Below, piece after piece: positions 1 to 64,000 of a stretch of 64,000 bases of DNA. A model generated the notes under the pieces. That model did no database searches. It saw nothing but the letters and a program-made list of their open reading frames with translations, and had not been told where the DNA came from. Position 1 is the first letter of the stretch. The number at the start of each line of letters is the position of its first letter. The stretch comes from Bryobacterales bacterium (GTDB taxonomy: Bacteria > Acidobacteriota > Terriglobia > Bryobacterales > Bryobacteraceae). Both the position numbers and the translations under genes were made by a program. The stretch is from positions 1 through 64,000 of the forward strand of contig CANFEY010000009.1 in NCBI GenBank assembly GCA_947446025.1, written 5' to 3'.

Positions 1-171
1 ACGGGCGTGGCTCAGTTGCCGGAAGGCATGGAGATGGTGATGCCGGGCGATAGTGTGCAGCTGGAAGTGGAGCTGATCACGCCGATCGCGATGGATAAGG
101 GCTTGCGCTTCGCGATTCGCGAGGGCGGCCGTACGGTTGGTTCGGGCACGGTTTCGGAGATCATTGCGTAG
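1..171 (+). CDS. tuf: Elongation factor Tu, C-terminal fragment
   Basis: The window opens inside this gene, leaving the last 56 residues and a TAG stop. The fragment is the end of beta-barrel domain III of EF-Tu, recognised by [18 protein letters not shown] and the closing [17 protein letters not shown]-Tu carries aminoacyl-tRNA to the ribosomal A site as a GTP complex. It lies two bases before rpsJ, the usual str-to-S10 junction, so it is probably co-transcribed with the ribosomal block. The residues are the near-universal ones, so identity is not in doubt. Only the start is missing. Confidence 0.97.
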
Positions 172-173
172 CT

Positions 174-503
174 ATGAGTTCCCTTAAAGAGCGCATCAGA
201 ATCCGGCTCAAGGCCTATGATCACCGCGTACTCGATCAGTCGACTACTGAAATCGTCGACACGGCCAAGCGTACCGGAGCCAGTGTAGTGGGTCCGATTC
301 CGCTGCCCACGGTTCGCAATATGTACACGGTTCTGCGGTCGCCGCACGTGGACAAAAAGAGCCGGGAGCAGTTTGAGATCCGCACTCACAAGCGCTTGCT
401 CGATATCCTCGAGCCCACGCAGGACACAGTGGATGCGCTGATGAAATTGGATCTGCCCGCCGGTGTGGACGTCGAAATCAAGGCGTTCGGCCGCGGCAAG
501 TAG
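174..503 (+). CDS. rpsJ: 30S ribosomal protein S10
   Basis: S10 of 109 residues, a few longer than the usual 102-105. It is recognised by the N-terminal [16 protein letters not shown] segment and by [20 protein letters not shown] in the middle, which belongs to the loop reaching into the 30S head. It also serves as NusE, the NusB partner in rRNA antitermination. The ATG lies two bases after the tuf TAG. This is the first gene of the S10 cluster and it ends with TAG. Confidence 0.98.
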
Positions 504-568
504 TTTTTAGAGTTTAGTGGTGGCGCGCCTTCTTCAGTGAAAGGCGGCCGCCGTGGAGCAAAGAAGTA

Positions 569-1207
569 ATGAGCCCAGGGATTTTAGGTAAAAAAATCGG
601 AATGACGCAAGTCTTCCGGGCCGATGGCCAGGTGGTGCCGGTGACGGTGCTGAAAGCCGGTCCGTGCATCGTGACGCAGCGCAAAACGGCTGCCACCGAT
701 GGCTACGACGCCGTGCAGCTCGGCTTGATGGAGTACGCCAAGGCATCGCGCATGTCGAAGCCGGCGCTCGGTCACTTGAAAAAGTCGGAGGCGGAGGGCG
801 TGAAGTTCTTGCGCGAGTTCCGCTTGGATCAAGTGCCGAACGATGGTGACCCCAAGGCTGGCGACCGCGTGTTGGCCGACGAGTTCAAGCCGTTCGACAA
901 AGTCGACGTGATCGGCGTGAGCAAGGGCCGCGGTTTCGCGGGTGTCGTCAAGCGTCATCATTTCAAAGGTTCCGATGCAACGCACGGATCCATGTTCCAT
1001 CGCGCCCCTGGTTCCATCGGCGCATCGAGCTTCCCTTCCCGCGTGTTCCCCGGCATGCGCATGGGCGGCCAGATGGGCAACGCCCGCTCCACTGTGCGCA
1101 ACCTCGAAATCGTCGAAGTCGACATCGAGGACAATGTGATCCTTGTCAAGGGCGCAGTTCCGGGACCCAACGGCGGTTACGTTGTGCTACGGAGGTCTAA
1201 GCGATAG
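569..1207 (+). CDS. rplC: 50S ribosomal protein L3
   Basis: L3 of 212 residues, normal length, binding 23S rRNA near the peptidyl-transferase centre. The start [16 protein letters not shown] is the typical L3 opening. The [15 protein letters not shown] stretch holds the conserved glutamine that PrmB methylates in other bacteria. A 65-base gap separates it from rpsJ and contains a small inverted repeat (526-531 with 541-546, 9-base loop) whose role is unclear. The stop TAG is followed one base later by the rplD ATG. Confidence 0.98.
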
Positions 1208-1208
1208 T

Positions 1209-1832
1209 ATGCCGAGCGTAGATGTCATTGATTTGAATAACAAGAAAGTCGGCAGCATCGATTTGTCCGACGAAGTCTTCGGCGCGAAAGTGAACGAAGA
1301 TCTGCTGTACGAAAGCGTACGGCACCACCTGGCGGGCACCCGCCGCGGTACGGTGAAGACCAAGACGCGGCATGAGGTGGCCGGGTCGGGCAAGAAATTG
1401 TGGAAGCAGAAGGGCACGGGCCGGGCGCGTATGGGCTCCATCCGGTCGCCTCTGTGGCGCCACGGCGGTACCACACATGGTCCGCAACCGCGTGACTATT
1501 CCTACAAGCTGCCGCGCAAGATGCAATTGGGCGCGCTCCGTAGCGCACTGTCGGCGAAGTTGCGCGACGGCGAATTGCGCATCGTCAATCAATTCGCGAT
1601 CTCCGAGCCGAAGTCGAAGCAGATGCGCAAGACGCTCGACGGCCTCGACGCGAAGAAGACGGTTCTGTTGGTCGATGTCGGCGAGAACAAGAATCTGAGT
1701 CTTTCGAGCCGCAATCTCGAAGGCGTCAAGATGGTCTCGAACCGCGAAGTGACCGTGTATGACCTGCTGGGCCACATGCAAGTGCTCATGAGTGAAGCCG
1801 CCGCCCGGAAATTGTCGGAGGGACTCGCATGA
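1209..1832 (+). CDS. rplD: 50S ribosomal protein L4
   Basis: L4, 207 residues from the ATG at 1209. An in-frame upstream start at 1143 would overlap rplC by 65 bases and add unrelated sequence, so I reject it. An AGG-rich Shine-Dalgarno lies at the end of rplC. The conserved arginine/glycine-rich loop (KGTGRARMGSIRSPLWRHGG) marks the extension lining the exit tunnel. In enterobacteria L4 represses its own operon, but I see no evidence here for or against that. The end overlaps rplW by four bases (ATGA), implying coupled translation. Confidence 0.97.
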   Translation: MPSVDVIDLNNKKVGSIDLSDEVFGAKVNEDLLYESVRHHLAGTRRGTVKTKTRHEVAGSGKKLWKQKGTGRARMGSIRSPLWRHGGTTHGPQPRDYSYKLPRKMQLGALRSALSAKLRDGELRIVNQFAISEPKSKQMRKTLDGLDAKKTVLLVDVGENKNLSLSSRNLEGVKMVSNREVTVYDLLGHMQVLMSEAAARKLSEGLA

Positions 1833-2119
1833 TCAGCGTATACGACGTAATCAAGAAACCGCTGGTGACCGAAAAGGGCGTCACGAAGAAGGACTCCGAG
1901 CGCACGCTGGTATTTGAAGTGGACGTGGATGCGAACAAGACGCAGATCCGTCAGGCTGTGGAGCAGCTCTTCAAGGTCAAGGTCGCCGACGTCCGTACCA
2001 GCACCACTGCGGGCAAGTTACGCCGCCGGGGCCGTTTCGCCGGCTACCGTTCGGATTGGAAAAAGGCGTATGTGAAGTTGCAGGCCGGACAAAAAGTGCC
2101 GGAGTACGCGGAGATCTAA
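1829..2119 (+). CDS. rplW: 50S ribosomal protein L23
   Basis: L23, 96 residues, starts inside the ATGA overlap with rplD. YDVIKKPLVTEKG at the N-terminus and VDVDANKTQIRQAVEQLF are the standard L23 motifs. The RGRFAGYRSDWKKAYVKL part is the loop near the exit of the polypeptide tunnel, where trigger factor and SRP dock. It ends directly against the rplB ATG with no spacer, consistent with tight translational coupling. Confidence 0.97.
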   Translation: MISVYDVIKKPLVTEKGVTKKDSERTLVFEVDVDANKTQIRQAVEQLFKVKVADVRTSTTAGKLRRRGRFAGYRSDWKKAYVKLQAGQKVPEYAEI

Positions 2120-2950
2120 ATGCCAGTCAAAAGTTATAAACCGACTACTCCGACGCGCCGCTACCAAACGGTAGTGACGCGCGAAGGCCTCAGCAAGAAG
2201 GGCCCTGAAAAGAGCCTGGTCAAGGGCAAACAGCGAACCGGCGGACGCACCTCGAGCGGTCGCATCTCCTCGCGCTTCATCGGCGGCGGTCACAAGAAGA
2301 CCTACCGCGAGATCGACTTCAAGCGTGACAAGGCAGGCATCGCGTGTGTGGTGGCGTCGATCGAATACGATCCGAACCGCAGCGCGCGCATCGCTTTGCT
2401 CCATTACGTGGACGGCGAAAAGCGCTACATCATTGCTCCTGTCGGCCTCGCGGTTGGCGCGAAGTTGATGTCGGGTCCCACGGCGGACATCTTCATCGGC
2501 AACTCGCTTCCCATTAAGAACATCCCGGCCGGTACGGTGGTTCACAACATTGAGCTCAAGCCCGGCAAGGGCGGCCAGATGGCTCGCTCAGCTGGAACGC
2601 AGGCGCAGCTGGTTTCGAAGGAAGGCGACTACGCGCTTCTGAAACTACCCTCCGGCGAAATCCGCCGGGTTTTAGTGGACTGTGCCGCGACCATCGGGCA
2701 AGTCGGCAACGTCGAGCATGAAAACGTCAGCCTAGGTAAAGCCGGTCGCACGCGTTGGTTGGGCAAGCGTCCTCACAATCGCGGCGTTACGATGAACCCG
2801 GTCGATCACCCGCACGGTGGCGGCGAAGGTAAAACCAGCGGTGGCCGCCACCCGGTTACGCCTTGGGGTCAGCCGACGCGTGGTTACAAGACGCGGAACA
2901 ACAAACGTACCGACAAGATGATCGTGACTCGCAAGGCGAAGAAGCGTTAA
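2120..2950 (+). CDS. rplB: 50S ribosomal protein L2
   Basis: L2, 276 residues, full length. It binds 23S rRNA at the subunit interface and supports peptidyl-transferase function. The C-terminal [13 protein letters not shown] contains the conserved histidine important for activity, and [22 protein letters not shown] is split across the N-terminal OB-fold region. The start is contiguous with the rplW stop. The basic tail [13 protein letters not shown] is typical. Confidence 0.98.
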
Positions 2951-2965
2951 CGGTAAGAGGCAAAC

Positions 2966-3253
2966 ATGGGTCGTTCACTTTACAAAGGACCGTTCGTCGA
3001 TGGCCACCTGCAAGACAAGGTGGACGCGCTGAACGCGAAGAGCGAGAAGAAGGTTGTGAAGACATGGTCGCGCCGTTCCACGATCACGCCGGAGTTCATC
3101 GGCCACACCTTTGGTGTTCACAACGGCAGGAAATTCATCCCGGTGTATGTCACCGAGAATATGGTTGGCCACAAGCTGGGTGAATTTTCGCCTACGCGCG
3201 TGTTCAAGGGTCATGCGGCAAAGACGGCGGAGAAATCCTCCAAGCCGTCCTAA
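2966..3253 (+). CDS. rpsS: 30S ribosomal protein S19
   Basis: S19, 95 residues, begins [15 protein letters not shown], the family signature. The block [20 protein letters not shown] and then [18 protein letters not shown] are highly conserved. S19 pairs with S13 in the 30S head and contacts the A-site tRNA region. A 15-base gap after rplB contains GGTAAGAGG-type ribosome-binding sequence. The normal length and motifs leave no doubt. Confidence 0.98.
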
Positions 3254-3262
3254 GGAACCAAT

Positions 3263-3601
3263 ATGCAGGCAAGAGCAGAAGCCCGATATCTAAGAATGTC
3301 GCCCCAGAAGGCCCGGCTGGTCATCGACCTTATCCGCGGCCAGAAGGCTGGCGAGGCGATCCACATTTTGCGCGCCACCAACAAGCGTGCCTCCGAGTCC
3401 ATCGAGAAGGTCCTGCGTTCGGCCATTGCCAACGTGGAGAACAAGAACAACGACGTGGATGTGGACGCGCTGATCGTGATCGACGCGTACGTGAACGAAG
3501 GGCCGCGCATGAAGCGGCTGCGCGCGGCTCCCATGGGCCGGGCTTACCGCTACCAACGGCGCATGGCGCATATTGTTGTCGAAGTGGGAGACAAAAAGTA
3601 A
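3263..3601 (+). CDS. rplV: 50S ribosomal protein L22
   Basis: L22, 112 residues. The N-terminal ARYLRMSPQKARLVIDLIRG is the conserved rRNA-binding part. The loop MKRLRAAPMGRAYRYQRRM is the beta-hairpin that lines the exit tunnel, where macrolide-resistance changes map in other species. It is followed immediately by the rpsC ATG with no intergenic base. Confidence 0.98.
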   Translation: MQARAEARYLRMSPQKARLVIDLIRGQKAGEAIHILRATNKRASESIEKVLRSAIANVENKNNDVDVDALIVIDAYVNEGPRMKRLRAAPMGRAYRYQRRMAHIVVEVGDKK

Positions 3602-4561
3602 ATGGGTCAAAAAGTCCATCCCTACGGATTCCGCCTGGGCATCACCAAGACCTGGCGCTCGCGCTGGTTCGCGAAACAAGACTACGCTAAGCTTCTGCGC
3701 GAAGATCTGGAGCTCAAGGACGCGCTGCGGGAACGCTTGAAGGCCGCCGGCGTGAGTTCGATTGAAGTCGACCGCCCCGGCAACAAGCTGCGCATCACGA
3801 TTCAGACCTCGCGTCCCGGTATCATCATCGGACGCAAGGGTGCGGAAATCGAAAAGCTGAAACAGGATCTGGCCAAGAAGACCGGTCGCGAAATCTTCAT
3901 CGACATTCAGGAAGTTCACAAGCCTGAGCTGGACGCGCAGTTGGTCAGCGAGTCGATCGCGCTGCAGCTAGAGAAGCGCGTGGCGTTCCGCCGGGCGATG
4001 CGCAAGAGCGTGGATTCAGCGCTGCGTTTCGGCTGCAAAGGCATCAAGGTCCGCGTTTCGGGCCGCTTAAACGGCGCGGAAATTGCGCGTACCGAATGGT
4101 ATCTGCAAGGCCGTCTGCCGCTGCACACACTGCGCGCGGATATCGACTACGGGTTTACCGAGGCGCACACGACGTATGGCGTCATCGGCATCAAGTGCTG
4201 GGTGTACAAGGGTGAAATTCTCCCCGGCGGACAGCGCCGCGGCTTGAAGAATGATCCCGAACCGCGTCGCGCGCCGTCGCGTGACCGTGGGGATCGCCGG
4301 GATCGTCCCGACCGTGGGCCGCGTCCGGGTGGGGCTGGTGGCGGGTATGACCGCGGCGACCGTGGGCCGCGTCCTGATGCGGGTGGCGTAGTTGTCCAAC
4401 CGCCGCCTTCGGGTGAAGGCCGGGCGGCAATTCTGCCTCCGATGGCCGCGCCCGTGCAGCGGACCTGGAAGCCGGATGTCAAGGTCGATATGACCGCGGC
4501 GGAGCCGGAAACCAAGGCACCTGAGGCTACGCCAGAGACCACCGAAACCAAGAGCGAATAG
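3602..4561 (+). CDS. rpsC: 30S ribosomal protein S3 with long C-terminal extension
   Basis: S3 is 319 residues here; about 210-235 is usual. The N-terminal KH domain with the [16 protein letters not shown] loop (about residues 60-80) and the C-terminal S3 domain ending near [18 protein letters not shown] (about residue 215) are normal. S3 lines the mRNA entry channel and helps helicase activity. The extra ~105 residues first run through Arg/Asp/Gly/Pro-rich repeats ([18 protein letters not shown], then [10 protein letters not shown]) and end in an acidic Thr/Glu tail. The tail looks disordered. Some acidobacterial and other S3 proteins are known to carry tails, but its function is unknown. 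Confidence 0.97.
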
Positions 4562-4580
4562 CGGTAGGAGCAAATTTCTT

Positions 4581-4997
<417 letters not shown>

Positions 4998-5013
4998 GCG
5001 GTTGGAATAACGC

Positions 5014-5307
5014 ATGAAACGCACAGCCAAAGATTTATTGAAAGCGCTCGGCACCGAGGAGATCGAAGCCAAGGTCCGCGAGGGCGCCGAGCAGATGTTC
5101 CGGATCAAGTTCCAGATGTCGATGGGACAGACGGAAGGCATGAAGAAGTACCGCGAACTGCGCAAAGAACGCGCGCGCTTGCTGACCATCCGGACCGGAC
5201 AGGGCATTAAGACGCCCGTGAACATGGCGGCTCCGAAGACTGCGGCGGCTCCTACGGCGAAGGCCAAGAAGCCCACTGCTAAAAAGAGTGGATCGAAAAA
5301 GGCGTAA
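5014..5307 (+). CDS. rpmC: 50S ribosomal protein L29, extended
   Basis: L29 at 97 residues against the usual 63-70. The core ([17 protein letters not shown], helix-rich) is recognisable over about residues 1-65. The remaining ~30 residues are an Ala/Lys/Thr/Pro tail ([15 protein letters not shown]) that looks disordered and nucleic-acid binding. L29 sits by the tunnel exit with L23. The stop is followed at once by the rpsQ start region. Confidence 0.95.
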
Positions 5308-5310
5308 GTG

Positions 5311-5664
5311 ATGACAACTGAAACCAAAGCGATAGGCAATAAGAACGAAAAGACCGGATTCGTGGTCTCGATCAAGATGGCCAAAACCATCATTGTCGAA
5401 ACGACCCGCCGGGTGCAGCACCCGCTCTACAAGCGGATGATCAACAAGCGCAAAAAGTTTTACGCGCACGACGAAGAGGGCAAGGCGAAGCTGGGCGATG
5501 TGGTGCGCATCGTCGAATGCCGGCCGCTTTCGAAGCTCAAGCGTTGGACGTTGCAGGAAGTCGTACGCCAGGCAGTGCAGGTGACCACCGATTTGAGTTC
5601 CATCGGGATTCAGACGGGCCCGGAAAAGCGCGTCACCAACAAACAAGGCAAGAGCAAAAAGTAA
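5311..5664 (+). CDS. rpsQ: 30S ribosomal protein S17
   Basis: S17, 117 residues from the ATG at 5311. A GTG three bases upstream (5308) abuts the rpmC stop and is also possible. The OB-fold core [19 protein letters not shown] and [15 protein letters not shown] are classic S17. The length exceeds the usual ~85 because of a polar N-terminal lead and a ~30-residue C-terminal tail. It binds 16S rRNA helix 11 early in 30S assembly. Confidence 0.96.
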
Positions 5665-5725
5665 TCCGGGCCCGGGGCCAGACGCCCGGGGCCAGTTGGG
5701 CTAGCAAGGTTTAGGAGACACGAAC

Positions 5726-6094
<369 letters not shown>

Positions 6095-6095
6095 G

Positions 6096-6473
6096 ATGGC
6101 AAGAAAAATTCCCCAGCGGCATCAGAACGATCCGCGTCCGAAAATCACGATCAAGATCAAGAAGGACGATCAGGTCAAGGTGATCGCGGGCAAAGACAAA
6201 GGCAAGGCGGGCCGCGTGCTCGAAGTGGACCGCATCAATGGCCGCATCGTGGTCGAAGGCGTGGGCATGGTGAAGCGCCATACCAAGCCTAATCCGCAGA
6301 AGCAAATTCAGGGCGGCATCGCGGAGAGCGAGCGCTCCATCCATATCTCGAACGTCATGCTGACCACTTCCGGCGGCCAGGTGACGCGCGTCGGCACCCG
6401 TGTTGACGGGGCCACCCGTGTGCGCGTGGCGCGCAAGACCGGCGAAGTGATCGAGAAGAAAGTAACGAAGTAG
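6096..6473 (+). CDS. rplX: 50S ribosomal protein L24
   Basis: L24, 125 residues, slightly longer than the common ~105. The KOW motif [19 protein letters not shown] (about residues 28-46) and the MVKRHTKPN block identify it. It initiates 50S assembly by binding the 5' end of 23S rRNA. The start lies one base after the rplN stop, so translation is probably coupled. Confidence 0.97.
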
Positions 6474-6484
6474 GGCGAACTGAC

Positions 6485-7027
6485 ATGGCTGCAAGACTCA
6501 AAGCGCACTATCAAACCACGGTGATTCCGGCCCTGACCAAGGAGTTCGGCTACACCAACCTCATGGCCGTGCCGAAGATCGAAAAGATCTCGCTGAACAT
6601 CGGCATGGGTGAGGCATCGCAGAATACCAAGTTGATCGACGGGGCCATGAACGAACTGACGGCCATCGCCGGCCAGCGGCCTGTGATCACCAAGGCCCGC
6701 AAGTCCATCGCGGCGTTCAAGCTGCGCGAGGGCATGGCGATCGGCTGCGCGGTAACGCTGCGCGGTGACCGCATGTACGAGTTTCTCGACCGCCTGGTGA
6801 ACGTATCGCTGCCGCGTGTGCGCGATTTCCGGGGTGTACCGTCGAAGAGTTTTGACGGGCGCGGAAATTACACGCTCGGCATGAAGGACCAGTTGATCTT
6901 CCCGGAGATCGACTACAACAAAGTGGACAAGGCCAAAGGGTTGAACATCTGCATCACGACCACGGCCAAGACGGACGCGGAAGGAATGGCGTTGCTCGCG
7001 CAAATGGGCATGCCGTTCACCAAGTAG
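6485..7027 (+). CDS. rplE: 50S ribosomal protein L5
   Basis: L5, 180 residues, standard. It binds 5S rRNA and contacts the P-site tRNA and S13. Conserved stretches include [32 protein letters not shown], and [20 protein letters not shown] near the C-terminus. It is preceded by a short spacer after rplX and ends in TAG. Confidence 0.98.
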
Positions 7028-7040
7028 AGATAGGACACAC

Positions 7041-7250
7041 ATGGCCACCACCGCAAAAATCGCACGTGACGAAAAGCTGGCAATTGCCAAGAAGAATAAG
7101 ACGCCGAAGCTGGCCTGTCGTCATCGCAACCGTTGTTTCCGCTGCGGACGTCCGCGCGGGTTCTTAAGCAAGTTCCGTTTGTGCCGCATTTGTTTCCGCA
7201 AGCTGGCATTGGCGGGTGAAATTCCTGGCGTTGTGAAGGCGTCGTGGTAG
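7041..7250 (+). CDS. rpsN: 30S ribosomal protein S14, zinc-type with N-terminal extension
   Basis: S14 of 69 residues, the zinc-binding (rpsZ-like) form. Four cysteines, C32, C35, C48 and C51, make two CxxC pairs around the [16 protein letters not shown] and [10 protein letters not shown] core. The usual zinc form is 61 residues, so the first eight or so residues are extra. S14 binds the 30S head near S3 and S19. The zinc-free paralogue is not present in this window. Confidence 0.97.
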
Positions 7251-7284
7251 GCGAGGGTTATAACAGAATGAGGACGAACAAGTC

Positions 7285-7683
7285 ATGATGACATCGGATC
7301 CGATCGCCGACATGTTGACGCGCATCCGCAACGGCTTAGCCGCGCGTCATCCCAAGGTGGATGTGCCGGCTTCGCGCTTGAAGACGGAAATCGCCAAAAT
7401 TTTGAAGGACGAAGGCTACATCGCCAACTACAAGTTGACCGACGACGGCCCGAAGAAGTCCATCCGCATTTATCTCAAGTACACGCCCGGCAACGTGCCC
7501 GTGATCTCGCGCATTGAGCGCGTGTCGCGCCCCGGCTGCCGCGTGTATGTGGGATCGAAGGAAGTGCCCCGTGTGCTGGGCGGTTTGGGTGTGAACATCC
7601 TGACCACGCCGAAGGGCTTGATGACCGGTAGCATGGCGCGCAAGGCCGGCATCGGCGGCGAAGTACTCTGTCATGTTTGGTAA
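7285..7683 (+). CDS. rpsH: 30S ribosomal protein S8
   Basis: S8, 132 residues, typical length. [15 protein letters not shown] at the start and [22 protein letters not shown] at the end (broken here to name its ends) are family signatures. S8 binds 16S helix 21 and in enterobacteria represses the spc operon. Two adjacent ATG codons open the gene and I use the first. Its stop codon forms the edge of a hairpin that separates it from rplF. Confidence 0.97.
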
Positions 7684-7703
7684 AAGCGCCTGGTTGGCGC
7701 TTT
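7683..7703 (+). terminator. Intra-operon hairpin between rpsH and rplF
   Basis: A perfect 8-bp stem (7683-7690 with 7696-7703) with a five-base TGGTT loop begins in the rpsH stop codon. The A/T base pairs flank a GC core, as in a bidirectional terminator. No long T run follows (AGTTTGTT), so termination would be weak. It may act as an attenuator or an RNA processing or stability site inside the spc operon, setting the stoichiometry of the genes before and after it. The function is inferred from shape only. Confidence 0.5.
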
Positions 7704-7725
7704 AGTTTGTTAAGGAACGGAAACT

Positions 7726-8274
7726 ATGTCTCGAGTTGGTAAAAAACCCATTCCGCTGCCCAAGGGCGTTAAGCTCACCATCGGCTCTGAGCTGTTGGTG
7801 GAGGGCCCCAAGGGCAAGCAAACCGTGCCGCTGCCCAAGGGAGTATCCGTGCGACAGGAAGACGGCACGCTGCATGTGACGCGCGATACCGATAAGCAAG
7901 CCGCGCTGCACGGCCTGACACGCGCGCTGGCCGCCAACGCCGTCCAGGGCGTCTCCACGGGCTTCACCCGTGAGCTGGCCATCTTCGGCATCGGCTACCG
8001 TTGCGAAGTGAAGGGGCGCATTGCCACCTTCGCGTTGGGCTATTCGCACCCCATCGAATTCTATCTGCCGGACGGGATCGACATGAAGGTCGAAAAGCCC
8101 GCCAACAATCTGACGCCGCTGATTCTGACAGGGTCTGACCGTCAAGCGTTGGGTCAAGTCGCCGCGAAAATGCGGGGATTGCGTCCGCCGGACCCGTACA
8201 AGAACAAGGGCATCCGTTACGTTGGTGAAGTGCTGCGCAAGAAGGTCGGCAAGACTGGCGCAGGAGGTAAGTAA
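7726..8274 (+). CDS. rplF: 50S ribosomal protein L6
   Basis: L6, 182 residues, two tandem alpha/beta domains. The start [15 protein letters not shown] and the C-terminal signature [20 protein letters not shown] are standard. It lies at the base of the GTPase-associated centre beside the sarcin-ricin loop. It is preceded by the rpsH-rplF hairpin and an AAGGAACGG ribosome-binding sequence. Confidence 0.98.
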
Positions 8275-8276
8275 TC

Positions 8277-8633
8277 ATGGCATCACGCGATTCCAAAGAC
8301 ATCATCCGCCGGCGCATTCACAAGCGCATCCGCCGGAAACTGGCGGGCAGCGAAGCTCGTCCCCGATTGGCTGTATTCCGCAGCCTGAAGCATATCTACG
8401 CGCAAGTCATCGACGACGGAGCGGGCGTAACCATCGCCTCTGCTTCCTCGAACGAGAAAGACGGCGTGAACGGCGGCAACGTCGCTGGGGCGAAGGCGAT
8501 CGGCAAGCTGGTGGCTGAACGCGCCAAGGCCAAGGGGATTGCAGCGGTCGTGTTCGACCGCGGCGGCTACCTTTACCACGGGCGTGTGCAGGCTTTGGCG
8601 GATGCCGCTCGTGAAGCTGGTTTGAAGTTCTAA
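8277..8633 (+). CDS. rplR: 50S ribosomal protein L18
   Basis: L18, 118 residues, the main 5S rRNA-binding protein along with L5. It begins two bases after rplF. Recognisable blocks are [20 protein letters not shown] and the C-terminal [21 protein letters not shown]. The basic N-terminus ([14 protein letters not shown]) contacts RNA. The length and order are as expected for a spc operon. Confidence 0.97.
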
Positions 8634-8642
8634 AAGGATACT

Positions 8643-9158
8643 ATGTCATCTACCGCAGCACAACGTATCGATGTCAACAGCCTGAACCTCAAGGAACAGG
8701 TCGTCTCGATCAACCGCGTCACCAAGGTCGTCAAGGGCGGCAAGAATATGAGCTTTTCCGCGCTCATCGTCGTGGGTGATCCGGCGGCCAAGATTGTCGG
8801 CTACGGCACCGGCAAAGCCAAGGAAGTTCCGGCCGCCATCAAGAAGGGCATCGAAGCCGCGAAGAAAAATCTCCGCCGCATCAGCGTGCTGGAGCACACC
8901 ATTCAACATGTGGTGCTGGGCAAATTCGGCGCGGGTCTCGTGCTCCTCAAGCCGGCCAAGGCCGGTACAGGCGTCATCGCCGGTGGACCGGTGCGCGCCG
9001 TGATCCAGGCCGCGGGTATCCCCAACGTTCTCACCAAATCCATTGGCTCGCACAATCCGCACAACGTGGTGAAGGCGACCATCGACGCGCTGGAACAACT
9101 GCGCGACCGTCAAGCCACCGCCGACATGCGCGGCGTGGGACTCGAGAAGGTAAGTTAA
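8643..9158 (+). CDS. rpsE: 30S ribosomal protein S5
   Basis: S5, 171 residues. The double-stranded-RNA-binding fold includes [20 protein letters not shown] and [17 protein letters not shown], and the C-terminal [19 protein letters not shown] segment is nearly invariant. S5 works with S4 at the decoding-accuracy interface and at the mRNA entry. The rpmD start follows one base after its stop. Confidence 0.98.
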
Positions 9159-9159
9159 A

Positions 9160-9339
9160 ATGGCCGGAACCATCAAAATCAAGTTGATCGGCAGTCCCAT
9201 CTGCACCCCGATGAAGCACAAAGTCATCGTGCGGGCGCTGGGCTTGAAGAAAATGAACCGCATCGTGGAGCGCCCGGATACGCCCGGCTTCCGCGGTATG
9301 GTGAAGAAGGTCCCGCACCTTCTTGCAATCGTAGATTAG
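9160..9339 (+). CDS. rpmD: 50S ribosomal protein L30
   Basis: This small gene of 59 residues lies in the gap between rpsE and rplO. The ATG at 9160 is one base after the rpsE stop and the TAG ends at 9339. The protein reads IKIKLIGSPICTPMKHK, then LGLKKMNRIVERPDTPGFRGM, the typical L30 pattern ending in a short beta-strand (HLLAIVD). L30 binds near the 5S/23S junction. L30 is absent from some phyla, so its presence is mildly informative. Confidence 0.95.
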   Translation: MAGTIKIKLIGSPICTPMKHKVIVRALGLKKMNRIVERPDTPGFRGMVKKVPHLLAIVD

Positions 9340-9353
9340 GCGCGAGGCACAAC

Positions 9354-9860
9354 ATGAATCTCAGTCAACTAAGACCGCCAAAGGGTCAAAAACAAAAGCA
9401 CCGCCGCTTGGGCCAAGGCATGGGTTCGGGCCGCGGTAAGTTCGCGGGCCGCGGTGCCAAGGGTGCCAAGTCCATTTCCGGTTACTCGCGTATGCGCGGT
9501 TTTGAAGGCGGCCAGATGCCGCTGCATCGCCGCCTGCCGAAACGTGGATTCACCAACATCTTCCGCAAGGAATTTGCCATCGTCAACGTCGCTACCCTGG
9601 AAAAGCTCGAAGGGACCACCTTCGACGCGCAGACCTTGCTCGATCTGGGCGTGATCCACAAGCTCAAGGACGGCCTCAAAATCCTGGGTTCGGGTGAACT
9701 GACCCGCAAGATCTCCGTTACTGCGGCCATCTTCTCGGCGTCCGCCAAGCAGAAGATCGAAGCGGCGGGCGGCACCACCGTTGCCATCGCCAAGCCGGAC
9801 ACTGTGCTGGTGAAGTTCCAGAAAAAAGTCAAGTCAGCTACAGACAAGGTCAAGAAGTAA
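9354..9860 (+). CDS. rplO: 50S ribosomal protein L15
   Basis: L15, 168 residues, slightly longer than the usual ~145. The glycine-rich N-terminus (GLGQGMGSGRGKFAGRG-type) and GFEGGQMPLHRRLPKRGF identify it; the middle carries the L18e/L15 fold. A late 50S assembly protein. The C-terminal end is a lysine-rich tail (KKVKSATDKVKK). The secY start lies 15 bases downstream behind a GAGGG-type ribosome-binding sequence. Confidence 0.97.
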   Translation: MNLSQLRPPKGQKQKHRRLGQGMGSGRGKFAGRGAKGAKSISGYSRMRGFEGGQMPLHRRLPKRGFTNIFRKEFAIVNVATLEKLEGTTFDAQTLLDLGVIHKLKDGLKILGSGELTRKISVTAAIFSASAKQKIEAAGGTTVAIAKPDTVLVKFQKKVKSATDKVKK

Positions 9861-9875
9861 GCTTCCGAGGGCCCT

Positions 9876-11270
9876 ATGAAATTCTTCGAAGCCATAGCGA
9901 ACGTCTTCCGCATCCCGGATCTACGCAAGCGCGTGTTGTTCACACTCGCACTGCTTGCCGTGTACCGCCTGGGCGGCGGCGTGCCTATTCCCGGCATCGA
10001 CTCAACGCGCTTTGAGGAGTTCATCCGGCAGAATGCGGGCTCCGTGTTCGGCATGTTCGATCTGTTCAGCGGCGGCATGTTCCGCAAGCTGACGATCTTC
10101 GCGCTGGGTATCATGCCCTACATTACGTCTTCGATCATCCTCCAGTTGCTCACGGTGGTCGTCCCGTACCTCGAGAAGCTCCAAAAAGAGGGCGAAATTG
10201 GACGCCGCAGAATTACCCAGTGGACTCGCTACCTCACTGTCATCCTGGCGTTGATACAAGCCGCGATGATCGCCATCGGCCTGCAGAGTGCCGAGCAGGG
10301 CTTCGTCCGCAACCCCGGTTTCGGTTTTATCCTGATGACGATGATCACCCTGACCACAGGCACCGCCTTCATCATGTGGCTAGGTGAGCAGATCACCGAA
10401 CGTGGCATCGGTAACGGAATGAGCTTGCTCATCTTCACCGGTATCGTTGTTAACCTGCCCAGCGCCATCTTCGAAATTTGGTCCAAGATGCAGACCGGCG
10501 AATGGGGTGTGCTGCACATCGTGATCATCCTAGCCATGATGATCGCCGTAGTCGGCTTTATCGTGTTGGTGGAACGCGGCGAACGCCGTATCCCAATTCA
10601 ATACGCCAAACGGATGGTCGGACGCCGCGTCATGGGCGGAACCTCTTCGCACATGCCGCTGAAGGTCAACGCCGGCGGAGTGATCCCAGTGATCTTCGCC
10701 AGCAGCCTGCTGGCCTTCCCGCAGACTGCCCTGAGCCTGGAATTCGTCAAGAACAGCACCTTCCTCAACGGCCTGCTGACCTCCATCGGCGGCGGTGAGC
10801 CGATGTACTACATCCTGTACGTCCTGCTGATCATCTTCTTCTGTTTCTTCTATATCTCCATCATCTTCAACCCGAACGAGGCCGCCGACAACATGCGCAA
10901 GCATGGCGGATTCATCCCGGGTATCCGTCCTGGCAAGAACACGGCGGACTATATGGAGAAGATTCTCTCGCGCATCACGGTGGTCGGCGGTTTGTACCTT
11001 TCCATTCTCTCGCTGCTGCCGATGATCATGATTCAGGGGATCAAGTTGCAGCACATCGTGGGCGTGGGCAACTGGATTGATACTTATTTCCCACGCTGGC
11101 TGCTGGACGGCCTGGGCGTGACGTTCTTCTTTGGCGGTACCTCATTGTTGATCGTCGTCGGAGTGGCGATGGATACGGTGAACCAGGTGGAAGCGCAGCT
11201 GATCATGAGGCATTACGAAGGATTTACTCCGAGAGCAGGCCGCATTCGTGGCCGCCGCAGCGGAGTTTAG
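9876..11270 (+). CDS. secY: Preprotein translocase subunit SecY
   Basis: SecY, 464 residues with ten predicted membrane segments, forms the protein-conducting channel of the inner membrane with SecE and SecG. The N-terminal FRIPDLRKRVLFTLALLAVYRLGG and the plug-region GGMFRKLTIFALGIMPYI are conserved. QYAKRMVGRRVMGG lies in the C4 cytosolic loop, and ADNMRKHGGFIPGIRPGK in the C5 loop that binds SecA and ribosomes. It follows rplO in the usual spc order and precedes adk. Confidence 0.98.
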   Translation: MKFFEAIANVFRIPDLRKRVLFTLALLAVYRLGGGVPIPGIDSTRFEEFIRQNAGSVFGMFDLFSGGMFRKLTIFALGIMPYITSSIILQLLTVVVPYLEKLQKEGEIGRRRITQWTRYLTVILALIQAAMIAIGLQSAEQGFVRNPGFGFILMTMITLTTGTAFIMWLGEQITERGIGNGMSLLIFTGIVVNLPSAIFEIWSKMQTGEWGVLHIVIILAMMIAVVGFIVLVERGERRIPIQYAKRMVGRRVMGGTSSHMPLKVNAGGVIPVIFASSLLAFPQTALSLEFVKNSTFLNGLLTSIGGGEPMYYILYVLLIIFFCFFYISIIFNPNEAADNMRKHGGFIPGIRPGKNTADYMEKILSRITVVGGLYLSILSLLPMIMIQGIKLQHIVGVGNWIDTYFPRWLLDGLGVTFFFGGTSLLIVVGVAMDTVNQVEAQLIMRHYEGFTPRAGRIRGRRSGV

Positions 11271-11302
11271 CGGTCTAACCGGGCCCAAATCACTAAACGG
11301 CG

Positions 11303-11968
11303 ATGAATCGGCTCTGCCTCATTTTGTTTGGGTCCCCGGGTTCCGGTAAAGGAACGCAGGCCAAACTGCTCAAGGAAGACTTGGGCGTGGCGCATATCTC
11401 CACTGGGGACATGCTTCGCGAACGGGTGGCCCTGGGTGATCCGCTGGGGAAGCGGGTGGAAAAGGTGATGGCGGCGGGCGGGTTGGTTTCCGACGATTCG
11501 GTGAACCGCATGGTCGCCGACCGGATCACGTTCGACGATTGCAGGACAGGTTTTATGCTGGACGGCTACCCCCGGACAGTGAGTCAAGCGGAGTGGTTAG
11601 CCAAAAAGCTGACTGCCGTAAAGATGCGGCCCATGGTGGTCCATCTGGAAGTTGACTACAATGTTATAGTAAGGCGGATTTCCGGCAGAAGGCAGTGCCC
11701 CGTATGCGGCACGCTTTACAATCTTGCCGCCGACCCGGATCGCGTAGCATGCGACATGGAAGGCGCGAAGCTGGAGATTCGTGACGACGACCGCGAAGAC
11801 GTGGTCCGGGAGCGCTTGTTGGCCTATAACCGGCAGACTGCTCCGGTTTTGGCGTTTTTCCAAGAGGCCGGATATCCGGTTTGGTCGGTGAAGGGCAGCG
11901 GGGAACCCGAGGCCATCGCCGGAGAGATTGAAGATTTGATCCGCAAAGAACGCGAACGAGCCGCATGA
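11303..11968 (+). CDS. adk: Adenylate kinase, zinc-LID type with a Glu fourth ligand
   Basis: Adenylate kinase, 221 residues, interconverts ATP + AMP and 2 ADP. The P-loop GSPGSGKGT spans residues 10-18, and LDGYPRT (86-92) is the nucleotide-binding signature. The long LID domain carries C132, C135 and C150, matching the zinc site of Gram-positive enzymes, but the fourth position (153) is Glu where Cys or Asp is usual. It overlaps map by four bases (ATGA). The secY-adk-map order is typical of the spc cluster. Confidence 0.97.
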   Translation: MNRLCLILFGSPGSGKGTQAKLLKEDLGVAHISTGDMLRERVALGDPLGKRVEKVMAAGGLVSDDSVNRMVADRITFDDCRTGFMLDGYPRTVSQAEWLAKKLTAVKMRPMVVHLEVDYNVIVRRISGRRQCPVCGTLYNLAADPDRVACDMEGAKLEIRDDDREDVVRERLLAYNRQTAPVLAFFQEAGYPVWSVKGSGEPEAIAGEIEDLIRKERERAA

Positions 11969-12732
11969 TTGTACGCAAGAGTATGGCAGAGCTCGAAAAG
12001 ATGCGCGCGGCGGGTCTTTTGGTTTGGAAGATTTTGGAAGAGATGCGCGGCATGATCCAAGAAGGCGTCTCTACCCATGATCTGGAAGTTAAGGCGGAAA
12101 AGATGATGCAGGAAGCGGGTGCGAAGTCGGCCTTCAAGGGCTACTCAACACCTACGGCGGGGAAGTTTCCGTCGGTCCTGTGCGCCTCCGTGAATGACGA
12201 AATTGTTCACGGGATTCCGTCGAAGAACCGGGTGTTGAAGAATGGAGACATTATCTCCATCGACACAGCGGTGCAGTTGAGCGGCTACTACGCGGATTCC
12301 GCGATCACGGTGGCCGTGGGTGAGATTTCGGCGGAAGCAAAGAAGTTGATGGCAGTTACGCTGGAATCGCTGGAGTTGGCGATCGATAAAGCCCGGCCGG
12401 GAAACCGACTGTTCGACATTTGCGGTACAGTGGAGCGGCACGTCCAATCCAACGGCTTTTCGATTGTGCGCGAGTTTGTGGGGCACGGCATCGGAACACA
12501 GATGCATGAAGAGCCGCAGGTTCCGAATTACGTGGACCGCCGGGGAGAGAATCCCCGCCTGAAGGAAGGCATGGTGCTCGCCATCGAACCGATGGTGAAT
12601 GCCGGCAAGCCTGGAAGCCGCGTGAAAGCCGACAAGTGGACGGCGGTGACCGAGGATGGGAAGTATTCGGCGCATTTTGAGCACACGGTCGCTATTACGG
12701 CGGACGGGCCATGGGTTCTGACAAGACCCTAG
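11965..12732 (+). CDS. map: Methionine aminopeptidase type I
   Basis: Type I methionine aminopeptidase, 255 residues, removes the initiator Met from nascent chains. The five metal ligands of the pita-bread fold are all in place: D100, D111, H174, E208 and E239, plus the conserved H82. It starts inside the adk stop (ATGA) and its end overlaps the next gene by 22 bases. There is no N-terminal SH3-binding or zinc extension, so this is the short type Ia form. Confidence 0.97.
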   Translation: MIVRKSMAELEKMRAAGLLVWKILEEMRGMIQEGVSTHDLEVKAEKMMQEAGAKSAFKGYSTPTAGKFPSVLCASVNDEIVHGIPSKNRVLKNGDIISIDTAVQLSGYYADSAITVAVGEISAEAKKLMAVTLESLELAIDKARPGNRLFDICGTVERHVQSNGFSIVREFVGHGIGTQMHEEPQVPNYVDRRGENPRLKEGMVLAIEPMVNAGKPGSRVKADKWTAVTEDGKYSAHFEHTVAITADGPWVLTRP

Positions 12733-12923
12733 TCGCGGAAGTGGTGGAGTTGTTGCCATCCGCGGGCTACCGGCTTCGGCTTGAGGACGAAGGTATCGTC
12801 ATCGCCCATGCGGCGGGGGCGGCGGAACGGAATTTTGTGAGATTGCGGCCGGGTGACCGGGTTCGCGTGGTGCTTTCGGAGCGCGATAAAACGCGCGGAC
12901 GGATTTTAGAGTTACTGCAGTAA
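12711..12923 (+). CDS. infA: Translation initiation factor IF-1, divergent
   Basis: This 70-residue protein lies between map and rpmJ, the canonical infA place. The C-terminal half [20 protein letters not shown]-type and TRGRI match the IF-1 OB fold, and [19 protein letters not shown] matches its first strands. Compared with textbook IF-1 it lacks the MAKEDxIEVEGxV opening, and the HISGKMRKNFIRI part is changed to [13 protein letters not shown]. It starts within map (22-base overlap). IF-1 blocks the A site during initiation. A second, more typical infA may exist elsewhere. Confidence 0.85.
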
Positions 12924-12933
12924 AGAGGAAACG

Positions 12934-13047
12934 ATGAAAGTTCGAGCTTCAGTAAAAGTGATGTGCCCCAAGTGCAAACTGGTGCACCGCGAAGGCGTGG
13001 TTCGCGTGATCTGTGCGAATCCGAAGCACAAACAGAGGCAGGGATAA
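12934..13047 (+). CDS. rpmJ: 50S ribosomal protein L36, zinc type
   Basis: A short gene of 37 residues. The ATG at 12934 follows an AAAGAGGAAACG ribosome-binding sequence and the TAA ends at 13047. The protein opens [15 protein letters not shown] and closes [13 protein letters not shown]. Zinc ligands C11, C14, C27 and H32 are present, so this is the C+ form of L36. It sits between infA and rpsM as in most bacteria. Confidence 0.96.
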
Positions 13048-13053
13048 GGAACT

Positions 13054-13434
13054 ATGGCACGTCTAGCAGGTGTTGATTTACCAGCCAAGAAGCGGACCGA
13101 GATCGGTCTGACCTACATCTACGGCATCGGTCGCACGCGGGCTCTCTCGCTGTGCCACCGCGCCGGAGTGAACCCTGGCACCAAGATTGCCGACCTGACC
13201 GAAGAAGAGGTCAACGCGATCCGCCAGCTCCTCGAAGCCGAAGGCTCCGTAGAAGGCGATTTGCGCAAAGAGATTTCGATGAACATCAAGCGTCTCATCG
13301 AAATGGGCGCGTACCGCGGATTGCGGCATCGCCGCGGCCTGCCGGTTCGCGGACAGCGCACGCACACCAACGCCCGCACCCGTAAGGGTCCGCGCCGCGG
13401 CACGGTTGCCGGCAAGAAGAAAGCTACGAAGTAG
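13054..13434 (+). CDS. rpsM: 30S ribosomal protein S13
   Basis: S13, 126 residues, starts [20 protein letters not shown] and carries [10 protein letters not shown]-type helix-two-turn-helix sequence ([13 protein letters not shown]). The C-terminal [19 protein letters not shown] is the conserved basic tail reaching the P-site tRNA. It follows rpmJ by six bases with a GGGATAAGGA ribosome-binding sequence. It is the first gene of the alpha operon part. Confidence 0.98.
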
Positions 13435-13447
13435 GTAAAGACAAACC

Positions 13448-13876
13448 ATGGCAAAAGCTCCCGCAAAGGCTCCCGCAAAAGCTTCAAAAGCTGGCAAGAA
13501 GAAGTCTTTCAAGAAGAAGGAGAAGCGCCACGTCCCCACCGGGATCGTACACGTCCAGGCGTCCTTCAACAACACCATCGTCACCATCACCGACCCGGTG
13601 GGCAACGTATTGTCGTGGTCCAGTTCCGGTTCGCTGGGCTTCCGCGGGTCGCGTAAGGGCACCCCGTTCGCCGCGCAGCAGGCGTCCATGACCGCGGCCA
13701 ACAAGGCCAAGGAATCGGGCTTGCGCGTGGTGGAAGTGAGCGTCAGTGGCCCGGGCGCGGGCCGCGAGTCGGCTGTGCGTGCGTTGTCGTCGGCGGGCAT
13801 TGAAGTACGGTCCATCAAGGACCACACGCCCATGCCCCACAACGGTTGCCGGGCGCCTAAGAAACGTAGAGTTTGA
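13448..13876 (+). CDS. rpsK: 30S ribosomal protein S11
   Basis: S11, 142 residues. The core [19 protein letters not shown] and [20 protein letters not shown] are invariant-type S11 motifs, and the tail [12 protein letters not shown] is typical. The first 25 residues ([20 protein letters not shown]) are an Ala/Lys/Pro-rich extension. S11 lines the E-site platform. The gene is followed by a 148-base gap with a long hairpin before rpsD. Confidence 0.98.
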
Positions 13877-13882
13877 TCGTTT

Positions 13883-13945
13883 GTCCGCTTCCTTACGGTC
13901 GCGGTTCATTGCAGATCACCGTGCCGCGACCATAGGGGAGCGGAC
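13883..13945. repeat. Long imperfect hairpin (REP-like) between rpsK and rpsD
   Basis: Arms of 23 bases (13883-13905 and 13923-13945) pair with only one true mismatch and three G-U wobbles, closing a 17-base loop. It lies inside the alpha operon seven bases after the rpsK stop, in a 148-base gap that otherwise contains only the rpsD ribosome-binding site. The inner part of each arm reads TACGGTCGCGG-like, which looks like a dispersed repetitive palindrome rather than a terminator, since no T tract follows. It could equally be an RNA element controlling rpsD, whose product is an autoregulator in other bacteria. Confidence 0.7.
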
Positions 13946-14013
13946 AGTTGTAGTAAGAGAAGCAGGACGAAGGCTCCGGCCGTAAACTGCACCTCATTCA
14001 AAGAAAGCAGTTT

Positions 14014-14018
14014 GGAGG
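14014..14018 (+). promoter_or_regulatory. Ribosome-binding site deciding the rpsD TTG start
   Basis: GGAGG lies six bases before the TTG at 14025. No ATG or GTG fits the S4 N-terminus MARYIGPVC, and the spacing is ideal for the TTG, so the rare start is accepted. Confidence 0.8.
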
Positions 14019-14024
14019 TTCGAT

Positions 14025-14657
14025 TTGGCACGATACATTGGTCCCGTGTGCCGGCAGTGCCGGCGCGAGGGAATGAAGCTCTTCCTAAAAGGCGAGCGTT
14101 GCTACACAGAGAAATGCGCGATTGAAAAGCGCAACTTCCCGCCCGGCCAGCACGGCAAGGACCGGAAGCCGAAGATTGTCGGCTACGGCCTGCAGCTGCG
14201 TGAAAAGCAGAAGGCGCGCCGCTATTACCAGTTGCTGGAAAACCAGTTCCGCAACCTGTTCGAAAAAGCCGCGACCATGAAGGGCATTGCCGGCGACAAC
14301 ATGCTGTCGTTGCTGGAACGCCGCTTGGACAACGTGATGTACCGCATCGGTTTCGGGACCTCGCGTTCGCAGAGCCGCCAGCTGGTGCGCCACGGCCACG
14401 TGAACGTCAACGGACGCCGCGTGGATATTCCGTCGTTCACGGTGAAGCCGGGTGACGTGATCTCCATTCGCGACAATTCCAAGGCCAACCCCACGATTTT
14501 GCACGCCCGCGACGCCACAGCGCACGCTCCCAACCCGAACTGGCTGGACGTGGATCGCGAAAACCTTACGGCCAAAGTTCTCTCGACGCCCAAGCGCGAA
14601 GACCTGGTCCAGATTCAATTGAACGAGCAGTTGATTGTCGAGCTGTACTCAAAGTAA
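14025..14657 (+). CDS. rpsD: 30S ribosomal protein S4, zinc type
   Basis: S4, 210 residues, from a TTG start. The N-terminus carries C9, C12, C26 and C31, the four-cysteine zinc knuckle found in one class of bacterial S4. The S4 RNA-binding domain holds RRLDNVMYRIGFGTSRSQSR and QLVRHGHVNVNGRRVDIPS. It is a primary 16S binder that sets accuracy with S5. The unusual start codon and the long hairpin upstream suggest its translation is set apart from the rest of the operon. Confidence 0.97.
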   Translation: MARYIGPVCRQCRREGMKLFLKGERCYTEKCAIEKRNFPPGQHGKDRKPKIVGYGLQLREKQKARRYYQLLENQFRNLFEKAATMKGIAGDNMLSLLERRLDNVMYRIGFGTSRSQSRQLVRHGHVNVNGRRVDIPSFTVKPGDVISIRDNSKANPTILHARDATAHAPNPNWLDVDRENLTAKVLSTPKREDLVQIQLNEQLIVELYSK

Positions 14658-14675
14658 AGGGGCCACCGAGACACT

Positions 14676-15731
14676 ATGTTCAAAGGATTCCAGAAACCGA
14701 AGCGGCTTGTTGCCAACACCGAAACGCTTACGGACCGTTATGGCATGTTCACCGCGCAGCCGTTCGAGCGCGGGTTTGGATCGACCATCGGCACCGGACT
14801 GCGCCGCGTGCTGCTGAGCTCGATCGAAGGCGCGGCCATCACCGCCGTCCGCATTGACGGCGTGGCGCACGAATTCAGCCCGATTCCGAACGTCGTCGAA
14901 GACGCCACCGACATCATCCTGAACCTGAAGCAAATCCCGTTCAAGATGTCCGTCGAGGGTATGCGCACCATTCGCATCAAGGCCGACAAGGCCGGTCAGG
15001 TCCTCAGCGGCCAGATCGAGACCGACGCCGACATCGAAGTGCTCGACCGCAACATGCACATCGCCACCGTGGGCGAAGGCGGTAAACTCAACATCGAAAT
15101 GCGCGTGCGCAGCGGACGTGGCTACGTCGGCGCGGACCGCAATAACGACGAGGACCTGGCGATCGGCTACATCCCGATCGACTCCGTTCACTCGCCTGTC
15201 CGCAAAGTGAACTTCTCCGTCGAAGCCGCCCGCTTGGGGCAGATGACGGACTACGACAAGCTCACCATCGAAGTGTGGACCAACGGAGCCATCTCGCCCG
15301 CCGACGCCGTCGGTCAGGCGTCCAAGCTCCTCAAGGACCACATGACCATCTTCATCAACTTTGAAGAGACGTCCGAGGCGGTGGAAGAACCGGCGGAGCG
15401 GGCTGCTTCGCAGATGACGGAAGTCATGAACCGCTCAGTGGAAGAACTCGAGCTGAGCGTTCGTTCTTACAACTGCTTGAAGAACGCCAACATTCAGACC
15501 ATTTCGGACCTGGTGCAAAAGACCGAAGCCGAGATGCTGCGCACCAAGAACTTTGGGCGCAAGTCTCTGAACGAAATCAAGGAAATCCTGGGTGGCTTGG
15601 GATTGGGCTTCGGCATGAAGTTCGATTCGCAGGGCCGCTTGGTCTCCCCCGCCGGAACGCCGGCGACGCTTGAGCCGATGGACGGCGACGATATCGACGA
15701 TGACGAGGAAGGAGATTCGGCGGCTGAATAA
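14676..15731 (+). CDS. rpoA: DNA-directed RNA polymerase subunit alpha
   Basis: RNA polymerase alpha, 351 residues. The N-terminal domain (about 1-235) includes [20 protein letters not shown], the dimerisation helix, and [17 protein letters not shown]. The C-terminal domain (about 260-330) holds [19 protein letters not shown] and [15 protein letters not shown], the UP-element and activator-binding surface. A 20-residue acidic tail ([16 protein letters not shown]) ends the protein. It is flanked by rpsD and rplQ, the standard alpha operon order. Confidence 0.98.
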
Positions 15732-15752
15732 GTTCCCCGAATAAAGGAAGTC

Positions 15753-16205
15753 ATGCGACACAGAATATCCGGATCGAAGATGAAGCGCGACGTTGGGTCG
15801 CGGAATTCACTCCTCAAAAACCTGGTCACCAGCGTTATCGAACATGAGCGCGTCGTGACCACCGCTACGAAGGCCCGGGCGATCAAGCCCCTGGTCGACA
15901 AAATGATCACCCTCGGCAAGAAGGACACGTTGCATGCCCGCCGCCAGGCTGCTGGATACCTCCAGACACCCGCGGCTGTGCAGAAGCTGTTCGACAAGCT
16001 GGCTCCCCGGTTCGGGACGCGCAACGGCGGATACACCCGCATCAGCCGCCTCGGCTGCCGTAAGGGCGATGGTGCCGAACAGGCCATCATCGAACTGGTC
16101 GGTACCGAGCTGGTGAAGCGCGCCGAAGACCGCGCCAAGCGCCGCGAGGAAAAGCTCAAGGCGATGCAAGAAGGCGACCACAACCACGGCGAAGCGCAGT
16201 CCTAA
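15753..16205 (+). CDS. rplQ: 50S ribosomal protein L17
   Basis: L17, 150 residues. [20 protein letters not shown] and the INDIV-type [21 protein letters not shown] are family signatures, and [20 protein letters not shown] is the conserved end of the fold. A charged helix of ~25 residues follows. It is the last gene of the ribosomal block and is followed 22 bases later by a strong terminator. Confidence 0.98.
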
Positions 16206-16227
16206 CTTCGTCACAGAAAAAATAGCG

Positions 16228-16261
16228 GGCGCGGAGGAAACTCCGCGCCCTTTTTCTTTTG
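16228..16261 (+). terminator. Intrinsic terminator of the ribosomal supercluster
   Basis: A perfect 10-bp GC-rich stem (16228-16237 with 16242-16251) closes a GAAA tetraloop and is followed by TTTTTCTTTT. This is a textbook rho-independent terminator 22 bases after rplQ and closes the S10-spc-alpha transcription unit. Confidence 0.93.
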
Positions 16262-16280
16262 TGGCACACTGTAAGCTCAC

Positions 16281-17093
16281 ATGCCGCAGCCGCAAACCGG
16301 ACAGTACTCCCTCGCCACGGGCGAAGCCGCCGTACGCCGACTGAATCTCTTGCACAAAACCTATGGACCGGGCGGCCGCAATTTGCTGCTCCAAGCCGGA
16401 TTGAAACCGGGCATGCAGGCCGCCGACCTCGGGTGCGGTGTTGGGGCCACGACGCGCGGGTTAGCCGAAATGGTGGGCCCCACCGGTCGAGTGACCGGGG
16501 TCGACGTCAGCGCACCCCAAATCGAACAGGCCGGTCAAGCCTGCGCGGCAGCGGGCCACACCAACGTGACCTTCGTTGAGGCCAGTGCCGCGGCCACCGG
16601 ACTTCCGCGAAATTCGTTCGACCTGGTGTATTGCCGGTTTCTCCTGCTGCACCTTGTCGATCCCGCCGACTGCCTCCGCGAAATGCGGGAATTGCTCAAG
16701 CCCGGGGGCATCCTTGCTATCGAGGACGGCGACCTGACCTCCGCTGGCAGCTTGCCGCCAGGCCCGCAGAATTCCTTCGCCGATCTCTTCGGCCGCCTGG
16801 GTCCCACGCGCGGCCTCGACTACGCCATGGCCAATTCCCTCGTCCCCCTGGTGGCGGCCGCCGGGTTTCCCGAGCCCAACCTGCAACTGAACCAGCCCGT
16901 CGCCCTTCGCGGAGAGGATCGATACCTGCTGAACTGGTCCGTCAAGGAAGCGGCACCCGCCTTCGTTGCCGAGGGATTGCTCACGCAGGCAGAAATGGAT
17001 GCAACCATCGACGCCATGGACAAAGAATCCCGCGACGGCAACAGCGTGATTCTCATGCCCCGCATGTTCCAGGTGTGGGCTAGGAAACCATAG
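16281..17093 (+). CDS. Class I SAM-dependent methyltransferase
   Basis: A 270-residue methyltransferase of the Rossmann class I fold. Motif I is AADLGCGVGATTRGLA (about residues 45-60), the acidic residue ending strand 2 is in VTGVDVS, and motif III-IV lies in FDLVYCRFLLLHLVDP, followed by LKPGGILAIEDGD. It resembles UbiE/MenG-like and general small-molecule methyltransferases, but the substrate cannot be read from sequence. It starts just after the ribosomal terminator and is followed seven bases later by two membrane-protein genes, so it may begin a new small operon. Confidence 0.85.
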   Translation: MPQPQTGQYSLATGEAAVRRLNLLHKTYGPGGRNLLLQAGLKPGMQAADLGCGVGATTRGLAEMVGPTGRVTGVDVSAPQIEQAGQACAAAGHTNVTFVEASAAATGLPRNSFDLVYCRFLLLHLVDPADCLREMRELLKPGGILAIEDGDLTSAGSLPPGPQNSFADLFGRLGPTRGLDYAMANSLVPLVAAAGFPEPNLQLNQPVALRGEDRYLLNWSVKEAAPAFVAEGLLTQAEMDATIDAMDKESRDGNSVILMPRMFQVWARKP

Positions 17094-17100
17094 GATCGCC

Positions 17101-17538
17101 ATGCAGTCTGTCCTTCAACCTATCCTAGAATCCGAACTTACATTTCCCGTACTGGAGTGTTTCCACATCCTTGGCTTCGGAATCGGCGTGGGCGCCATTG
17201 CGCTCGTGGACTTCCGAATACTCGGGCTGGCTTTTCCAGCGCAAAAGGTGTCCGCCTTGGCTGCTGAGCTTTCCAAGTGGACCATCCTCGGACTGGTGCT
17301 CGTGTTTCTCTCCGCCGGTGGGCTGTTCTACTCTGATCCGGATCTCTACTACCTCAACCCTTCATTCCAACTCAAGATGACGCTACTGCTAGCGGCGCTG
17401 ATCTTCCACTACACTGTCCGCCAGCCAAGGGCTTTCAACGATGACTCGGCGAAGTGGCCCGCTGTGGTGTCGCTGTTGCTGTGGTCGGGCATCGTATTCT
17501 GCGGCATTTTCATCGCCTTCACGGGAGAAGCCCAATGA
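17101..17538 (+). CDS. Small four-helix membrane protein, first of a tandem pair
   Basis: This 145-residue integral membrane protein has four hydrophobic helices. Short conserved-looking pieces are VLECFHILGFGIGVGAIALVD, KWTILGLVLVFLSAGGLFY, and YLNPSFQLKMTLLLAALIFH. The histidines in helix 1 (ECFH) and helix 3 (IFHYTV) could sit in the membrane and bind haem, but this is inference. The next gene is its paralogue with the same layout ([30 protein letters not shown]). It resembles families annotated as DUF6644/DUF2214-like in acidobacteria. The function is unknown. The stop overlaps the next ATG (ATGA). Confidence 0.75.
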   Translation: MQSVLQPILESELTFPVLECFHILGFGIGVGAIALVDFRILGLAFPAQKVSALAAELSKWTILGLVLVFLSAGGLFYSDPDLYYLNPSFQLKMTLLLAALIFHYTVRQPRAFNDDSAKWPAVVSLLLWSGIVFCGIFIAFTGEAQ

Positions 17539-18077
17539 TGGAATTCGCGGCATGGTTGCAGGCCACGGCGTTCTTTACGGCGCTGCGGGAATCCTGGTAC
17601 GTGTACCCGACGATTCTGTCGCTGCACATGGTGGGGATCGCGTTGTTCGGAGGCCTCGTCCTTGTTTCAAACCTCAGGCAGTTGCGCGGGCAACCCGTGG
17701 ATTCCTCGCGCGCGTTACAGCACCTCGGCCTGACATTGATGGTGGTGTGCGGCGTCCTAATGCTGGGCACCAAAGCCGAGGAGTATTTTCTGAATCCGTG
17801 GTTCCAGGCGAAGATGGTGCTGCTGGCGTTGGTGGCGGTTCACTCCGTCGTGTTCAAGCCCGGCAAACTTGCCGCCGTGCTATCGCTGCTGCTTTGGACC
17901 GGCCTCGTCATCTGCGGCCGCGGCATCGGCTACATCAATCCGGACCTGGACCGCGTTCACGCGAGCGGGGCTTTGAAGAATAACGGATCGCGGGCGATGT
18001 CCGCCACGTACCGGTCATACTCGGATGCCGATGTCGCGCGGGCCGCGAGTTCAGCCGCCGTCACCCAGCCCTTTTGA
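17535..18077 (+). CDS. Small four-helix membrane protein, second of a tandem pair
   Basis: Paralogue of the preceding gene, 180 residues from the ATG at 17535 in an ATGA overlap; an earlier in-frame start at 17454 would lie deep in the neighbour. Four hydrophobic segments span residues 1-135, with matching motifs ([39 protein letters not shown]). The last ~40 residues are hydrophilic and run antisense through the 3' end of rmlA, a 121-base convergent overlap, so this tail is probably not an original part of the family. The pair may form a heteromeric membrane complex. The function is unknown. Confidence 0.72.
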
Positions 18078-18844
18078 AAGGCGATCTCCTCGAGGCAGGC
18101 GACCTTGAGGCCTTGGCGGCGCTCGATTGTCTCGATGAAGTTCCCCGCGAGCAGCAGCGACTCAGGGGTCCCGGTGTCGAGCCACGCTGTCCCGCGGCCC
18201 ATCACTTCCACTTGCAGGCTTCCGTCTTGCAGGTATAAGCGGTTCAGGTCGGTGATTTCAAGCTCGCCTCGGGCGGAGGGCTTTAGCGCTTCCGCGCGTC
18301 GCACCACGGAGTTGTCGTAGAAGTATAGCCCCACCACCGCGTAGTTGGATTTCGGCTGCTTCGGCTTCTCCTCGATGTCGACCGCCTTGCCGACGGAGTC
18401 GAAGCTGATGACGCCGTAACGCTCCGGGTCGCGAACGCGGTACGCGAAGACGCGCGCGCCGGAGGTCAGCGTGGCTGAGCGCATCAGCGATTCGGAGAGT
18501 CCGCCGCCGTAGAAGAGATTGTCGCCCAGCACGAGGCAGACGGCGTCGTAGGCGATGAACTGCTTGCCAATGGTGAAGGCCTGCGCGAGTCCGGCAGGCT
18601 TGGGTTGCTCGGCGTAGGATAACTCGATGCCGAAGCGCGAGCCGTCGCCGAGCAGCTCGCGGTAGACGGGCAGGTCGCGCGGCGTGGAGATCAGCAGGAT
18701 CTCGCGGATTCCAGCCAGCATCAGCGTGGAGACCGGGTAGTAAATCATCGGCTTGTCGTACACCGGCAGCAGTTGTTTGCTGACCGCGTGGGTGAGCGGG
18801 TAGAGCCGGGTCCCGCTGCCCCCTGCTAAAACAATTCCCTTCAT
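17957..18844 (-). CDS. rmlA: Glucose-1-phosphate thymidylyltransferase
   Basis: RmlA, 295 residues, makes dTDP-glucose from dTTP and glucose-1-phosphate, the first step of dTDP-sugar synthesis. The start [18 protein letters not shown] at 18844 holds the nucleotide-binding signature (GGSGTRLYP), followed by [28 protein letters not shown] is the catalytic-metal region and [14 protein letters not shown] the sugar-binding part. An upstream in-frame start would cross the inverted repeat and is rejected. It is divergent from the WxcM-like gene with which it probably shares a pathway. Its 3' end overlaps the membrane-protein gene convergently. Confidence 0.95.
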
Positions 18845-18869
18845 GAGTGTTCTCAGAATACCAACAGCA

Positions 18870-18941
18870 AGTAGGGACAGTATACTCAACTCCCGAATTC
18901 GGGCGGAACGGAATTCGGGAGTTGAGTATACTGTCCCTACT
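18870..18941. repeat. Perfect 31-bp inverted repeat in a divergent promoter region
   Basis: Arms 18870-18900 and 18911-18941 are exact reverse complements with a ten-base loop. Each arm reads GTAGGGACAGTATACTC then AACTCCCGAATTC. It lies between rmlA (minus) and the WxcM-like gene (plus), where both promoters must be. The perfect pairing suggests a recent insertion. GGGACAGTATACT-type palindromes are common traces left near REP-associated or IS200-like transposases in many genomes, but no transposase is in this window. It shares the CGGGAGTT edge with the hairpin at 31582. Confidence 0.9.
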
Positions 18942-19009
18942 GAATAAAAGAGTGAGAATCTTTGCCCGCTCAGGCAACTAAGTAGGTGGCCGCCGTGCGC
19001 GGACCGTCT

Positions 19010-19951
19010 ATGGCCTACTTCTTCAAACACGACACCGCCCTGGTGGAGTCCCCCCACATCGGCGAAGGGACCAGGGTGTGGGCCTATGCGCATATTCTGC
19101 CCGGCGCACGCCTAGGGGCCGACTGCAACATCTGCGACCACACGTTCATCGAAAACGACGTGATCCTGGGCGACCGGGTGACCGTTAAATGCGGGGTCCA
19201 GCTGTGGGATGGGCTGCGGGCTGAGGACGACGTGTTCATCGGGCCGAACGCCACCTTCACTAACGATAAGTGGCCCCGAAGTAAGCACTTCCAGGAAAAG
19301 TACCCCGTGACCATGCTGCGCAAGGGCTGCTCGGTCGGGGCCAACGCTACCATCCTGCCCGGTATCACCGTGGGCGACAACGCGATGGTGGGGGCGGGGT
19401 CCGTCGTCACCCACAACGTCCCGCCGCACGCGAAAGTGGTCGGCAGTCCCGCGCGCATCGTCGGCTACGTGGACGTAGTCCCTGAGGCCCCGCAACCCGA
19501 GCTGGTGAAGCCTGGAATTGCGCCGACCCCGCTGGGCGAGGCCACCATCCATCACCTGCCCAAGGTGGTCGACCTGCGCGGCAGCCTCATCTTCGGCGAG
19601 ACCTCACGGCACGTGCCGTTCGAAATGAAGCGCTATTTTCTGGTCTACGACGTGCAAAGCGAACACATCCGCGGCGAGCATGCGCACCGGCGCCTGCATC
19701 AGTTCCTGGTCTGCGTGGCTGGCCGCTGCAACGTGGTCACCGACGACGGGGTGACGCGGCATGAGGTGGTACTGGACGCGGCCTCCAAGGGGATTCACAT
19801 CCCGCCCATGGTGTGGGCCACGCAATACAAGTTCTCGCGCGATGCAGTGCTGTTGGTGCTGGCGTCGGAATACTACGACGCCTCCGAATACGTCCGCGAC
19901 TACTACCAATATTTGGCGCTGCGGAAACAAACACTAAAGGTGGCCGTATGA
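19010..19951 (+). CDS. WxcM-like bifunctional dTDP-sugar 3,4-ketoisomerase / N-acyltransferase
   Basis: A 313-residue fusion. Residues ~8-165 are a left-handed beta-helix acyltransferase of hexapeptide repeats ([39 protein letters not shown]-like; [20 protein letters not shown]). Residues ~180-310 are a cupin of the FdtA/QdtA/WxcM type with the catalytic-site [20 protein letters not shown] and the conserved [16 protein letters not shown]. Such fusions turn dTDP-4-keto-6-deoxyglucose into the 3-keto isomer and acylate the later 3-amino sugar. I choose the ATG at 19010 over a GTG at 18986 because [13 protein letters not shown] fits the family. It overlaps the aminotransferase gene by four bases (ATGA). 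Confidence 0.9.
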
Positions 19952-21087
19952 TTCTTGCGAACGATTTTCAGAGACAGTGGTCTGACACGGGCGGCGACGT
20001 CTTGGCTGCAGTTGAGCGTGTGGGAAGGTCCGGGTGGCTGGTACTTGGGGAGGAGGTGAAGCAATTTGAACTGGACCTTTCCACCTTCTGGGGGATGAAA
20101 CACGCCACGGGCGTAGCCAACGGAATGGACGCCATCGAGATCGGACTGCGCATGCTCGGCGTCGGGCCGGGGGATCGCGTATTGACCACGCCGCTGTCTG
20201 CCTTCGCCACGACGCTCGCCATCGTGAAGCTGCGCGCGGTGCCAGTGTTCATTGACACCGACGAGCACGGCTTGATCGATCTGGTGCGCTGCTATGACCT
20301 GCTGCGCGAACGGCGCGACATCCACTACATGGTCCCCGTGCATCTTTACGGGCACGCGCTGGACCGGGGCGGGCTCGAGTGGCTTCGCGACGAGTTCGGC
20401 GTCAAAATGGTGGAGGATTGCGCGCAATCGGCGGGCGCACGCTGGCAGGGGACTCCGACAGGTTCCGTGGGGCAAATCGCGGCGACAAGCTTCTATCCCA
20501 CCAAGAATCTGGGAGCCATGGGCGACGGCGGAGCGATCTTGACCAACGATCCTGCGCTGCAGGAGCAAGCCCGCGTGATGCGCAGCTATGGCGAGACGAC
20601 GCGTTACCGGCACGAACAGCTTGGCTACAATAGCCGCTTGGATGAGGTGCAGGCGGCGATCCTCCGCGCCGCGTGTTTGCCTCGGATGACGCAATGGGTG
20701 GCCCGGCGGCGGGCGATTGCGGATACGTACAACTCGGGTATTCACAATCGGGATGTCGGCCTGCCGGGCGTGCCCGAAGGGACGGCGTCCAGCTGGCACC
20801 TGTTCCCGCTGCATGTAGCCCCTGCGCGGCGAGCGGATCTGATGGAGCATCTAAAGTCCCGGGGCATCGCGACGGGCTGCCACTATCCCACGGCGATCCC
20901 CGATCAGCCCGCGATGTCGAAGGTCGCGTTTGAGATGGCCGACCCCTGCGCGCTGGCTCGGCAGATTTGCGCCTCGGAGATCAGCCTGCCGATTCATCCC
21001 TATCTGACGGATGATGAGGTGGCCACTGTGATCGACGCAGTCAACGCCTTCGCGCGGCAGACTGTGATCGCGCAGACGGCAGCTTGA
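19948..21087 (+). CDS. DegT/DnrJ/EryC1/StrS sugar aminotransferase (FdtB/QdtB-like)
   Basis: A 379-residue PLP-dependent aminotransferase that adds the 3-amino group to a dTDP-3-keto-6-deoxy sugar. The PLP lysine is in SFYPTKNLGAMGDGGAI; EDCAQSAGA holds the PLP-pyridine Asp, and YNSRLDEVQAAILRA is the family's active-site loop from the dimer partner. It starts in the ATGA overlap with the WxcM-like gene. The rmlA, isomerase/acyltransferase and transaminase set predicts dTDP-Fuc3NAc or dTDP-Qui3NAc for surface glycans. rmlB, needed in between, is not in the window. Confidence 0.92.
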   Translation: MILANDFQRQWSDTGGDVLAAVERVGRSGWLVLGEEVKQFELDLSTFWGMKHATGVANGMDAIEIGLRMLGVGPGDRVLTTPLSAFATTLAIVKLRAVPVFIDTDEHGLIDLVRCYDLLRERRDIHYMVPVHLYGHALDRGGLEWLRDEFGVKMVEDCAQSAGARWQGTPTGSVGQIAATSFYPTKNLGAMGDGGAILTNDPALQEQARVMRSYGETTRYRHEQLGYNSRLDEVQAAILRAACLPRMTQWVARRRAIADTYNSGIHNRDVGLPGVPEGTASSWHLFPLHVAPARRADLMEHLKSRGIATGCHYPTAIPDQPAMSKVAFEMADPCALARQICASEISLPIHPYLTDDEVATVIDAVNAFARQTVIAQTAA

Positions 21088-21119
21088 CAGCCGGAGCGGG
21101 GGTGGAGACAATTCCCTCC

Positions 21120-22616
21120 ATGCGTCTTCTCCTAACCCTGCTCACTGCCGCCACCACATTTGCCGCGCTACCTGACGCGATCCGCACCACCGAAGGCCAA
21201 GTCTCCGGCATCCCCGGCAAAGACGTGGGCATCCGGATCTTCAAAGGCATTCCCTACGCCGCTCCGCCCATGGGCGCGAACCGCTGGAAAGCTCCGCAGC
21301 CTGCGGCCAAGTGGGACGGCGTGCGCAGAGCCGACACCTTCAGCCCCACATGCTCCAACGGAGCGGCTCCAGGCAAAGGAAAGGCCTCCACCGCTAGCGA
21401 GGACTGCCTCTACGTCAACGTCTGGACCGGTGCCCAGGCAGCCGGAGAGCGGCGCCCCGTCTTCGTGTGGACCTACGGCGGTGCCTTCACCGGCGGGTCC
21501 GGGTCCGAGCCCCGCTATGACGGCGAGGCTCTGGCCAAGAAGGGTCTCGTGGTGGTCACCTACAACTACCGCCTCGGAACCTTCGGCTTCTTCGCGCACC
21601 CTGAGTTGACCAAGGAATCCGGCCACAACTCTAGCGGCAACTACGGCATGCTGGACATGCAGGCCGCGTTGCGCTGGGTGCAAAAAAACATCGCGGCGTT
21701 CGGCGGCGACCCTAATAAAGTCACCGTCGCCGGTGAATCCGCAGGAGCGTTCTTAGTGGCCGCGATGGTCGGCTCGCCCGAAGGCAAGGGGCTGTTCCAG
21801 CGCGCCATCGCGCAGAGCGGGGCATATATGGGGCTCGGAATTGGTTTCACGCGTGGCCGAGCCGAGGCCGAAGAGGCTGGGGCGAAGGCTGCAGGAACCA
21901 ATACGCTGGCGCAATTGCGCGCAATGAGCACCGAAGAGATCGGGACGAACTTACGTGGCGTTCAGGCGGGTCTGATTATCGATGGCTGGATGATTCCTCT
22001 TGATCCGTCGTTCACCTTCAGCCAAGGCAAGCAGAACAAAGTGGACGTGCTGCTGGGGTCCAACCTGGATGAAGGCACCTTCACCGGCATCGGCCGCCCT
22101 GTAACAGCAGATCAGGCGCAAAGGTACGGGGCGTTTTCGTATGAATTCGCCAAGCTGTATCCGGCGGGGTCTCCCGAGGTGAACACTGCATCGGGCCTGG
22201 CGCTAGCGCGCGACCAGCTTGGCTGGCACATGCGAACTTGGGCGCAGGCGCACGCGAAGGCGGGGAAGAAGGCGTATGTCTACTACTTCACCCGCGTGGC
22301 TCCCGGTCAGACGCGAGGCGCGACACACACGGCGGAATTGTCCTACATGTTCCAAAACCCACCTGCGAACGGCTGGGTGGAAACGGATCATGCGCTGGCC
22401 GATCAGATGTCGAGCTATTGGGCGAACTTCGCCGCCACCGGCGATCCCAATGGCAAGGGCCTACCGGTCTGGCAGGCGTACGATGCGAAGAAGAATGACG
22501 CGCAAGCGATGGTGCTCGGCAACACCGCGCAGTTCGGCGCGCACATCGACGCCCCGCGTCTGGCGTTTTTCGACAAAGCGTATGCGCAGCACTTGAGCCA
22601 ATTCATCAATCCCTAG
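21120..22616 (+). CDS. Secreted type-B carboxylesterase
   Basis: A 498-residue esterase of the alpha/beta-hydrolase carboxylesterase B family, which cleaves carboxylic esters. A Sec signal peptide (MRLLLTLLTAATTFAALPDA) precedes the mature part. The family landmarks are FKGIPYAAPP, EDCLYVNVW, the oxyanion YGGAFTGGSG, and the nucleophile Ser207 in VAGESAGAF. The acidic and His triad residues lie in SNLDEGTFTG and in GATHTAELSYMF. I start at the ATG at 21120 because the signal peptide begins there; an upstream start overlapping the aminotransferase by four bases is possible. It is convergent with the next gene, only two bases apart. Confidence 0.9.
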   Translation: MRLLLTLLTAATTFAALPDAIRTTEGQVSGIPGKDVGIRIFKGIPYAAPPMGANRWKAPQPAAKWDGVRRADTFSPTCSNGAAPGKGKASTASEDCLYVNVWTGAQAAGERRPVFVWTYGGAFTGGSGSEPRYDGEALAKKGLVVVTYNYRLGTFGFFAHPELTKESGHNSSGNYGMLDMQAALRWVQKNIAAFGGDPNKVTVAGESAGAFLVAAMVGSPEGKGLFQRAIAQSGAYMGLGIGFTRGRAEAEEAGAKAAGTNTLAQLRAMSTEEIGTNLRGVQAGLIIDGWMIPLDPSFTFSQGKQNKVDVLLGSNLDEGTFTGIGRPVTADQAQRYGAFSYEFAKLYPAGSPEVNTASGLALARDQLGWHMRTWAQAHAKAGKKAYVYYFTRVAPGQTRGATHTAELSYMFQNPPANGWVETDHALADQMSSYWANFAATGDPNGKGLPVWQAYDAKKNDAQAMVLGNTAQFGAHIDAPRLAFFDKAYAQHLSQFINP

Positions 22617-22618
22617 CG

Positions 22619-23674
22619 CTACAAAATCCGCTTGAACTTGCCGGTGTAAAGATGCGTCGTCACCAGCGACGCGAGGTACGCGCCGACCTCAAATTGCAGC
22701 CGCACCGCATCGCGCGGGGCCGGGAGCTTCAGGCTGGCGCAACGCTTGGTCAGCTTCGTCACCAACTCCGTAACCGTATACTTGCGTTGCCCCGTCCACT
22801 CCACCAGCGACGCGATGAGCGCGGCCCGGTAGCGGCGCATGAATTTCGCGGCGGACTCCTCGCCGGCCGGCCCGCGCCCGAAAATGGTGCGCAGGTCGTG
22901 GTCGTAGAAATCGGGGAAGTCCTCGGCGAACAGCTTACGGCGTTCCGCATAGTGCCGCGCCAGCGTCTTGCGCGACTTGCTGGCGTCAAAACGGCGGCGG
23001 ACCTTGCGGACCAGCGGCTTCTTCCCGGCCAGCTCCTGCATCAGGCGATCCACGTACTCCAGCTTGTAGAGCGCGTTCCATCCCTTGTAACGTTCGCGCC
23101 AAACTTCGGGCAAGTCGGTCAGCCACACTGCGAAGGTCTCTGCGAAGTCTTCATCGGGGTGCGACTGGCCGTACCAATTGGGCAGGTTGAGGACGTAGCT
23201 CTTGCTGTATGGCTTGGGCGTGTAGGTTTCCGGGTTGTAGTCTTCGTCATGGTTGCCGAAGACGGCTTGGTAATCCTCGCGTTGGTTCAGCTTGAACGCG
23301 TGGTCCAGCGCGTGGCCGCACTCGTGGCGCAGCAGGCGCTGGCAGGAGTCGGGATCGTCCCCCGCCACCTCCAGCATCTGCACCATTTCCAGTTCCTTCA
23401 AGCGCGGATGCGCCAAGTAGAAGGGAACCGCGATGGCGGGCGATCCGTTAGGGGAGAACCACTCATCGCCCAGGTAGCAGCCGGGTTTGATAGGGACGCC
23501 GCGCGCATCCAGCTGCGCGTAGAGCTGCCACACTTGCGGCTCGATCTCGCTGCCCTGAATGCGCAAGGGGAGATCGCACAGTCGCATTTTCAGCAACTCG
23601 TCGGTCTTGAGTTGGTGCCACGGAACCGCGACCGGCTCCGCAGCCGAAAGCCCTTCGGGGGAATCGGGCTCCAC
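22619..23674 (-). CDS. Putative zinc-dependent metallopeptidase (zincin-like)
   Basis: A 351-residue soluble protein without signal peptide. A likely zinc motif RHECGHALDH fits the HExxH pattern of zincins, and ~50 residues later HPDEDFAETFAVWL offers the glutamate third ligand typical of gluzincins (E in DFAET). The C-terminal half is basic and helical (RRRFDASKSRKTLARHYAERR). It starts at a GTG with an AGGAGGT sequence (23680-23686) embedded in the last codons of the cytochrome gene, so the two form an operon. I do not recognise a characterised homologue. Related proteins are annotated as putative zinc-binding metallopeptidase. Confidence 0.7.
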   Translation of the reverse strand: MEPDSPEGLSAAEPVAVPWHQLKTDELLKMRLCDLPLRIQGSEIEPQVWQLYAQLDARGVPIKPGCYLGDEWFSPNGSPAIAVPFYLAHPRLKELEMVQMLEVAGDDPDSCQRLLRHECGHALDHAFKLNQREDYQAVFGNHDEDYNPETYTPKPYSKSYVLNLPNWYGQSHPDEDFAETFAVWLTDLPEVWRERYKGWNALYKLEYVDRLMQELAGKKPLVRKVRRRFDASKSRKTLARHYAERRKLFAEDFPDFYDHDLRTIFGRGPAGEESAAKFMRRYRAALIASLVEWTGQRKYTVTELVTKLTKRCASLKLPAPRDAVRLQFEVGAYLASLVTTHLYTGKFKRIL

Positions 23675-23677
23675 GGT

Positions 23678-24373
23678 CTACCTCCTACGTTGATAGCTCT
23701 TGAGCTGCTCCAGCTGGCCGCGCGCCACGTTGTTGCCGGGATCGAGCTCGACGGCTTTTTCAAGCGCCGTGATCGCGCTGGCGTCATCGACCTTGCGGGT
23801 GTAGGCGAACGCAACAGCCTGATAGCTGGCCGATGAATTCGGGTAGAACTCCAGGTTGAGCTTGGCGAACGCGATGGCATCGTCAGGCCGCACGTTGGCG
23901 ATCCGTTGCGAGAGTGTCAGCAGCGTCTGCTCACTGAAATCGTAGGCAGACTTGCCGAAAAAGCGGGTACGCAGATCGCGGTACTGAGTGACGGCCGCAG
24001 CCGCGCCCTGCGTGCGCGTCGTGTCCCACAGCACGTCGCCCAGCGGTTTCGGAATCGGCACTCCGCGATGGCAAGTGGCGCAATCGACCTTCGTAGCCAC
24101 GCCCGCAGCCTTGCCCGAGGCAGCCTCCACGCGGGCGTTGAGATCCTTGGTCATCGCGATCATCTGCTTAGCAACGCTGATGTGGCTCGGCCCAGCTGGA
24201 GCCTCCGCCGCAGACGCCCCGCGCGGGGCATGGCAATACTCACAGGTCACGCCGAGTGCCGATGCGACCGATTGCATGTCCGGCAGCGGCTCGCGCGCCG
24301 GTTGCTGTGCAGCGAGAAACGAGACCGCTGCGGCACCCATGAGAATCGTTTTGAGGAGTAGCTTCACGTTCAT
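23678..24373 (-). CDS. Periplasmic dihaem cytochrome c with TPR tail
   Basis: A 231-residue exported protein with a signal peptide (residues 1-22) and two c-type haem sites, C44-C47-H48 (CEYCH) and C98-C101-H102 (CATCH), spaced as in the photosynthetic-reaction-centre cytochrome-like family common in acidobacteria. The C-terminal ~70 residues form a tetratricopeptide-like repeat (AFAYTRKVDDASAITALEKA, VELDPGNN). It probably moves electrons in the periplasm, possibly from the PQQ enzymes of this strain, though that link is inference. It is co-transcribed with the zincin-like gene downstream. Confidence 0.85.
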   Translation of the reverse strand: MNVKLLLKTILMGAAAVSFLAAQQPAREPLPDMQSVASALGVTCEYCHAPRGASAAEAPAGPSHISVAKQMIAMTKDLNARVEAASGKAAGVATKVDCATCHRGVPIPKPLGDVLWDTTRTQGAAAAVTQYRDLRTRFFGKSAYDFSEQTLLTLSQRIANVRPDDAIAFAKLNLEFYPNSSASYQAVAFAYTRKVDDASAITALEKAVELDPGNNVARGQLEQLKSYQRRR

Positions 24374-24454
24374 CCTTTCGGCAGAAGTTGCCTGAAACCT
24401 GCGGATTTCCCGCTCTTGGACGGAATTTCCTTGTCCACCGCAGTATATCCGAAA

Positions 24455-25201
24455 TTACCGCAGCGCTAGTCCAATTGCCCCGCTCACTGCCGGGACCATT
24501 AACGCGTAGCCCTTCTCATTCGGATGCAGGCCGTCGTTCGAAAAACCTTCCTTCAGCCAGCCCTTTTCATCCACCGTGACGCCGTAAAAATCGGCGAACA
24601 CGCTGCCGGAGCGGGCGCTGTAGTCCTTGATCCACACGTTCAGCTTCAAGATATCCGTAGGTGGGCGGCCTTTGCTCTGCAGACGATTCGGCACGTAGTC
24701 ACTGATCGGCATCACCGAGCACAACACCACCTTAATCCCGTGGAGCTTGGCCAGCTCGGTCATCGCCTGGATGTTCTCCTCGATCATCTCCAGCGTCTGC
24801 GGGCCGTTGTTGCGGGCGATGTCGTTGGTGCCGGCGAAGATCACCAGGGCGGCGGGCTGAAGGTCAATCACGTCCTGGAATATGCGGTTCAGCATCTGCG
24901 CGGTGGTCTGGCCGCTGATGCCGCGGTTGACGTAGGGCTTGCCGGGGAACTGCTCGGCCAGCTTCCAGCCGTCGGTGATGGAATCGCCCATGAAGACCAC
25001 GCGGCCCGCAGGCACGGGCTCGGCGCGAAGCTTCACGTTGTCGGCGTGATACCGGCCCAGCTGATTCCAATCCTGAAGTTGATTGGCTAGGTTTTGCGCA
25101 GCGCCGGCCAGGCAGCAGGTGCCGCGCGGCGGGGCGAAATCGTCGACTAGCTGGCCGTGGGCGGCGCTGATCAGGGCGGAGAAAATGAAGACTCGCAGCA
25201 T
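24455..25201 (-). CDS. Secreted SGNH/GDSL hydrolase
   Basis: A 248-residue lipase/esterase-like SGNH hydrolase with a signal peptide (MLRVFIFSALISAAHGQ). Block I is VVFMGDSITDGW with the nucleophile Ser, block II has the Gly in NRGISGQTT, block III is FAGTNDIARNN with the Asn, and block V is NDGLHPNEKGY with the Asp-x-x-His dyad. Such enzymes deacetylate carbohydrates or cleave esters and often act on polysaccharides. An in-frame GTG at 25231 would extend past the signal peptide, so I use the ATG at 25201. It is divergent from the larA-like gene. Confidence 0.9.
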   Translation of the reverse strand: MLRVFIFSALISAAHGQLVDDFAPPRGTCCLAGAAQNLANQLQDWNQLGRYHADNVKLRAEPVPAGRVVFMGDSITDGWKLAEQFPGKPYVNRGISGQTTAQMLNRIFQDVIDLQPAALVIFAGTNDIARNNGPQTLEMIEENIQAMTELAKLHGIKVVLCSVMPISDYVPNRLQSKGRPPTDILKLNVWIKDYSARSGSVFADFYGVTVDEKGWLKEGFSNDGLHPNEKGYALMVPAVSGAIGLALR

Positions 25202-25221
25202 GCCGCCATTATACTTGGTGA

Positions 25222-26439
25222 GTGGACCCATACTTGAGCATGGACGAAGTGCGCGCGCAGGTGGCTCGCGGGTTGCGCGGATTGCCCGTCGAACTGCTGC
25301 GCGTATTGGTGATCATCCCCGACGGCACGCGCACCATGCCGATGCCGCTGATGTTCGAGATGCTACAGCAGGAACTGGGTCCGCGTGTGGCGGCGCTGGA
25401 CTATCTGGTGGCGCTCGGCACCCACGCCCCCATGACCGACGAACAGCTTTCGCGGCACCTGGGACAGCCCGTCGCCGATGGCCGCTGCGGCGAACACCAG
25501 ATCTTCAACCACAACTGGGACGATCCGGCGACCTTCGCAGAACTCGGTCGCATCCCCGCCGCCGAGATCGAAGAGCTGACCGAGGGGCTGATATCCCAGG
25601 AGGTCGTCGTCAAACTGAACAGGCTAGTCCTCGACTACGACCACATCCTCATCTGCGGGCCAGTGTTCCCGCACGAGGTCGCGGGCTTCTCCGGTGGCGC
25701 GAAGTACTTCTTCCCTGGCATCGCCGGGCCCGAGATCATCCACTTTACGCATTGGCTGGGAGCACTGCTCACCAGCCGCGACATCATCGGCACGCGCGAT
25801 AACCCGGTGCGCCGCGTGATTCATCGCGCGACGGAGATGATCCGCAAGCCCCACTCATTGCTAGCGCCCATCGTCACGCCCGAAGGCATCGCCGGCATCT
25901 TCTGCGGCCGCACCGTCAAGACGTGGCGCGCCGCAACCGAACTTTCCGCGCAACGCCACATCACCTGGCTCGATCAGCCAGTCCAGCGTGCGCTCGCCAT
26001 CCTCCCCGAAATGTACGACGACCTGTGGACCGGCGCAAAAGGAATGTACAAGCTGGAGCCAGTCATCGCCGACGGCGGCGAGGTGGTGCTCTGCGCCCCG
26101 CATATCACCGAGGTCAGCCGCGTCCACGGCCAGCTGATCGACGAAATCGGCTACCACTGCCGTGACTATTTCGTGAAGCAATGGGACAAGTTCGGCCACT
26201 ACCCCGGCGGTATCCTCGCGCACTCGACCCACGTGCGAGGCCAGGGAACGTATGAAGACGGCGTCGAAACCCCACGCATCCGTGTGACGCTGGCAACAGG
26301 GATTCCCGAGGAGCGCTGCCACCGGATCGGCCTCGGCTACCTGGACCCCGCCGCCGTAGACCACGCGAACTTCGACCTCGTCGTACCGCACGCGGGCGAG
26401 ATGCTGTATCGGCTCAAGAGCCGCTCACTTTCGCTGTAA
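25222..26439 (+). CDS. LarA-family nickel-pincer racemase/epimerase homologue
   Basis: A 405-residue homologue of lactate racemase LarA, which carries a nickel-pincer nucleotide. PHEVAGFSGGAKYFFPGIAG places H151, K161 and H177 at exactly the spacing of H174, K184 and H200 of the Lactobacillus enzyme (catalytic base, cofactor-lysine link, nickel ligand). An upstream ALGTHAPMTDEQ and a His at about 97 complete the N-terminal site. The substrate is unknown, as the family covers many 2-hydroxyacids and sugar acids. The cofactor genes larB, larC and larE are not nearby. The start may be the GTG at 25222 or the ATG at 25240; neither has a clear ribosome-binding site. Confidence 0.85.
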   Translation: MDPYLSMDEVRAQVARGLRGLPVELLRVLVIIPDGTRTMPMPLMFEMLQQELGPRVAALDYLVALGTHAPMTDEQLSRHLGQPVADGRCGEHQIFNHNWDDPATFAELGRIPAAEIEELTEGLISQEVVVKLNRLVLDYDHILICGPVFPHEVAGFSGGAKYFFPGIAGPEIIHFTHWLGALLTSRDIIGTRDNPVRRVIHRATEMIRKPHSLLAPIVTPEGIAGIFCGRTVKTWRAATELSAQRHITWLDQPVQRALAILPEMYDDLWTGAKGMYKLEPVIADGGEVVLCAPHITEVSRVHGQLIDEIGYHCRDYFVKQWDKFGHYPGGILAHSTHVRGQGTYEDGVETPRIRVTLATGIPEERCHRIGLGYLDPAAVDHANFDLVVPHAGEMLYRLKSRSLSL

Positions 26440-26485
26440 CGCAGCGCCTTGCATTCCCCACCATTTGTGATACAGTGTTAGCCAA

Positions 26486-26830
26486 ATGGCAAGAACGGAA
26501 TCCTGCGGACAATTCGAACAGCTTGTGCTCACCGCGGTTCTCACCCTGGATGACAACGCCTACGGAGTTACCATCCATAGGAAAGTGGAGGAGTTATCCG
26601 CCCCCAAATCCGTCACCCTGGGGGCCATCTACGTCACCCTGGATAGACTCGAAGACAAAGGCTTCCTCAGCAGCTGGCTCACCGAGCCCACAGCCGAGCG
26701 CGGCGGCCGTGCCAAGCGCTGCTACAAAATCGAGTCTGCCGGCCAGACAGCTTTGAAGGACGCAATGCAGACCGCCCGACGTATGCTGACCGAACTCGCC
26801 GTGGGGAAAAGGAGCAAGGCATGGGCCTGA
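26486..26830 (+). CDS. PadR-family transcriptional regulator
   Basis: A 114-residue winged-helix repressor of the PadR group. FEQLVLTAVLTLDDNAYGVTI is the N-terminal helix, and LGAIYVTLDRLEDKGFLSS is the recognition helix and wing signature; the C-terminus KIESAGQTALKDAMQ ends in a short dimerisation helix. In acidobacteria such regulators are typically paired with permease-like proteins bearing a short N-terminal prefix domain, and here the next three genes carry a prefix-like N-terminus. It overlaps the next gene by ten bases. The promoter region 26440-26485 contains GATACAGTGTTA but I see no clear operator. Confidence 0.9.
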   Translation: MARTESCGQFEQLVLTAVLTLDDNAYGVTIHRKVEELSAPKSVTLGAIYVTLDRLEDKGFLSSWLTEPTAERGGRAKRCYKIESAGQTALKDAMQTARRMLTELAVGKRSKAWA

Positions 26831-27403
26831 AAAAAGTTGTCTCGTTACTTTTGCCTGCCCCCTACCGTCAGCAAGTCCTCGGAGACTTACAAGAGCGTGG
26901 CTTCAGGGCCCGCGATATTGCGAGTGTGCTCCCGCGCGTCTGGTGGAGCCACCTCAATCGCTTTCCAGCCCTGGGTCCCGAGCACCTCGAACTGCGGCGC
27001 TCCCAACAAAGATTGGAGGCACGGCGGAGATGGTTCGGACTCTTGTACGCGGCCACAGTGGTTGCGTCACTTCCCTACAATCCCGGCTTCCGAACATTCA
27101 AACTCGTGATTCTCTGCCTTTTCGCCTGCGCCGTGCCGCTTTCTCTTGTCTTCGGTTCACGCGCGCAGGTTTGAGGGCGAGCCGCTCCGGCAGCATCTTC
27201 ACCGGGCGCTTGAACACGAACGGGCCATGGCGCGTTTCGGTGCTCCCTACCTCCCCTTTGCGCTCCAACTGGCCGATCCGGTCAAAGCACTGTGGGGCGA
27301 GGGCACCAAAGTTCTGTTCTGTCTCGCCGCCTTCGCGGTTTGCGTTGTTTACGGCAGGCGGCACGCCCGTCGCCTGCAGGAGGAGCTGTATCGCCTCGCA
27401 TGA
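26821..27403 (+). pseudogene. Permease-prefix-like membrane protein, copy 1, split by a +1 frameshift
   Basis: First of three tandem paralogues. The frame from 26821 encodes the prefix motif (LLLPAPYRQQVLGDLQERGF, then VLPRVWW) and two membrane helices, then meets TGA at 27172. The +1 frame, open across that point, supplies a linker (RRFEGEPLRQHLHRALEHER), two more helices (VLFCLAAFAVCVVYG) and the charged end RRHARRLQEELYRLA, whose TGA overlaps the next ATG (ATGA at 27400). Joined, the product is ~193 residues with the same layout as copies 2 and 3. A base change between about 27150 and 27174 explains it. Programmed +1 shifting at GTT TGA is a less likely alternative. Confidence 0.75.
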
Positions 27404-28047
27404 AACGTCAATCCATCATCGCAGCGCTTCTCCCCCGCGCCTACCGAGAACAAGTTTTCGGCGACCTGCACGAGCGTGGCTTCCACCTGCGCGACGTTGC
27501 CAACGTGCTCCCGCGCGTCTGGACCAGCTGCCTCATCCGCAGCGTGACCGGTCCCGTACCCCAACTCGCCCTTGCCACCGATGCCGCCATCGACGCCCGC
27601 ACGCAGGAATTGGCCCGGCAAGGTGCTCGCGCTTACCAATTCATGGTATTTGTTTGGGGATTCTGTCTTCCTTACCGAAAACATTCCCCGGACCTTGCCC
27701 TCTGGCAAGTCTTGGCGGTGTGTCGGGCAATCGGACTAATCACGGTCCCTGGATACTTTGTTGCCCTCCGTAGAGCCTTACCCTTGGAGACGGCATTCAA
27801 CCGATCACGTGCTCAACTGGTGAGCCGCTATCGTTAGCAGATCGACTATCAGGTCACGCTCTCAACGCAAACGCTGCATGCGGCGTGGCTAATCGTCGCC
27901 TATTGGGTCCTCAACTGGACCAGAACAGGGCGGGTTCCGTCGGCGCCCTTTCTCTTTGTTCCGGTAATCGTGGCCTTCGCCATCTACTTCAAGAACCGCA
28001 TCACCAGGCTCCGGCGCGAACTCGCCTCCCTCGAAACCACCGCGTGA
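27400..28047 (+). pseudogene. Permease-prefix-like membrane protein, copy 2, with in-frame TAG
   Basis: Second tandem paralogue. The motif ALLPRAYREQVFGDLHERGF and VLPRVWTS is closest to copy 1. After two membrane segments (MVFVWGFCLPY; AIGLITVPGYFVALR) the frame meets TAG at 27835-27837 in the TM2-TM3 linker. The same frame then stays open for 69 codons to TGA at 28045 and encodes TM3-TM4 (LHAAWLIVAYWVLNW; FLFVPVIVAFAIYF) and a charged end (RITRLRRELASLE). Full length would be 215 residues. The interrupted codon sits before CAG and may itself have been CAG. It starts in an ATGA overlap with copy 1. Confidence 0.75.
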
Positions 28048-28119
28048 AATAACGAAAATGAGAAAACGAACCCAAGCCTGTTTCGTCAACTTGTTGCCAG
28101 CACAGGACTAACACCCCAC

Positions 28120-28854
28120 ATGCGCGAGCCTCCCCAATTCGCCCAAATCTTCGCCGAACATTCGCTCCCGCCCAGCTACCGGGGCCAGGTCCTCGGAGAC
28201 CTCGAAGAGCGCTTCCGCGATGCTCCCCGCCACCCTGCGCTCCACTATTGTCTCGACGCCGTCTCCGCCGTCTTCCGCGTTCTCTTCAACGGCCAGCACC
28301 CGGTCCGCCTAACCCACAGCGATCTCCGCAAGCGTGCCGACGCATTTCAAGATTCCATCTGGCGGCGCAACATCGTATCGGCAGTGATGTTCTTGCTGTT
28401 CTTGCTACCCCTGCAGCTCGTCGGCTTGGCCCGCGCGACAGCGATCTATCCGCGAGCCCTCCACGTACTCGCACTGATTCTTTTTGCCCTGTGGCTCCGC
28501 GTTCAATGGACCCGAGGCGGTGCCCGCACAGTTCCCGACTCGCTTTCGGAACAAGAACTGCGCATCTTCCACCGCGCTCAACTGATCCACCGCCGCGATT
28601 TCGCCCTGGCGTCTTTCCATACTTTGTATGCCAGCGTCTCCCTCTGGCTGGCGCTGTGGCTCCCCATCAAATGGAGTGCGATCTGGACCATGTCCGCCCA
28701 CTTCTGGGGCCTCGCCGTCTTCCCTTTTGCGGTGATGCTGTCCTTCCTCATCCCCCGCACCCGCCGTGACGTCGCCGCGCAGCTACAAAAACTGCAACAC
28801 GAGATCGACGAACTGGCGGAACCTACTCCCAGTTTGCGCTCAGACAAGCGTTGA
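28120..28854 (+). CDS. Permease-prefix-like membrane protein, copy 3 (intact)
   Basis: The only uninterrupted member of the tandem family, 244 residues. The prefix motif SLPPSYRGQVLGDLEERFRD (about residues 15-35) resembles the N-terminal prefix domain of acidobacterial duplicated orphan permeases. Four membrane helices follow in two pairs (VSAVMFLLFLLPLQLVGLA; LHVLALILFALWLRV; ASVSLWLALWLP; FWGLAVFPFAVMLSFLI), then a coiled-coil-like end (VAAQLQKLQHEIDEL). There is no MacB/FtsX permease domain, so this is a stand-alone prefix-plus-helix protein of unknown job. It lies 72 bases after copy 2 and overlaps the next gene convergently by 32 bases. Confidence 0.78.
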   Translation: MREPPQFAQIFAEHSLPPSYRGQVLGDLEERFRDAPRHPALHYCLDAVSAVFRVLFNGQHPVRLTHSDLRKRADAFQDSIWRRNIVSAVMFLLFLLPLQLVGLARATAIYPRALHVLALILFALWLRVQWTRGGARTVPDSLSEQELRIFHRAQLIHRRDFALASFHTLYASVSLWLALWLPIKWSAIWTMSAHFWGLAVFPFAVMLSFLIPRTRRDVAAQLQKLQHEIDELAEPTPSLRSDKR

Positions 28855-29257
28855 TTGCCGTCATAGCTCCCCGCAGCAGAGCGCCAGCGGAGGCCACGTC
28901 CGCCGCAATCAAGCCCGTCACCGACTGTGACGCTTCGGCACACAGCGTGGACGCCTCAGCCACCGCATGCGCTGCTCTGGCTGGGACATCGAGCATGGCG
29001 TGCTTGCTTCTCGTTTGGATGTAAGCATGGACCGCGGCCACATCCGCATCCGCCGCGGAGCGGAGTTCCTCGATCAATCGCAGCGCTGGCTCCAACAGTT
29101 CCGGGCGCTGACCAGTAATGCGCAGCACCTTCACCAGCAGGCTCAAACCCAGCGCAGCGGTGACGCAGGCGACGGCCACTCCGGCGGGGGCGGGTTGCGC
29201 GGCGGCAACCTCGGATTGAAACTCGGCTAGGGGGACCTGCCACACGGATGCGCTCAT
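28823..29257 (-). CDS. Short formiminotransferase-cyclodeaminase-like protein
   Basis: A 144-residue all-helical protein matching the cyclodeaminase/cyclohydrolase fold (FTCD C-domain, FchA), which acts on formimino- or methenyl-tetrahydrofolate. The opening PLAEFQSEVAAAQPAPAGVA lines up with the family's substrate loop, but the usual PTPGGGS motif has become PAPAGVA and the total length is shorter than the usual ~200. Both changes argue against normal catalysis, so it may be a degenerate or structural homologue. It faces the tandem-paralogue gene and overlaps its end by 32 bases. The start is the ATG at 29257. Confidence 0.65.
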   Translation of the reverse strand: MSASVWQVPLAEFQSEVAAAQPAPAGVAVACVTAALGLSLLVKVLRITGQRPELLEPALRLIEELRSAADADVAAVHAYIQTRSKHAMLDVPARAAHAVAEASTLCAEASQSVTGLIAADVASAGALLRGAMTAINACLSANWE

Positions 29258-29282
29258 GCCATAGAATGTACCAGAGGCTCCT

Positions 29283-30101
29283 ATGACTCTTCTACCACTC
29301 GCCGCAGCTCTCGTGTTGGCCGCGCCAGCGTTCGCCCAGTTGGATCTAAGCGGCGCATGGGCATCGATTCGCAATGAAGACCAGATGGAGCGCGGGCCGG
29401 GGCCGGATCTGGTGGACTTCGCGGGGTTGCCGATCAACGACTTCGCGCGCCAGTGGGCGCTCGCCTGGGACCCGGACCGTCTGGGCTTGCAGGAACACCA
29501 GTGCCAGGTGCATACCGCCGCCTACATCCACCGCGGTCCACTGCGGCTGCGCATCTGGGAAGAGCGCGACCCGCAGACGCAAACCATCGTCGCCATCCAC
29601 CTTTACTCCAGCACCTATGAGCAGAATCGCGTCGTCTACATGGATGGCCGGCCGCATCCGCCGGAGTACGCGGCGCACACCTGGATGGGATTTTCGACCG
29701 GCAAGTGGGATGGCAACGTGTTGACCATCCACACCACGCACCTCAAGCAAGGCTGGCACCGCCGCAACGGGCTGCCCTCTAGCGACCTCATCACCCTGGA
29801 CGAACACTTTATCCGCCATGGCGACGCCTTCACTCACGTGAGCATCGTGACCGATCCGGTGTACCTGGCCGAGCCTCTGATCAAGAGCGAGGACTACGTG
29901 GTGGACGAAAATACCGGCGGCAACTGGCTGTGGCCGTGTGAGTATGTGAACGAGCTTCCCGGCCAGCCGCGCGACCGCGTACAGAGCTTCCTGCCGGGGA
30001 CCAATCCGTTCCTGAAGGAATTTGCCGATAAGTACGGCCTGACGCAGCAAGACGTGATGGGCGGACCTGAGACCATGTATCCGGAGTACAAACGCAAGTG
30101 A
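29283..30101 (+). CDS. Secreted protein of unknown function (GKWDGNVL family)
   Basis: A 272-residue exported protein with a signal peptide ending around LAAPAFAQ (residue 19). The mature part begins LDLSGAWASIRNED and contains YMDGRPHPPEYAAHTWMGFS then TGKWDGNVLTIHTTHLKQGW, a pattern shared with the next gene (WMGHSVGKWEGETLVIDTVGF). This beta-rich, lipocalin-like family is abundant in acidobacteria but has no assigned role. The stop overlaps the GTG start of the next gene (GTGA), so the two are co-expressed and may form a secreted pair. Confidence 0.75.
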   Translation: MTLLPLAAALVLAAPAFAQLDLSGAWASIRNEDQMERGPGPDLVDFAGLPINDFARQWALAWDPDRLGLQEHQCQVHTAAYIHRGPLRLRIWEERDPQTQTIVAIHLYSSTYEQNRVVYMDGRPHPPEYAAHTWMGFSTGKWDGNVLTIHTTHLKQGWHRRNGLPSSDLITLDEHFIRHGDAFTHVSIVTDPVYLAEPLIKSEDYVVDENTGGNWLWPCEYVNELPGQPRDRVQSFLPGTNPFLKEFADKYGLTQQDVMGGPETMYPEYKRK

Positions 30102-30853
30102 AATTGACGATCCTATGTTTGACGTGCGCCGCTCTGGCGCTAGCGCAGCCGCCCGCCGGGGCCGCCAAACCGAAGCCCGCTCCCGAACCCGCGTGGACGA
30201 AAAAGACGCCGTGGGGAGATCCTGACTTCAGCGGCGTGTGGCAGCAGCGCTTCGTGGACAAGAACGGGAGGCCCGTGGTCGGGCTGGACCTGGCCGACTT
30301 CGCGGATATCCCCTATACGCCCGCATCGAAGGCGAAGTACGACTTCAACCAGACGGGCAAGGGGCAGGCCCTCGATCCCGAATCAGCGTGTTTGCCTGCC
30401 GGCGTGCCGCGCTCCACCGGGCTTCCGTATCCTCTGCGTTTCATGCAGTCGCCTGGGTTGATCGCGATTCTGCTCGAAGGCAACGTCCACTCCTACCGCC
30501 TGATCCTCATGAACCAGCAGCATCCCAAAGACGTGAACCCTACGTGGATGGGGCACTCGGTGGGCAAGTGGGAAGGCGAGACGCTGGTGATTGACACGGT
30601 GGGCTTCAACGACAAGACTTGGCTCGATCCCGGCGGGCACATCCACTCCGATAAATTGCACACGGTGGAGCGCTTCACGCGGACGACCGAAAACGGGCTG
30701 CGTTACGAGTTCACGATCGATGATCCTGAGGCCTACACCAAACCGTGGGGTTGGAGCTACACGCTGCTGGGCCACCACGACTGGGAAATCATTGAGTACG
30801 TGTGCAACGAAAACAACAAAGACATTGAGCACATGATCGATGGCAACAAGTGA
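30098..30853 (+). CDS. Secreted protein of unknown function, paralogue of the preceding gene
   Basis: A 251-residue protein from a GTG inside the previous stop (GTGA). A signal peptide (MKLTILCLTCAALALAQPP) is followed by a Pro/Ala/Lys stretch, then KKTPWGDPDFSGVWQQRFVD. The shared core is NPTWMGHSVGKWEGETLVI then DTVGFNDKTWLDPGGHIHS, and the end is PWGWSYTLLGHHDWEIIEYVC. The function is unknown. The repeated GVW and GKW-G-TL blocks in both members suggest a duplicated beta-barrel binding protein. The methyltransferase gene starts 14 bases before its stop. Confidence 0.75.
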   Translation: MKLTILCLTCAALALAQPPAGAAKPKPAPEPAWTKKTPWGDPDFSGVWQQRFVDKNGRPVVGLDLADFADIPYTPASKAKYDFNQTGKGQALDPESACLPAGVPRSTGLPYPLRFMQSPGLIAILLEGNVHSYRLILMNQQHPKDVNPTWMGHSVGKWEGETLVIDTVGFNDKTWLDPGGHIHSDKLHTVERFTRTTENGLRYEFTIDDPEAYTKPWGWSYTLLGHHDWEIIEYVCNENNKDIEHMIDGNK

Positions 30854-31577
30854 CGGCTATTCCAGCCGGGATTTAGTCTACATCCACGACGACGGGTTCA
30901 ACAGCTACGCGCTGGACGCGGCTCCGTCGATTTTGAAAGCACTGCGCGAGCACGGCATCCACAATGGGTTGGTCGTCGATCTGGGCAGCGGCACCGGGCG
31001 CTGGGTGGGCGAACTGGTGAACGTCGGCTATGAGTGCCGCGGCATTGACCAATCGCCGGAGATGGTCCGCTACGCCAAGCAGGTTGCCCCGAAGGTGATG
31101 TTCAGCGTGGCGTCGATTTTCGAGTCGCCGCTGCCCAAGTGCCGCGCGGTTACATCGATGGGGGAATGCCTCAATTACCGCTTCGGCGATGTGCGCACCA
31201 GCAAAGCCGCGCTCAAGAAGCTATTTCAGCGGGTGTTTGAGGCGCTGGAACCCGGCGGGGTGTTCGTCTTCGACATCGCTACGCCGGCCCGCGCGCCGAA
31301 GGCGAACCCCCGGGTACACCGGCGCGACGGTAAGGACTGGGCGATCGTCTCCGTCACAACGAAAATCCCCGGCGGCCTGCGGCGCAGCATGGTGTTCTTC
31401 CGGCGCTACGGAGAGATGTATCGCAGGGGCACGGAGACGCATGACTTGAGTTTGTATCCAGTGGCGGACGTGCTGGCCTTGCTACGGCAGTGCGGGTTCC
31501 GCTCACGCAGGCTGCCTGCGAAGGGCTACTTTCAGGAAATCCCCGGAATGGCATGGTTTCTGGCTGAGAAACGATAG
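30840..31577 (+). CDS. Class I SAM-dependent methyltransferase
   Basis: A 245-residue methyltransferase. Motif I LVVDLGSGTGRWVGEL (about residues 43-58), the acidic residue at ECRGIDQSPEMV, and EALEPGGVFVFDIATP (motif IV-VI) are clear. Its C-terminal part carries an RRSMVFFRRYGEMYRRG segment resembling the family-specific cap of small-molecule methyltransferases. The start overlaps the secreted-protein gene by 14 bases, which hints at coupled expression though their roles look unrelated. The target is unknown. A terminator-like hairpin follows. Confidence 0.82.
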   Translation: MATSDGYSSRDLVYIHDDGFNSYALDAAPSILKALREHGIHNGLVVDLGSGTGRWVGELVNVGYECRGIDQSPEMVRYAKQVAPKVMFSVASIFESPLPKCRAVTSMGECLNYRFGDVRTSKAALKKLFQRVFEALEPGGVFVFDIATPARAPKANPRVHRRDGKDWAIVSVTTKIPGGLRRSMVFFRRYGEMYRRGTETHDLSLYPVADVLALLRQCGFRSRRLPAKGYFQEIPGMAWFLAEKR

Positions 31578-31581
31578 AGGG

Positions 31582-31618
31582 AGATCGGGAGTTACGGTGT
31601 CTGACACCGATCTTTTTT
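31582..31618. terminator. Terminator-like hairpin between convergent genes, REP-derived
   Basis: A 7-bp stem AGATCGG/CCGATCT (31582-31588 with 31607-31613) is followed by a T6 run, giving an intrinsic terminator for the methyltransferase. Nested in its loop is the palindrome CGGTGTCTGACACCG (31595-31609). The edge CGGGAGTT also flanks the 31-bp repeat at 18870, so this may be a related repetitive element that now doubles as a terminator. Confidence 0.7.
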
Positions 31619-31621
31619 GGG

Positions 31622-32329
31622 CTAGCGTCCGCCAGTGACGTCCAGGATCGAGCCGGTGACATAGGACGCCTCGTCCGATAGCAGCCACAGAATGGCGGCG
31701 GCCACTTCTTCGGCAGTTCCGCCGCGCTGCATGGGGACGCCGGATTTCAATCGGTCTACGCGCCCCGGCTCTCCGCCGTCGGCGTGCATATCGGTGTAGA
31801 TCAGACCTGGGCGCACGGCGTTGACGCGGATGCCCTCGGCGGCTACTTCCTTGGCCAGACCCACGGTCAGGGTGTCGACCGCCCCCTTGCTGGCCGCGTA
31901 GTCGATGTACTCGTTCGGCGACCCAATCCGCGCCGCGGCGGACGAGACGTTCACAATCGCTCCGCCGGCCCCACCGTGTTTGGTGGACATACGGCGAACG
32001 GCTTCGCGGGCGCACAGCAAGGCCCCCACGGCGTTGACGGTGAAGATGCGTTGGATGCGTGCGGCGTCCATTTGGTCCAGGCGGAGCTGAGGTTCCAGGA
32101 TCGCGGCATTGTTCACGAACCCGCGGACAGGGCCGGCCGCGCTTGCCGCATCGAACAGGCGGATGATGTCGGCCTCACTTGAAATGTCAGCCTGCACCGC
32201 CGTGCCCAGGTCGAGGCCGGGATTCCGCGAATAGCTGTAAACAACCGTCCACCCCCGCTCCGCCGCAAGTTTCACAGTGGCGGCGCCGATTCCCCGGCTC
32301 CCTCCGGTAACGATGAGTACTTGTTTCAA
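31622..32329 (-). CDS. Short-chain dehydrogenase/reductase
   Basis: A 235-residue SDR. The NAD(P)-binding motif TGGSRGIGAATVKLAAERGW opens the protein, NNAAI is the structural motif, the catalytic triad is Ser in IVNVSSAAA with YIDYAASKGAVDTL (Tyr and Lys), and the C-terminus GSILDVTGGR is typical. It resembles glucose/ribitol-type or YgfF-like SDRs, so the substrate is unknown. I choose the TTG at 32329 because GGAGGG (32333-32338) sits four bases upstream. An ATG at 32350 in the same frame is an alternative with no better ribosome-binding site. It is divergent from the PQQ dehydrogenase. Confidence 0.88.
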   Translation of the reverse strand: MKQVLIVTGGSRGIGAATVKLAAERGWTVVYSYSRNPGLDLGTAVQADISSEADIIRLFDAASAAGPVRGFVNNAAILEPQLRLDQMDAARIQRIFTVNAVGALLCAREAVRRMSTKHGGAGGAIVNVSSAAARIGSPNEYIDYAASKGAVDTLTVGLAKEVAAEGIRVNAVRPGLIYTDMHADGGEPGRVDRLKSGVPMQRGGTAEEVAAAILWLLSDEASYVTGSILDVTGGR

Positions 32330-32332
32330 CTG

Positions 32333-32338
32333 CCCTCC
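32333..32338 (-). promoter_or_regulatory. Ribosome-binding site deciding the SDR TTG start
   Basis: GGAGGG on the minus strand lies four bases before TTG (32329). It would be coding sequence if the in-frame ATG at 32350 were used, so it favours the TTG. Confidence 0.6.
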
Positions 32339-32375
32339 GAGAAGTATCATAACGTGCGGTGGTGCAATAAAACAC

Positions 32376-34022
32376 ATGAAAACTCAAGCTTTGTTGTTGA
32401 TGGGGATGGCCGGTTTCGCGCTGGCGCAGGGTGGACGGGGAGGGGCTCCGGCGAGGGAAGCTCCGGTGACGGACGTGCCGTTCGCGCGCATTCAGGCGGC
32501 GGAAGCGCAGCCTCAGAATTGGATGACCTTCGGCGGCAACAATATGGGTCAGCACCACAGCCCGCTGAAGCAGATCACGGCGGCGAACGCCAAGGATCTG
32601 GAGTTGAAGTGGGTGTTCCAGACCGGTTCGCTCGAAAAACACGAAGTGACGCCGCTGGTGATCGACGGCGTGATGTACACCATCAAAAGCCCGAATGACG
32701 TAATCGCGCTGGACGCGGCCACCGGCAAGACGATTTGGACCTATGCGCACAAGCCAGCCGCGGGCACAGTGAATCCGTGCTGCGGCAATCTTTCGCGCGG
32801 CGTGGCGATCCTGGGCGATAAGATCTTCTTGGGCGCGCTGGACGCCCGCCTCATCGCCATCAACGCCAAGACCGGCAAGGAACTGTGGAACGTCGAAGTG
32901 GGCGACTACAAGAAGCGCTATTCGATTACGCACGCCCCGCTGGTCATCAAGGACAAAGTGATCGTCGGCGTGGCGGGCGGCGAGCAGGGTATCCGCGGCT
33001 ACATCGCGGCCTATGACGCCAACACCGGCAAGGAAGTGTGGAAGTTCAACACGGTTCCCGGCCCCGGTGAAAAGGGCTACGAGACGTGGTCCGGCGATTC
33101 CTACCTGCATGGCGGCGCGCCCATCTGGGTTACCGGCACCTATGATGCCGCCACCAACCTGACCTATTGGGGCACCGGCAACCCCGGTCCGGATTGGGAC
33201 GGCGCGGCGCGCCTGGGCGACAACCTCTATAGCTGCTCGGTGATTGCGCTGGATGCCGATACGGGCAAGTTGTCCTGGCACTATCAGTTCAACCCGCACA
33301 ATGAATTCGACTGGGACGCGACGCAGGTCCCCGTGCTGGCGGATATCGACTTCGGGGGCCGTCCCCGCAAGACCATGTTGTGGGCCAACCGCAACGGCGT
33401 GTTCTATGTGCTGGATCGCACCACCGGCCAGTTCCTGTTGGGCAAGAGCTTCACCAAGACCAACTGGTACAACGGGTTCGATGAGAAGGGCCGTCCTATG
33501 TTGGCACCCGGCATCGAGCCCACCATCAAGGGGACGCTGGTGTATCCGGGCAACCAGGGTGGGACGAACTGGTACAACTCCTCCTTCAGCCCCGGAACTG
33601 GACTTTTCTACATTCCGGCCTGGGAGAATACCTCCACCACCTACATCAAGGGCGAGGAGCCGCCGGAGTTTCACGAAGGCCAGGGCTTCTCTGGGCTTTT
33701 CCCGAAAGCCGGCGCGACCACGGACGATGTGTTCAGCAGCATCATCGCGATTGATCCTAAGACGGGTGACCGCAAGTGGACCACTAAGCTGTCTGCTGCC
33801 TCAACCGAGGGCGGCATCCTGACCACGGCTGGCAACGTGCTTTTCGCGGGTGGCCGTGACGGCCAGTTCCTGGCGCTGGACGCGCGGGACGGCAAGAAGC
33901 TGTTCGAGACCAACCTGGGACCCTCGGTTTCGGCCGGCGGGATGACGTATGAGGTGAAGGGCAAGCAGTACATCAGCATCCAAGCGGGTGCGGCGATGTT
34001 CACCTTCGGGCTACGGCAGTAG
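32376..34022 (+). CDS. Secreted PQQ-dependent dehydrogenase (quinoprotein alcohol-dehydrogenase type)
   Basis: A 548-residue eight-bladed propeller enzyme with a Sec signal peptide (MKTQALLLMGMAGFALAQG). Blade repeats such as VIALDAATGKTIWTY and DARLIAINAKTGKELWNVEV are PQQ repeats. The adjacent cysteines C135-C136 (PCCGNLSRG) form the vicinal disulfide seen over PQQ in methanol and ethanol dehydrogenases, and FDWDATQVP holds the probable catalytic Asp. It oxidises an alcohol in the periplasm and must pass electrons to a separate cytochrome, since it has no haem domain. Three PQQ enzymes occur in this window. Confidence 0.92.
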   Translation: MKTQALLLMGMAGFALAQGGRGGAPAREAPVTDVPFARIQAAEAQPQNWMTFGGNNMGQHHSPLKQITAANAKDLELKWVFQTGSLEKHEVTPLVIDGVMYTIKSPNDVIALDAATGKTIWTYAHKPAAGTVNPCCGNLSRGVAILGDKIFLGALDARLIAINAKTGKELWNVEVGDYKKRYSITHAPLVIKDKVIVGVAGGEQGIRGYIAAYDANTGKEVWKFNTVPGPGEKGYETWSGDSYLHGGAPIWVTGTYDAATNLTYWGTGNPGPDWDGAARLGDNLYSCSVIALDADTGKLSWHYQFNPHNEFDWDATQVPVLADIDFGGRPRKTMLWANRNGVFYVLDRTTGQFLLGKSFTKTNWYNGFDEKGRPMLAPGIEPTIKGTLVYPGNQGGTNWYNSSFSPGTGLFYIPAWENTSTTYIKGEEPPEFHEGQGFSGLFPKAGATTDDVFSSIIAIDPKTGDRKWTTKLSAASTEGGILTTAGNVLFAGGRDGQFLALDARDGKKLFETNLGPSVSAGGMTYEVKGKQYISIQAGAAMFTFGLRQ

Positions 34023-34049
34023 TTTCAAGGTTCGCGGATTCCTGCCGAT

Positions 34050-34085
34050 ACGGGTAACAACGGCCTAGGGTGGCCGTGATCCCGT
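34050..34085 (+). ncRNA. Possible structured leader hairpin before the histidine kinase
   Basis: ACGGG...CCCGT (34050-34054 with 34081-34085) closes over an asymmetric internal loop (TAACA facing GAT) and an inner perfect 6-bp stem ACGGCC/GGCCGT (34060-34065 with 34072-34077) with a TAGGGT loop. A second, GC-rich hairpin lies 42 bases downstream at 34128. The pair has the aptamer-plus-expression-platform look of a riboswitch, but I match no known class. It could also be only 3' UTR of the dehydrogenase gene. Confidence 0.35.
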
Positions 34086-36591
34086 GACGCTAGACCTGCA
34101 AACTCGAAGTGTAAGTACGGAAGACAGGCCCCCGGCTGGAAACAACCGGGGGCTTCTTGCTGCCCGCGCGCAACAGCTGACGTGGTTGGAGGCGAAGTCG
34201 CGCGCCTTGCTGGATGCATCACTCGACGCGGTGGTGATGGTGGACGGGGAAGGCAAGATCCAGGAGTTCAACGCCGCCGCTGAGTGGCTGTTTGGGTATG
34301 GCTCCCACGAGGTGGGGGGCCGCTCTTGGGAAGGGACGCTGCTGCCGATTCACTCGGAGTTCCGGAGCTTAGGCAAGCGGCGCGGGGAGACCACGGCTCT
34401 GCGGGCGGATGGGGAGGAGTTCCCGGTTGAGTTGAGCGTGTATCCCGTGGATCACCAGCGCACGCCCGCTTACGTGTGCGTCTTCCGGGATCAGACGGCC
34501 GCGCGCCGCGGCGAAGCGCTCCGTCTGATGCAGCACCGCATCATCCGGATTCTGGCGGAGGCACCGGACCTGGCCGTAGCGATGCCGCAAATTCTGGACA
34601 CACTCTGCGAGGCTTTCGAGGCCGGCTTGGGCAACCTTTGGCTACCGGATGGAGCCGGCGGGCTGGTGCTGGCATATTCCTGGGGCGTGGAGGGCGCGTG
34701 GCCCCAATCCTTGGGCGTGGCCGAAGACATCCCCGGTCGGGTGTGGGAAACCGGCGAGCCGCTGTGGCTGCGGACCCCGGCCCCGTTCAAGAACCTGGCT
34801 CGCCGCCAGCAGCTGTCCACTGCCGGATTCCGGGGGGCGGCCGCGTTCCCCATCTCCTATCATGGCGTGGTGACAGGAGTGGTGGAGTTCTTCACGGCGG
34901 AGTCGCTGCCAAAGCAGGAGCCCCGAGTGAAAGACAAGTTTCAATCGCTGGGCCTGGAGATCGGGCAGTTCATCGCGTGCAAGCAGGCCGAAGGCAATCT
35001 GCTGCGCGCCCAGCGGGCGGCGGAAGCGGCGAATCTTGCCAAGAGCACCTTCCTGGCCGCCATGAGCCACGAAATCCGCACTCCCATGAACGGGATCCTG
35101 GGCATGACCGACTTGGTGCTTGACACCACGCTCACGCCGGAACAGCGTGACTGCCTGAATCTGGCGAAGTCTTCGGCCGAAAGCCTGCTGACGGTCATTG
35201 ATGACATCCTCGATTTTTCAGCCATCGAGGCGGGCAAGATGGAAGTGGATGAAATTCCCTTTGACTTGGCCGCGAGCTTGAGTGCCACGCTGACGGCGCA
35301 GAAATTCCGGGCGCAGCAGAAGGACCTGGAACTGATCTGCGAGGTAAGCCCGGAGATTCCCCGCACGCTCATGGGAGACCCCGGCCGCATCCGGCAGATT
35401 TGCGTGAATCTGGTGGGCAACGCCATCAAGTTCACCGGGCGCGGACAGGTGGTGGTCCGCGTCGAGCCTGTGAACGTGACGGTGGATTCCGCGGCCATCC
35501 AGTTCAGCGTGCGCGATACCGGCATCGGGATCCCGCAGAAGAAGCAGCGCCAGATCTTCCGTGCGTTCTCGCAAGTCGACGATTCGAACACGCGCAAATA
35601 CGGCGGCACTGGACTGGGGTTGGCCATTTGCCACAAGCTTGTCTCGATGATGGGCGGAGAGCTGGGCTTGGAGAGCGAACCGGGGAAGGGCAGCACCTTC
35701 ACCTTCACCCTGCCACTGCGGATTCCCCGTGAGCTGCCGCAACCTCTAGCGCCGCTGCCTATCGACGAGCTGCGTGGAATCCCCGTGCTCATCGCCGACG
35801 CGAATTCCACCAGCCGGCAGTTGCTGGAACGCTCGGTGGCCAGTTGGGGGATGCAGCCTGTGGCTGTGGACAACGGCCGGGACGCATCCGAGGCGGCCCG
35901 CAATTCCCAGTTTGGCCTTGTGCTGCTGGACAGCCGCTTGGCGGATATGGATGGTTTTGCGCTAGCCGGGCAACTCCGAGGCCAGACCGGCGTGCAAACG
36001 CCCCTGATGATGCTCACCTCGGCCGGCCAACCTGGAGACGCGGCCAGGTGCCGCGCTGTCGGGATCGCCTCCTATCTAACCAGGCCGGTGCCGCAGGCCG
36101 ACCTGCTACAGGCCATATGCCGCACCTTGGGAGGGCATCCATCCGCGCCCATGATCACCCGGCACTCCATGCGCGAGGAGTCGCCGCATTGGAGCATTCT
36201 GCTGGCCGAAGACAGTTCTGTCAACCGCACCTTGGCGGTCCGGCTGCTGGAGAAGCGCGGACACAAGGTCAGTATCGCCACCCAGGGTCTCGAAGCCGTC
36301 GCCGCCTATCAATCGCAGCGCTACGACCTGATCCTCATGGACATTCAGATGCCGGAGATGGACGGCCACGAAGCTACCGCCGCCATTCGCGCGCTGGAGG
36401 TGGCTTCCGGTGCCCACACGCCCATCATCGCCCTCACCGCTCACGCCATGGCAGGGGATCGCGACCAGTGCCTGGCCCGCGGCATGGACGGCTACACCGC
36501 CAAACCCATCCGTGCAGAGGCCCTTTACCAGGAAATGGAGGAGGTGATGCGCATCAGCCGGCAATCCGGTCCGCGATCCATTGCGCCGTAA
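34084..36591 (+). CDS. Hybrid sensor histidine kinase with PAS, GAF and two receiver domains
   Basis: Up to 835 residues, soluble, no membrane helix. Domains in order: PAS (~40-140), GAF-like (~150-300), coiled coil, HisKA with His329 in [13 protein letters not shown], HATPase (N442/N446; [16 protein letters not shown]), a first receiver (~566-680) with Asp616 but Arg667 where the conserved Lys should be, and a second complete receiver (~703-825; Asp753, Lys807). The first receiver may bind rather than accept phosphate. No output domain exists, so an unlinked response regulator or HPt is expected. The GTG start at 34084 is doubtful, because a terminator hairpin lies inside the first 25 codons. 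Conserved PAS sequence begins near 34200. Confidence 0.88.
34128..34158 (+). terminator. Intrinsic-terminator-like hairpin at the 5' end of the kinase frame
   Basis: GCCCCCGG (34128-34135) pairs with CCGGGGGC (34146-34153) around a ten-base loop and is followed by TTCTT. It lies ~105 bases after the PQQ-dehydrogenase stop and is probably that gene's terminator. It is inside the longest open frame of the kinase, so the real kinase start is likely downstream of it. Confidence 0.6.
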
Positions 36592-37504
36592 CCGGAGTCA
36601 GCAGGATGCCGTTGCGGTAGTGCCCGTAGGCTAGCCACACGTTGGTGCCCTCGACCTGCCGTAGGACGGGGCCGTCCTCCAGCTCCGGGCCGGGCCGGAA
36701 GCCGATCCAGCGGCGCACAGGCTCTACCGCGGCCAGTTCCGGCACCACCTCCGCCGCGCGCCGGTGGATGTCGTTGCAGGCCGCGAATTCCACGCTGGTG
36801 TCGAAGCCCACATGCTCCTCGGTAGTGCCCGCGATGACCAGTCCGTCGGCGCGCTGCAGCACGTAGGTGTGGCTTTTACGCAGGAACGGACCCAGCAGGC
36901 CTTGGCGCATTTGGAATCCGATGAGGTGGCCCTTGACCGGCGTCGATTCGGGCAGCGGAAGCAGCTCGCCTTTGTGGCGGACTTGCAGGCTGGAGGACCA
37001 GGCTCCGGCGGCCACCACCACGGCCCCGTGCCGCGACGCGTCCACTCCCGTGAGCGCGCCATGTTCCACCAGCACCCCCTGCTTTTTCCCCGCCTGGCGA
37101 AGCGTCCGCAGCAGCGCCGACGGATCGATCAACGCTTCGTCGGGGTAGAAGAGGTCGGCTCCACGTTGTTCCACGCGGACTCCCGGCACGGCGGAGCCCG
37201 CATCCAGCACAAGGCATCCACATGCGCGGTATTCCACGTGGAGCCCGGTTTGCTCGCGCAATTCTTCCAGAAACGCCGGGTACATTCGCAGGCTTTCGCG
37301 GCCCAGGTCCAGCCAGCGGGAAGGCTTTGAAGCCTCTGAACCCGGTGCCAGCATTCCGGCACCCGCGCTACTCGCCTCGCCGCCGAGATTGCCCGCGTCG
37401 GCCACGGTGACGCGCGCGCCCTTCTGCGTCAGCCGCCATGCGATCGAACTTCCTATCAAACCCCCGCCGATGACTAGGACATCGGCACTCAAAGACGACA
37501 TCAT
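36554..37504 (-). CDS. FAD-dependent amino-acid/glycine oxidase, ThiO-like
   Basis: A 316-residue DAO-family flavoenzyme. The FAD-binding start [22 protein letters not shown] has the GxGxxG-type turn, [17 protein letters not shown] is the ThiO-like substrate-pocket loop, and the end [20 protein letters not shown] is characteristic of ThiO/glycine oxidases that make dehydroglycine for the thiazole ring of thiamine. No thiG or thiS is nearby, so the thiamine link is inference. It overlaps the kinase gene convergently by 38 bases. Confidence 0.85.
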
Positions 37505-37525
37505 TCTATGGTAGCTGGCTTGCGT

Positions 37526-39634
37526 TCAGGGCAATTCAAATACCCACACCGATCCGCCGCGTCCGGGCGGATTCTGAATCTCCGGCGTCAGCGTGGGCCA
37601 CGTCGCCGCGTGTGCGCTGCCATTGCCCACAGTGAGCGCGATGAATTGTTTGCCGTTGACCGCGAAGCTGATGGGTGCCGAACCGGGCACGTCGTTCAAA
37701 CGGATGCGCCACAACTCTTGCCCCGTCTGATCATTGTGCGCGCTGAAGAAACGGTCGATGGAGCCGCTGAAAATCAGGCCGCCCGCCGTGGCCAGAATGC
37801 CGGAGGTTTCCGGCGCGCGCTCGCGCTGCATCCATACCGTCTGTTTGGTTTCGAGGCTGGTCGCTTGGATGCGCCCGTAGTTGCCGTCGCCATCGAGGCG
37901 GGGCCGCAGGCTGGGGCGCACGCCCGTGGTGAGGAAGCCGCGTTCATTCGCGCCGACCGGAGTCAGGTCCATGCAGGATTCCACCAGCGGCGAGTACAGG
38001 ATCTTTGTGACGGGATTGTACGCCGAAGGAATCCAGCTGCGCGCGCCGCCCGCGTGCGGGCACACGATCTTGGGTTCGCCGTCGCCGGGAATCATCGCGG
38101 GATTGATGGTCTTCGCGCCCGTGGTTGGATTCACGGCGGTGATGATGTTCTGCAGGCCCATGTCGAAGGAGAAGGCGTACTTCCCCGTATCGGCCTCCAC
38201 CGCGTCGTAGAGAGCAATCTTGCCGGCGGTCACAGAAAGGGTCTTCGTCTGCCCATTCACTGGGAGCTTCACCAGCGTGCGCTCAAAGATCCAGTCGTAA
38301 TCCCACTGATCGTTGGGCACGTGCTGGAAATACCACGCGAGTTTGCCTGTATCGGGATTGAGCGCGATGGTGGAATCGGTGTACAGCGCGTCGTTGGTGA
38401 TGCCTGGCTGCGTCGACCGGATACGCAGCGGGCCCGTGTCGTAGGTGGGCGCAGCTCCGAAGTATACAAGGTTTAGGTCGGGATCATAACTTCCGGTGAC
38501 CCACACCGAGCCCCCCGTTCGCTTCTCCGTAGTGAGCCCGTTCCAGGTATTGCCGCCCGGTTCGTTGGGCAGCGGGATGGTGCGGAAGCGCCACGCTTCG
38601 TTGCCTGTCTCCGTATCCAGCGCGACGATGAAGTTGCCTCCCGGCTGCTGTCCGCCGGTGCCGAACATCACTTTGCCTTTAGCGACAAGCGGTCCACCGG
38701 TGATCTGCATGCCGCTGGCGCGCGCGCCGATGGCCTTGTCCCAAATCACGCGCCCGGTCTTCACGTCCAGCGCGATCATGTGGGTGTCCGAAGTCGCCGC
38801 GTAGAGTTTGTTGCCGAAGATCGCGATGTTTTTCTTGACGGCAGCGCGCGAGTCTTCGGGCAGCAGACGCTGGTAGTGCCACAGTAGATCGCCGGTAGCG
38901 GCATCCAGCGCCTGCACCTGGTCGCCGTAGCCTTGCACGAATAGCACGCCGTCATGCACCAGCGGAGCCGCTGTATTCGGGCCCGCAGGCAGAGACCAGC
39001 TCCACGCCACGCGCAGGTTCTTCACGTTGTCGCGCGTGATCTGCGTGAGCGGGCTGTAGCCTTGCGCATCGTAGGTGCGCCGCCAAGTCAGCCACTCGCC
39101 TGGTGCGGGATTGGCCAGCATCGCCGCGGTCACGGGCGTGACGCGGTCCAGCAGGGTGCTTGCGGGCGGAGCATTCGGAAGCGGCACACCCGGCGTGAGC
39201 CCGCCCCCTGCACCGCCGCGCCGTTCCGCCGTACCCGGCACCCGCACCAACGCGAGCGCCTCGGGTGTGGCTGCCATCTCTCGAGTGCCCGCCACCACGC
39301 CATTCGATTGCATCAGGTAGGCGGTGATCGCGGCGTAGTTCCGCGCACCCAGCGATCCCGGAGCTGCTGGCGGCATCTTTGTGGCGGCGTAAGTAAACAG
39401 CTCCGAGACGGCCTTCCCTGCCCAATTGCGAGTGAAGGGCCCGCCTCGCAGCGGAGGCGCGAATTGCCCGTCATCCAGGTACTTGCCGTGGCACCCGGCG
39501 CAATCCCGGTCGTAGGCCGTCTTGCCCTCAACCGCCTGTGCGGCCGTGAACTCCACAATCGTTGTGGACGGGGCCAGTGCCTGCGAATACATCGCGCATG
39601 CCGTCACCAGCGTCAGACAAACGGAGCGTTTCAT
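37526..39634 (-). CDS. PQQ-dependent dehydrogenase with N-terminal cytochrome c domain
   Basis: A 702-residue exported quinohaemoprotein. After a signal peptide (MKRSVCLTLVTACAMYSQA) comes a short cytochrome c domain with haem site C45-C48-H49 (CAGCH) and a Met ligand probably in ATKMPPAAPG, then a Gly/Pro linker and the eight-bladed PQQ propeller (DQVQALDAATGDLLWHYQ; DTHMIALDVKTGRVIWDKAI). Putting the haem ahead of the propeller is the reverse of classic quinohaemoprotein alcohol dehydrogenases. There is no adjacent-cysteine pair. The start at the ATG at 39634 is supported by GAGGTGA eight bases upstream. Confidence 0.9.
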   Translation of the reverse strand: MKRSVCLTLVTACAMYSQALAPSTTIVEFTAAQAVEGKTAYDRDCAGCHGKYLDDGQFAPPLRGGPFTRNWAGKAVSELFTYAATKMPPAAPGSLGARNYAAITAYLMQSNGVVAGTREMAATPEALALVRVPGTAERRGGAGGGLTPGVPLPNAPPASTLLDRVTPVTAAMLANPAPGEWLTWRRTYDAQGYSPLTQITRDNVKNLRVAWSWSLPAGPNTAAPLVHDGVLFVQGYGDQVQALDAATGDLLWHYQRLLPEDSRAAVKKNIAIFGNKLYAATSDTHMIALDVKTGRVIWDKAIGARASGMQITGGPLVAKGKVMFGTGGQQPGGNFIVALDTETGNEAWRFRTIPLPNEPGGNTWNGLTTEKRTGGSVWVTGSYDPDLNLVYFGAAPTYDTGPLRIRSTQPGITNDALYTDSTIALNPDTGKLAWYFQHVPNDQWDYDWIFERTLVKLPVNGQTKTLSVTAGKIALYDAVEADTGKYAFSFDMGLQNIITAVNPTTGAKTINPAMIPGDGEPKIVCPHAGGARSWIPSAYNPVTKILYSPLVESCMDLTPVGANERGFLTTGVRPSLRPRLDGDGNYGRIQATSLETKQTVWMQRERAPETSGILATAGGLIFSGSIDRFFSAHNDQTGQELWRIRLNDVPGSAPISFAVNGKQFIALTVGNGSAHAATWPTLTPEIQNPPGRGGSVWVFELP

Positions 39635-39680
39635 ATGCGTCACCTCTGCTCCGCATATTCTAACGTGAATTGAGTGGACC

Positions 39681-41042
39681 TTATTTTTTCTCCGGCATGA
39701 ACCCGGCGCGGGCCATGAAGCCCGTGTCGATGTTGCCGGAGATAAAGTCGGGGTGGTCGAGGATGCGCAAGTGAAGCGGGATCGAAGTGTGGATTCCCTC
39801 CACGACGAACATCGAAAGCGCCCGCTTCATGCGCGCGATAGCTTCGGTCCGGTCGGTTCCATGCACAATCAGCTTGGCCACCAGCGAATCGTAGTAGGGA
39901 GGAATGACTCCGCCCTGATAGGCCGCGGTGTCCACGCGGACGCCTGCGCCGCCGGGAAGATTGAGGCCAGTGATGGTGCCGGGAGAGGGCGTGAAGGTAT
40001 CGGGATGTTCGGCGTTGATGCGGCACTCAATGGCGTGGCCGCGCAGCTTGAAGCCCTTGCGGGTGGGCAGGATCTGATCGAGCGTCTGGCCGTCGGCGAT
40101 GCGGATTTGCGCTTTCACCAGGTCCACGCCGGTGACGAATTCGGTGACGGGGTGCTCCACTTGGATGCGCGCGTTGACTTCGATGAAGTGCAGGTTGCCG
40201 TCGGCACCCATGAGGAACTCCACCGTGCCTGCGTTGCTGTAGCCGATCTTGCTCAGCGCCGCCTTGAGGTTAGCCGAGATGCGCTCACGCAGCTCCTGGT
40301 TGACGGCGACAGAGGGAGATTCTTCAATCAGCTTCTGATGCCGCCGCTGGATGGAGCATTCGCGCTCGCCCAGCACTTCGACGTTGCCGTGTTCGTCGGC
40401 AAGAATTTGGAATTCGATGTGGCGCGGATTTTCGACCAGCTTCTCCATGTAGAGATCGCCGCAGGAAAACGCTGCCGCCGCTTCATTCTGGGCTTGCGCC
40501 ATCAGTGCGGGCAACTCTTCGGCGGATCGAACCACGCGCATGCCGCGCCCGCCCCCGCCGGCCGAGGCCTTGATCATCACTGGGTAGCCGATTTGCTCAC
40601 CTAGCTCCAGCGCCTCTTCGGGGCTCTGCAGGATGCCCTCGGACCCAGGCAGAATTGGCACGCCGCCTTCTTTCATGGCGGTGCGCGCGAGCTGCTTCTG
40701 GCCCATCTTGCGGATGATTTCCGGCTTGGGGCCGATGAACTTCAGTCCGCTGGTTTCGCACACTTCGGCGAAGTCGGCGTTTTCAGAGAGGAAGCCGTAG
40801 CCGGGATGGATCGCCTGGGCGTTGGTGATCTCGGCGGCACTGATGACGGCGGCGACGTCCAGGTAACTGCGCGCGCTTTTCGCTGGGCCGATGCAGATGG
40901 CTTCGTCGGCGAAGCGCGTGTGCAGGCTGTGGCGGTCGGCTTCGGAATACACGGCCGCGGTGCGGATGCCCAGTTCTTTGCAGGCGCAGATGACGCGCAG
41001 GGCGATTTCGCCGCGGTTGGCGATGAGAATTTTCTCGAACAT
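39681..41042 (-). CDS. accC: Acetyl-CoA carboxylase, biotin carboxylase subunit
   Basis: Biotin carboxylase, 453 residues, carboxylates biotin on BCCP with ATP and bicarbonate. The start [18 protein letters not shown], the glycine-rich ATP loop [13 protein letters not shown], and [21 protein letters not shown] with [15 protein letters not shown] are the ATP-grasp signatures of AccC. It lies two bases after accB, the common accB-accC operon. The carboxyltransferase genes accA/accD are elsewhere. Confidence 0.97.
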
Positions 41043-41044
41043 CG

Positions 41045-41485
41045 TTAGCGAGGCTTCACGGAGAAGAGGGCTTCCCCGTACTCCACCGGACGGCCGTTTT
41101 CGACAAGCTTGGCGACCACGGTTCCCGCCGCCTCGGCTTCAATCTCGTTCATCAGCTTCATCGATTCGATGATGCACAGCACTTGGCCGGCTTCCACACT
41201 GTCGCCCACTTTGACAAAAGCCGGCGCGTCGGGCGAGGGGGCGTCGTAGTAGGTCCCCACGATGGGCGATTTGACGGTGGTGGTATTGTCGGCCACCGCT
41301 GGGGCCGGAGCCGGAGCTGCAATGGGTGCCGCCATCGGCGCAGGGGCCGAAGCCGGGACAACATGAGTCAGCTGCGTCCCCGCGCGCACCAGGCGCACAC
41401 GGTTTTCGCCGCGTTGGACCTCCAGTTCGGCCACATCGGTTGTGCTGAACAGGTCCAGCAGTTCTTTGATTTCTTTAATCGTCAT
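41045..41485 (-). CDS. accB: Acetyl-CoA carboxylase, biotin carboxyl carrier protein
   Basis: BCCP, 146 residues. The N-terminal [20 protein letters not shown] is typical, followed by an Ala/Pro linker (residues ~45-75, many PAPAPA-type repeats) and the biotinyl domain (~75-146) with the biotin lysine in [11 protein letters not shown]. The residue before Met-Lys is Ser, where Ala is most common, but ESMKLMN variants are known. It begins directly after the pepP-like gene ends (41486) with an ATG. Confidence 0.96.
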
Positions 41486-42562
41486 CTAAATCTCAATCAG
41501 TTGCTTTGACGTGGGCGTGAGAATCTCACAGCCTGTCTCTGTCACCAGCACCGTATCTTCAATCCGCACGCCGCCGAAGCCTTCGATGTAGGCTCCCGGC
41601 TCGATGGTGATCACCATGCCGGCGCGCAGCTTGGTTTTTTCCTTCTTCGCGATGCGCGGTCCCTCGTGGATTTCCAGACCCAGCCCGTGGCCGGTGGAGT
41701 GCACGAACGCCTTGTCCAACTCATGCCGTTTTAGCACCTCGCGGGCTGCGGCGTCTACCCTGCTAACCGGCACACCCGGCTTAACTGCCGCGATTCCGGC
41801 AAGTTGCGCGGCCAATACAGCCTTGTAGAGTGCGATGGTCCGTTTGCTGGGCGCGCCCAGGTGGGCCATGCGCGTCATATCCGAGGTGTAGCCGTCGAGG
41901 GTCGCGCCCATGTCGATGAGCAGCAATTCACCAGCTTCGATTTTCTTGGACGTGGGGTGCGCGTGGGGCAGGGCCGTGCGTGCGCCTGAGGCCACGATGG
42001 TCTCGAAGGCAGGCTTCTCCGCGCCCAGCATGCGCATTTGGAAGTCGAGTTCGGCCGCGACATCCATTTCGCGGACACCGGGCTTGACGCGGCTCAGGGT
42101 CTTGCGGAAAGCCTCGGAGTTCGCGCTCACCGCAGCCCGGATGCGGGCGATTTCCGCCGGTGACTTCACGGCGCGCAGGTTTTCGACTACGCCGGATACC
42201 GGGACCAACTTGATTCCGGTGCCCAGCTTGGTTTTCAGCTTCTCGAACGGCTCCACCTGCATCCAGGAGGGTTCGAAGCCAATCCGCTTCAGGTGCTTGC
42301 GCTTCACGACGGCGGCTGCTTCTTCGAACAAGCCCTTCCTGCAGATGTGGACCTTGCAGTCGATATTGGCCTGCGCGTCGGTGGCGTAGCGGGGGTCGGT
42401 AAAGAAGTAACTCTCGAGGGGCGTGATCAGGACCAGGCCATTGGAGCCGGTGTAACCGGTCAAGTACCGGACGCTAGCCGGCGAACTGACCAGCAAGGCC
42501 TCGGCCTTATGAGACGCCAAAGCGGACGCGACGCTTTGGCGGCGTTGTGGAAATTCGGACAA
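41486..42562 (-). CDS. Xaa-Pro aminopeptidase family (M24B)
   Basis: A 358-residue M24B peptidase, annotated PepP/PepQ-like, cleaving X-Pro dipeptides or N-terminal X-Pro bonds. The metal-binding C-terminal domain shows LLIDMGATLDGYTSDMTRM (two Asp), HSTGHGLGLEIHEGPRI (His), TIEPGAYI (Glu) and RIEDTVLV (Glu). The N-terminal domain is creatinase-like with YLTGYTGSNGLVLI. The start is TTG at 42562 with no strong ribosome-binding site. It sits directly upstream of accB, an arrangement also seen in Firmicutes (pepP/yqhT-efp-accB). Confidence 0.93.
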   Translation of the reverse strand: MSEFPQRRQSVASALASHKAEALLVSSPASVRYLTGYTGSNGLVLITPLESYFFTDPRYATDAQANIDCKVHICRKGLFEEAAAVVKRKHLKRIGFEPSWMQVEPFEKLKTKLGTGIKLVPVSGVVENLRAVKSPAEIARIRAAVSANSEAFRKTLSRVKPGVREMDVAAELDFQMRMLGAEKPAFETIVASGARTALPHAHPTSKKIEAGELLLIDMGATLDGYTSDMTRMAHLGAPSKRTIALYKAVLAAQLAGIAAVKPGVPVSRVDAAAREVLKRHELDKAFVHSTGHGLGLEIHEGPRIAKKEKTKLRAGMVITIEPGAYIEGFGGVRIEDTVLVTETGCEILTPTSKQLIEI

Positions 42563-42581
42563 GCTACCAGTTTAGCAGGAG

Positions 42582-43058
42582 TTAGCGTTTGAACGTGTAG
42601 CCGATGGCGACGCCCACGCGGGCATGCAGTTCGGTGCCGAGCCGGAATTCGGGGGCGACAAGCCAGTGGTCGTTGGCTCGGACCTTCACTCCAGCTCCAA
42701 TTTGGAAGAAGCCTTCGCTGTAGGTGAATGTGGGGCGGAACTGACCGAAGCTGCTGCGCAGCCAGCCGATGCCGCCGGTGATGTAGGGCATGACGCGTCC
42801 GCTGGTGCGGAAATCCCAGTTCAGGTTGGGTACCAGGAGGATGTCGCTATGCCGGGCCGAGCCGCGCATGTATTGGAACTCCGGCTCGACGCTGAAGCGC
42901 GGGGTCACGTAAAAGCGGACCGACCCGCCGATGTGCGCATGGTTGTCCTCGTCCTCGAAACCCGCGTAACCGGCGGAGCCTTTCGCCTCCACCGTGCGTG
43001 CGGTTTCTGCCATCGCCGAAGCGCTTAGCAACAGAAGCAAGAGAGTCGTGTATTTCAT
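42582..43058 (-). CDS. Outer-membrane beta-barrel protein
   Basis: A 158-residue exported protein with a signal peptide (MKYTTLLLLLLSASAMAE). Alternating hydrophobic/polar strands (GGSVRFYVTPRFSVEPEFQY; FFQIGAGVKVRANDHWLV; RVGVAIGYTFKR) and a C-terminal strand ending in an aromatic-x-basic pattern indicate an eight-stranded OmpX/OmpA-like barrel. The function is unknown. It lies 19 bases from the pepP-like gene on the same strand, so it may be transcribed first in that operon. An upstream in-frame start would lack a signal peptide, so I use the ATG at 43058. Confidence 0.78.
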   Translation of the reverse strand: MKYTTLLLLLLSASAMAETARTVEAKGSAGYAGFEDEDNHAHIGGSVRFYVTPRFSVEPEFQYMRGSARHSDILLVPNLNWDFRTSGRVMPYITGGIGWLRSSFGQFRPTFTYSEGFFQIGAGVKVRANDHWLVAPEFRLGTELHARVGVAIGYTFKR

Positions 43059-43078
43059 GCCGAATATAAGGACTTTAG

Positions 43079-43501
43079 TTACTTTTGTTCCCGGGCCTTC
43101 TTGCGCTCCGCCGTGGTGGTGTAGCCTCGGTCGCGGTCGATGTCCTGGACCCACACCGTTGCCGACGCGACCACTGCGGCTATCGAGGGATAGTTGGCCA
43201 GGAAAGCATCGATCTCATTGCCGAGCTTCACGGCGGCTCCGCTGCGGACCTCGGCGGTGCGGCCTGGAGTATCGTTGCCCGCGGCGAGCGTCACGTGGAT
43301 GAAGCGCTTGTTTGGATCGCCCGCGACGTGCGCGTAGTGCGCCGGGATGATGGCGTGCTTGAGGTTGATCTTGTTGATCAGCGGCACCGGCGGGTCCCCC
43401 ATGCGCATTGCGGCGACGGTTTCCACCAAATGGTCCAGCAGCTTGTGAGCCCACTCTTCGCGGGCCCATTCTTCGGGCAATTCCAATCGCAGATGCGGCA
43501 T
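43079..43501 (-). CDS. 5-carboxymethyl-2-hydroxymuconate isomerase-like tautomerase
   Basis: A 140-residue protein opening MPHLRLELPEEW, which places the catalytic Pro1 of the tautomerase/CHMI superfamily after Met removal. The middle KRFIHVTLAAGNDTPGRTAE resembles the CHMI block (FVHV then a GR). CHMI isomerises a ring-cleavage product in homoprotocatechuate breakdown, but the low general similarity leaves the substrate open. It starts in a TAATG overlap with the amidohydrolase gene, suggesting the two act on related compounds. Confidence 0.68.
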   Translation of the reverse strand: MPHLRLELPEEWAREEWAHKLLDHLVETVAAMRMGDPPVPLINKINLKHAIIPAHYAHVAGDPNKRFIHVTLAAGNDTPGRTAEVRSGAAVKLGNEIDAFLANYPSIAAVVASATVWVQDIDRDRGYTTTAERKKAREQK

Positions 43502-44427
43502 TACTTGAAATGATACAGCTTGCGGGGGTTCTCGACCAAGATGCGCTTGAGGATCGCGGGGTCTTTGTGCGCCGACGGCCAGATCCAGTGGTTCGCGATG
43601 TCGCCGTCGTTGGGCATTTTGTTGGGCGGATTGCCGCGGCCAGTGACGATCACCGTATTCATGTTGGGGCGCGGGCGGTCCGTGCCGCTCAGGATGTTGC
43701 CGGGGAACGCCGCGATCAGCGCATGCGCGAAGGGCAGCACGATGCCCCAGTCTTCCGGGCGTGCTGAGCGGGTGTAGCGGTCGGGCGAAGTGACCTTCCA
43801 GAAGATGTCGTTGCGGGTCGCGCCTAGGGCGAGCAGCTTTTGGAAGTAATCGTTCTTTTCGACCGGCACGTTCACGTCGGGCCGGCCCATGTGGTCGATG
43901 ATCACCGGGGTGGGGAGCGACTTGATGAGCGGCTCCATGATGTCGAAGTTCTGCGGCAGGAAGTAAAGGTCCGTGTGCCAGCCCAGCGGCGCGATTTTCG
44001 CGGCCACGCGCTGGATGACTTCGGGAGGCGTCGTTTCGCTGGCGATGTGCGGGAGGAACGCGAAGCGCACGCCCCGGATGCCGGCTTCGTGCATGCGCTT
44101 GAGTTCGTCGGCGGAGATGTCTTCAGTCACGCTAGCGACGCCCGCTGCGCGGCCCTCCATGTGTTCACACGCGTCGACGACGACCCGGTTGTCGGTACCG
44201 TGGCAGGTTGCTTGCACCACTACGTAGCCGTAGAAGCCGAGCCTGTCACAAAGGATGCTCTTTTGCTCCTGCCAGCTTGCGGGGAAAGGTTGGTATTGGG
44301 CTTTCGGCGACAGCGGGAATTGGTCGAAGGGTCCGATGACGTGCATGTGCGCGTCGATGGCGCCTGCGGGCATGGCGAATTCGAGGGGGTGGGGGTTGTG
44401 GTCTTGTTCGACGTAAGGCTCGGGCAT
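43501..44427 (-). CDS. Amidohydrolase family 2 (2-pyrone-4,6-dicarboxylate hydrolase-like)
   Basis: A 308-residue TIM-barrel metal hydrolase. GAIDAHMHVIGPFDQFPLS is the HxH metal motif; YGYVVVQATCHGTDNRVVVD, PVIIDHMGRPD (His) and ILSGTDRPRPN (final Asp) complete the amidohydrolase_2 site. It resembles LigI and related lactonases of aromatic acid degradation, and the adjacent CHMI-like gene supports a ring-cleavage context, though this is inference. I start at the ATG at 44427 because the sequence upstream is not conserved. It is transcribed away from moaA's 3' end on the same strand with a 20-base gap. Confidence 0.82.
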   Translation of the reverse strand: MPEPYVEQDHNPHPLEFAMPAGAIDAHMHVIGPFDQFPLSPKAQYQPFPASWQEQKSILCDRLGFYGYVVVQATCHGTDNRVVVDACEHMEGRAAGVASVTEDISADELKRMHEAGIRGVRFAFLPHIASETTPPEVIQRVAAKIAPLGWHTDLYFLPQNFDIMEPLIKSLPTPVIIDHMGRPDVNVPVEKNDYFQKLLALGATRNDIFWKVTSPDRYTRSARPEDWGIVLPFAHALIAAFPGNILSGTDRPRPNMNTVIVTGRGNPPNKMPNDGDIANHWIWPSAHKDPAILKRILVENPRKLYHFK

Positions 44428-44447
44428 GAACTCACAGGATAGCAACG

Positions 44448-45440
44448 CTAGCCGCCAATAGAATACATCGGGCGCGGGGGCGGTACGAACTTCGCGGTGT
44501 TGATCTCGTGGCCGAGCCACTTCTGGCGGACGTTCTCACGGATGGCAGCGGCGATGGCGTCGTCGGAGCCACCGTCCCTGAGTAGGCCGCGCACGTCAGT
44601 CTCATCCACAGCGAACAGGCAGTAGCGCAGCTTGCCATCCGAGGTCAGGCGGATGCGGTTGCAGTTCAGGCAGAACGGCTTGCTCACGCTGGCGATGAAG
44701 CCGACCTGGCCGATGCCGTCTTTGAAACGGAACTCGGTGGCGGGGGCGCGCACGTCGGCGTCGGGGATTTCTTCCAGCGGGCCGATCTCGCGCGTCAGCA
44801 TCCCGAGCATCGTGTCGGTCAACAGGACCTTGTCTTTTTCCCAAAGTCCTTGGGAATCGAGCGGCATGAACTCGATGTAGCGGATCTCAATGCCGCGCTC
44901 GCGGCCGAAGCGCGCCAGCGGGACGATGTCATCCTCCACCAGATTCTTCACCGCGACAGCGTTAATCTTGATGGGGCCAAAGCCGATCTTCTGCGCGACG
45001 TCGATGCCTTCCATGACTTTGGGGAAATCGTCGCGCCGCGTGATGTGCAGGAAGCGCGCGCGGTCCAGCGTATCCAAGTGGACGTTCAGCCGCCGCAGCC
45101 CCGCGTCGTAAAGCGCCTGCGCGTGCTGGGCGAGCAATACGCCGTTGGTCGTCATCGCGATGTCTTCAATACCCGGAATGCTCGCGAGCTTGCCGATCAA
45201 CTTGGGCAGATCCTTGCGCACCAGCGGTTCGCCGCCCGTGATGCGGAGCTTGCGAATCCCCAGAGTGACCGCCACGCGCACGAAGCGCTCGATCTCCTCG
45301 AAGCTCAGAATATTCTCGCGGGGTTCGTACTTCGGCGTCTCTTCCGGCATGCAGTAAAAGCAGCGGATGTTGCAACGGTCGGTCACGCTGATGCGCAGGT
45401 TGTTGTGCAGGCGTCCGAAAGTGTCGATGAGGGGCGTCAC
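44448..45440 (-). CDS. moaA: GTP 3',8-cyclase (molybdenum cofactor biosynthesis)
   Basis: MoaA, 330 residues, a radical-SAM enzyme starting molybdopterin synthesis from GTP. The N-terminal cluster is C23-C27-C30 (CNIRCFYC), preceded by the typical LRISVTDR. The C-terminal cluster KPFCLNCNRIRLTSDGKLRYC binds the second 4Fe-4S and GTP. The protein ends in the double glycine (YSIGG) needed for activity. A GTG start is used. No moaC or other moa gene is adjacent, so the pathway is scattered. It is divergent from the DinB gene with a 27-base gap. Confidence 0.96.
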   Translation of the reverse strand: MTPLIDTFGRLHNNLRISVTDRCNIRCFYCMPEETPKYEPRENILSFEEIERFVRVAVTLGIRKLRITGGEPLVRKDLPKLIGKLASIPGIEDIAMTTNGVLLAQHAQALYDAGLRRLNVHLDTLDRARFLHITRRDDFPKVMEGIDVAQKIGFGPIKINAVAVKNLVEDDIVPLARFGRERGIEIRYIEFMPLDSQGLWEKDKVLLTDTMLGMLTREIGPLEEIPDADVRAPATEFRFKDGIGQVGFIASVSKPFCLNCNRIRLTSDGKLRYCLFAVDETDVRGLLRDGGSDDAIAAAIRENVRQKWLGHEINTAKFVPPPRPMYSIGG

Positions 45441-45467
45441 GGCTACTTCTATTGTACGCTCGAAAGT

Positions 45468-45989
45468 ATGGATCTACGTTTCCCCATCGGACCCTACATC
45501 GCACCGGACACAACAACCGCCGAGCAAGGCGTGGGCTGGATCGAGGATCTAATTCAAGCGCCAGCGGCCTTGCGCTCCGCCATCGCAGGGCTGAATGACG
45601 AGCAACTCGACACTCCCTACCGCGACGGCGGTTGGACTGTTCGCCAACTGGTACACCATCTGCCGGACGGCCACATGCACGCCTATATTCGCATGAAATT
45701 CGCGCTCACGGAGGAACAACCAGCGGTCAAAGGTTACGACGAAGTGAAATACGCTGAGTTGCCGGACTACCGTTTGACGCCGGTAGAGGTTTCACTTGCC
45801 CTGCTGGATGCTTTGCACAAACGTTGGGTGGTGGTTTGGTGCTCACTTCCTCCCGCCGACTTCACACGCACGTTTCTTCACTCGGAGTTCGGTCTTGCAA
45901 GATTAGACCAACAACTCGGCAACTACGCATGGCATGGGCACCACCACGTGGCGCACATCACCGAGCTCCGAAAAAGGAGGGGCTGGTAG
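45468..45989 (+). CDS. DinB/YfiT-family putative metal-dependent transferase
   Basis: A 173-residue four-helix DinB-fold protein of the YfiT/BstA sort. FPIGPYIAPDTTTAEQG is the family's typical N-terminal FPIG segment; WTVRQLVHHLPDGHMHAY and YAWHGHHHVAHI supply the three metal-binding histidines. Relatives are thiol S-transferases (bacillithiol, mycothiol) acting in detoxification, but the thiol used here is unknown. I use the ATG at 45468. The longer upstream frame runs antisense through moaA and is spurious. Confidence 0.85.
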   Translation: MDLRFPIGPYIAPDTTTAEQGVGWIEDLIQAPAALRSAIAGLNDEQLDTPYRDGGWTVRQLVHHLPDGHMHAYIRMKFALTEEQPAVKGYDEVKYAELPDYRLTPVEVSLALLDALHKRWVVVWCSLPPADFTRTFLHSEFGLARLDQQLGNYAWHGHHHVAHITELRKRRGW

Positions 45990-45995
45990 GCGATT

Positions 45996-46361
45996 ATGGG
46001 GATGTACAATGAAAACGTGGCTACCAGTATCGTCCATAATCGAGGCGTTTCTATCGGCACGATAGGGGCGGCGCAGCTTGCGGAAATCGCTACTTTGGTT
46101 GCCCGAGCCGAGCAGGAGCTAAAACCCGATGTTGTACGTATCCGCTACGAGCTGAGGGAAGACTACAGCGGCGATGCAGCGATTTACTTCCGTGTTGTAC
46201 TCGCGGATAAAGCTGCCGACAAGTCCCATTTGCGCCGAAGTTCTACGCGTGCGGCTAAGGTCATTCTGGAACACGTCAGTCCCTTGGATCTGGGGCTTCT
46301 TTGGTACTTCAATTATCGAAGCGCTTCTGAGCAGGCGAGTCTTCGCGAGCCCTCGTGGTGA
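45996..46361 (+). CDS. Putative partner of a HEPN-like protein (possible antitoxin)
   Basis: A 121-residue soluble protein without a characterised match. The core RIRYELREDYSGDAAIYFRVVLADKA then ends in LLWYFNYRSASEQASL, a pattern I associate with small genes sitting directly upstream of HEPN-type proteins. It overlaps the next gene at TGATG. The pairing and the size suggest a two-gene toxin-antitoxin-like unit with this as the partner or antitoxin. That is inference from layout. The start may be 45996 or the ATG two codons later. Confidence 0.55.
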   Translation: MGMYNENVATSIVHNRGVSIGTIGAAQLAEIATLVARAEQELKPDVVRIRYELREDYSGDAAIYFRVVLADKAADKSHLRRSSTRAAKVILEHVSPLDLGLLWYFNYRSASEQASLREPSW

Positions 46362-46837
46362 TGAACGACAAGTTCCCGGACGACCTGCTTGAGCTAGCCC
46401 AGCATTTGGCAACGTGGGAAAGGCGCCCCCGGCAGGCCAGCCTGCGACGCTCCGTTTCGACAGCCTACTATGCTCTGTTTCACCTGCTGACCATTGAGAC
46501 GGCCAAGAACTGGCGTCGCCTAACGGAACGCCCCCGCATCGCGCGGATGATTGAGCACAACAGGGTGAAGCAGGCATGCACAGAGCAGATGAAGCAGATT
46601 GGGACAAGTCCCCAGCATGGTTCTACTCCGTTTCATTTACTCACGATTGCAAGTAGCTTCGTCCAGTTGCAGGACCATCGGCACACAGCTGACTACGATC
46701 ATTCAGTTACCTGGCACCAGACCGACGTGCTTCAGAAAATCGGGATGGCGCGGGGAGCGTTCGTAAGTTGGCGCACGATTCGCGACTCTCCCGAGGCTCA
46801 AGGATTTGTCGCTTCGCTGCTGGTCACCCGCAGGTAG
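46361..46837 (+). CDS. HEPN-like domain protein (possible toxin of a two-gene module)
   Basis: A 158-residue all-helical protein. ASLRRSVSTAYYALFHLLTI resembles the central helix of HEPN/UPF0332 proteins (SRAYYAxFH), a superfamily that includes RNase toxins and nucleotidyltransferase partners. I do not see a clear Rx4-6H RNase motif in the C-terminal helix, so catalytic activity is uncertain. Translation starts at the ATG in TGATG with the upstream gene's stop, so the two proteins are coupled. It is convergent with the next gene, five bases apart. Confidence 0.55.
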   Translation: MNDKFPDDLLELAQHLATWERRPRQASLRRSVSTAYYALFHLLTIETAKNWRRLTERPRIARMIEHNRVKQACTEQMKQIGTSPQHGSTPFHLLTIASSFVQLQDHRHTADYDHSVTWHQTDVLQKIGMARGAFVSWRTIRDSPEAQGFVASLLVTRR

Positions 46838-46841
46838 CCGC

Positions 46842-47573
46842 TTACTGGCGCGGCTTGGAGTTCGCGTAGAGTTCGATCTGTGCGACGTCGCCCCAGCCGC
46901 CTGGGCCGTGGCCGCTGCCGGCCAGCATGTCGGCGAAGCCGAATTCGTCGATGGAGGAGAGGTCCACCGTCGCCAGCGCGTTGCCCGTCGGGGCGACCTT
47001 GGCGGCGTTCAGGCGCCACCAGCGGACTTCACTGAAGTTCACTTCGGTGACCAGGAAGTCCGCGTTGGTGCCGATTTCCATGTTGCCGATCATCCACACC
47101 CCTTCAGAGGTTTTCACGACCGGCCTCAGCTTGTGGAAGCCGCTGGTCTTCGCGTTGACGCGCACGCGGGCCGAGGCGGGGCTTAAGTCCGCGAACTTCG
47201 TCTTGTGGCTCAGCGTGAACATCGACGCGGCTTCGCAGACACCGGTCCAGGTGTGGGTCGGGTTCGGGTCGCTGTTGTCGAAGCCGGTCATCAGCAGCCC
47301 CTCGGGGCCGCCGCAGCCGTAGATATGGAGGTCGAGTTCCGCGTTGTCGACGTTGGCTTGCGTCAGCTTGGCTTCGCCGCCGTTCGGGTTCTGCTTCCAC
47401 ACTTCCTTAAAAAAGAGCCCAGCGCGAGCAGGAGTCTGTTTCGCGGGGGCAGCGCCCTTGGCTTTCGGCGCGCCTTTGGCGGCACCATCGGGGGCCTGGG
47501 CAACCAGGGAAGTCACCGCTCCTACAGCGATCAAGAAATTCAAAGCCAGTGTAACTGCGACGCGTCGCGACAT
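46842..47573 (-). CDS. Secreted protein of unknown function
   Basis: A 243-residue exported protein with a signal peptide (MSRRVAVTLALNFLIAVGAVTSLVAQ) and an Ala/Lys/Pro/Gly-rich linker. The mature part is beta-rich: LFFKEVWKQNPNGGEAKLT, LDLHIYGCGGPEGLLMTGFD, VWMIGNMEIGTNADFLVTEV, and ends GGWGDVAQIELYAN. It looks like a beta-sandwich (concanavalin-like or carbohydrate-binding) domain of the type widespread in acidobacterial secretomes. No catalytic motif is evident. It stands alone between the HEPN-like pair and the ATPase. Confidence 0.6.
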   Translation of the reverse strand: MSRRVAVTLALNFLIAVGAVTSLVAQAPDGAAKGAPKAKGAAPAKQTPARAGLFFKEVWKQNPNGGEAKLTQANVDNAELDLHIYGCGGPEGLLMTGFDNSDPNPTHTWTGVCEAASMFTLSHKTKFADLSPASARVRVNAKTSGFHKLRPVVKTSEGVWMIGNMEIGTNADFLVTEVNFSEVRWWRLNAAKVAPTGNALATVDLSSIDEFGFADMLAGSGHGPGGWGDVAQIELYANSKPRQ

Positions 47574-47607
47574 AGTATCTCCTTGTGAGTTAGCTTCCGG
47601 CAGTATA

Positions 47608-48786
47608 TCAAAGATGCAAGTTCTTCAACATGGACGTCATCTCCACCAGGCTGATGGCTTGTAGGTCCTCAGTCATCGGATAGCGAGTGTCGCCCGAGTA
47701 AACGACGAACTGGCGCACCGGTTTCACGTCGTCACAGGCGTTGTGGAACCCGCGCTGAACTTTGGGTGCAAGGCCGCGCTTTACGTCGATGGCCCACAAG
47801 CCGTGACCGGGAATGTCGAGCAGTAAATCGATCTCGGCACCCGCCGCCGTGCGGTAATAGCTGGCAGCGGTGCGCTCCGGAGCAGCCGCGATCAGTGTTT
47901 CGATCACCATGCCCTCCCAGCTCGAACCCACCACGGGATGCCCGCACAGTTGCTCGAAGTCTGGAATCCGCAACAGCGCGTGGACCATGCCGCTATCACG
48001 GATGTAGACCTTGGGGGCCTTCACAACACGCTTGCCTGAGTTTCCCGAGTATTGCTGTAGACGGCGTACTAGTAGCAAATCGACCAGCAGGTCGATGTGC
48101 CGCGTCACCGTGGGCGCGCTGACCATCAGCGACTGCGCCAGCTTCGATGCGTTCAGAATCCCGCCTTGGTTGTGCGCGAGCATGGTCCACAACCGCTCCA
48201 TGCCCTCGGCTGGCACGCGCGGTCCAAAAAGAGGAACGTCGCGCTCCAGATACGTGCGGATGAAGTTGCGCCGCCATTCGAAGCTGTGCTGCTCGGTGTC
48301 CCCCAGGTAACTGTCCGGGAACCCGCCCCGCACCCACAGCTGCGTCGGATCGGGTTGCGTCGCGTGCGTCTCCAGGATGTTCAGCGGCCCCATCTCCATA
48401 TAGGTGATGCGTCCCGCCAAACTCTCACTTGACTGGCGCAGCAAGTCCATCGATGCCGAACCCAGGATCAGGAAGCGCCCGGTTCGGTGCCCACGCCGCC
48501 GCCCCTGGTCGATGAGCGCCCGCAACTCAGGGAACAGCTCCGGCACGCGGTGAATCTCGTCCAGGATCACCAGCCGGTCCTCGCAGCTTCGGAGGAAGAG
48601 TACGGGCTGATCGCCCAGCTTGGCCCTGTCCTCGGCGGTCTCCAGGTCCAGGTAGATGGAGGGCCGTAGGTCCGCAACTTGCAGAGCCAGGGTGGTTTTC
48701 CCCACTTGCCGAGGTCCGATGAGGGCGACGGCAGCCTGACCATCCAGGGCATAGAGCGTGCTGTCGATGGTGGTACGCGGGAACAT
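47608..48786 (-). CDS. AAA-14/DUF4143 ATPase
   Basis: A 392-residue protein with an N-terminal AAA_14 ATPase (Walker A GPRQVGKTTLALQ; Walker B RLVILDEIHRVPELF; sensor ILGSASMDLL) and a C-terminal DUF4143 domain (~215-385) with a PD-(D/E)xK-like stretch AGAEIDLLLDIPGHGLWAIDVK. Proteins of this type are common orphan ATPases, often near mobile or toxin-antitoxin genes; the function is unknown. It is divergent from rimP. Confidence 0.88.
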   Translation of the reverse strand: MFPRTTIDSTLYALDGQAAVALIGPRQVGKTTLALQVADLRPSIYLDLETAEDRAKLGDQPVLFLRSCEDRLVILDEIHRVPELFPELRALIDQGRRRGHRTGRFLILGSASMDLLRQSSESLAGRITYMEMGPLNILETHATQPDPTQLWVRGGFPDSYLGDTEQHSFEWRRNFIRTYLERDVPLFGPRVPAEGMERLWTMLAHNQGGILNASKLAQSLMVSAPTVTRHIDLLVDLLLVRRLQQYSGNSGKRVVKAPKVYIRDSGMVHALLRIPDFEQLCGHPVVGSSWEGMVIETLIAAAPERTAASYYRTAAGAEIDLLLDIPGHGLWAIDVKRGLAPKVQRGFHNACDDVKPVRQFVVYSGDTRYPMTEDLQAISLVEMTSMLKNLHL

Positions 48787-48858
48787 CTATCTAGTATTTT
48801 AAATATCATCTATTCAATTTGCAATATTAAGATATTTCCGATCCCTTCCGCCAGCTCC

Positions 48859-48886
48859 TTCCATCCCGCTCCGCAGGGTGTATAAT
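48859..48886 (+). promoter_or_regulatory. Probable promoter of the rimP-nusA-infB operon
   Basis: A perfect -10 TATAAT at 48881-48886 is preceded, 16 bases upstream, by a weak -35-like TTCCAT (48859-48864). Transcription would start near 48893, giving a ~60-base leader that contains the hairpin at 48912. Confidence 0.65.
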
Positions 48887-48911
48887 GGAGTCAGTCGAGA
48901 TCGAACATGAG

Positions 48912-48938
48912 AGTGGGCGCAAGCCCACTTTTTTGTTT
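48912..48938 (+). terminator. rimP-leader attenuator hairpin
   Basis: A perfect 7-bp stem AGTGGGC/GCCCACT (48912-48918 with 48923-48929) with a GCAA tetraloop is followed by TTTTTGTTT. It lies between the TATAAT promoter and the rimP start, the position of the known rimP-leader element. This is an intrinsic terminator inside a leader, so RNA polymerase must be antiterminated to express the operon. Control by NusA feedback is inferred from other bacteria. Confidence 0.85.
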
Positions 48939-48953
48939 CTACAGTCAAGGATT

Positions 48954-49424
48954 ATGGCGGCCAGAGACACAGTAGTCGAGAAAATACAGGTCATCGCCGA
49001 GCGCGTGGCCGCGAGCGAAGGGCTTGAGATTGTCGACGTCCAGTTGCTGGGCGGCGGCGGAACTCGCGTGCTCCGCATGTTTATCGACAGACCCGAGGGC
49101 GTCACGCACGCCGACTGCGAACTCATGTCCCAGCAGGTCGGCACCATTCTGGACGTCGAAGACATCATCCCCGGCGGTAAGTACACGCTGGAAGTCAGCT
49201 CACCCGGCGTGGAGCGCAAGCTCAGCCGCCCGCGTGACTTTGAGCGTTTCACTGGACAAAAGATCAAAGTGACTCTGCGTGAGCCTGTGGAAGAAAAGTC
49301 CCATTGGATGGGCACGCTTGCCGGCTTCACCGCAGGCGTCATCACTCTGGAACCCGCACCGGGTAAGACGATTCAGTTCCCTTTGGAACAAGTAGAAAAG
49401 GCCAACCTCAAGTTCGAGTGGTAA
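48954..49424 (+). CDS. rimP: Ribosome maturation factor RimP
   Basis: RimP, 156 residues from the ATG at 48954, acts in late 30S assembly around S12. LRMFIDRPEGVTHADCELMS and YTLEVSSPGVERKLSRPRDF are the family signatures, with the C-terminal SH3-like fold (GFTAGVITLEP). A longer frame from 48885 would read through the leader hairpin and is rejected. First gene of the nusA operon. Confidence 0.95.
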   Translation: MAARDTVVEKIQVIAERVAASEGLEIVDVQLLGGGGTRVLRMFIDRPEGVTHADCELMSQQVGTILDVEDIIPGGKYTLEVSSPGVERKLSRPRDFERFTGQKIKVTLREPVEEKSHWMGTLAGFTAGVITLEPAPGKTIQFPLEQVEKANLKFEW

Positions 49425-49455
49425 GACGAACTGACCTTCACAGGACCCAAACAAT

Positions 49456-50868
49456 ATGAGCAGCCTGGCACCGATTTATCAGTCTATCGAGATACTGTCC
49501 AAGGAAAAGGGCATCGATCCGAAGATCATTCTGGAAGCCGTGAAGGACGCGATGCTGGTGGCCGCGCGCAAGCACTTCCATACGGAGGAGAACCTGGCTG
49601 CGGACATCGACGTGGCAGGTGCCATCGTGATCTACGGCGTCAAGACGGTGGTCGAAACCATCGAGGATCCCAAGAATCAAATCTCACTAGAAGATGCACG
49701 CAAGTACAGCGCGGAGGCGGAGATCGGCAGCGAGGTCCGCTTCCCCAAACCGACCGACGTGCTGGGCCGCATTTCCGCCCAAACAGCCAAGCAGGTGATC
49801 CTGCAGAAGCTCCGCGAAGCTGAGCGCGACAACGTGTTCTCCGAATTTTCCAGCCGCGTGGGTGAGATGGTTACCTGTGTCATCAAGCGCATTGAAGGTC
49901 CGGATTTGGTCGTCGACATGGGCAAGACCGAAGCCCGCATCCTGCGCAAGGAACAATCGAAGCTCGAAAGCTTCAGCGTGGGTGACCGGGTGCGCTGCGT
50001 GATTCGCGCGGTGGAAAAAACCGGCAAGAACGCGGGCGTCATTCTTTCGCGTGCCGCGCCGGAGCTGGTGATGCGCCTGTTCGAACAGGAAGTCCCGGAG
50101 ATCTACGACAGTACCATCATCATCAAAGGCTGCGCGCGGGAAGCCGGCGAACGCACCAAGATTGCGGTTAGCAGCCGGGACCGTGACGTGGATAGCGTGG
50201 GCGCGTGCGTCGGCATGAAGGGCATGCGCGTGCAGTCCATTATCCGTGAACTGCGCGGCGAAAAGATCGACATCATTGAGTTCAGCGAAGACCCGGTGGT
50301 GTTTGCGACGCACGCACTGAGTCCCGCCAAGATCTCCCGGATCACCATCGTGGACGCCGCCACGCATCACATGGAAGTCATCGTGGATGACACGCAGCTC
50401 TCGCTCGCCATCGGCAAGAAGGGGCAGAACGTGCGCTTGGCAGCCAAACTGCTGGGCTGGCGCATCGATATTAAGAGCGAGGAAGAGAAACGCCAGGAAG
50501 TAGAGTCGCAGATGTCCGCGATGGTGGTTCCCGGCGCGCCCGTCTCCGTGCTTACGGACAACGGCATGCCCGACGCGCTCATCGAAGTATTGATGGCCGC
50601 GGGGATCACCACCGTGGAACAACTCGGCGGCATGACGCCAGAGCAACTCCAGGAAGTTCCCGGAATTGTGACTGAAGGCGCGGAGGCGCACAACGTCGAA
50701 GCGATCCAGAATGCAGTTGTCGCCTATTACGGCCAGTTCGAGACCGAGCAGCCGGAAGCCGCCGCACCTGTTCCAGCGGAAGAAGTGCTGGAACAGCAAT
50801 CTGTTACGATAGAAACTCAGGATTCTTCGCAAGGCGTGGAAGCGCCCGAAGCGGAAAAGGGAGAATAA
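49456..50868 (+). CDS. nusA: Transcription termination/antitermination protein NusA
   Basis: NusA, 470 residues. Order: N-terminal RNAP-binding domain (~1-130), S1 domain (~135-200; MVTCVIKRIEGPDLVVDMG), KH1-KH2 (~230-345; SVGACVGMKGMRVQSIIREL and SLAIGKKGQNVRLAAKLLGW), then one helix-hairpin-helix-like repeat (~385-430; VEQLGGMTPEQLQEVPGI) and a Gln/Glu-rich acidic tail. It pauses and modulates RNA polymerase and may regulate its own leader. Its gap to infB is 46 bases. Confidence 0.97.
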   Translation: MSSLAPIYQSIEILSKEKGIDPKIILEAVKDAMLVAARKHFHTEENLAADIDVAGAIVIYGVKTVVETIEDPKNQISLEDARKYSAEAEIGSEVRFPKPTDVLGRISAQTAKQVILQKLREAERDNVFSEFSSRVGEMVTCVIKRIEGPDLVVDMGKTEARILRKEQSKLESFSVGDRVRCVIRAVEKTGKNAGVILSRAAPELVMRLFEQEVPEIYDSTIIIKGCAREAGERTKIAVSSRDRDVDSVGACVGMKGMRVQSIIRELRGEKIDIIEFSEDPVVFATHALSPAKISRITIVDAATHHMEVIVDDTQLSLAIGKKGQNVRLAAKLLGWRIDIKSEEEKRQEVESQMSAMVVPGAPVSVLTDNGMPDALIEVLMAAGITTVEQLGGMTPEQLQEVPGIVTEGAEAHNVEAIQNAVVAYYGQFETEQPEAAAPVPAEEVLEQQSVTIETQDSSQGVEAPEAEKGE

Positions 50869-50914
50869 CAAAAATTCGCGCGGCTGGAGTTCCGTTCCAG
50901 GGGCGATTTCCGTT

Positions 50915-53900
50915 ATGAGTAAGATCCGGATCAATGAGCTAGCGCGGGAGCTTGAGGTGAAGACGGCCTTCATCCTCGAACTTTTACCCGAGTTGGGCAT
51001 AAACGAAAAGAAGACCCACTCGAGCTCGCTCGATGAAGACCACGCGCTCATTGTCCGGCGGCACTTCGCTTCCGGTGGCGTCACGGCGAAACCGCGCCAG
51101 GAATCAAACGAAGAGGCCAGCGAAGCTCCCCGGCAACAAGCGCCGAGGCCGGCGGATGTGCCGGTGCCCACAGCGGCTCCCGTCGCCAAGTCTGAACCTG
51201 AGAAAAAAGAAACTCCCGCGAAGGAAGCCGCTGAGAGCGTGCCGCCTCCGCCCCGCGCCGCGGTTCCGCTGCGTCCGCCATTGTTGAGTGGATCTCCGTT
51301 GGCTCCGCCGCTTGCTCCGCGCGGTATTCCGATTCCTGCGCGGCCCACGCCGCCGCCTTCGGCTCCACCGCCCAGGCCTGGGCAGATTATTTCCGGACCC
51401 CGGCAGCCGTTGCCGGTTCCGCCTGCGTTGACGCCTTTAGCCCCGCTGCCGCCCGCGCCGCCAGCTCCCGCGCCGCCTGTTGCTGCTGCGCCTGCCGCTC
51501 CCGCGCCGCCGGAAGCCGCAACGCCCGGCACACCTCGTCCAGCTCCACCCGTTTCCGCTGTTCCTAGCATGCCGGCCGTTCCCAGCAGGCCCGCGCCTCC
51601 GGCTCCTCGCCCGCCTGCAATGCGGCCTCCGCAAATGACCATCGCTCCCGGACCCGGTGGTCCGCAGCAACCCGCCGCGCCTGGACCCGGTAGTCCCCTG
51701 CGCCCGCCGGCGCGTCCGAATTTGGCAGGCCAGCCCGCCGCGCGGCCCATCGTTCCGCCGCGCCCCGACTTGGCTGCACGCCTTGCTCGTCCCGGAGCGC
51801 CCGCTACTCCCGCCCCCGGAGCTCCGCGTCCCGGCGCACCCGCGCGTCCGGCCAGCCCTGTCCCCGGTCAACCGATTTATCGTGGAACCGTCCGCCCCGG
51901 CCAGCCCATCATGCGCGCACCCGGAGCCCCCGGTGCCCCTGGCTCTTATCCGCAACGTCCTGGTGGACCCGGCATGCGCGGACCCGGTGGTCCCGGCGGC
52001 ATGCGTGGCCGTCCCATGCATCCGACCTCGGAAGCGCAGACGTTGCCGCCCGCTGATCCTGGCCGCCGTCATGCGACCAAACCCGGTCAAGGAGCCCACG
52101 GCGCGCGCCGCCGCGATGTGGATAGTGAGGAAGGCCGTCTCCGTCCGCAGCAACGCCGGCAGCAGGAATTCGTTCCGCCGGACGTGGATCGTGAGATCAC
52201 CATTGCCGAAGGCGTCACGGTGAAGGAGCTTTCTGAGAAGCTCGGTATCAAGGCGAACCTACTGGTTAAGCGCTTGGTGGATCGCAAGATCTACGCCACC
52301 ATCAACCAAACGCTCGACGTCAAACTGGCCGAGGACCTGGCGCGCGATTTCGGCGCCATGACCAACCGGCTCAGCTACGAAGAGGAAACCACGCACGAAA
52401 TTCAGCAGACCGAAGTCGACGACGACCGCGAGAAGCGGCCCCCCGTGGTTACCATCATGGGTCACGTTGATCACGGCAAAACATCGCTGCTGGACGCGAT
52501 TCGTGAAGCCAACGTCGCGGGCCGCGAAGCCGGCGGCATCACGCAGCACATCGGTGCCTATCACGTCGAAAAGAACGGGCAGATGATCAGCTTCATCGAT
52601 ACGCCCGGCCACGAAGCCTTCACCCGCATGCGTTCCCGCGGTGCCAAGGTTACTGACATCGTCATCCTGGTGGTTGCGGCCGACGACGGCGTAATGCCGC
52701 AAACGCTCGAAGCCATTGATCACGCCAAAGCCGCCAAGGTCCCGATCATTGTTGCCATCAACAAGATCGACAAGCCCGACGCGCAGCCTGAGCGTATCAA
52801 GCAGCAGTTGGCGGACCGCGGCCTGCTGGCCGAAGACTGGGGCGGCGATACCGTCATGGTGCCCGTCTCCGCCAAAGCGAAAACGAATCTCGACGGCCTG
52901 CTGGAGATGATCCTGCTGGTTGCGGAAATTCAAAACCTGCGCGCCAACCCGGATCGTCCTGGCATGGGCAACGTGCTCGAAGCCAAGCTCGACCGGTCGC
53001 GTGGTGCCGTGGCCACCGTGCTGATCCGCAACGGAACACTGAAAGTAGGCGACCACTTTATTTGCGGCTCCGTCTTCGGCAAGGTCCGCGCACTGTTCGA
53101 TGATCAGGGCGTCAGCGTCCGCTCCGTCGGCCCCTCGATGCCTGTCGAAGTTCTCGGACTCGATTCGGTGCCCGAAGTCGGCGATACGTTCCAGGTGGTG
53201 ACCGACACCGCCAAGGCCAAGCAGATCGTTATCTATCGCGAAGCCAAGGCCCGCGAAGTGGCGATGTCCAAGAACAACCGCCTCACGCTGGATCAGCTGC
53301 ACGCGCAGATGAAAGAGGGCGAGGTCAAAGAACTCAACATCATCCTCAAGACCGACGTGGGTGGCACCGCCGAAGTTCTGGCGGACACGCTGCAGAAGCT
53401 CTCCACCGACAAGGTCAAGATCCGCGTCCTGCGCGCAGGCGTCGGCGCGATCACCGAAAGCGACGTGCTGCTGGCCACAACCTCCAGCGCCATCATCATC
53501 GGCTTCAACGTGCGCCCCGAGCGCAACGCCCAAGTCATCGCCGAGCAGGAAAAAATCGACATCCGCCTGCACACCATCATCTACGAACTCGCGGATGAGA
53601 TGAAGAAGGCCATGACCGGCATGCTCGATCCGGTCTTCAAGGAAGTCTACAAGGGCCGCGCCGAAGTGCGCGACGTCTTCAAGGTCACCAAGGCCGGCAC
53701 CGTCGCCGGTTGTCAGGTTATGGACGGCGTCATCACCCGCAACAGCCAGGTCCGCCTGCTGCGCGACAACATCGTGGTCCACACCGGCAAGGTCGAAGGC
53801 CTGCGCCGCTTCAAGAATGACGCCAGCGAAGTCAAAGCCGGCTTCGAATGCGGCATCAGCATCGCCAACTACAGCGACATCAAACCCGGCGACATCATCG

Positions 53901-53941
53901 AAGCGTTCATCACCGAGCGCGACGAGGCCGCTGTCGCATAA
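50915..53941 (+). CDS. infB: Translation initiation factor IF-2 with Pro/Ala-rich linker
   Basis: IF-2, 1008 residues, positions fMet-tRNA on the 30S. An IF2_N module opens the protein ([19 protein letters not shown]). Residues ~70-400 are a long low-complexity stretch rich in Pro, Ala and Gly (many APPAPAPP-like repeats, later [12 protein letters not shown]). A second IF2_N (~428-480), then the GTPase domain (G1 GHVDHGKTS at ~517; [12 protein letters not shown]) and domains II-IV follow. The linker is longer than in E. coli and is probably disordered. Confidence 0.97.
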
Positions 53942-53944
53942 GCC

Positions 53945-54232
53945 GTGCCCTGCGTCGGCGTCATCACGTTTGAGCTGGCGCTGCATGAGTGCCAGTCCCT
54001 CAAAGACAAACGCCACTGGGTCAAGGGCCTAAAGGACCGCTTGCGCTCACGCTGCAACGTGGCGGTAGCCGAGATCGCGTATCAGGAGTCCTGGAAGCAG
54101 GGCTTGGTCGCGGCGGTCACCGTATCCGGGGATCGGCCTTACGCGGAAAAGGTTCTCCAAGCCGCGGAGCACGAAGCTGCCGCACTGCTCGGGCCATTGT
54201 TGGTGGATGTCACGGTCGAGTGGCTGGAGTAA
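53945..54232 (+). CDS. DUF503 (YlxP-like) protein
   Basis: A 95-residue DUF503 protein from a GTG start three bases after infB. The pattern VGVITFELALHECQSLKDKR followed by RLRSRCNVAVAEIAYQESWK is diagnostic. YlxP-type proteins sit after infB in many phyla and are linked to ribosome assembly, with unclear function. In related genomes rbfA usually follows. Here the next genes are hicB/hicA, so the operon ends early. Confidence 0.88.
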   Translation: MPCVGVITFELALHECQSLKDKRHWVKGLKDRLRSRCNVAVAEIAYQESWKQGLVAAVTVSGDRPYAEKVLQAAEHEAAALLGPLLVDVTVEWLE

Positions 54233-54241
54233 GATCAAGTT

Positions 54242-54496
54242 ATGGCTCGTACGAAGCGTCCCCAGTCCTACCAGATTGCTTTGGTCCCCGACGAGGACGG
54301 AGGCTTCACAGTCGTGGTCCCATCATTGCCGGGCTGCATCTCCTACGGCGAAACCGTCGAGGCCGCAACACGGAACGCACGCGAAGCGATCGAACTGCAC
54401 CTGGAGAATCTAGCGGCGCACAAGGAACCCATTCCAAAGGGTCACGAATCCGCCCCCGTATTCAGCGCGTTGGTTCAACTCTCCGATGTCCGCTAA
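54242..54496 (+). CDS. hicB: HicB-family antitoxin
   Basis: An 84-residue HicB. YQIALVPDEDGGFTVVVPSL and PGCISYGETVEAATRNAREA are the HicB signature (a partial RNase H fold). There is no C-terminal ribbon-helix-helix or HTH domain, so DNA binding is doubtful. It overlaps the toxin gene by 11 bases and, unusually, precedes it. The intact antitoxin next to a broken toxin suggests a decaying module. Confidence 0.88.
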   Translation: MARTKRPQSYQIALVPDEDGGFTVVVPSLPGCISYGETVEAATRNAREAIELHLENLAAHKEPIPKGHESAPVFSALVQLSDVR

Positions 54497-54720
54497 CCGG
54501 CTCCCTGCCGTCCGTCCCAAGGATGCCTTGAAGGCGCTGGAAAGAGCGGGCTTCGTTCAATGGCGTCAAAAGGGCAGCCACCTAACGATGTATCGCGAAT
54601 CTGATGGGGCGAGCCTAACGGTGCCGATGCACTTCGCGCAGTCCGTACCCAGAAGGCACGCTCCGCACGATCATCCGCAGCGCCAACCTATCCGTCAAGG
54701 AGTTCATCGCGCTTCTGTAG
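54486..54720 (+). pseudogene. hicA: HicA-family mRNA interferase, frameshifted
   Basis: The N-terminal part is a good HicA (VRPKDALKALERAGFVQWRQ, then KGSH with the catalytic His and LTVPMHF). In this frame the rest is unrelated. From about 54655 the +1 frame resumes with GTLRTIIRSANLSVKEFIALL and TAG at 54718, which is the normal HicA ending. So one base was gained (or two lost) between 54632 and 54655. The unshifted frame runs on to 54767. The toxin is probably inactive. Confidence 0.82.
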
Positions 54721-54763
54721 TGGAGTCCAATCGTGGTCGTCGACGCGCTACGGGATGTGGCGC

Positions 54764-54791
54764 TTGACATGCTGGGGGGGGGGAATACACT
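54764..54791 (+). promoter_or_regulatory. Promoter with a G10 tract in the spacer (possible phase-variable)
   Basis: TTGACA (54764-54769, perfect -35), 16 bases of spacer containing ten consecutive G (54774-54783), then TACACT (54786-54791, 4/6 to the -10 consensus). The ATG of the lipoprotein is at 54798, seven bases after the -10, so the transcript would be leaderless or nearly so. Slippage of the G tract would change -35/-10 spacing, the phase-variation layout known from Neisseria porA. Confidence 0.6.
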
Positions 54792-54797
54792 CACTCT

Positions 54798-55262
54798 ATG
54801 AGAATTCAATCCTCTCCCGTGCTCCCTCTATTGGCCGTTTCCGTGATGTTGTCTGGTTGCACTCTTGGCTTGAGCCAGCAAAAGTCAGCCGAACCTATTT
54901 CGTATGCAGATGTTGAGAGAAACCCCAAGGCTGCAATCGGCAAAAGAGTCGTTTGGGTAGGGCATGAGATGGAATATCGTGTCGGGAACGACGCCCAAGG
55001 CAAGACTGAAATCTCAAGGACCTATCTATTGAAGCCACTTCCTCCCAGTGGTGACCTCAAGTTTTTCGTGGTCCACGAAGAGACAACTCAGAAAACTGAA
55101 GCGGCGAACAAACTCCGTGAATTCGATGACCGAAAGATTTCCGGGACGATTTCAAGAATGGTTACCAGAATTGTTTCCATCGGGGGAGTGCAGCAGTCGG
55201 TAGAAGTTCCGTTTATCTCCAATGCCACGGTCGATGCCGCCGACAGCGTGGCCAAGAAATAA
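54798..55262 (+). CDS. Small lipoprotein of unknown function
   Basis: A 154-residue protein with a type II signal peptide; the lipobox is MLSGC (Cys21), so the mature form is lipid-anchored. After a short linker comes a single globular domain (ISYADVERNPKAAIGKRVVW, FFVVHEETTQKTEAANKLRE, KISGTISRMVTRIVSI) of likely beta-rich OB-like type. No homologue is recognised. No Shine-Dalgarno precedes the ATG. The G10-tract promoter suggests variable expression at the cell surface. Confidence 0.7.
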   Translation: MRIQSSPVLPLLAVSVMLSGCTLGLSQQKSAEPISYADVERNPKAAIGKRVVWVGHEMEYRVGNDAQGKTEISRTYLLKPLPPSGDLKFFVVHEETTQKTEAANKLREFDDRKISGTISRMVTRIVSIGGVQQSVEVPFISNATVDAADSVAKK

Positions 55263-55290
55263 ACTCCCTCAAGTGCGGCTCGCCCCCGAC

Positions 55291-55476
55291 CTACTCCACC
55301 ACATCCCGGCCCAGGCTGAACGAGATTGCCGTCTTTGGCTCGGCCATAACAACCTTCGCGCGGCGAAAGCACGCGGCATCCAATATGGGCGCTGCATCTG
55401 GGTCTGCTTTCACAGCCTCATGAACGTCGCTGTCGGTTAGCGAATCGAACCGCTTCCAGTTGGTCTTCGTTCTCAT
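55291..55476 (-). CDS. Truncated DUF4415 (BrnA-like) antitoxin remnant
   Basis: Sixty-one residues starting MRTKTNWKRFDSLTDSDVHE, with DPDAAPILDAACFRRAKVVM then FSLGRDVVE and TAG. This is the first half of the DUF4415/BrnA antitoxin pattern (ending at the V-[LV]-E-[W] strand of the ribbon-helix-helix), and the second half is missing. The start lies in an ATGA overlap with the stop of the PQQ dehydrogenase, which is unexpected for an antitoxin and hints at chance or at fusion by rearrangement. No BrnT toxin is adjacent. Confidence 0.55.
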   Translation of the reverse strand: MRTKTNWKRFDSLTDSDVHEAVKADPDAAPILDAACFRRAKVVMAEPKTAISFSLGRDVVE

Positions 55477-57200
55477 TGCGGCAGCGCGAACACGTACACC
55501 GCCGTGTGACCCCTGGGAGCTTTTGCCGCTGCGCCCATGTTGGACATCAACGTTTCGCCCGTGGTGACCGCGACGTACTGACGCCCGTTGACCGCATACG
55601 TCATCGTGTTCACAGCGATCGGTCCTCCCAGGATCGACTCCCACAACTGCTTGCCCGTGGCCGCGTCATAGGCGCGGAAGCGGCGGTTCAAGTCACCGTG
55701 GAACACCACGTCGCCCGCGGTGGCCAGCGTCGAGCCGTTGCTCGGGATGGGGCCTTTGCCGAAGTGGATCATCTCGCCCGTTTCCAAGTTCACCTTCGCG
55801 ATGCCGGCGAACTCTTCGGGCTTGCCTTCGGGGCGCTGCTTGCCGACGCGGCGTTCGTTGCCTTGCGGACCCTTGCGCGTCATGTCGAGGCAATTGTCCA
55901 CATACGGAACGTACACGGACTTCGTGCCCGGATGATACGAACTCGGCCAGTAGCTGGTCGTATTGAAGTAGCAGATCAGGTGATTCTCACCTGGAGTCTT
56001 CAATACCAAGTCCCAGTTGATCGACGTCTTGCCCGTCGCGCCATCCACGTTCGAAATCAGGAAGCGCGGCGTGTCGAAGGGGAACGGCGTCGCCCACAGC
56101 AGTTCCCCGGTCCCGCGGTCGTTGACGAAGATGCCGCCGCCTTCGCCCATCATCACGGAGACATCACGCTCCTCGCCGCGTTTGATGTTGGGATTGATCC
56201 ACTTCACCCACTTCGGATCGGGGTTGAACTTCACGCGCGTCAGGATGCGTTCATTGGTGAAGTCTTCATCCCAATCGTCGCCAGGCAGATGCTGGTAATA
56301 CCAAACGAGCTTCCCCGTATCCGGATTAATCGCCAGCGTCGAGTTGCTATAGAGGTCCGACGGCGAGGTGCGCGACGTCGCGTCGGGATTCCCGTCATGC
56401 CGGTCCGCACGCGTGTTCGGCATCGGATTCGCGACGCCCCAATACACCAGGTTCCTCACCGGATCGTACGACCCCGGCAAGCCCCAGGTCGAAGCCATAT
56501 TCTTCTCATGCGTCGCCGCTGAAGGGTTTCCCCAGCTCTCATACCCAGGCTCGCCCGGCCCCGGCACCGTGTAGAACTTCCACAGCTCCTTGCCAGTTAG
56601 TGCGTCATGCGCCACGATGAAGCAACTGGTCCGGGTCTGCGAGCACGCCCGCCCCGAAATCACCTTGCCGTTCGCGATCACCGGTCCCGAGGTCTGCCCC
56701 GCCGTCCCCGCATACGTCTCCCAACGCTTCTCGCCCGTGCGAGCATCGAGCCCCACCACGAATCCGTCAGGCGCGGTATACGTAACGATGTCCTGAAAAA
56801 TCGCGATGGTTTTCGACCGGGCCTGGCTCGCCACATTCGCCGCCAGATTCGGGCGCTTGTATTCCCACAAGATATCGCCATTCGTCGCATTCAGCGCTTG
56901 CACCATCCCGCCAGGGACGATGATGTACATAGTCCCGTCATGCACAATCGGAATCGACTCCGTAGTTCCCGTGCCGAGCCCGCGCACCCAGGCGAGCCCG
57001 AGCTTGCTCACGTTGTTCTTATCGATCTGCGTAAGCGGACTGAACCGCTGCGCATCCTGCGTGCGGCTGAAGCTCAGCCAGTCATTCGGACTGGGATTCT
57101 TCAGCATCTCCTCGGTGACAGGCTTGAAATTCTGCACCTGGGCAAACGCCGCGGCGCTGAGCGCAAACAGAGCGATCCATTTCGAGTTCATGAGGAGCAT
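55473..57200 (-). CDS. Secreted PQQ-dependent dehydrogenase, third copy
   Basis: A 575-residue exported propeller enzyme with a signal peptide (MLLMNSKWIALFALSAAAFAQ). The blade motifs GMVQALNATNGDILWEYK and DGFVVGLDARTGEKRWETY and the catalytic-region GDDWDEDFTNERILTRV identify it as a PQQ alcohol/glucose-type dehydrogenase. It has no adjacent-cysteine pair but has CSQTRTSC at the comparable place, and no haem domain. It differs from both other PQQ enzymes here, so substrates probably differ. The start with AAGGGG six bases upstream is the ATG at 57200; a second ATG is at 57191. Confidence 0.88.
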   Translation of the reverse strand: MLLMNSKWIALFALSAAAFAQVQNFKPVTEEMLKNPSPNDWLSFSRTQDAQRFSPLTQIDKNNVSKLGLAWVRGLGTGTTESIPIVHDGTMYIIVPGGMVQALNATNGDILWEYKRPNLAANVASQARSKTIAIFQDIVTYTAPDGFVVGLDARTGEKRWETYAGTAGQTSGPVIANGKVISGRACSQTRTSCFIVAHDALTGKELWKFYTVPGPGEPGYESWGNPSAATHEKNMASTWGLPGSYDPVRNLVYWGVANPMPNTRADRHDGNPDATSRTSPSDLYSNSTLAINPDTGKLVWYYQHLPGDDWDEDFTNERILTRVKFNPDPKWVKWINPNIKRGEERDVSVMMGEGGGIFVNDRGTGELLWATPFPFDTPRFLISNVDGATGKTSINWDLVLKTPGENHLICYFNTTSYWPSSYHPGTKSVYVPYVDNCLDMTRKGPQGNERRVGKQRPEGKPEEFAGIAKVNLETGEMIHFGKGPIPSNGSTLATAGDVVFHGDLNRRFRAYDAATGKQLWESILGGPIAVNTMTYAVNGRQYVAVTTGETLMSNMGAAAKAPRGHTAVYVFALPQ

Positions 57201-57246
57201 TGTAGCCCCTTGACCCGTGGGCAGCAATGCGGGACGCTGGCTAGCG

Positions 57247-58791
57247 ATGCTCACACGCCGCACGCTCTCGAAAACCCTCCTCGCCGCCCCGTTTATTTTG
57301 AAGGCCCAACAAGGACCGCTACGCGCCCGCGTCAAGATCGACACCGAGCGCATCATCGGCGACATTGATCCGAAGATCTACGGCAATTTCGCCGAACATT
57401 TGGGACGCTGCATCGACGGCGGAATCTTTGACGAAAAGTCACCGCTCTCCGACGCCAAGGGCTACCGAAAAGATGTTCTGGCCGCCGCGAAGGACCTGAA
57501 CGTCACGCAGCTCCGCTGGCCGGGCGGCAACTTCTCCTCCAACTACCACTGGCGCGACGGCATCGGACCGCGCGATCAGCGGCCTCCACGCCTCGATATG
57601 GCCTGGGGAGCGGTCGAATCGAATCGCTTCGGCACGCACGACTTCCTCGACTATTCACAAGCGCTGGGCGCGGAGCCCTACATCTGCGCCAACCTCGGCA
57701 CAGGCACTTGGACCGAAGCGCAGGAGTGGGTGGAGTACTGCAACGGGTCCGCTGACACCGCCGTAACACGCGAGCGCAAGCGCAACGGCCGCGCCGAGCC
57801 GTGGAAGGTCACCTACTGGGGCCTGGGCAATGAGATGGACGGCGGCTGGCAGATGGGCCACCGCGATGTGGTCGAGTATTCCAAGTTCGCACTGGAAGCC
57901 GCGAAGCTGATGAAGTGGACTGATCCGAGTATCAAGCTGATCGCCGCAGGCTCGTCGAATTACGGAGGAGGCTCCGATTGGATCGGTTGGAACCGCACCG
58001 TGCTCGACTTCCTCAAGAACCACGCCGACTATCTTGCGCTACACCTCTACGTCGGCAACAACGCGAACGACTACCCGGAGTTCATCGCGTCCTCCATGGA
58101 ACTCTACGACCGCATCAAGACAGCCGAGGGCGTAATCGATGCGGCTCTCAACGGCGTGCGTAACCGCAAGATCTACATCGCGTGGGACGAGTGGAACGTG
58201 TGGTACCGGGCGCGCGGTGCCAACCAAGGCACGGGCCGCCGCATCCTGGAAGAGCACTACAACTTAGAAGACGCACTGGTCGTCGCCACCTTCCTCAACG
58301 CCTTCATCAACAACGCCCACATCCTGAAGATCGCGAACATGGCGCAACTGGTCAACGTGATCGCGCCCATCTTCACTAACGATACTGGCCTGTTTTTACA
58401 GACAATTTACTACCCGCTGCAGCTCTTCGCCAAGAACGCGCGGGGCAAGGCGCTGGACCTGTTCGTCGAAACGCCGCGCTACAACAGCCGGCGCTTCAAC
58501 GGCGTCCCCTATCTTGACATCTCCGCCGCCCACGACAACGGATCGCTGGTGATCAACGTAGTCAACCGTCACCGCACCGAGGCCATCGAGACGACCTTCG
58601 AGGCGCAGGACAAAGGTTTCAGTACCGCCGTGGAAGCTGTGGAAGTGAACGGTCCCGATATCAAGTCCGAAAATGATTTCGGCAAGTCGCCCGTCGCGCC
58701 CGTGATCCGCACCGCAGCGGCACAACCGAAGACGTTACGCTACAGCTTCCCGCCGCACTCCTATACAATGCTGCGCGTCAAACTTGTTTGA
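57247..58791 (+). CDS. Alpha-L-arabinofuranosidase, GH51, Tat-exported
   Basis: A 514-residue GH51 enzyme removing arabinofuranose from plant-type hemicellulose. A Tat-like signal (MLTRRTLSKTLLAAPFILKA, twin Arg) begins the protein. DPKIYGNFAEHLGRCIDGGIF is the family start, GLGNEMDGGWQMG holds the acid/base Glu, and IAWDEWNVWYRARGAN the nucleophile Glu. The C-terminal beta domain ends PHSYTMLRVKL. It is transcribed away from the PQQ gene. Its stop overlaps the next gene by 14 bases in convergent orientation. Confidence 0.93.
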   Translation: MLTRRTLSKTLLAAPFILKAQQGPLRARVKIDTERIIGDIDPKIYGNFAEHLGRCIDGGIFDEKSPLSDAKGYRKDVLAAAKDLNVTQLRWPGGNFSSNYHWRDGIGPRDQRPPRLDMAWGAVESNRFGTHDFLDYSQALGAEPYICANLGTGTWTEAQEWVEYCNGSADTAVTRERKRNGRAEPWKVTYWGLGNEMDGGWQMGHRDVVEYSKFALEAAKLMKWTDPSIKLIAAGSSNYGGGSDWIGWNRTVLDFLKNHADYLALHLYVGNNANDYPEFIASSMELYDRIKTAEGVIDAALNGVRNRKIYIAWDEWNVWYRARGANQGTGRRILEEHYNLEDALVVATFLNAFINNAHILKIANMAQLVNVIAPIFTNDTGLFLQTIYYPLQLFAKNARGKALDLFVETPRYNSRRFNGVPYLDISAAHDNGSLVINVVNRHRTEAIETTFEAQDKGFSTAVEAVEVNGPDIKSENDFGKSPVAPVIRTAAAQPKTLRYSFPPHSYTMLRVKLV

Positions 58792-60010
58792 GTGCCTGCT
58801 CGAAATCGGTGAGCAGATCCCGCCAATCTTCGATGCCCACCGACACACGGACCAGGCCGTCCGTAATTCCGTTTTCCGCGAACTGCGCGTCGGTGAAGCC
58901 GGAGTGTGTCGTAGTCTTGGGGTGGCACACCAGCGTCTCCACGCCGCCTAGCGACACCGCCATGTAGGCGAGCTTCAAACGGCGCAGGAAGTCGAAGGCG
59001 GCGGGCTTGCCGCCGTGTAGGTCAATGGAAAACATCGCGCCGGGATAGTCACACTGCTCGGTGCGGATGCGGCGCTGCTCGGAGTCGGTGAAGAGAGTCG
59101 GGTAGATCACGCGCTGAATCTTTGGATTGGCGGCAAGGCGCTCCGCGATCCGCTGCGCGTTCTTGCTTGCCTTGTTCATCCGCAAGAGCACGGTGGGCAA
59201 GCGTTGCGTCAGCATCCAGCATTCGTCCGGCTGCAGAATGTTGCCGAACAGGCTGCGCTTCAGATGCATAGCCTGAATCAACGCGGGGTCTTTCGCCAGC
59301 ACGACGCCGCCGATGAAGTCGCTGGAGCCCGAAAGATACTTCGTCGCCGAGTAGAGCACCATGTCGGCCCCGCGCTTGAGCGGATGCTGAAACGCGGGGC
59401 CCAGCATGGTGTTATCCACCATTACCAGCGGGCGCGGCGTGCGCTCGGCGGCAAGGTTGGCGCATTCCTGGATGCTGGTCATCACCAGCGTCGGGTTCGC
59501 GGGCGTCTCCACCAGAACAACCTTCAAGCGCTCGGTATTGCGCACCGCCGCTTGCATCTCGGCGTGATTGCCCGCGCGCACTGCGATTCCGCGCACGCCC
59601 CATGAGGCCAGGAACTTTTCCACCAACGTCTGCGTGCCGCCGTAAATCGGGATTGTGTAGACCACCGCGTCACCGGGCTGAAGAAACGCCAGCAGCGCGG
59701 TCATGATCGCGGCCATGCCAGAGTTGAACGCCAGCGCGGCCCGCGCACCCAGTTCCAAAGGCACAATCTAATCTTCCAGAATCTGCGCGTTCGGGTGGTT
59801 GAAGCGCGAATAGATCAGGTCCGGAATTTCGCCGGCCTCCGGCTGCTCGCGCCCAGAGGAAAGATCGAACGCCCGCTCCGCGGCTTCGGGGCTGGAAAAA
59901 ACGTAGGTCGAACTGCGAAACACCGCGGGCCGCGCCGAACCCACCGAAAGCCGTGGATCAAAGCCGCGCGTCAGGGTCTGCGTGGGAGGCCGTTGTTTCT
60001 TTTCGGGCAT
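58778..60010 (-). CDS. Trans-sulfuration PLP enzyme (cystathionine gamma-synthase/lyase family), interrupted by TAG
   Basis: One open frame of 411 codons broken only by TAG at 59770-59768 (codon 81). The first part ends FNHPNAQILED and the second begins IVPLELGARAALAFNSG, which join seamlessly as in the family (usually ILED[x]IVPLE). The PLP lysine lies in LYSATKYLSGSSDFIGGVV, PIYGGTQTLVEKFL is typical, and the C-terminus SVGIEDWRDLLTDFEQAL is classical. It is a Cys/Met metabolism (Met-gamma-lyase, MetB/MetZ) type enzyme. If TAG is a true stop the protein is dead. If it is suppressed, a full 410-residue enzyme results. A shorter start downstream would lose the N-terminal arm. Confidence 0.82.
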
Positions 60011-60056
60011 GCCATCAGTCTACGCTGTATTTTCGTTGCTATATTGAAAGGGTCCC

Positions 60057-60680
60057 GTGACCCCAACCCCCGCCACTCCCGCCTTTGACGAAGCCCCGCT
60101 TGTTGCCCGGGCCAAGGCTGGGGATGCGGCGGCGCTTTCTGAGCTGGTCTCCAAGTACGAGCGCAAAATCTTCCGCTTGGCAAAAAACATTACGCGGCAG
60201 GATGAAGACGCGGAAGACGTGCTGCAGGACGCGTTCCTGAAGGCCTACGAACACCTGGACCGGTTTTAGGGCAACTCGAAATTCTACACCTGGTTGGTGC
60301 GCATCGCGGTGAACGAAGCGCTCATGAAGCTGCGCAAACGCAAGACGGACCGCACGGTTCCGCTTGATGAACCCGTGGATTTGGGCGAAGACGTTATGCA
60401 GCGCGAGATCGCTGTGTGGGACGGCAACCCTGAGCAGCTGTATTCGGGCGAAGAAATGAAGAAGATCCTTGAGGACGCGCTGGACACCCTCAAGCCAGAT
60501 TTCCGCACCGTTTTTACGCTGCGGGACATCGAAGAATTGAGCACGGAAGAGACGGCCGAGGCACTGGATATTTCCGTGGCTGCCGTGAAGAGCCGCCTGC
60601 TGCGGGCGCGGCTCGCGCTGCGGGAGAAGTTGACCCGCCAGTTCAAGCGTAAAGGAGGCACAGGGTTTGATTTCATGTAA
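60057..60680 (+). CDS. ECF RNA polymerase sigma factor, interrupted by in-frame TAG
   Basis: A 207-residue sigma-E-type frame, GTG start at 60057, broken by TAG at 60267-60269. The first part ends in region 2.2 (DEDAEDVLQDAFLKAYEHLD, RF) and the next codons read GNSKFYTWLVRIAVNEALMK, the region 2.3-2.4 that normally follows FQG or FRG. A CAG-to-TAG change at that Gln position explains the break. Region 4 (FTLRDIEELSTEETAEALDI and VAAVKSRLLRARLALREKL) is intact. It overlaps the anti-sigma gene by 14 bases, so the pair was a functional unit until the interruption, or still is if TAG is suppressed. Confidence 0.85.
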
Positions 60681-60918
60681 AGACTTCCTGCGGGAACTGA
60701 ACGAATACCTGGACGAGGCGGTGGACCCGGCCACGAAGCAGCATTGGCAATCGCATGTCGACGAGTGTCCCAACTGCTTCGTGATCGTGGATACGACCAA
60801 GAAGACGATGCAGGTTTACAAGGGCATGGAAGAGCAGCAGCTGCCCGTGGACATCAAGAGCCGCTTGATGCAGGCCTTAGAAAGGAAGATGGCGGCCCGA
60901 AAATCCGTCCCGCAGTAA
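60667..60918 (+). CDS. Zinc-finger anti-sigma factor (ZAS type)
   Basis: An 83-residue anti-sigma factor from a TTG start inside the sigma gene's 3' end. The HVDECPNC motif (H-x3-C-x2-C), with C4 as a possible fourth ligand, is the ZAS zinc site that senses redox or metal stress and binds the sigma region 2-4 interface. No membrane helix follows, so it is a soluble form. It holds the sigma factor inactive until a signal acts. Confidence 0.85.
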   Translation: MISCKDFLRELNEYLDEAVDPATKQHWQSHVDECPNCFVIVDTTKKTMQVYKGMEEQQLPVDIKSRLMQALERKMAARKSVPQ

Positions 60919-63859
60919 CCCGCGCTTCCCGGCCTTCCGGACATAACCCTCCATAGAAGGAGCACTTCTTGCATTGGCCGCCCGGCCGCAAGGGGAATTC
61001 CATCCGCTCCTGCGCTCCTCGAAACTCCCTCACTTTCCCTCTGGCTTCTTCCAATTTCTCCGCACCCAATCCGATTTCAATCGCTCGATCTGAACGCAGG
61101 TAGTACAGCACTGCGCGGTCTGGCACGCGTGCCAGGGCGAGCGCGTAGAGTTGCAACTGTAGTGCGTAGCTCTGGGCGGAGCTTTCGTCGCGGTCGGTTT
61201 TGTAGTCCACGAGAATCAGCTCACCGGATTCTTCGAACCACAAGTCGATTTGCCCGCGCAGGATCACGTCTTCCACTTCGATGAGGAAGTCGTATTCGTG
61301 TTCGACGTGTTGGGCGCGGGCGGCGCGCTGGCCTAGTTCGCTCGCGTGAAATTTCGCGGCGAGTGCTAGGGCTTCCGGAGAATCCACCTTCTGCCCCGCG
61401 AGCGCGGCGTGGACGTCGCTTCCGAGCTGCATTGCACCTGTACCGGGGCCGTCAGGTTCGGGCTCGAGGCCTAGGTAGCGTGAGAGGTAGTAGCGGCGTG
61501 AGCACGCGTCGAACAGCGCGACCGATGTTATGGTGGCGGAAGAATCATACTGCCCTTCCATGTGGGGTGGGGGCAGCAGTTGTTCGTGTACTTCGTCTGT
61601 CTCTGCCTCCGCGCGCGAAAGCGGCGGCGGTTCTGCGGCGATCAGGGCATCTGGCAGTTCACGGATCGCCAGTTTCTCCCAGGTCGACTTCTGCTTGCGG
61701 TCGGTGTGTGTAAGCACCAAGCGATGCTCGGCGCGGGTTAACGCGACGTAAAGCAGACGGCTGGCCTCGGATTTTTCGCGCGCCAGCTCAAGCTCCCGCA
61801 ATTGCGAGTGGACCGCATCGGAGACGCCTTCGCCCGACGCCGGATTACGCCACTTCGCGCCCAGCCCCAGATCGCGCCCGAACAACAACGGCGGCGTGCG
61901 GCGTTCGGGACCCTTGTGCAGTGCGCTGACAAACACCACGGGAAACTCGAGTCCCTTCGCGGCATGGATCGTCATGATGCGCACCACGTTGCCTGCTTCC
62001 GGCGGCGGAGCGTTCTCCGTAGTCTGGGCATCGCGAAGCGCTTCCAGGTCTTCAAGCAACTCAGCGAGCGGCCGCGGTCGATTGCGGAATTCACGCCGCA
62101 GCCAGCCGAGCAATTTGTCGATGTTGGCCTGCTGGCGTTCGGTGAGCGTGCTCCAGTAGCCGCATTCGTCGAAGGCCCGCGCGATGAGCAAATCTGGAGC
62201 GACGAAGCCCGCGAGCTGACGCAATTCGCCGAAGCGCTCTTCAAACACGCGCTGCCATCCGGTGCGACCCAGAGTGTAAATCTCCACGTCGGAGAAGCCC
62301 ATGAGCGGCCCGCGCAGCACGCCGATCAGCGGGATCTCATCGCACACGTTCACCAGCGCGGCGAGGAAGTTGAGCAGGTCGCGGGTTTCGCGAGCCTCCA
62401 GGAATCCGCGGCCGCCGCTTAACAAGAACGGAATTCCGGCCTGCTCGAAGGCGGCTTCAAACGGCTCCGCAGCAGCGAGCGTGCGCACCAGCACCGCGGT
62501 GTCGCCGTATTCGAATTCACCCTCGCGGATACGAGCGGCGACCAGCGCAGCTTCGATCTCATGGCTTGCGCCGCACAGGCGCTGCACCACGGGACCCTGT
62601 GTGTCCGCGAATTCGCCGCGCGCCGTGAGCGCGCGCGGTTCGATGCCGGCTTCGCCGTCCAGCATGCGCCCGACCAAGTCCAGAATCTCCGGCCGGCTGC
62701 GATAGTTGTCGCGCAACTCGTCCACTTGGAAGCCGGCTTCCAGCAGGCCGTCGCGATACTCGGCGAACACTTCGGGGTCGGCGTGACGGAATCCGTAGAT
62801 ACTCTGGTTGATGTCGCCGACGGCGTACAGGCGCGACTTCACCAACTCCACCAAGCGCCATTGCACGCGGTTGGTGTCCTGCAACTCGTCCATCAACACT
62901 TCGTCGAAGCGGGCTGACGTCGCAAAGCGCACCGCGGCGTCGGACTCCAGCAGGTGGACGGCGAATTCTTCCAGGTCAGAGAAGTCGAGATATGCTTCCG
63001 CGCGTTTGCGCGCACGATACGTAGCGTCCACGCGTTCGAGCGCGATGCGCAGCAGGCCCTGTAGATCGCCGTACCATTCGGCGAGCCACTGGGCTTCCAG
63101 GCGAGGCTTGATTTCGTCGCGCAGGCGCTTGGCCTCCGCGTGGCGCTTGCGCTTGAAGCTGGGGTCGAATTCGTGCAGCGCTTGCAGATGCCCGAATGTG
63201 ACGGTGCCTTCCGGGAGTTGCAACAGCTTGGCTGCCATCTCCGCCCACGGCGTGCCCAGAAGCTCGCCAGCGATTTGTTTCACCTCGGGCCACACGTCCG
63301 CCTGCAAAGGCGGCTCTGGAATCTCGCGCGCGCCGGAGACACGCATCGCCTCGTAGATGCGCAGCAGACTCGACGCGAGGTCGTCCTGCCTGCCGTCGTC
63401 CGACGTCGAAAGATCGATGGCCTCCAGCAACCGGCGCATTTCTTTGGGACGCTCCGCGAACAACACGTCGAGTGCTTCCTCCGCCGATTCGCGCTGCATG
63501 CGTTCCGCGGAGGCCTGCTCCAGCACGGCGAAGTCCGGCGCCAGGCCAGCGGCAATTGCGTTCTCCTTCAGCAGGCGCGTGCAGAATCCGTGAATAGTGG
63601 AAACCCAGGCGCGCTCCACGCTTTCGCGCACGGTTGGACTTTCGTGGAAGCGTTTGACCAGCCGCTGTTTGATTTCGATTGCGGCTTTCTCCGTGAACGT
63701 TATGGCGAGAATGCGCGCGGGGTCCACTTCACGTTGCTCCACCAGCCAAGCGAAGCGCTCGGTCAGCACGCGCGTTTTGCCGGAACCAGGACCCGCGACG
63801 ACGCAGACGTCCTGCCATTCGCGCTCGACGGCCTGCTGTTGTTCGGGAGAGAGTTTCAT
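60854..63859 (-). CDS. AddA-like UvrD/RecB helicase with C-terminal Fe-S nuclease
   Basis: A 1001-residue DNA repair helicase-nuclease. Walker A VVAGPGSGKTRVLTERF, motif Ia ILAITFTEKAAIEIKQR, DEVLMDELQDTNRVQW (motif II), VGDINQSIYGFRHAD (III), the MTIHAAKGLEFPVVFV-type motif V and LLYVALTRAEHRLVL (VI) are all present. The C-terminal ~200 residues are a PD-(D/E)xK nuclease (DLWFEESGELILVDYKTDRD) framed by C in FDACSRRYYLSRYLG and by GQCKKCSFYGGLC, the four cysteines of an Fe-S nuclease as in AddB. It starts in the ATGA overlap with the upstream subunit. Its last ~20 residues run antisense to the anti-sigma gene. Confidence 0.88.
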   Translation of the reverse strand: MKLSPEQQQAVEREWQDVCVVAGPGSGKTRVLTERFAWLVEQREVDPARILAITFTEKAAIEIKQRLVKRFHESPTVRESVERAWVSTIHGFCTRLLKENAIAAGLAPDFAVLEQASAERMQRESAEEALDVLFAERPKEMRRLLEAIDLSTSDDGRQDDLASSLLRIYEAMRVSGAREIPEPPLQADVWPEVKQIAGELLGTPWAEMAAKLLQLPEGTVTFGHLQALHEFDPSFKRKRHAEAKRLRDEIKPRLEAQWLAEWYGDLQGLLRIALERVDATYRARKRAEAYLDFSDLEEFAVHLLESDAAVRFATSARFDEVLMDELQDTNRVQWRLVELVKSRLYAVGDINQSIYGFRHADPEVFAEYRDGLLEAGFQVDELRDNYRSRPEILDLVGRMLDGEAGIEPRALTARGEFADTQGPVVQRLCGASHEIEAALVAARIREGEFEYGDTAVLVRTLAAAEPFEAAFEQAGIPFLLSGGRGFLEARETRDLLNFLAALVNVCDEIPLIGVLRGPLMGFSDVEIYTLGRTGWQRVFEERFGELRQLAGFVAPDLLIARAFDECGYWSTLTERQQANIDKLLGWLRREFRNRPRPLAELLEDLEALRDAQTTENAPPPEAGNVVRIMTIHAAKGLEFPVVFVSALHKGPERRTPPLLFGRDLGLGAKWRNPASGEGVSDAVHSQLRELELAREKSEASRLLYVALTRAEHRLVLTHTDRKQKSTWEKLAIRELPDALIAAEPPPLSRAEAETDEVHEQLLPPPHMEGQYDSSATITSVALFDACSRRYYLSRYLGLEPEPDGPGTGAMQLGSDVHAALAGQKVDSPEALALAAKFHASELGQRAARAQHVEHEYDFLIEVEDVILRGQIDLWFEESGELILVDYKTDRDESSAQSYALQLQLYALALARVPDRAVLYYLRSDRAIEIGLGAEKLEEARGKVREFRGAQERMEFPLRPGGQCKKCSFYGGLCPEGREARVTAGRIFGPPSSFLRPASSGS

Positions 63860-64000
63860 GCGCCCACCGCCGTCTGCACCCGTTCGATGGATTCCACGCG
63901 GCAGATGTCGCGGGCTTCGCACCAGGCGCACTTCGATTCGTCTTTGGGATGCACGGCGATTCGGCCTGAGCAGATTTCTTCGTGGACCTGCAGTACCCGT
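63856..64000 (-). CDS. AddB-like nuclease subunit, C-terminal fragment
   Basis: A partial gene cut by the window edge, ending TGA at 63856 in an ATGA overlap with the AddA-like gene. The visible 47 residues read HEEICSGRIAVHPKDESKCA then WCEARDICRVES, a C-x2-C-x6-C cysteine set matching the C-terminal Fe-S nuclease closing of AddB or Cas4-type PD-(D/E)xK proteins. It is probably the second subunit of a double-strand-break resection complex with the next gene. Confidence 0.7.
   Translation of the reverse strand, partial: RVLQVHEEICSGRIAVHPKDESKCAWCEARDICRVESIERVQTAVGA

Follow-up and report, generated by a model that had tools for sequence, protein, structure and literature searches.

What an in-frame stop codon signifies in a gene that is otherwise well conserved is the question raised by an ECF sigma factor gene of a Bryobacterales bacterium, which is interrupted by a TAG. 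The gene lies in the window, meaning here the whole stretch of 64,000 nucleotides that was analysed (contig C9, positions 1-64000, of a 4.43-Mb draft genome, G000, in 120 contigs with a completeness of 99.88). Such a stop could stem from a recent mutation or from an error in the consensus, or it could be read through, or it could divide the gene into two products. The explanation preferred here, to which a probability of roughly 0.6 is assigned, is that of an ordinary interrupted coding sequence: the ECF sigma gene, well conserved in other respects, carries a nonsense allele of very recent origin. The features of the locus are collected in Table 1.

Table 1. Positions of the sigma locus and its interrupted neighbour in the window
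Feature	Position	Strand	Basis or remark
ECF sigma factor gene, interrupted	60057..60680	+	GTG start; ORF reading and profile matches
In-frame TAG, codon 71 of sigma	60267..60269	+	immediately 5' of GNSKFYTWLVR
Head-to-head neighbour, cystathionine gamma-synthase family (PRK07049-like), interrupted	58778..60010	-	ORFs and profile matches
Second in-frame TAG, codon 81 of the enzyme gene	59768..59770	-	Gln in 19 other copies
Anti-sigma gene, intact (zf-HC2, H..C..C, TTG start)	60667..60918	+	ORF and profile match
Extended -10-like element TGCTATATT	60037..60045	+	11 bases 5' of the sigma start codon

The interrupted sigma gene and its anti-sigma partner

The sigma frame contains a single break, the TAG, and is open over the remainder of its length, with coding signal on both flanks of the stop. 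When read through the TAG, it matches Sigma70_r2 (E 1.2e-19) and Sigma70_r4_2 (E 6e-16) in profile searches and scores 206.1 bits against NCBIfam PRK11922 (cut-off 204), with the region 2 and region 4 domains then sharing one frame. The stop sits within the Sigma70_r2 match (residues 30-96), and hence the proposal of a sequence-only reading, that an ECF sigma factor is broken by a TAG inside region 2, is borne out; the interruption of this frame is confirmed as a genuine observation on this sequence. The uninterrupted open frame of a working ECF sigma factor is thus lacking at this position. Judging from the position of the stop, translation would yield 70 residues and end short of both the GNSKFYTW stretch and region 4; the truncated product, from which some of region 2 and the whole of region 4 would be absent, would probably not constitute a working sigma factor. 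That the two halves are instead made as separate proteins, by means of a restart past the TAG, is extremely unlikely: the downstream half does contain a TTG start at 60294, but no ribosome-binding site is visible ahead of it by inspection, the region 2 match would be cut in two and a split of this kind is unseen in all relatives read.

The anti-sigma gene, whose 5' end overlaps the 3' end of sigma, has an intact frame, as had been claimed. It is preceded by AGGAGG at 60653-60658, 8 bases ahead of its TTG codon, and with a ribosome-binding site of its own its translation would not need to depend on that of sigma. Its dN/dS is 0.095 and 0.18 when compared with the relatives G014 and G007, respectively, and its score of 41.1 bits with the RsrA-like anti-sigma model falls under the cut-off of 62.5. 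Gene adjacency thus provides the adjoining anti-sigma gene expected of an ECF sigma factor, with binding being putative, and an H..C..C motif follows sigma in 74/77 relatives' loci. The locus resembles known pairs of ECF sigma factors and zinc-binding anti-sigma factors (PRK11922; RsrA-like) in domain order, in the anti-sigma overlap and in the H..C..C motif, and differs from them in that the sigma reading frame is broken by a TAG. Upstream of sigma, the -10-like pattern recurs in 44 of the 77 relatives' upstream stretches as compared to a shuffle mean of 1.2, and is absent in G007. Promoter loss as a cause was considered and is unsupported, given that the -10-like element is kept, though a pattern scan of 59900-60340 found no full sigma-70-type -35/-10 pair.

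The reading of TAG in this genome

Amber readthrough had also been raised for sigma. Applied to both stops, TAG would be read as an amino acid in sigma and in the interrupted enzyme gene located head to head with it, yielding both full-length proteins at low level. Both stops are indeed TAG and both genes look constrained past them, and the sigma TAG shares with UAG-to-Gln reassignment its placement where many homologues have Gln. However, the genome departs from such reassignment on several counts. None of the 43 tRNA genes that passed the Rfam cut-off carries the CUA anticodon of a suppressor, in a set that is incomplete, lacking tRNA-Ile GAU, so that a CUA tRNA may have been missed; release factor 1 is retained (prfA, 516.5 bits against a cut-off of 423.25); and the two PylS matches are both below cut-off (best 22.9 bits against 178.15). 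Furthermore, TAG is the commonest terminator among 203 long ORFs in a 425.7-kb sample of the genome, ending 78 of them as compared to 65 for TAA and 60 for TGA. Programmed readthrough would lead one to expect a stop conserved in orthologues, and this one is not; nor was a structure found downstream of the sigma TAG, where 197 of 200 shuffled sequences match or surpass the actual RNA in folding (z = +1.96). TAG thus serves as an ordinary terminator in this genome, there is no sign that these two stops are decoded in any special manner, and functional readthrough or recoding is accordingly regarded as quite unlikely. A more specific version, in which the head-to-head ambers form one species-specific translational switch and both proteins are made only as amber readthrough rises, for example through a near-cognate tRNA-Gln under stress, is highly unlikely. 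A 2021 paper (PMC8629427) states that all known bacterial code changes reassign UGA, and holds pseudogenes with in-frame stops responsible for false stop-codon inferences made for some yeasts.

In-frame TAGs are not widespread in the 425.7 kb. Scanning this sample for stops with coding signal both before and after them gave 19 candidates, of which two, the sigma and enzyme stops, were accepted by eye, the other 17 being taken for gene boundaries or shadow frames; the sensitivity of the scan corresponded to 556 detections of a planted stop in 1225 trials. In a control of 420 kb from G014, using the codon table of G000, six candidates were obtained and none was accepted, being by eye likewise gene boundaries or shadow frames.

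Internal stops marked in domain matches of the window's own genome were every one TAG, amounting to 1/30 for sigma region 2, 1/61 for ABC, 1/2 for the enzyme, 4/35 for MFS and 0/17 for adh_short. A TAG-only bias was nevertheless discounted, because on the basis of codon use alone TAG would make up 52-53% of new nonsense codons and two of the four MFS stops (C77:5762 and C3:8652) are by appearance natural gene ends; another, at C3:9331, lies upstream of a frameshift. Several of these genes are worth recording in their own right. The MFS transporter gene at C3:8652-9924, which we take to be NarK-like, has an in-frame TAG and a frameshift and looks decayed, and by eye a TAG followed by a frameshift is present in a second MFS transporter (C13:80431-80580, about 2 kb from a contig end). 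An ATPase-like, sub-threshold ABC fragment (C55:29792-29920) likewise has a TAG and then a frameshift near a contig end, and on the minus strand of C9 at about 85527, also near the contig end, a translated direct repeat (KYCKLVSP.SDGMLPVS) was observed. In the sigma search across genomes, the stops among the matches listed were the window's TAG and a TGA in G027, and for sigma region 2 across 23 genomes the window's gene alone has a stop among the matches listed. Drafts of this kind thus occasionally contain internal stops.

Residue at the TAG site and age of the stop

Two sets of orthologues, having genomes in common, were aligned at the site: the best 29 with loci given, all from other genomes, and 80 named loci, mostly from Bryobacterales, Bryobacteraceae and other Acidobacteriota metagenome bins, of which 77 were readable after three (L136, L140, L143) had been dropped for misfit to the search motif. 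The site is uninterrupted in all 29 and in all 77. Codons in the first set are CAG (14), AAG (4), CAA (4), CAT (3), GAA (2), CAC (1) and AAA (1), and residues in the second are Q (66), K (5), H (3), E (2) and L (1), while in the sigma-E structure 1or7, presumably E. coli RpoE, an Arg aligns with it. FQG is hence the common sequence at this place, as had been stated, with Gln being commonest (66/77) at a site that is variable. A CAG to TAG change at a conserved glutamine, as originally proposed, does not hold up equally well, since the nearest relatives of the window's sigma, G014 and G007, carry GAA (Glu) and another path is more parsimonious. In a gene tree with the site masked, the window's gene and that of G014 are sisters (support 0.983), and G007 branches next to them. 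Because synonymous distances instead pair G014 with G007, the codon that preceded TAG is uncertain, but under both groupings Gln directly before TAG is not the simplest history.

Matches to the sigma at E <= 1e-30 were found in 46 of the 61 genomes searched, the window's own counted, a few of the 46 holding only paralogues near 40% identity; in the window's genome itself the one other match at this threshold shows 39% identity. One relative's record (L109, CALQCC020000007.1) is titled Bordetella parapertussis, has a sigma 96% identical to the window's and a neighbourhood fitting Bryobacterales loci, and looks like a misnamed metagenome bin.

Strong constraint is seen along the entire sigma gene, with a dN/dS versus G014 of 0.017 for the whole gene, 0.015 before the TAG and 0.019 after it. 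A long-decayed pseudogene would show relaxed constraint past the lesion, and the downstream value does not; since the downstream half is strongly constrained, the stop must be either very young or absent from the organism. Leaving the stop aside, 43 synonymous and 4 amino-acid changes are private to the window's branch as compared to 20 and 0 on that of G014, with one of the four replacements being Phe to Leu at a position with Phe in all 29 relatives compared. This excess of amino-acid changes appears small. Neutral evolution along the whole branch would be expected to produce about 137 amino-acid changes, and arithmetic from the change counts gives an unconstrained time of roughly 3%, and under about 7%, of the branch. 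No lasting decay is apparent in sigma or in the enzyme gene. It had been considered odd that a dead sigma should be accompanied by a kept anti-sigma; a young stop would have left the anti-sigma gene no time to decay, and the oddity would then dissolve. The anti-sigma may still be made and be idle, or its level may be lowered by polarity.

A second TAG nearby and the origin of both stops

The enzyme gene raises the same question a second time, with its TAG only 499 bases from that of sigma. Its two halves match PRK07049 at model residues 13-90 and 98-426, each under the whole-protein cut-off, and translation would likewise be truncated, after 80 residues. In the comparison of this gene, 20 of 21 loci were read, the window's own included, with L100 being dropped for motif misfit, and the Gln at codon 81 in the other 19 is encoded by CAG in 15 and by CAA in 4. 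After the TAG, dN/dS amounts to 0.14-0.24 against six relatives and 0.11-0.22 in four pairs of relatives; before it, synonymous sites are saturated in four of the six comparisons. One of the other copies, from another genome of the order (L108, G037:C463), has a TAG of its own at codon 79, where others have Glu, 8 residues from a contig end. A single mutational signature for the two stops of the window, such as deamination, was considered and is unsupported, as Glu in the sigma of the nearest relatives and Gln in the enzyme point to different changes.

The main rival to a recent nonsense allele is that the organism lacks the TAGs, or has them in a minority strain only, and that they stem from a consensus or strain-mixing error in one short stretch of the draft assembly. 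This is a serious but on balance unlikely explanation. The short distance between the stops, the 120 contigs of the draft and a sigma gene that looks constrained up to the present all fit an error, and so do internal stops in other drafts, since the enzyme search returned, besides the window's TAG, that of G037 and a TAA in a paralogue of G033. Gene order unlike that of many relatives also fits it. Divergently upstream of sigma, thrS is found in at least 35 of the 80 relatives' loci, some of which are cut by contig ends, whereas in the window the enzyme (PLP) gene occupies this place; the enzyme gene lies within the fetched sigma flank in one of the 80 (L144, downstream), and a search of the 425.7 kb sampled from the window's genome detected no thrS. 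Arguing against an error, the sigma, anti-sigma and enzyme frames are without frameshifts and about 25 kb separate the site from the nearer end of C9 (85,709 bases).

The young nonsense allele is favoured by the intact orthologues, by constraint until recently, by TAG being a normal stop and by the codon-use prediction of TAG, with further support from the lack of a close second sigma copy and from decayed-looking genes, judged by eye, at C3, C13 and C55. Two TAGs 499 bases apart are, however, unexpected from independent mutation, and the absence of gene decay fits an error equally well. Two random sites in 425.7 kb would fall this close in about 0.2% of cases, a figure computed after the fact from a sample that includes C9, which entered it on account of the finding itself. 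The closeness of the two stops is the only odd part, for which the preferred reading does not account. It would follow if a short stretch were prone to error, and equally if the locus, next to a gene neighbourhood that has changed, had recently become dispensable.

With an in-frame stop and intact orthologues, the sigma gene belongs to the interrupted coding sequences (ICDS), which one report on bacterial genomes finds to include authentic mutations as well as sequencing errors, the latter accounting for 28 of 73 in M. smegmatis (PMC1852416). As in the cases of that report, the window's sigma has one in-frame stop in a gene that is intact in relatives, and it differs from them in that two such genes lie head to head. 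The outcome would be a dead sigma whose anti-sigma is idle, or an intact sigma should the TAG be an error, in which case the locus would serve as a caution on how single stops are read in draft genomes. Should the TAG be real, the lineage would just have lost an ECF sigma factor that many of its relatives have kept, and the locus would provide a snapshot of regulator loss ahead of the decay of its anti-sigma.
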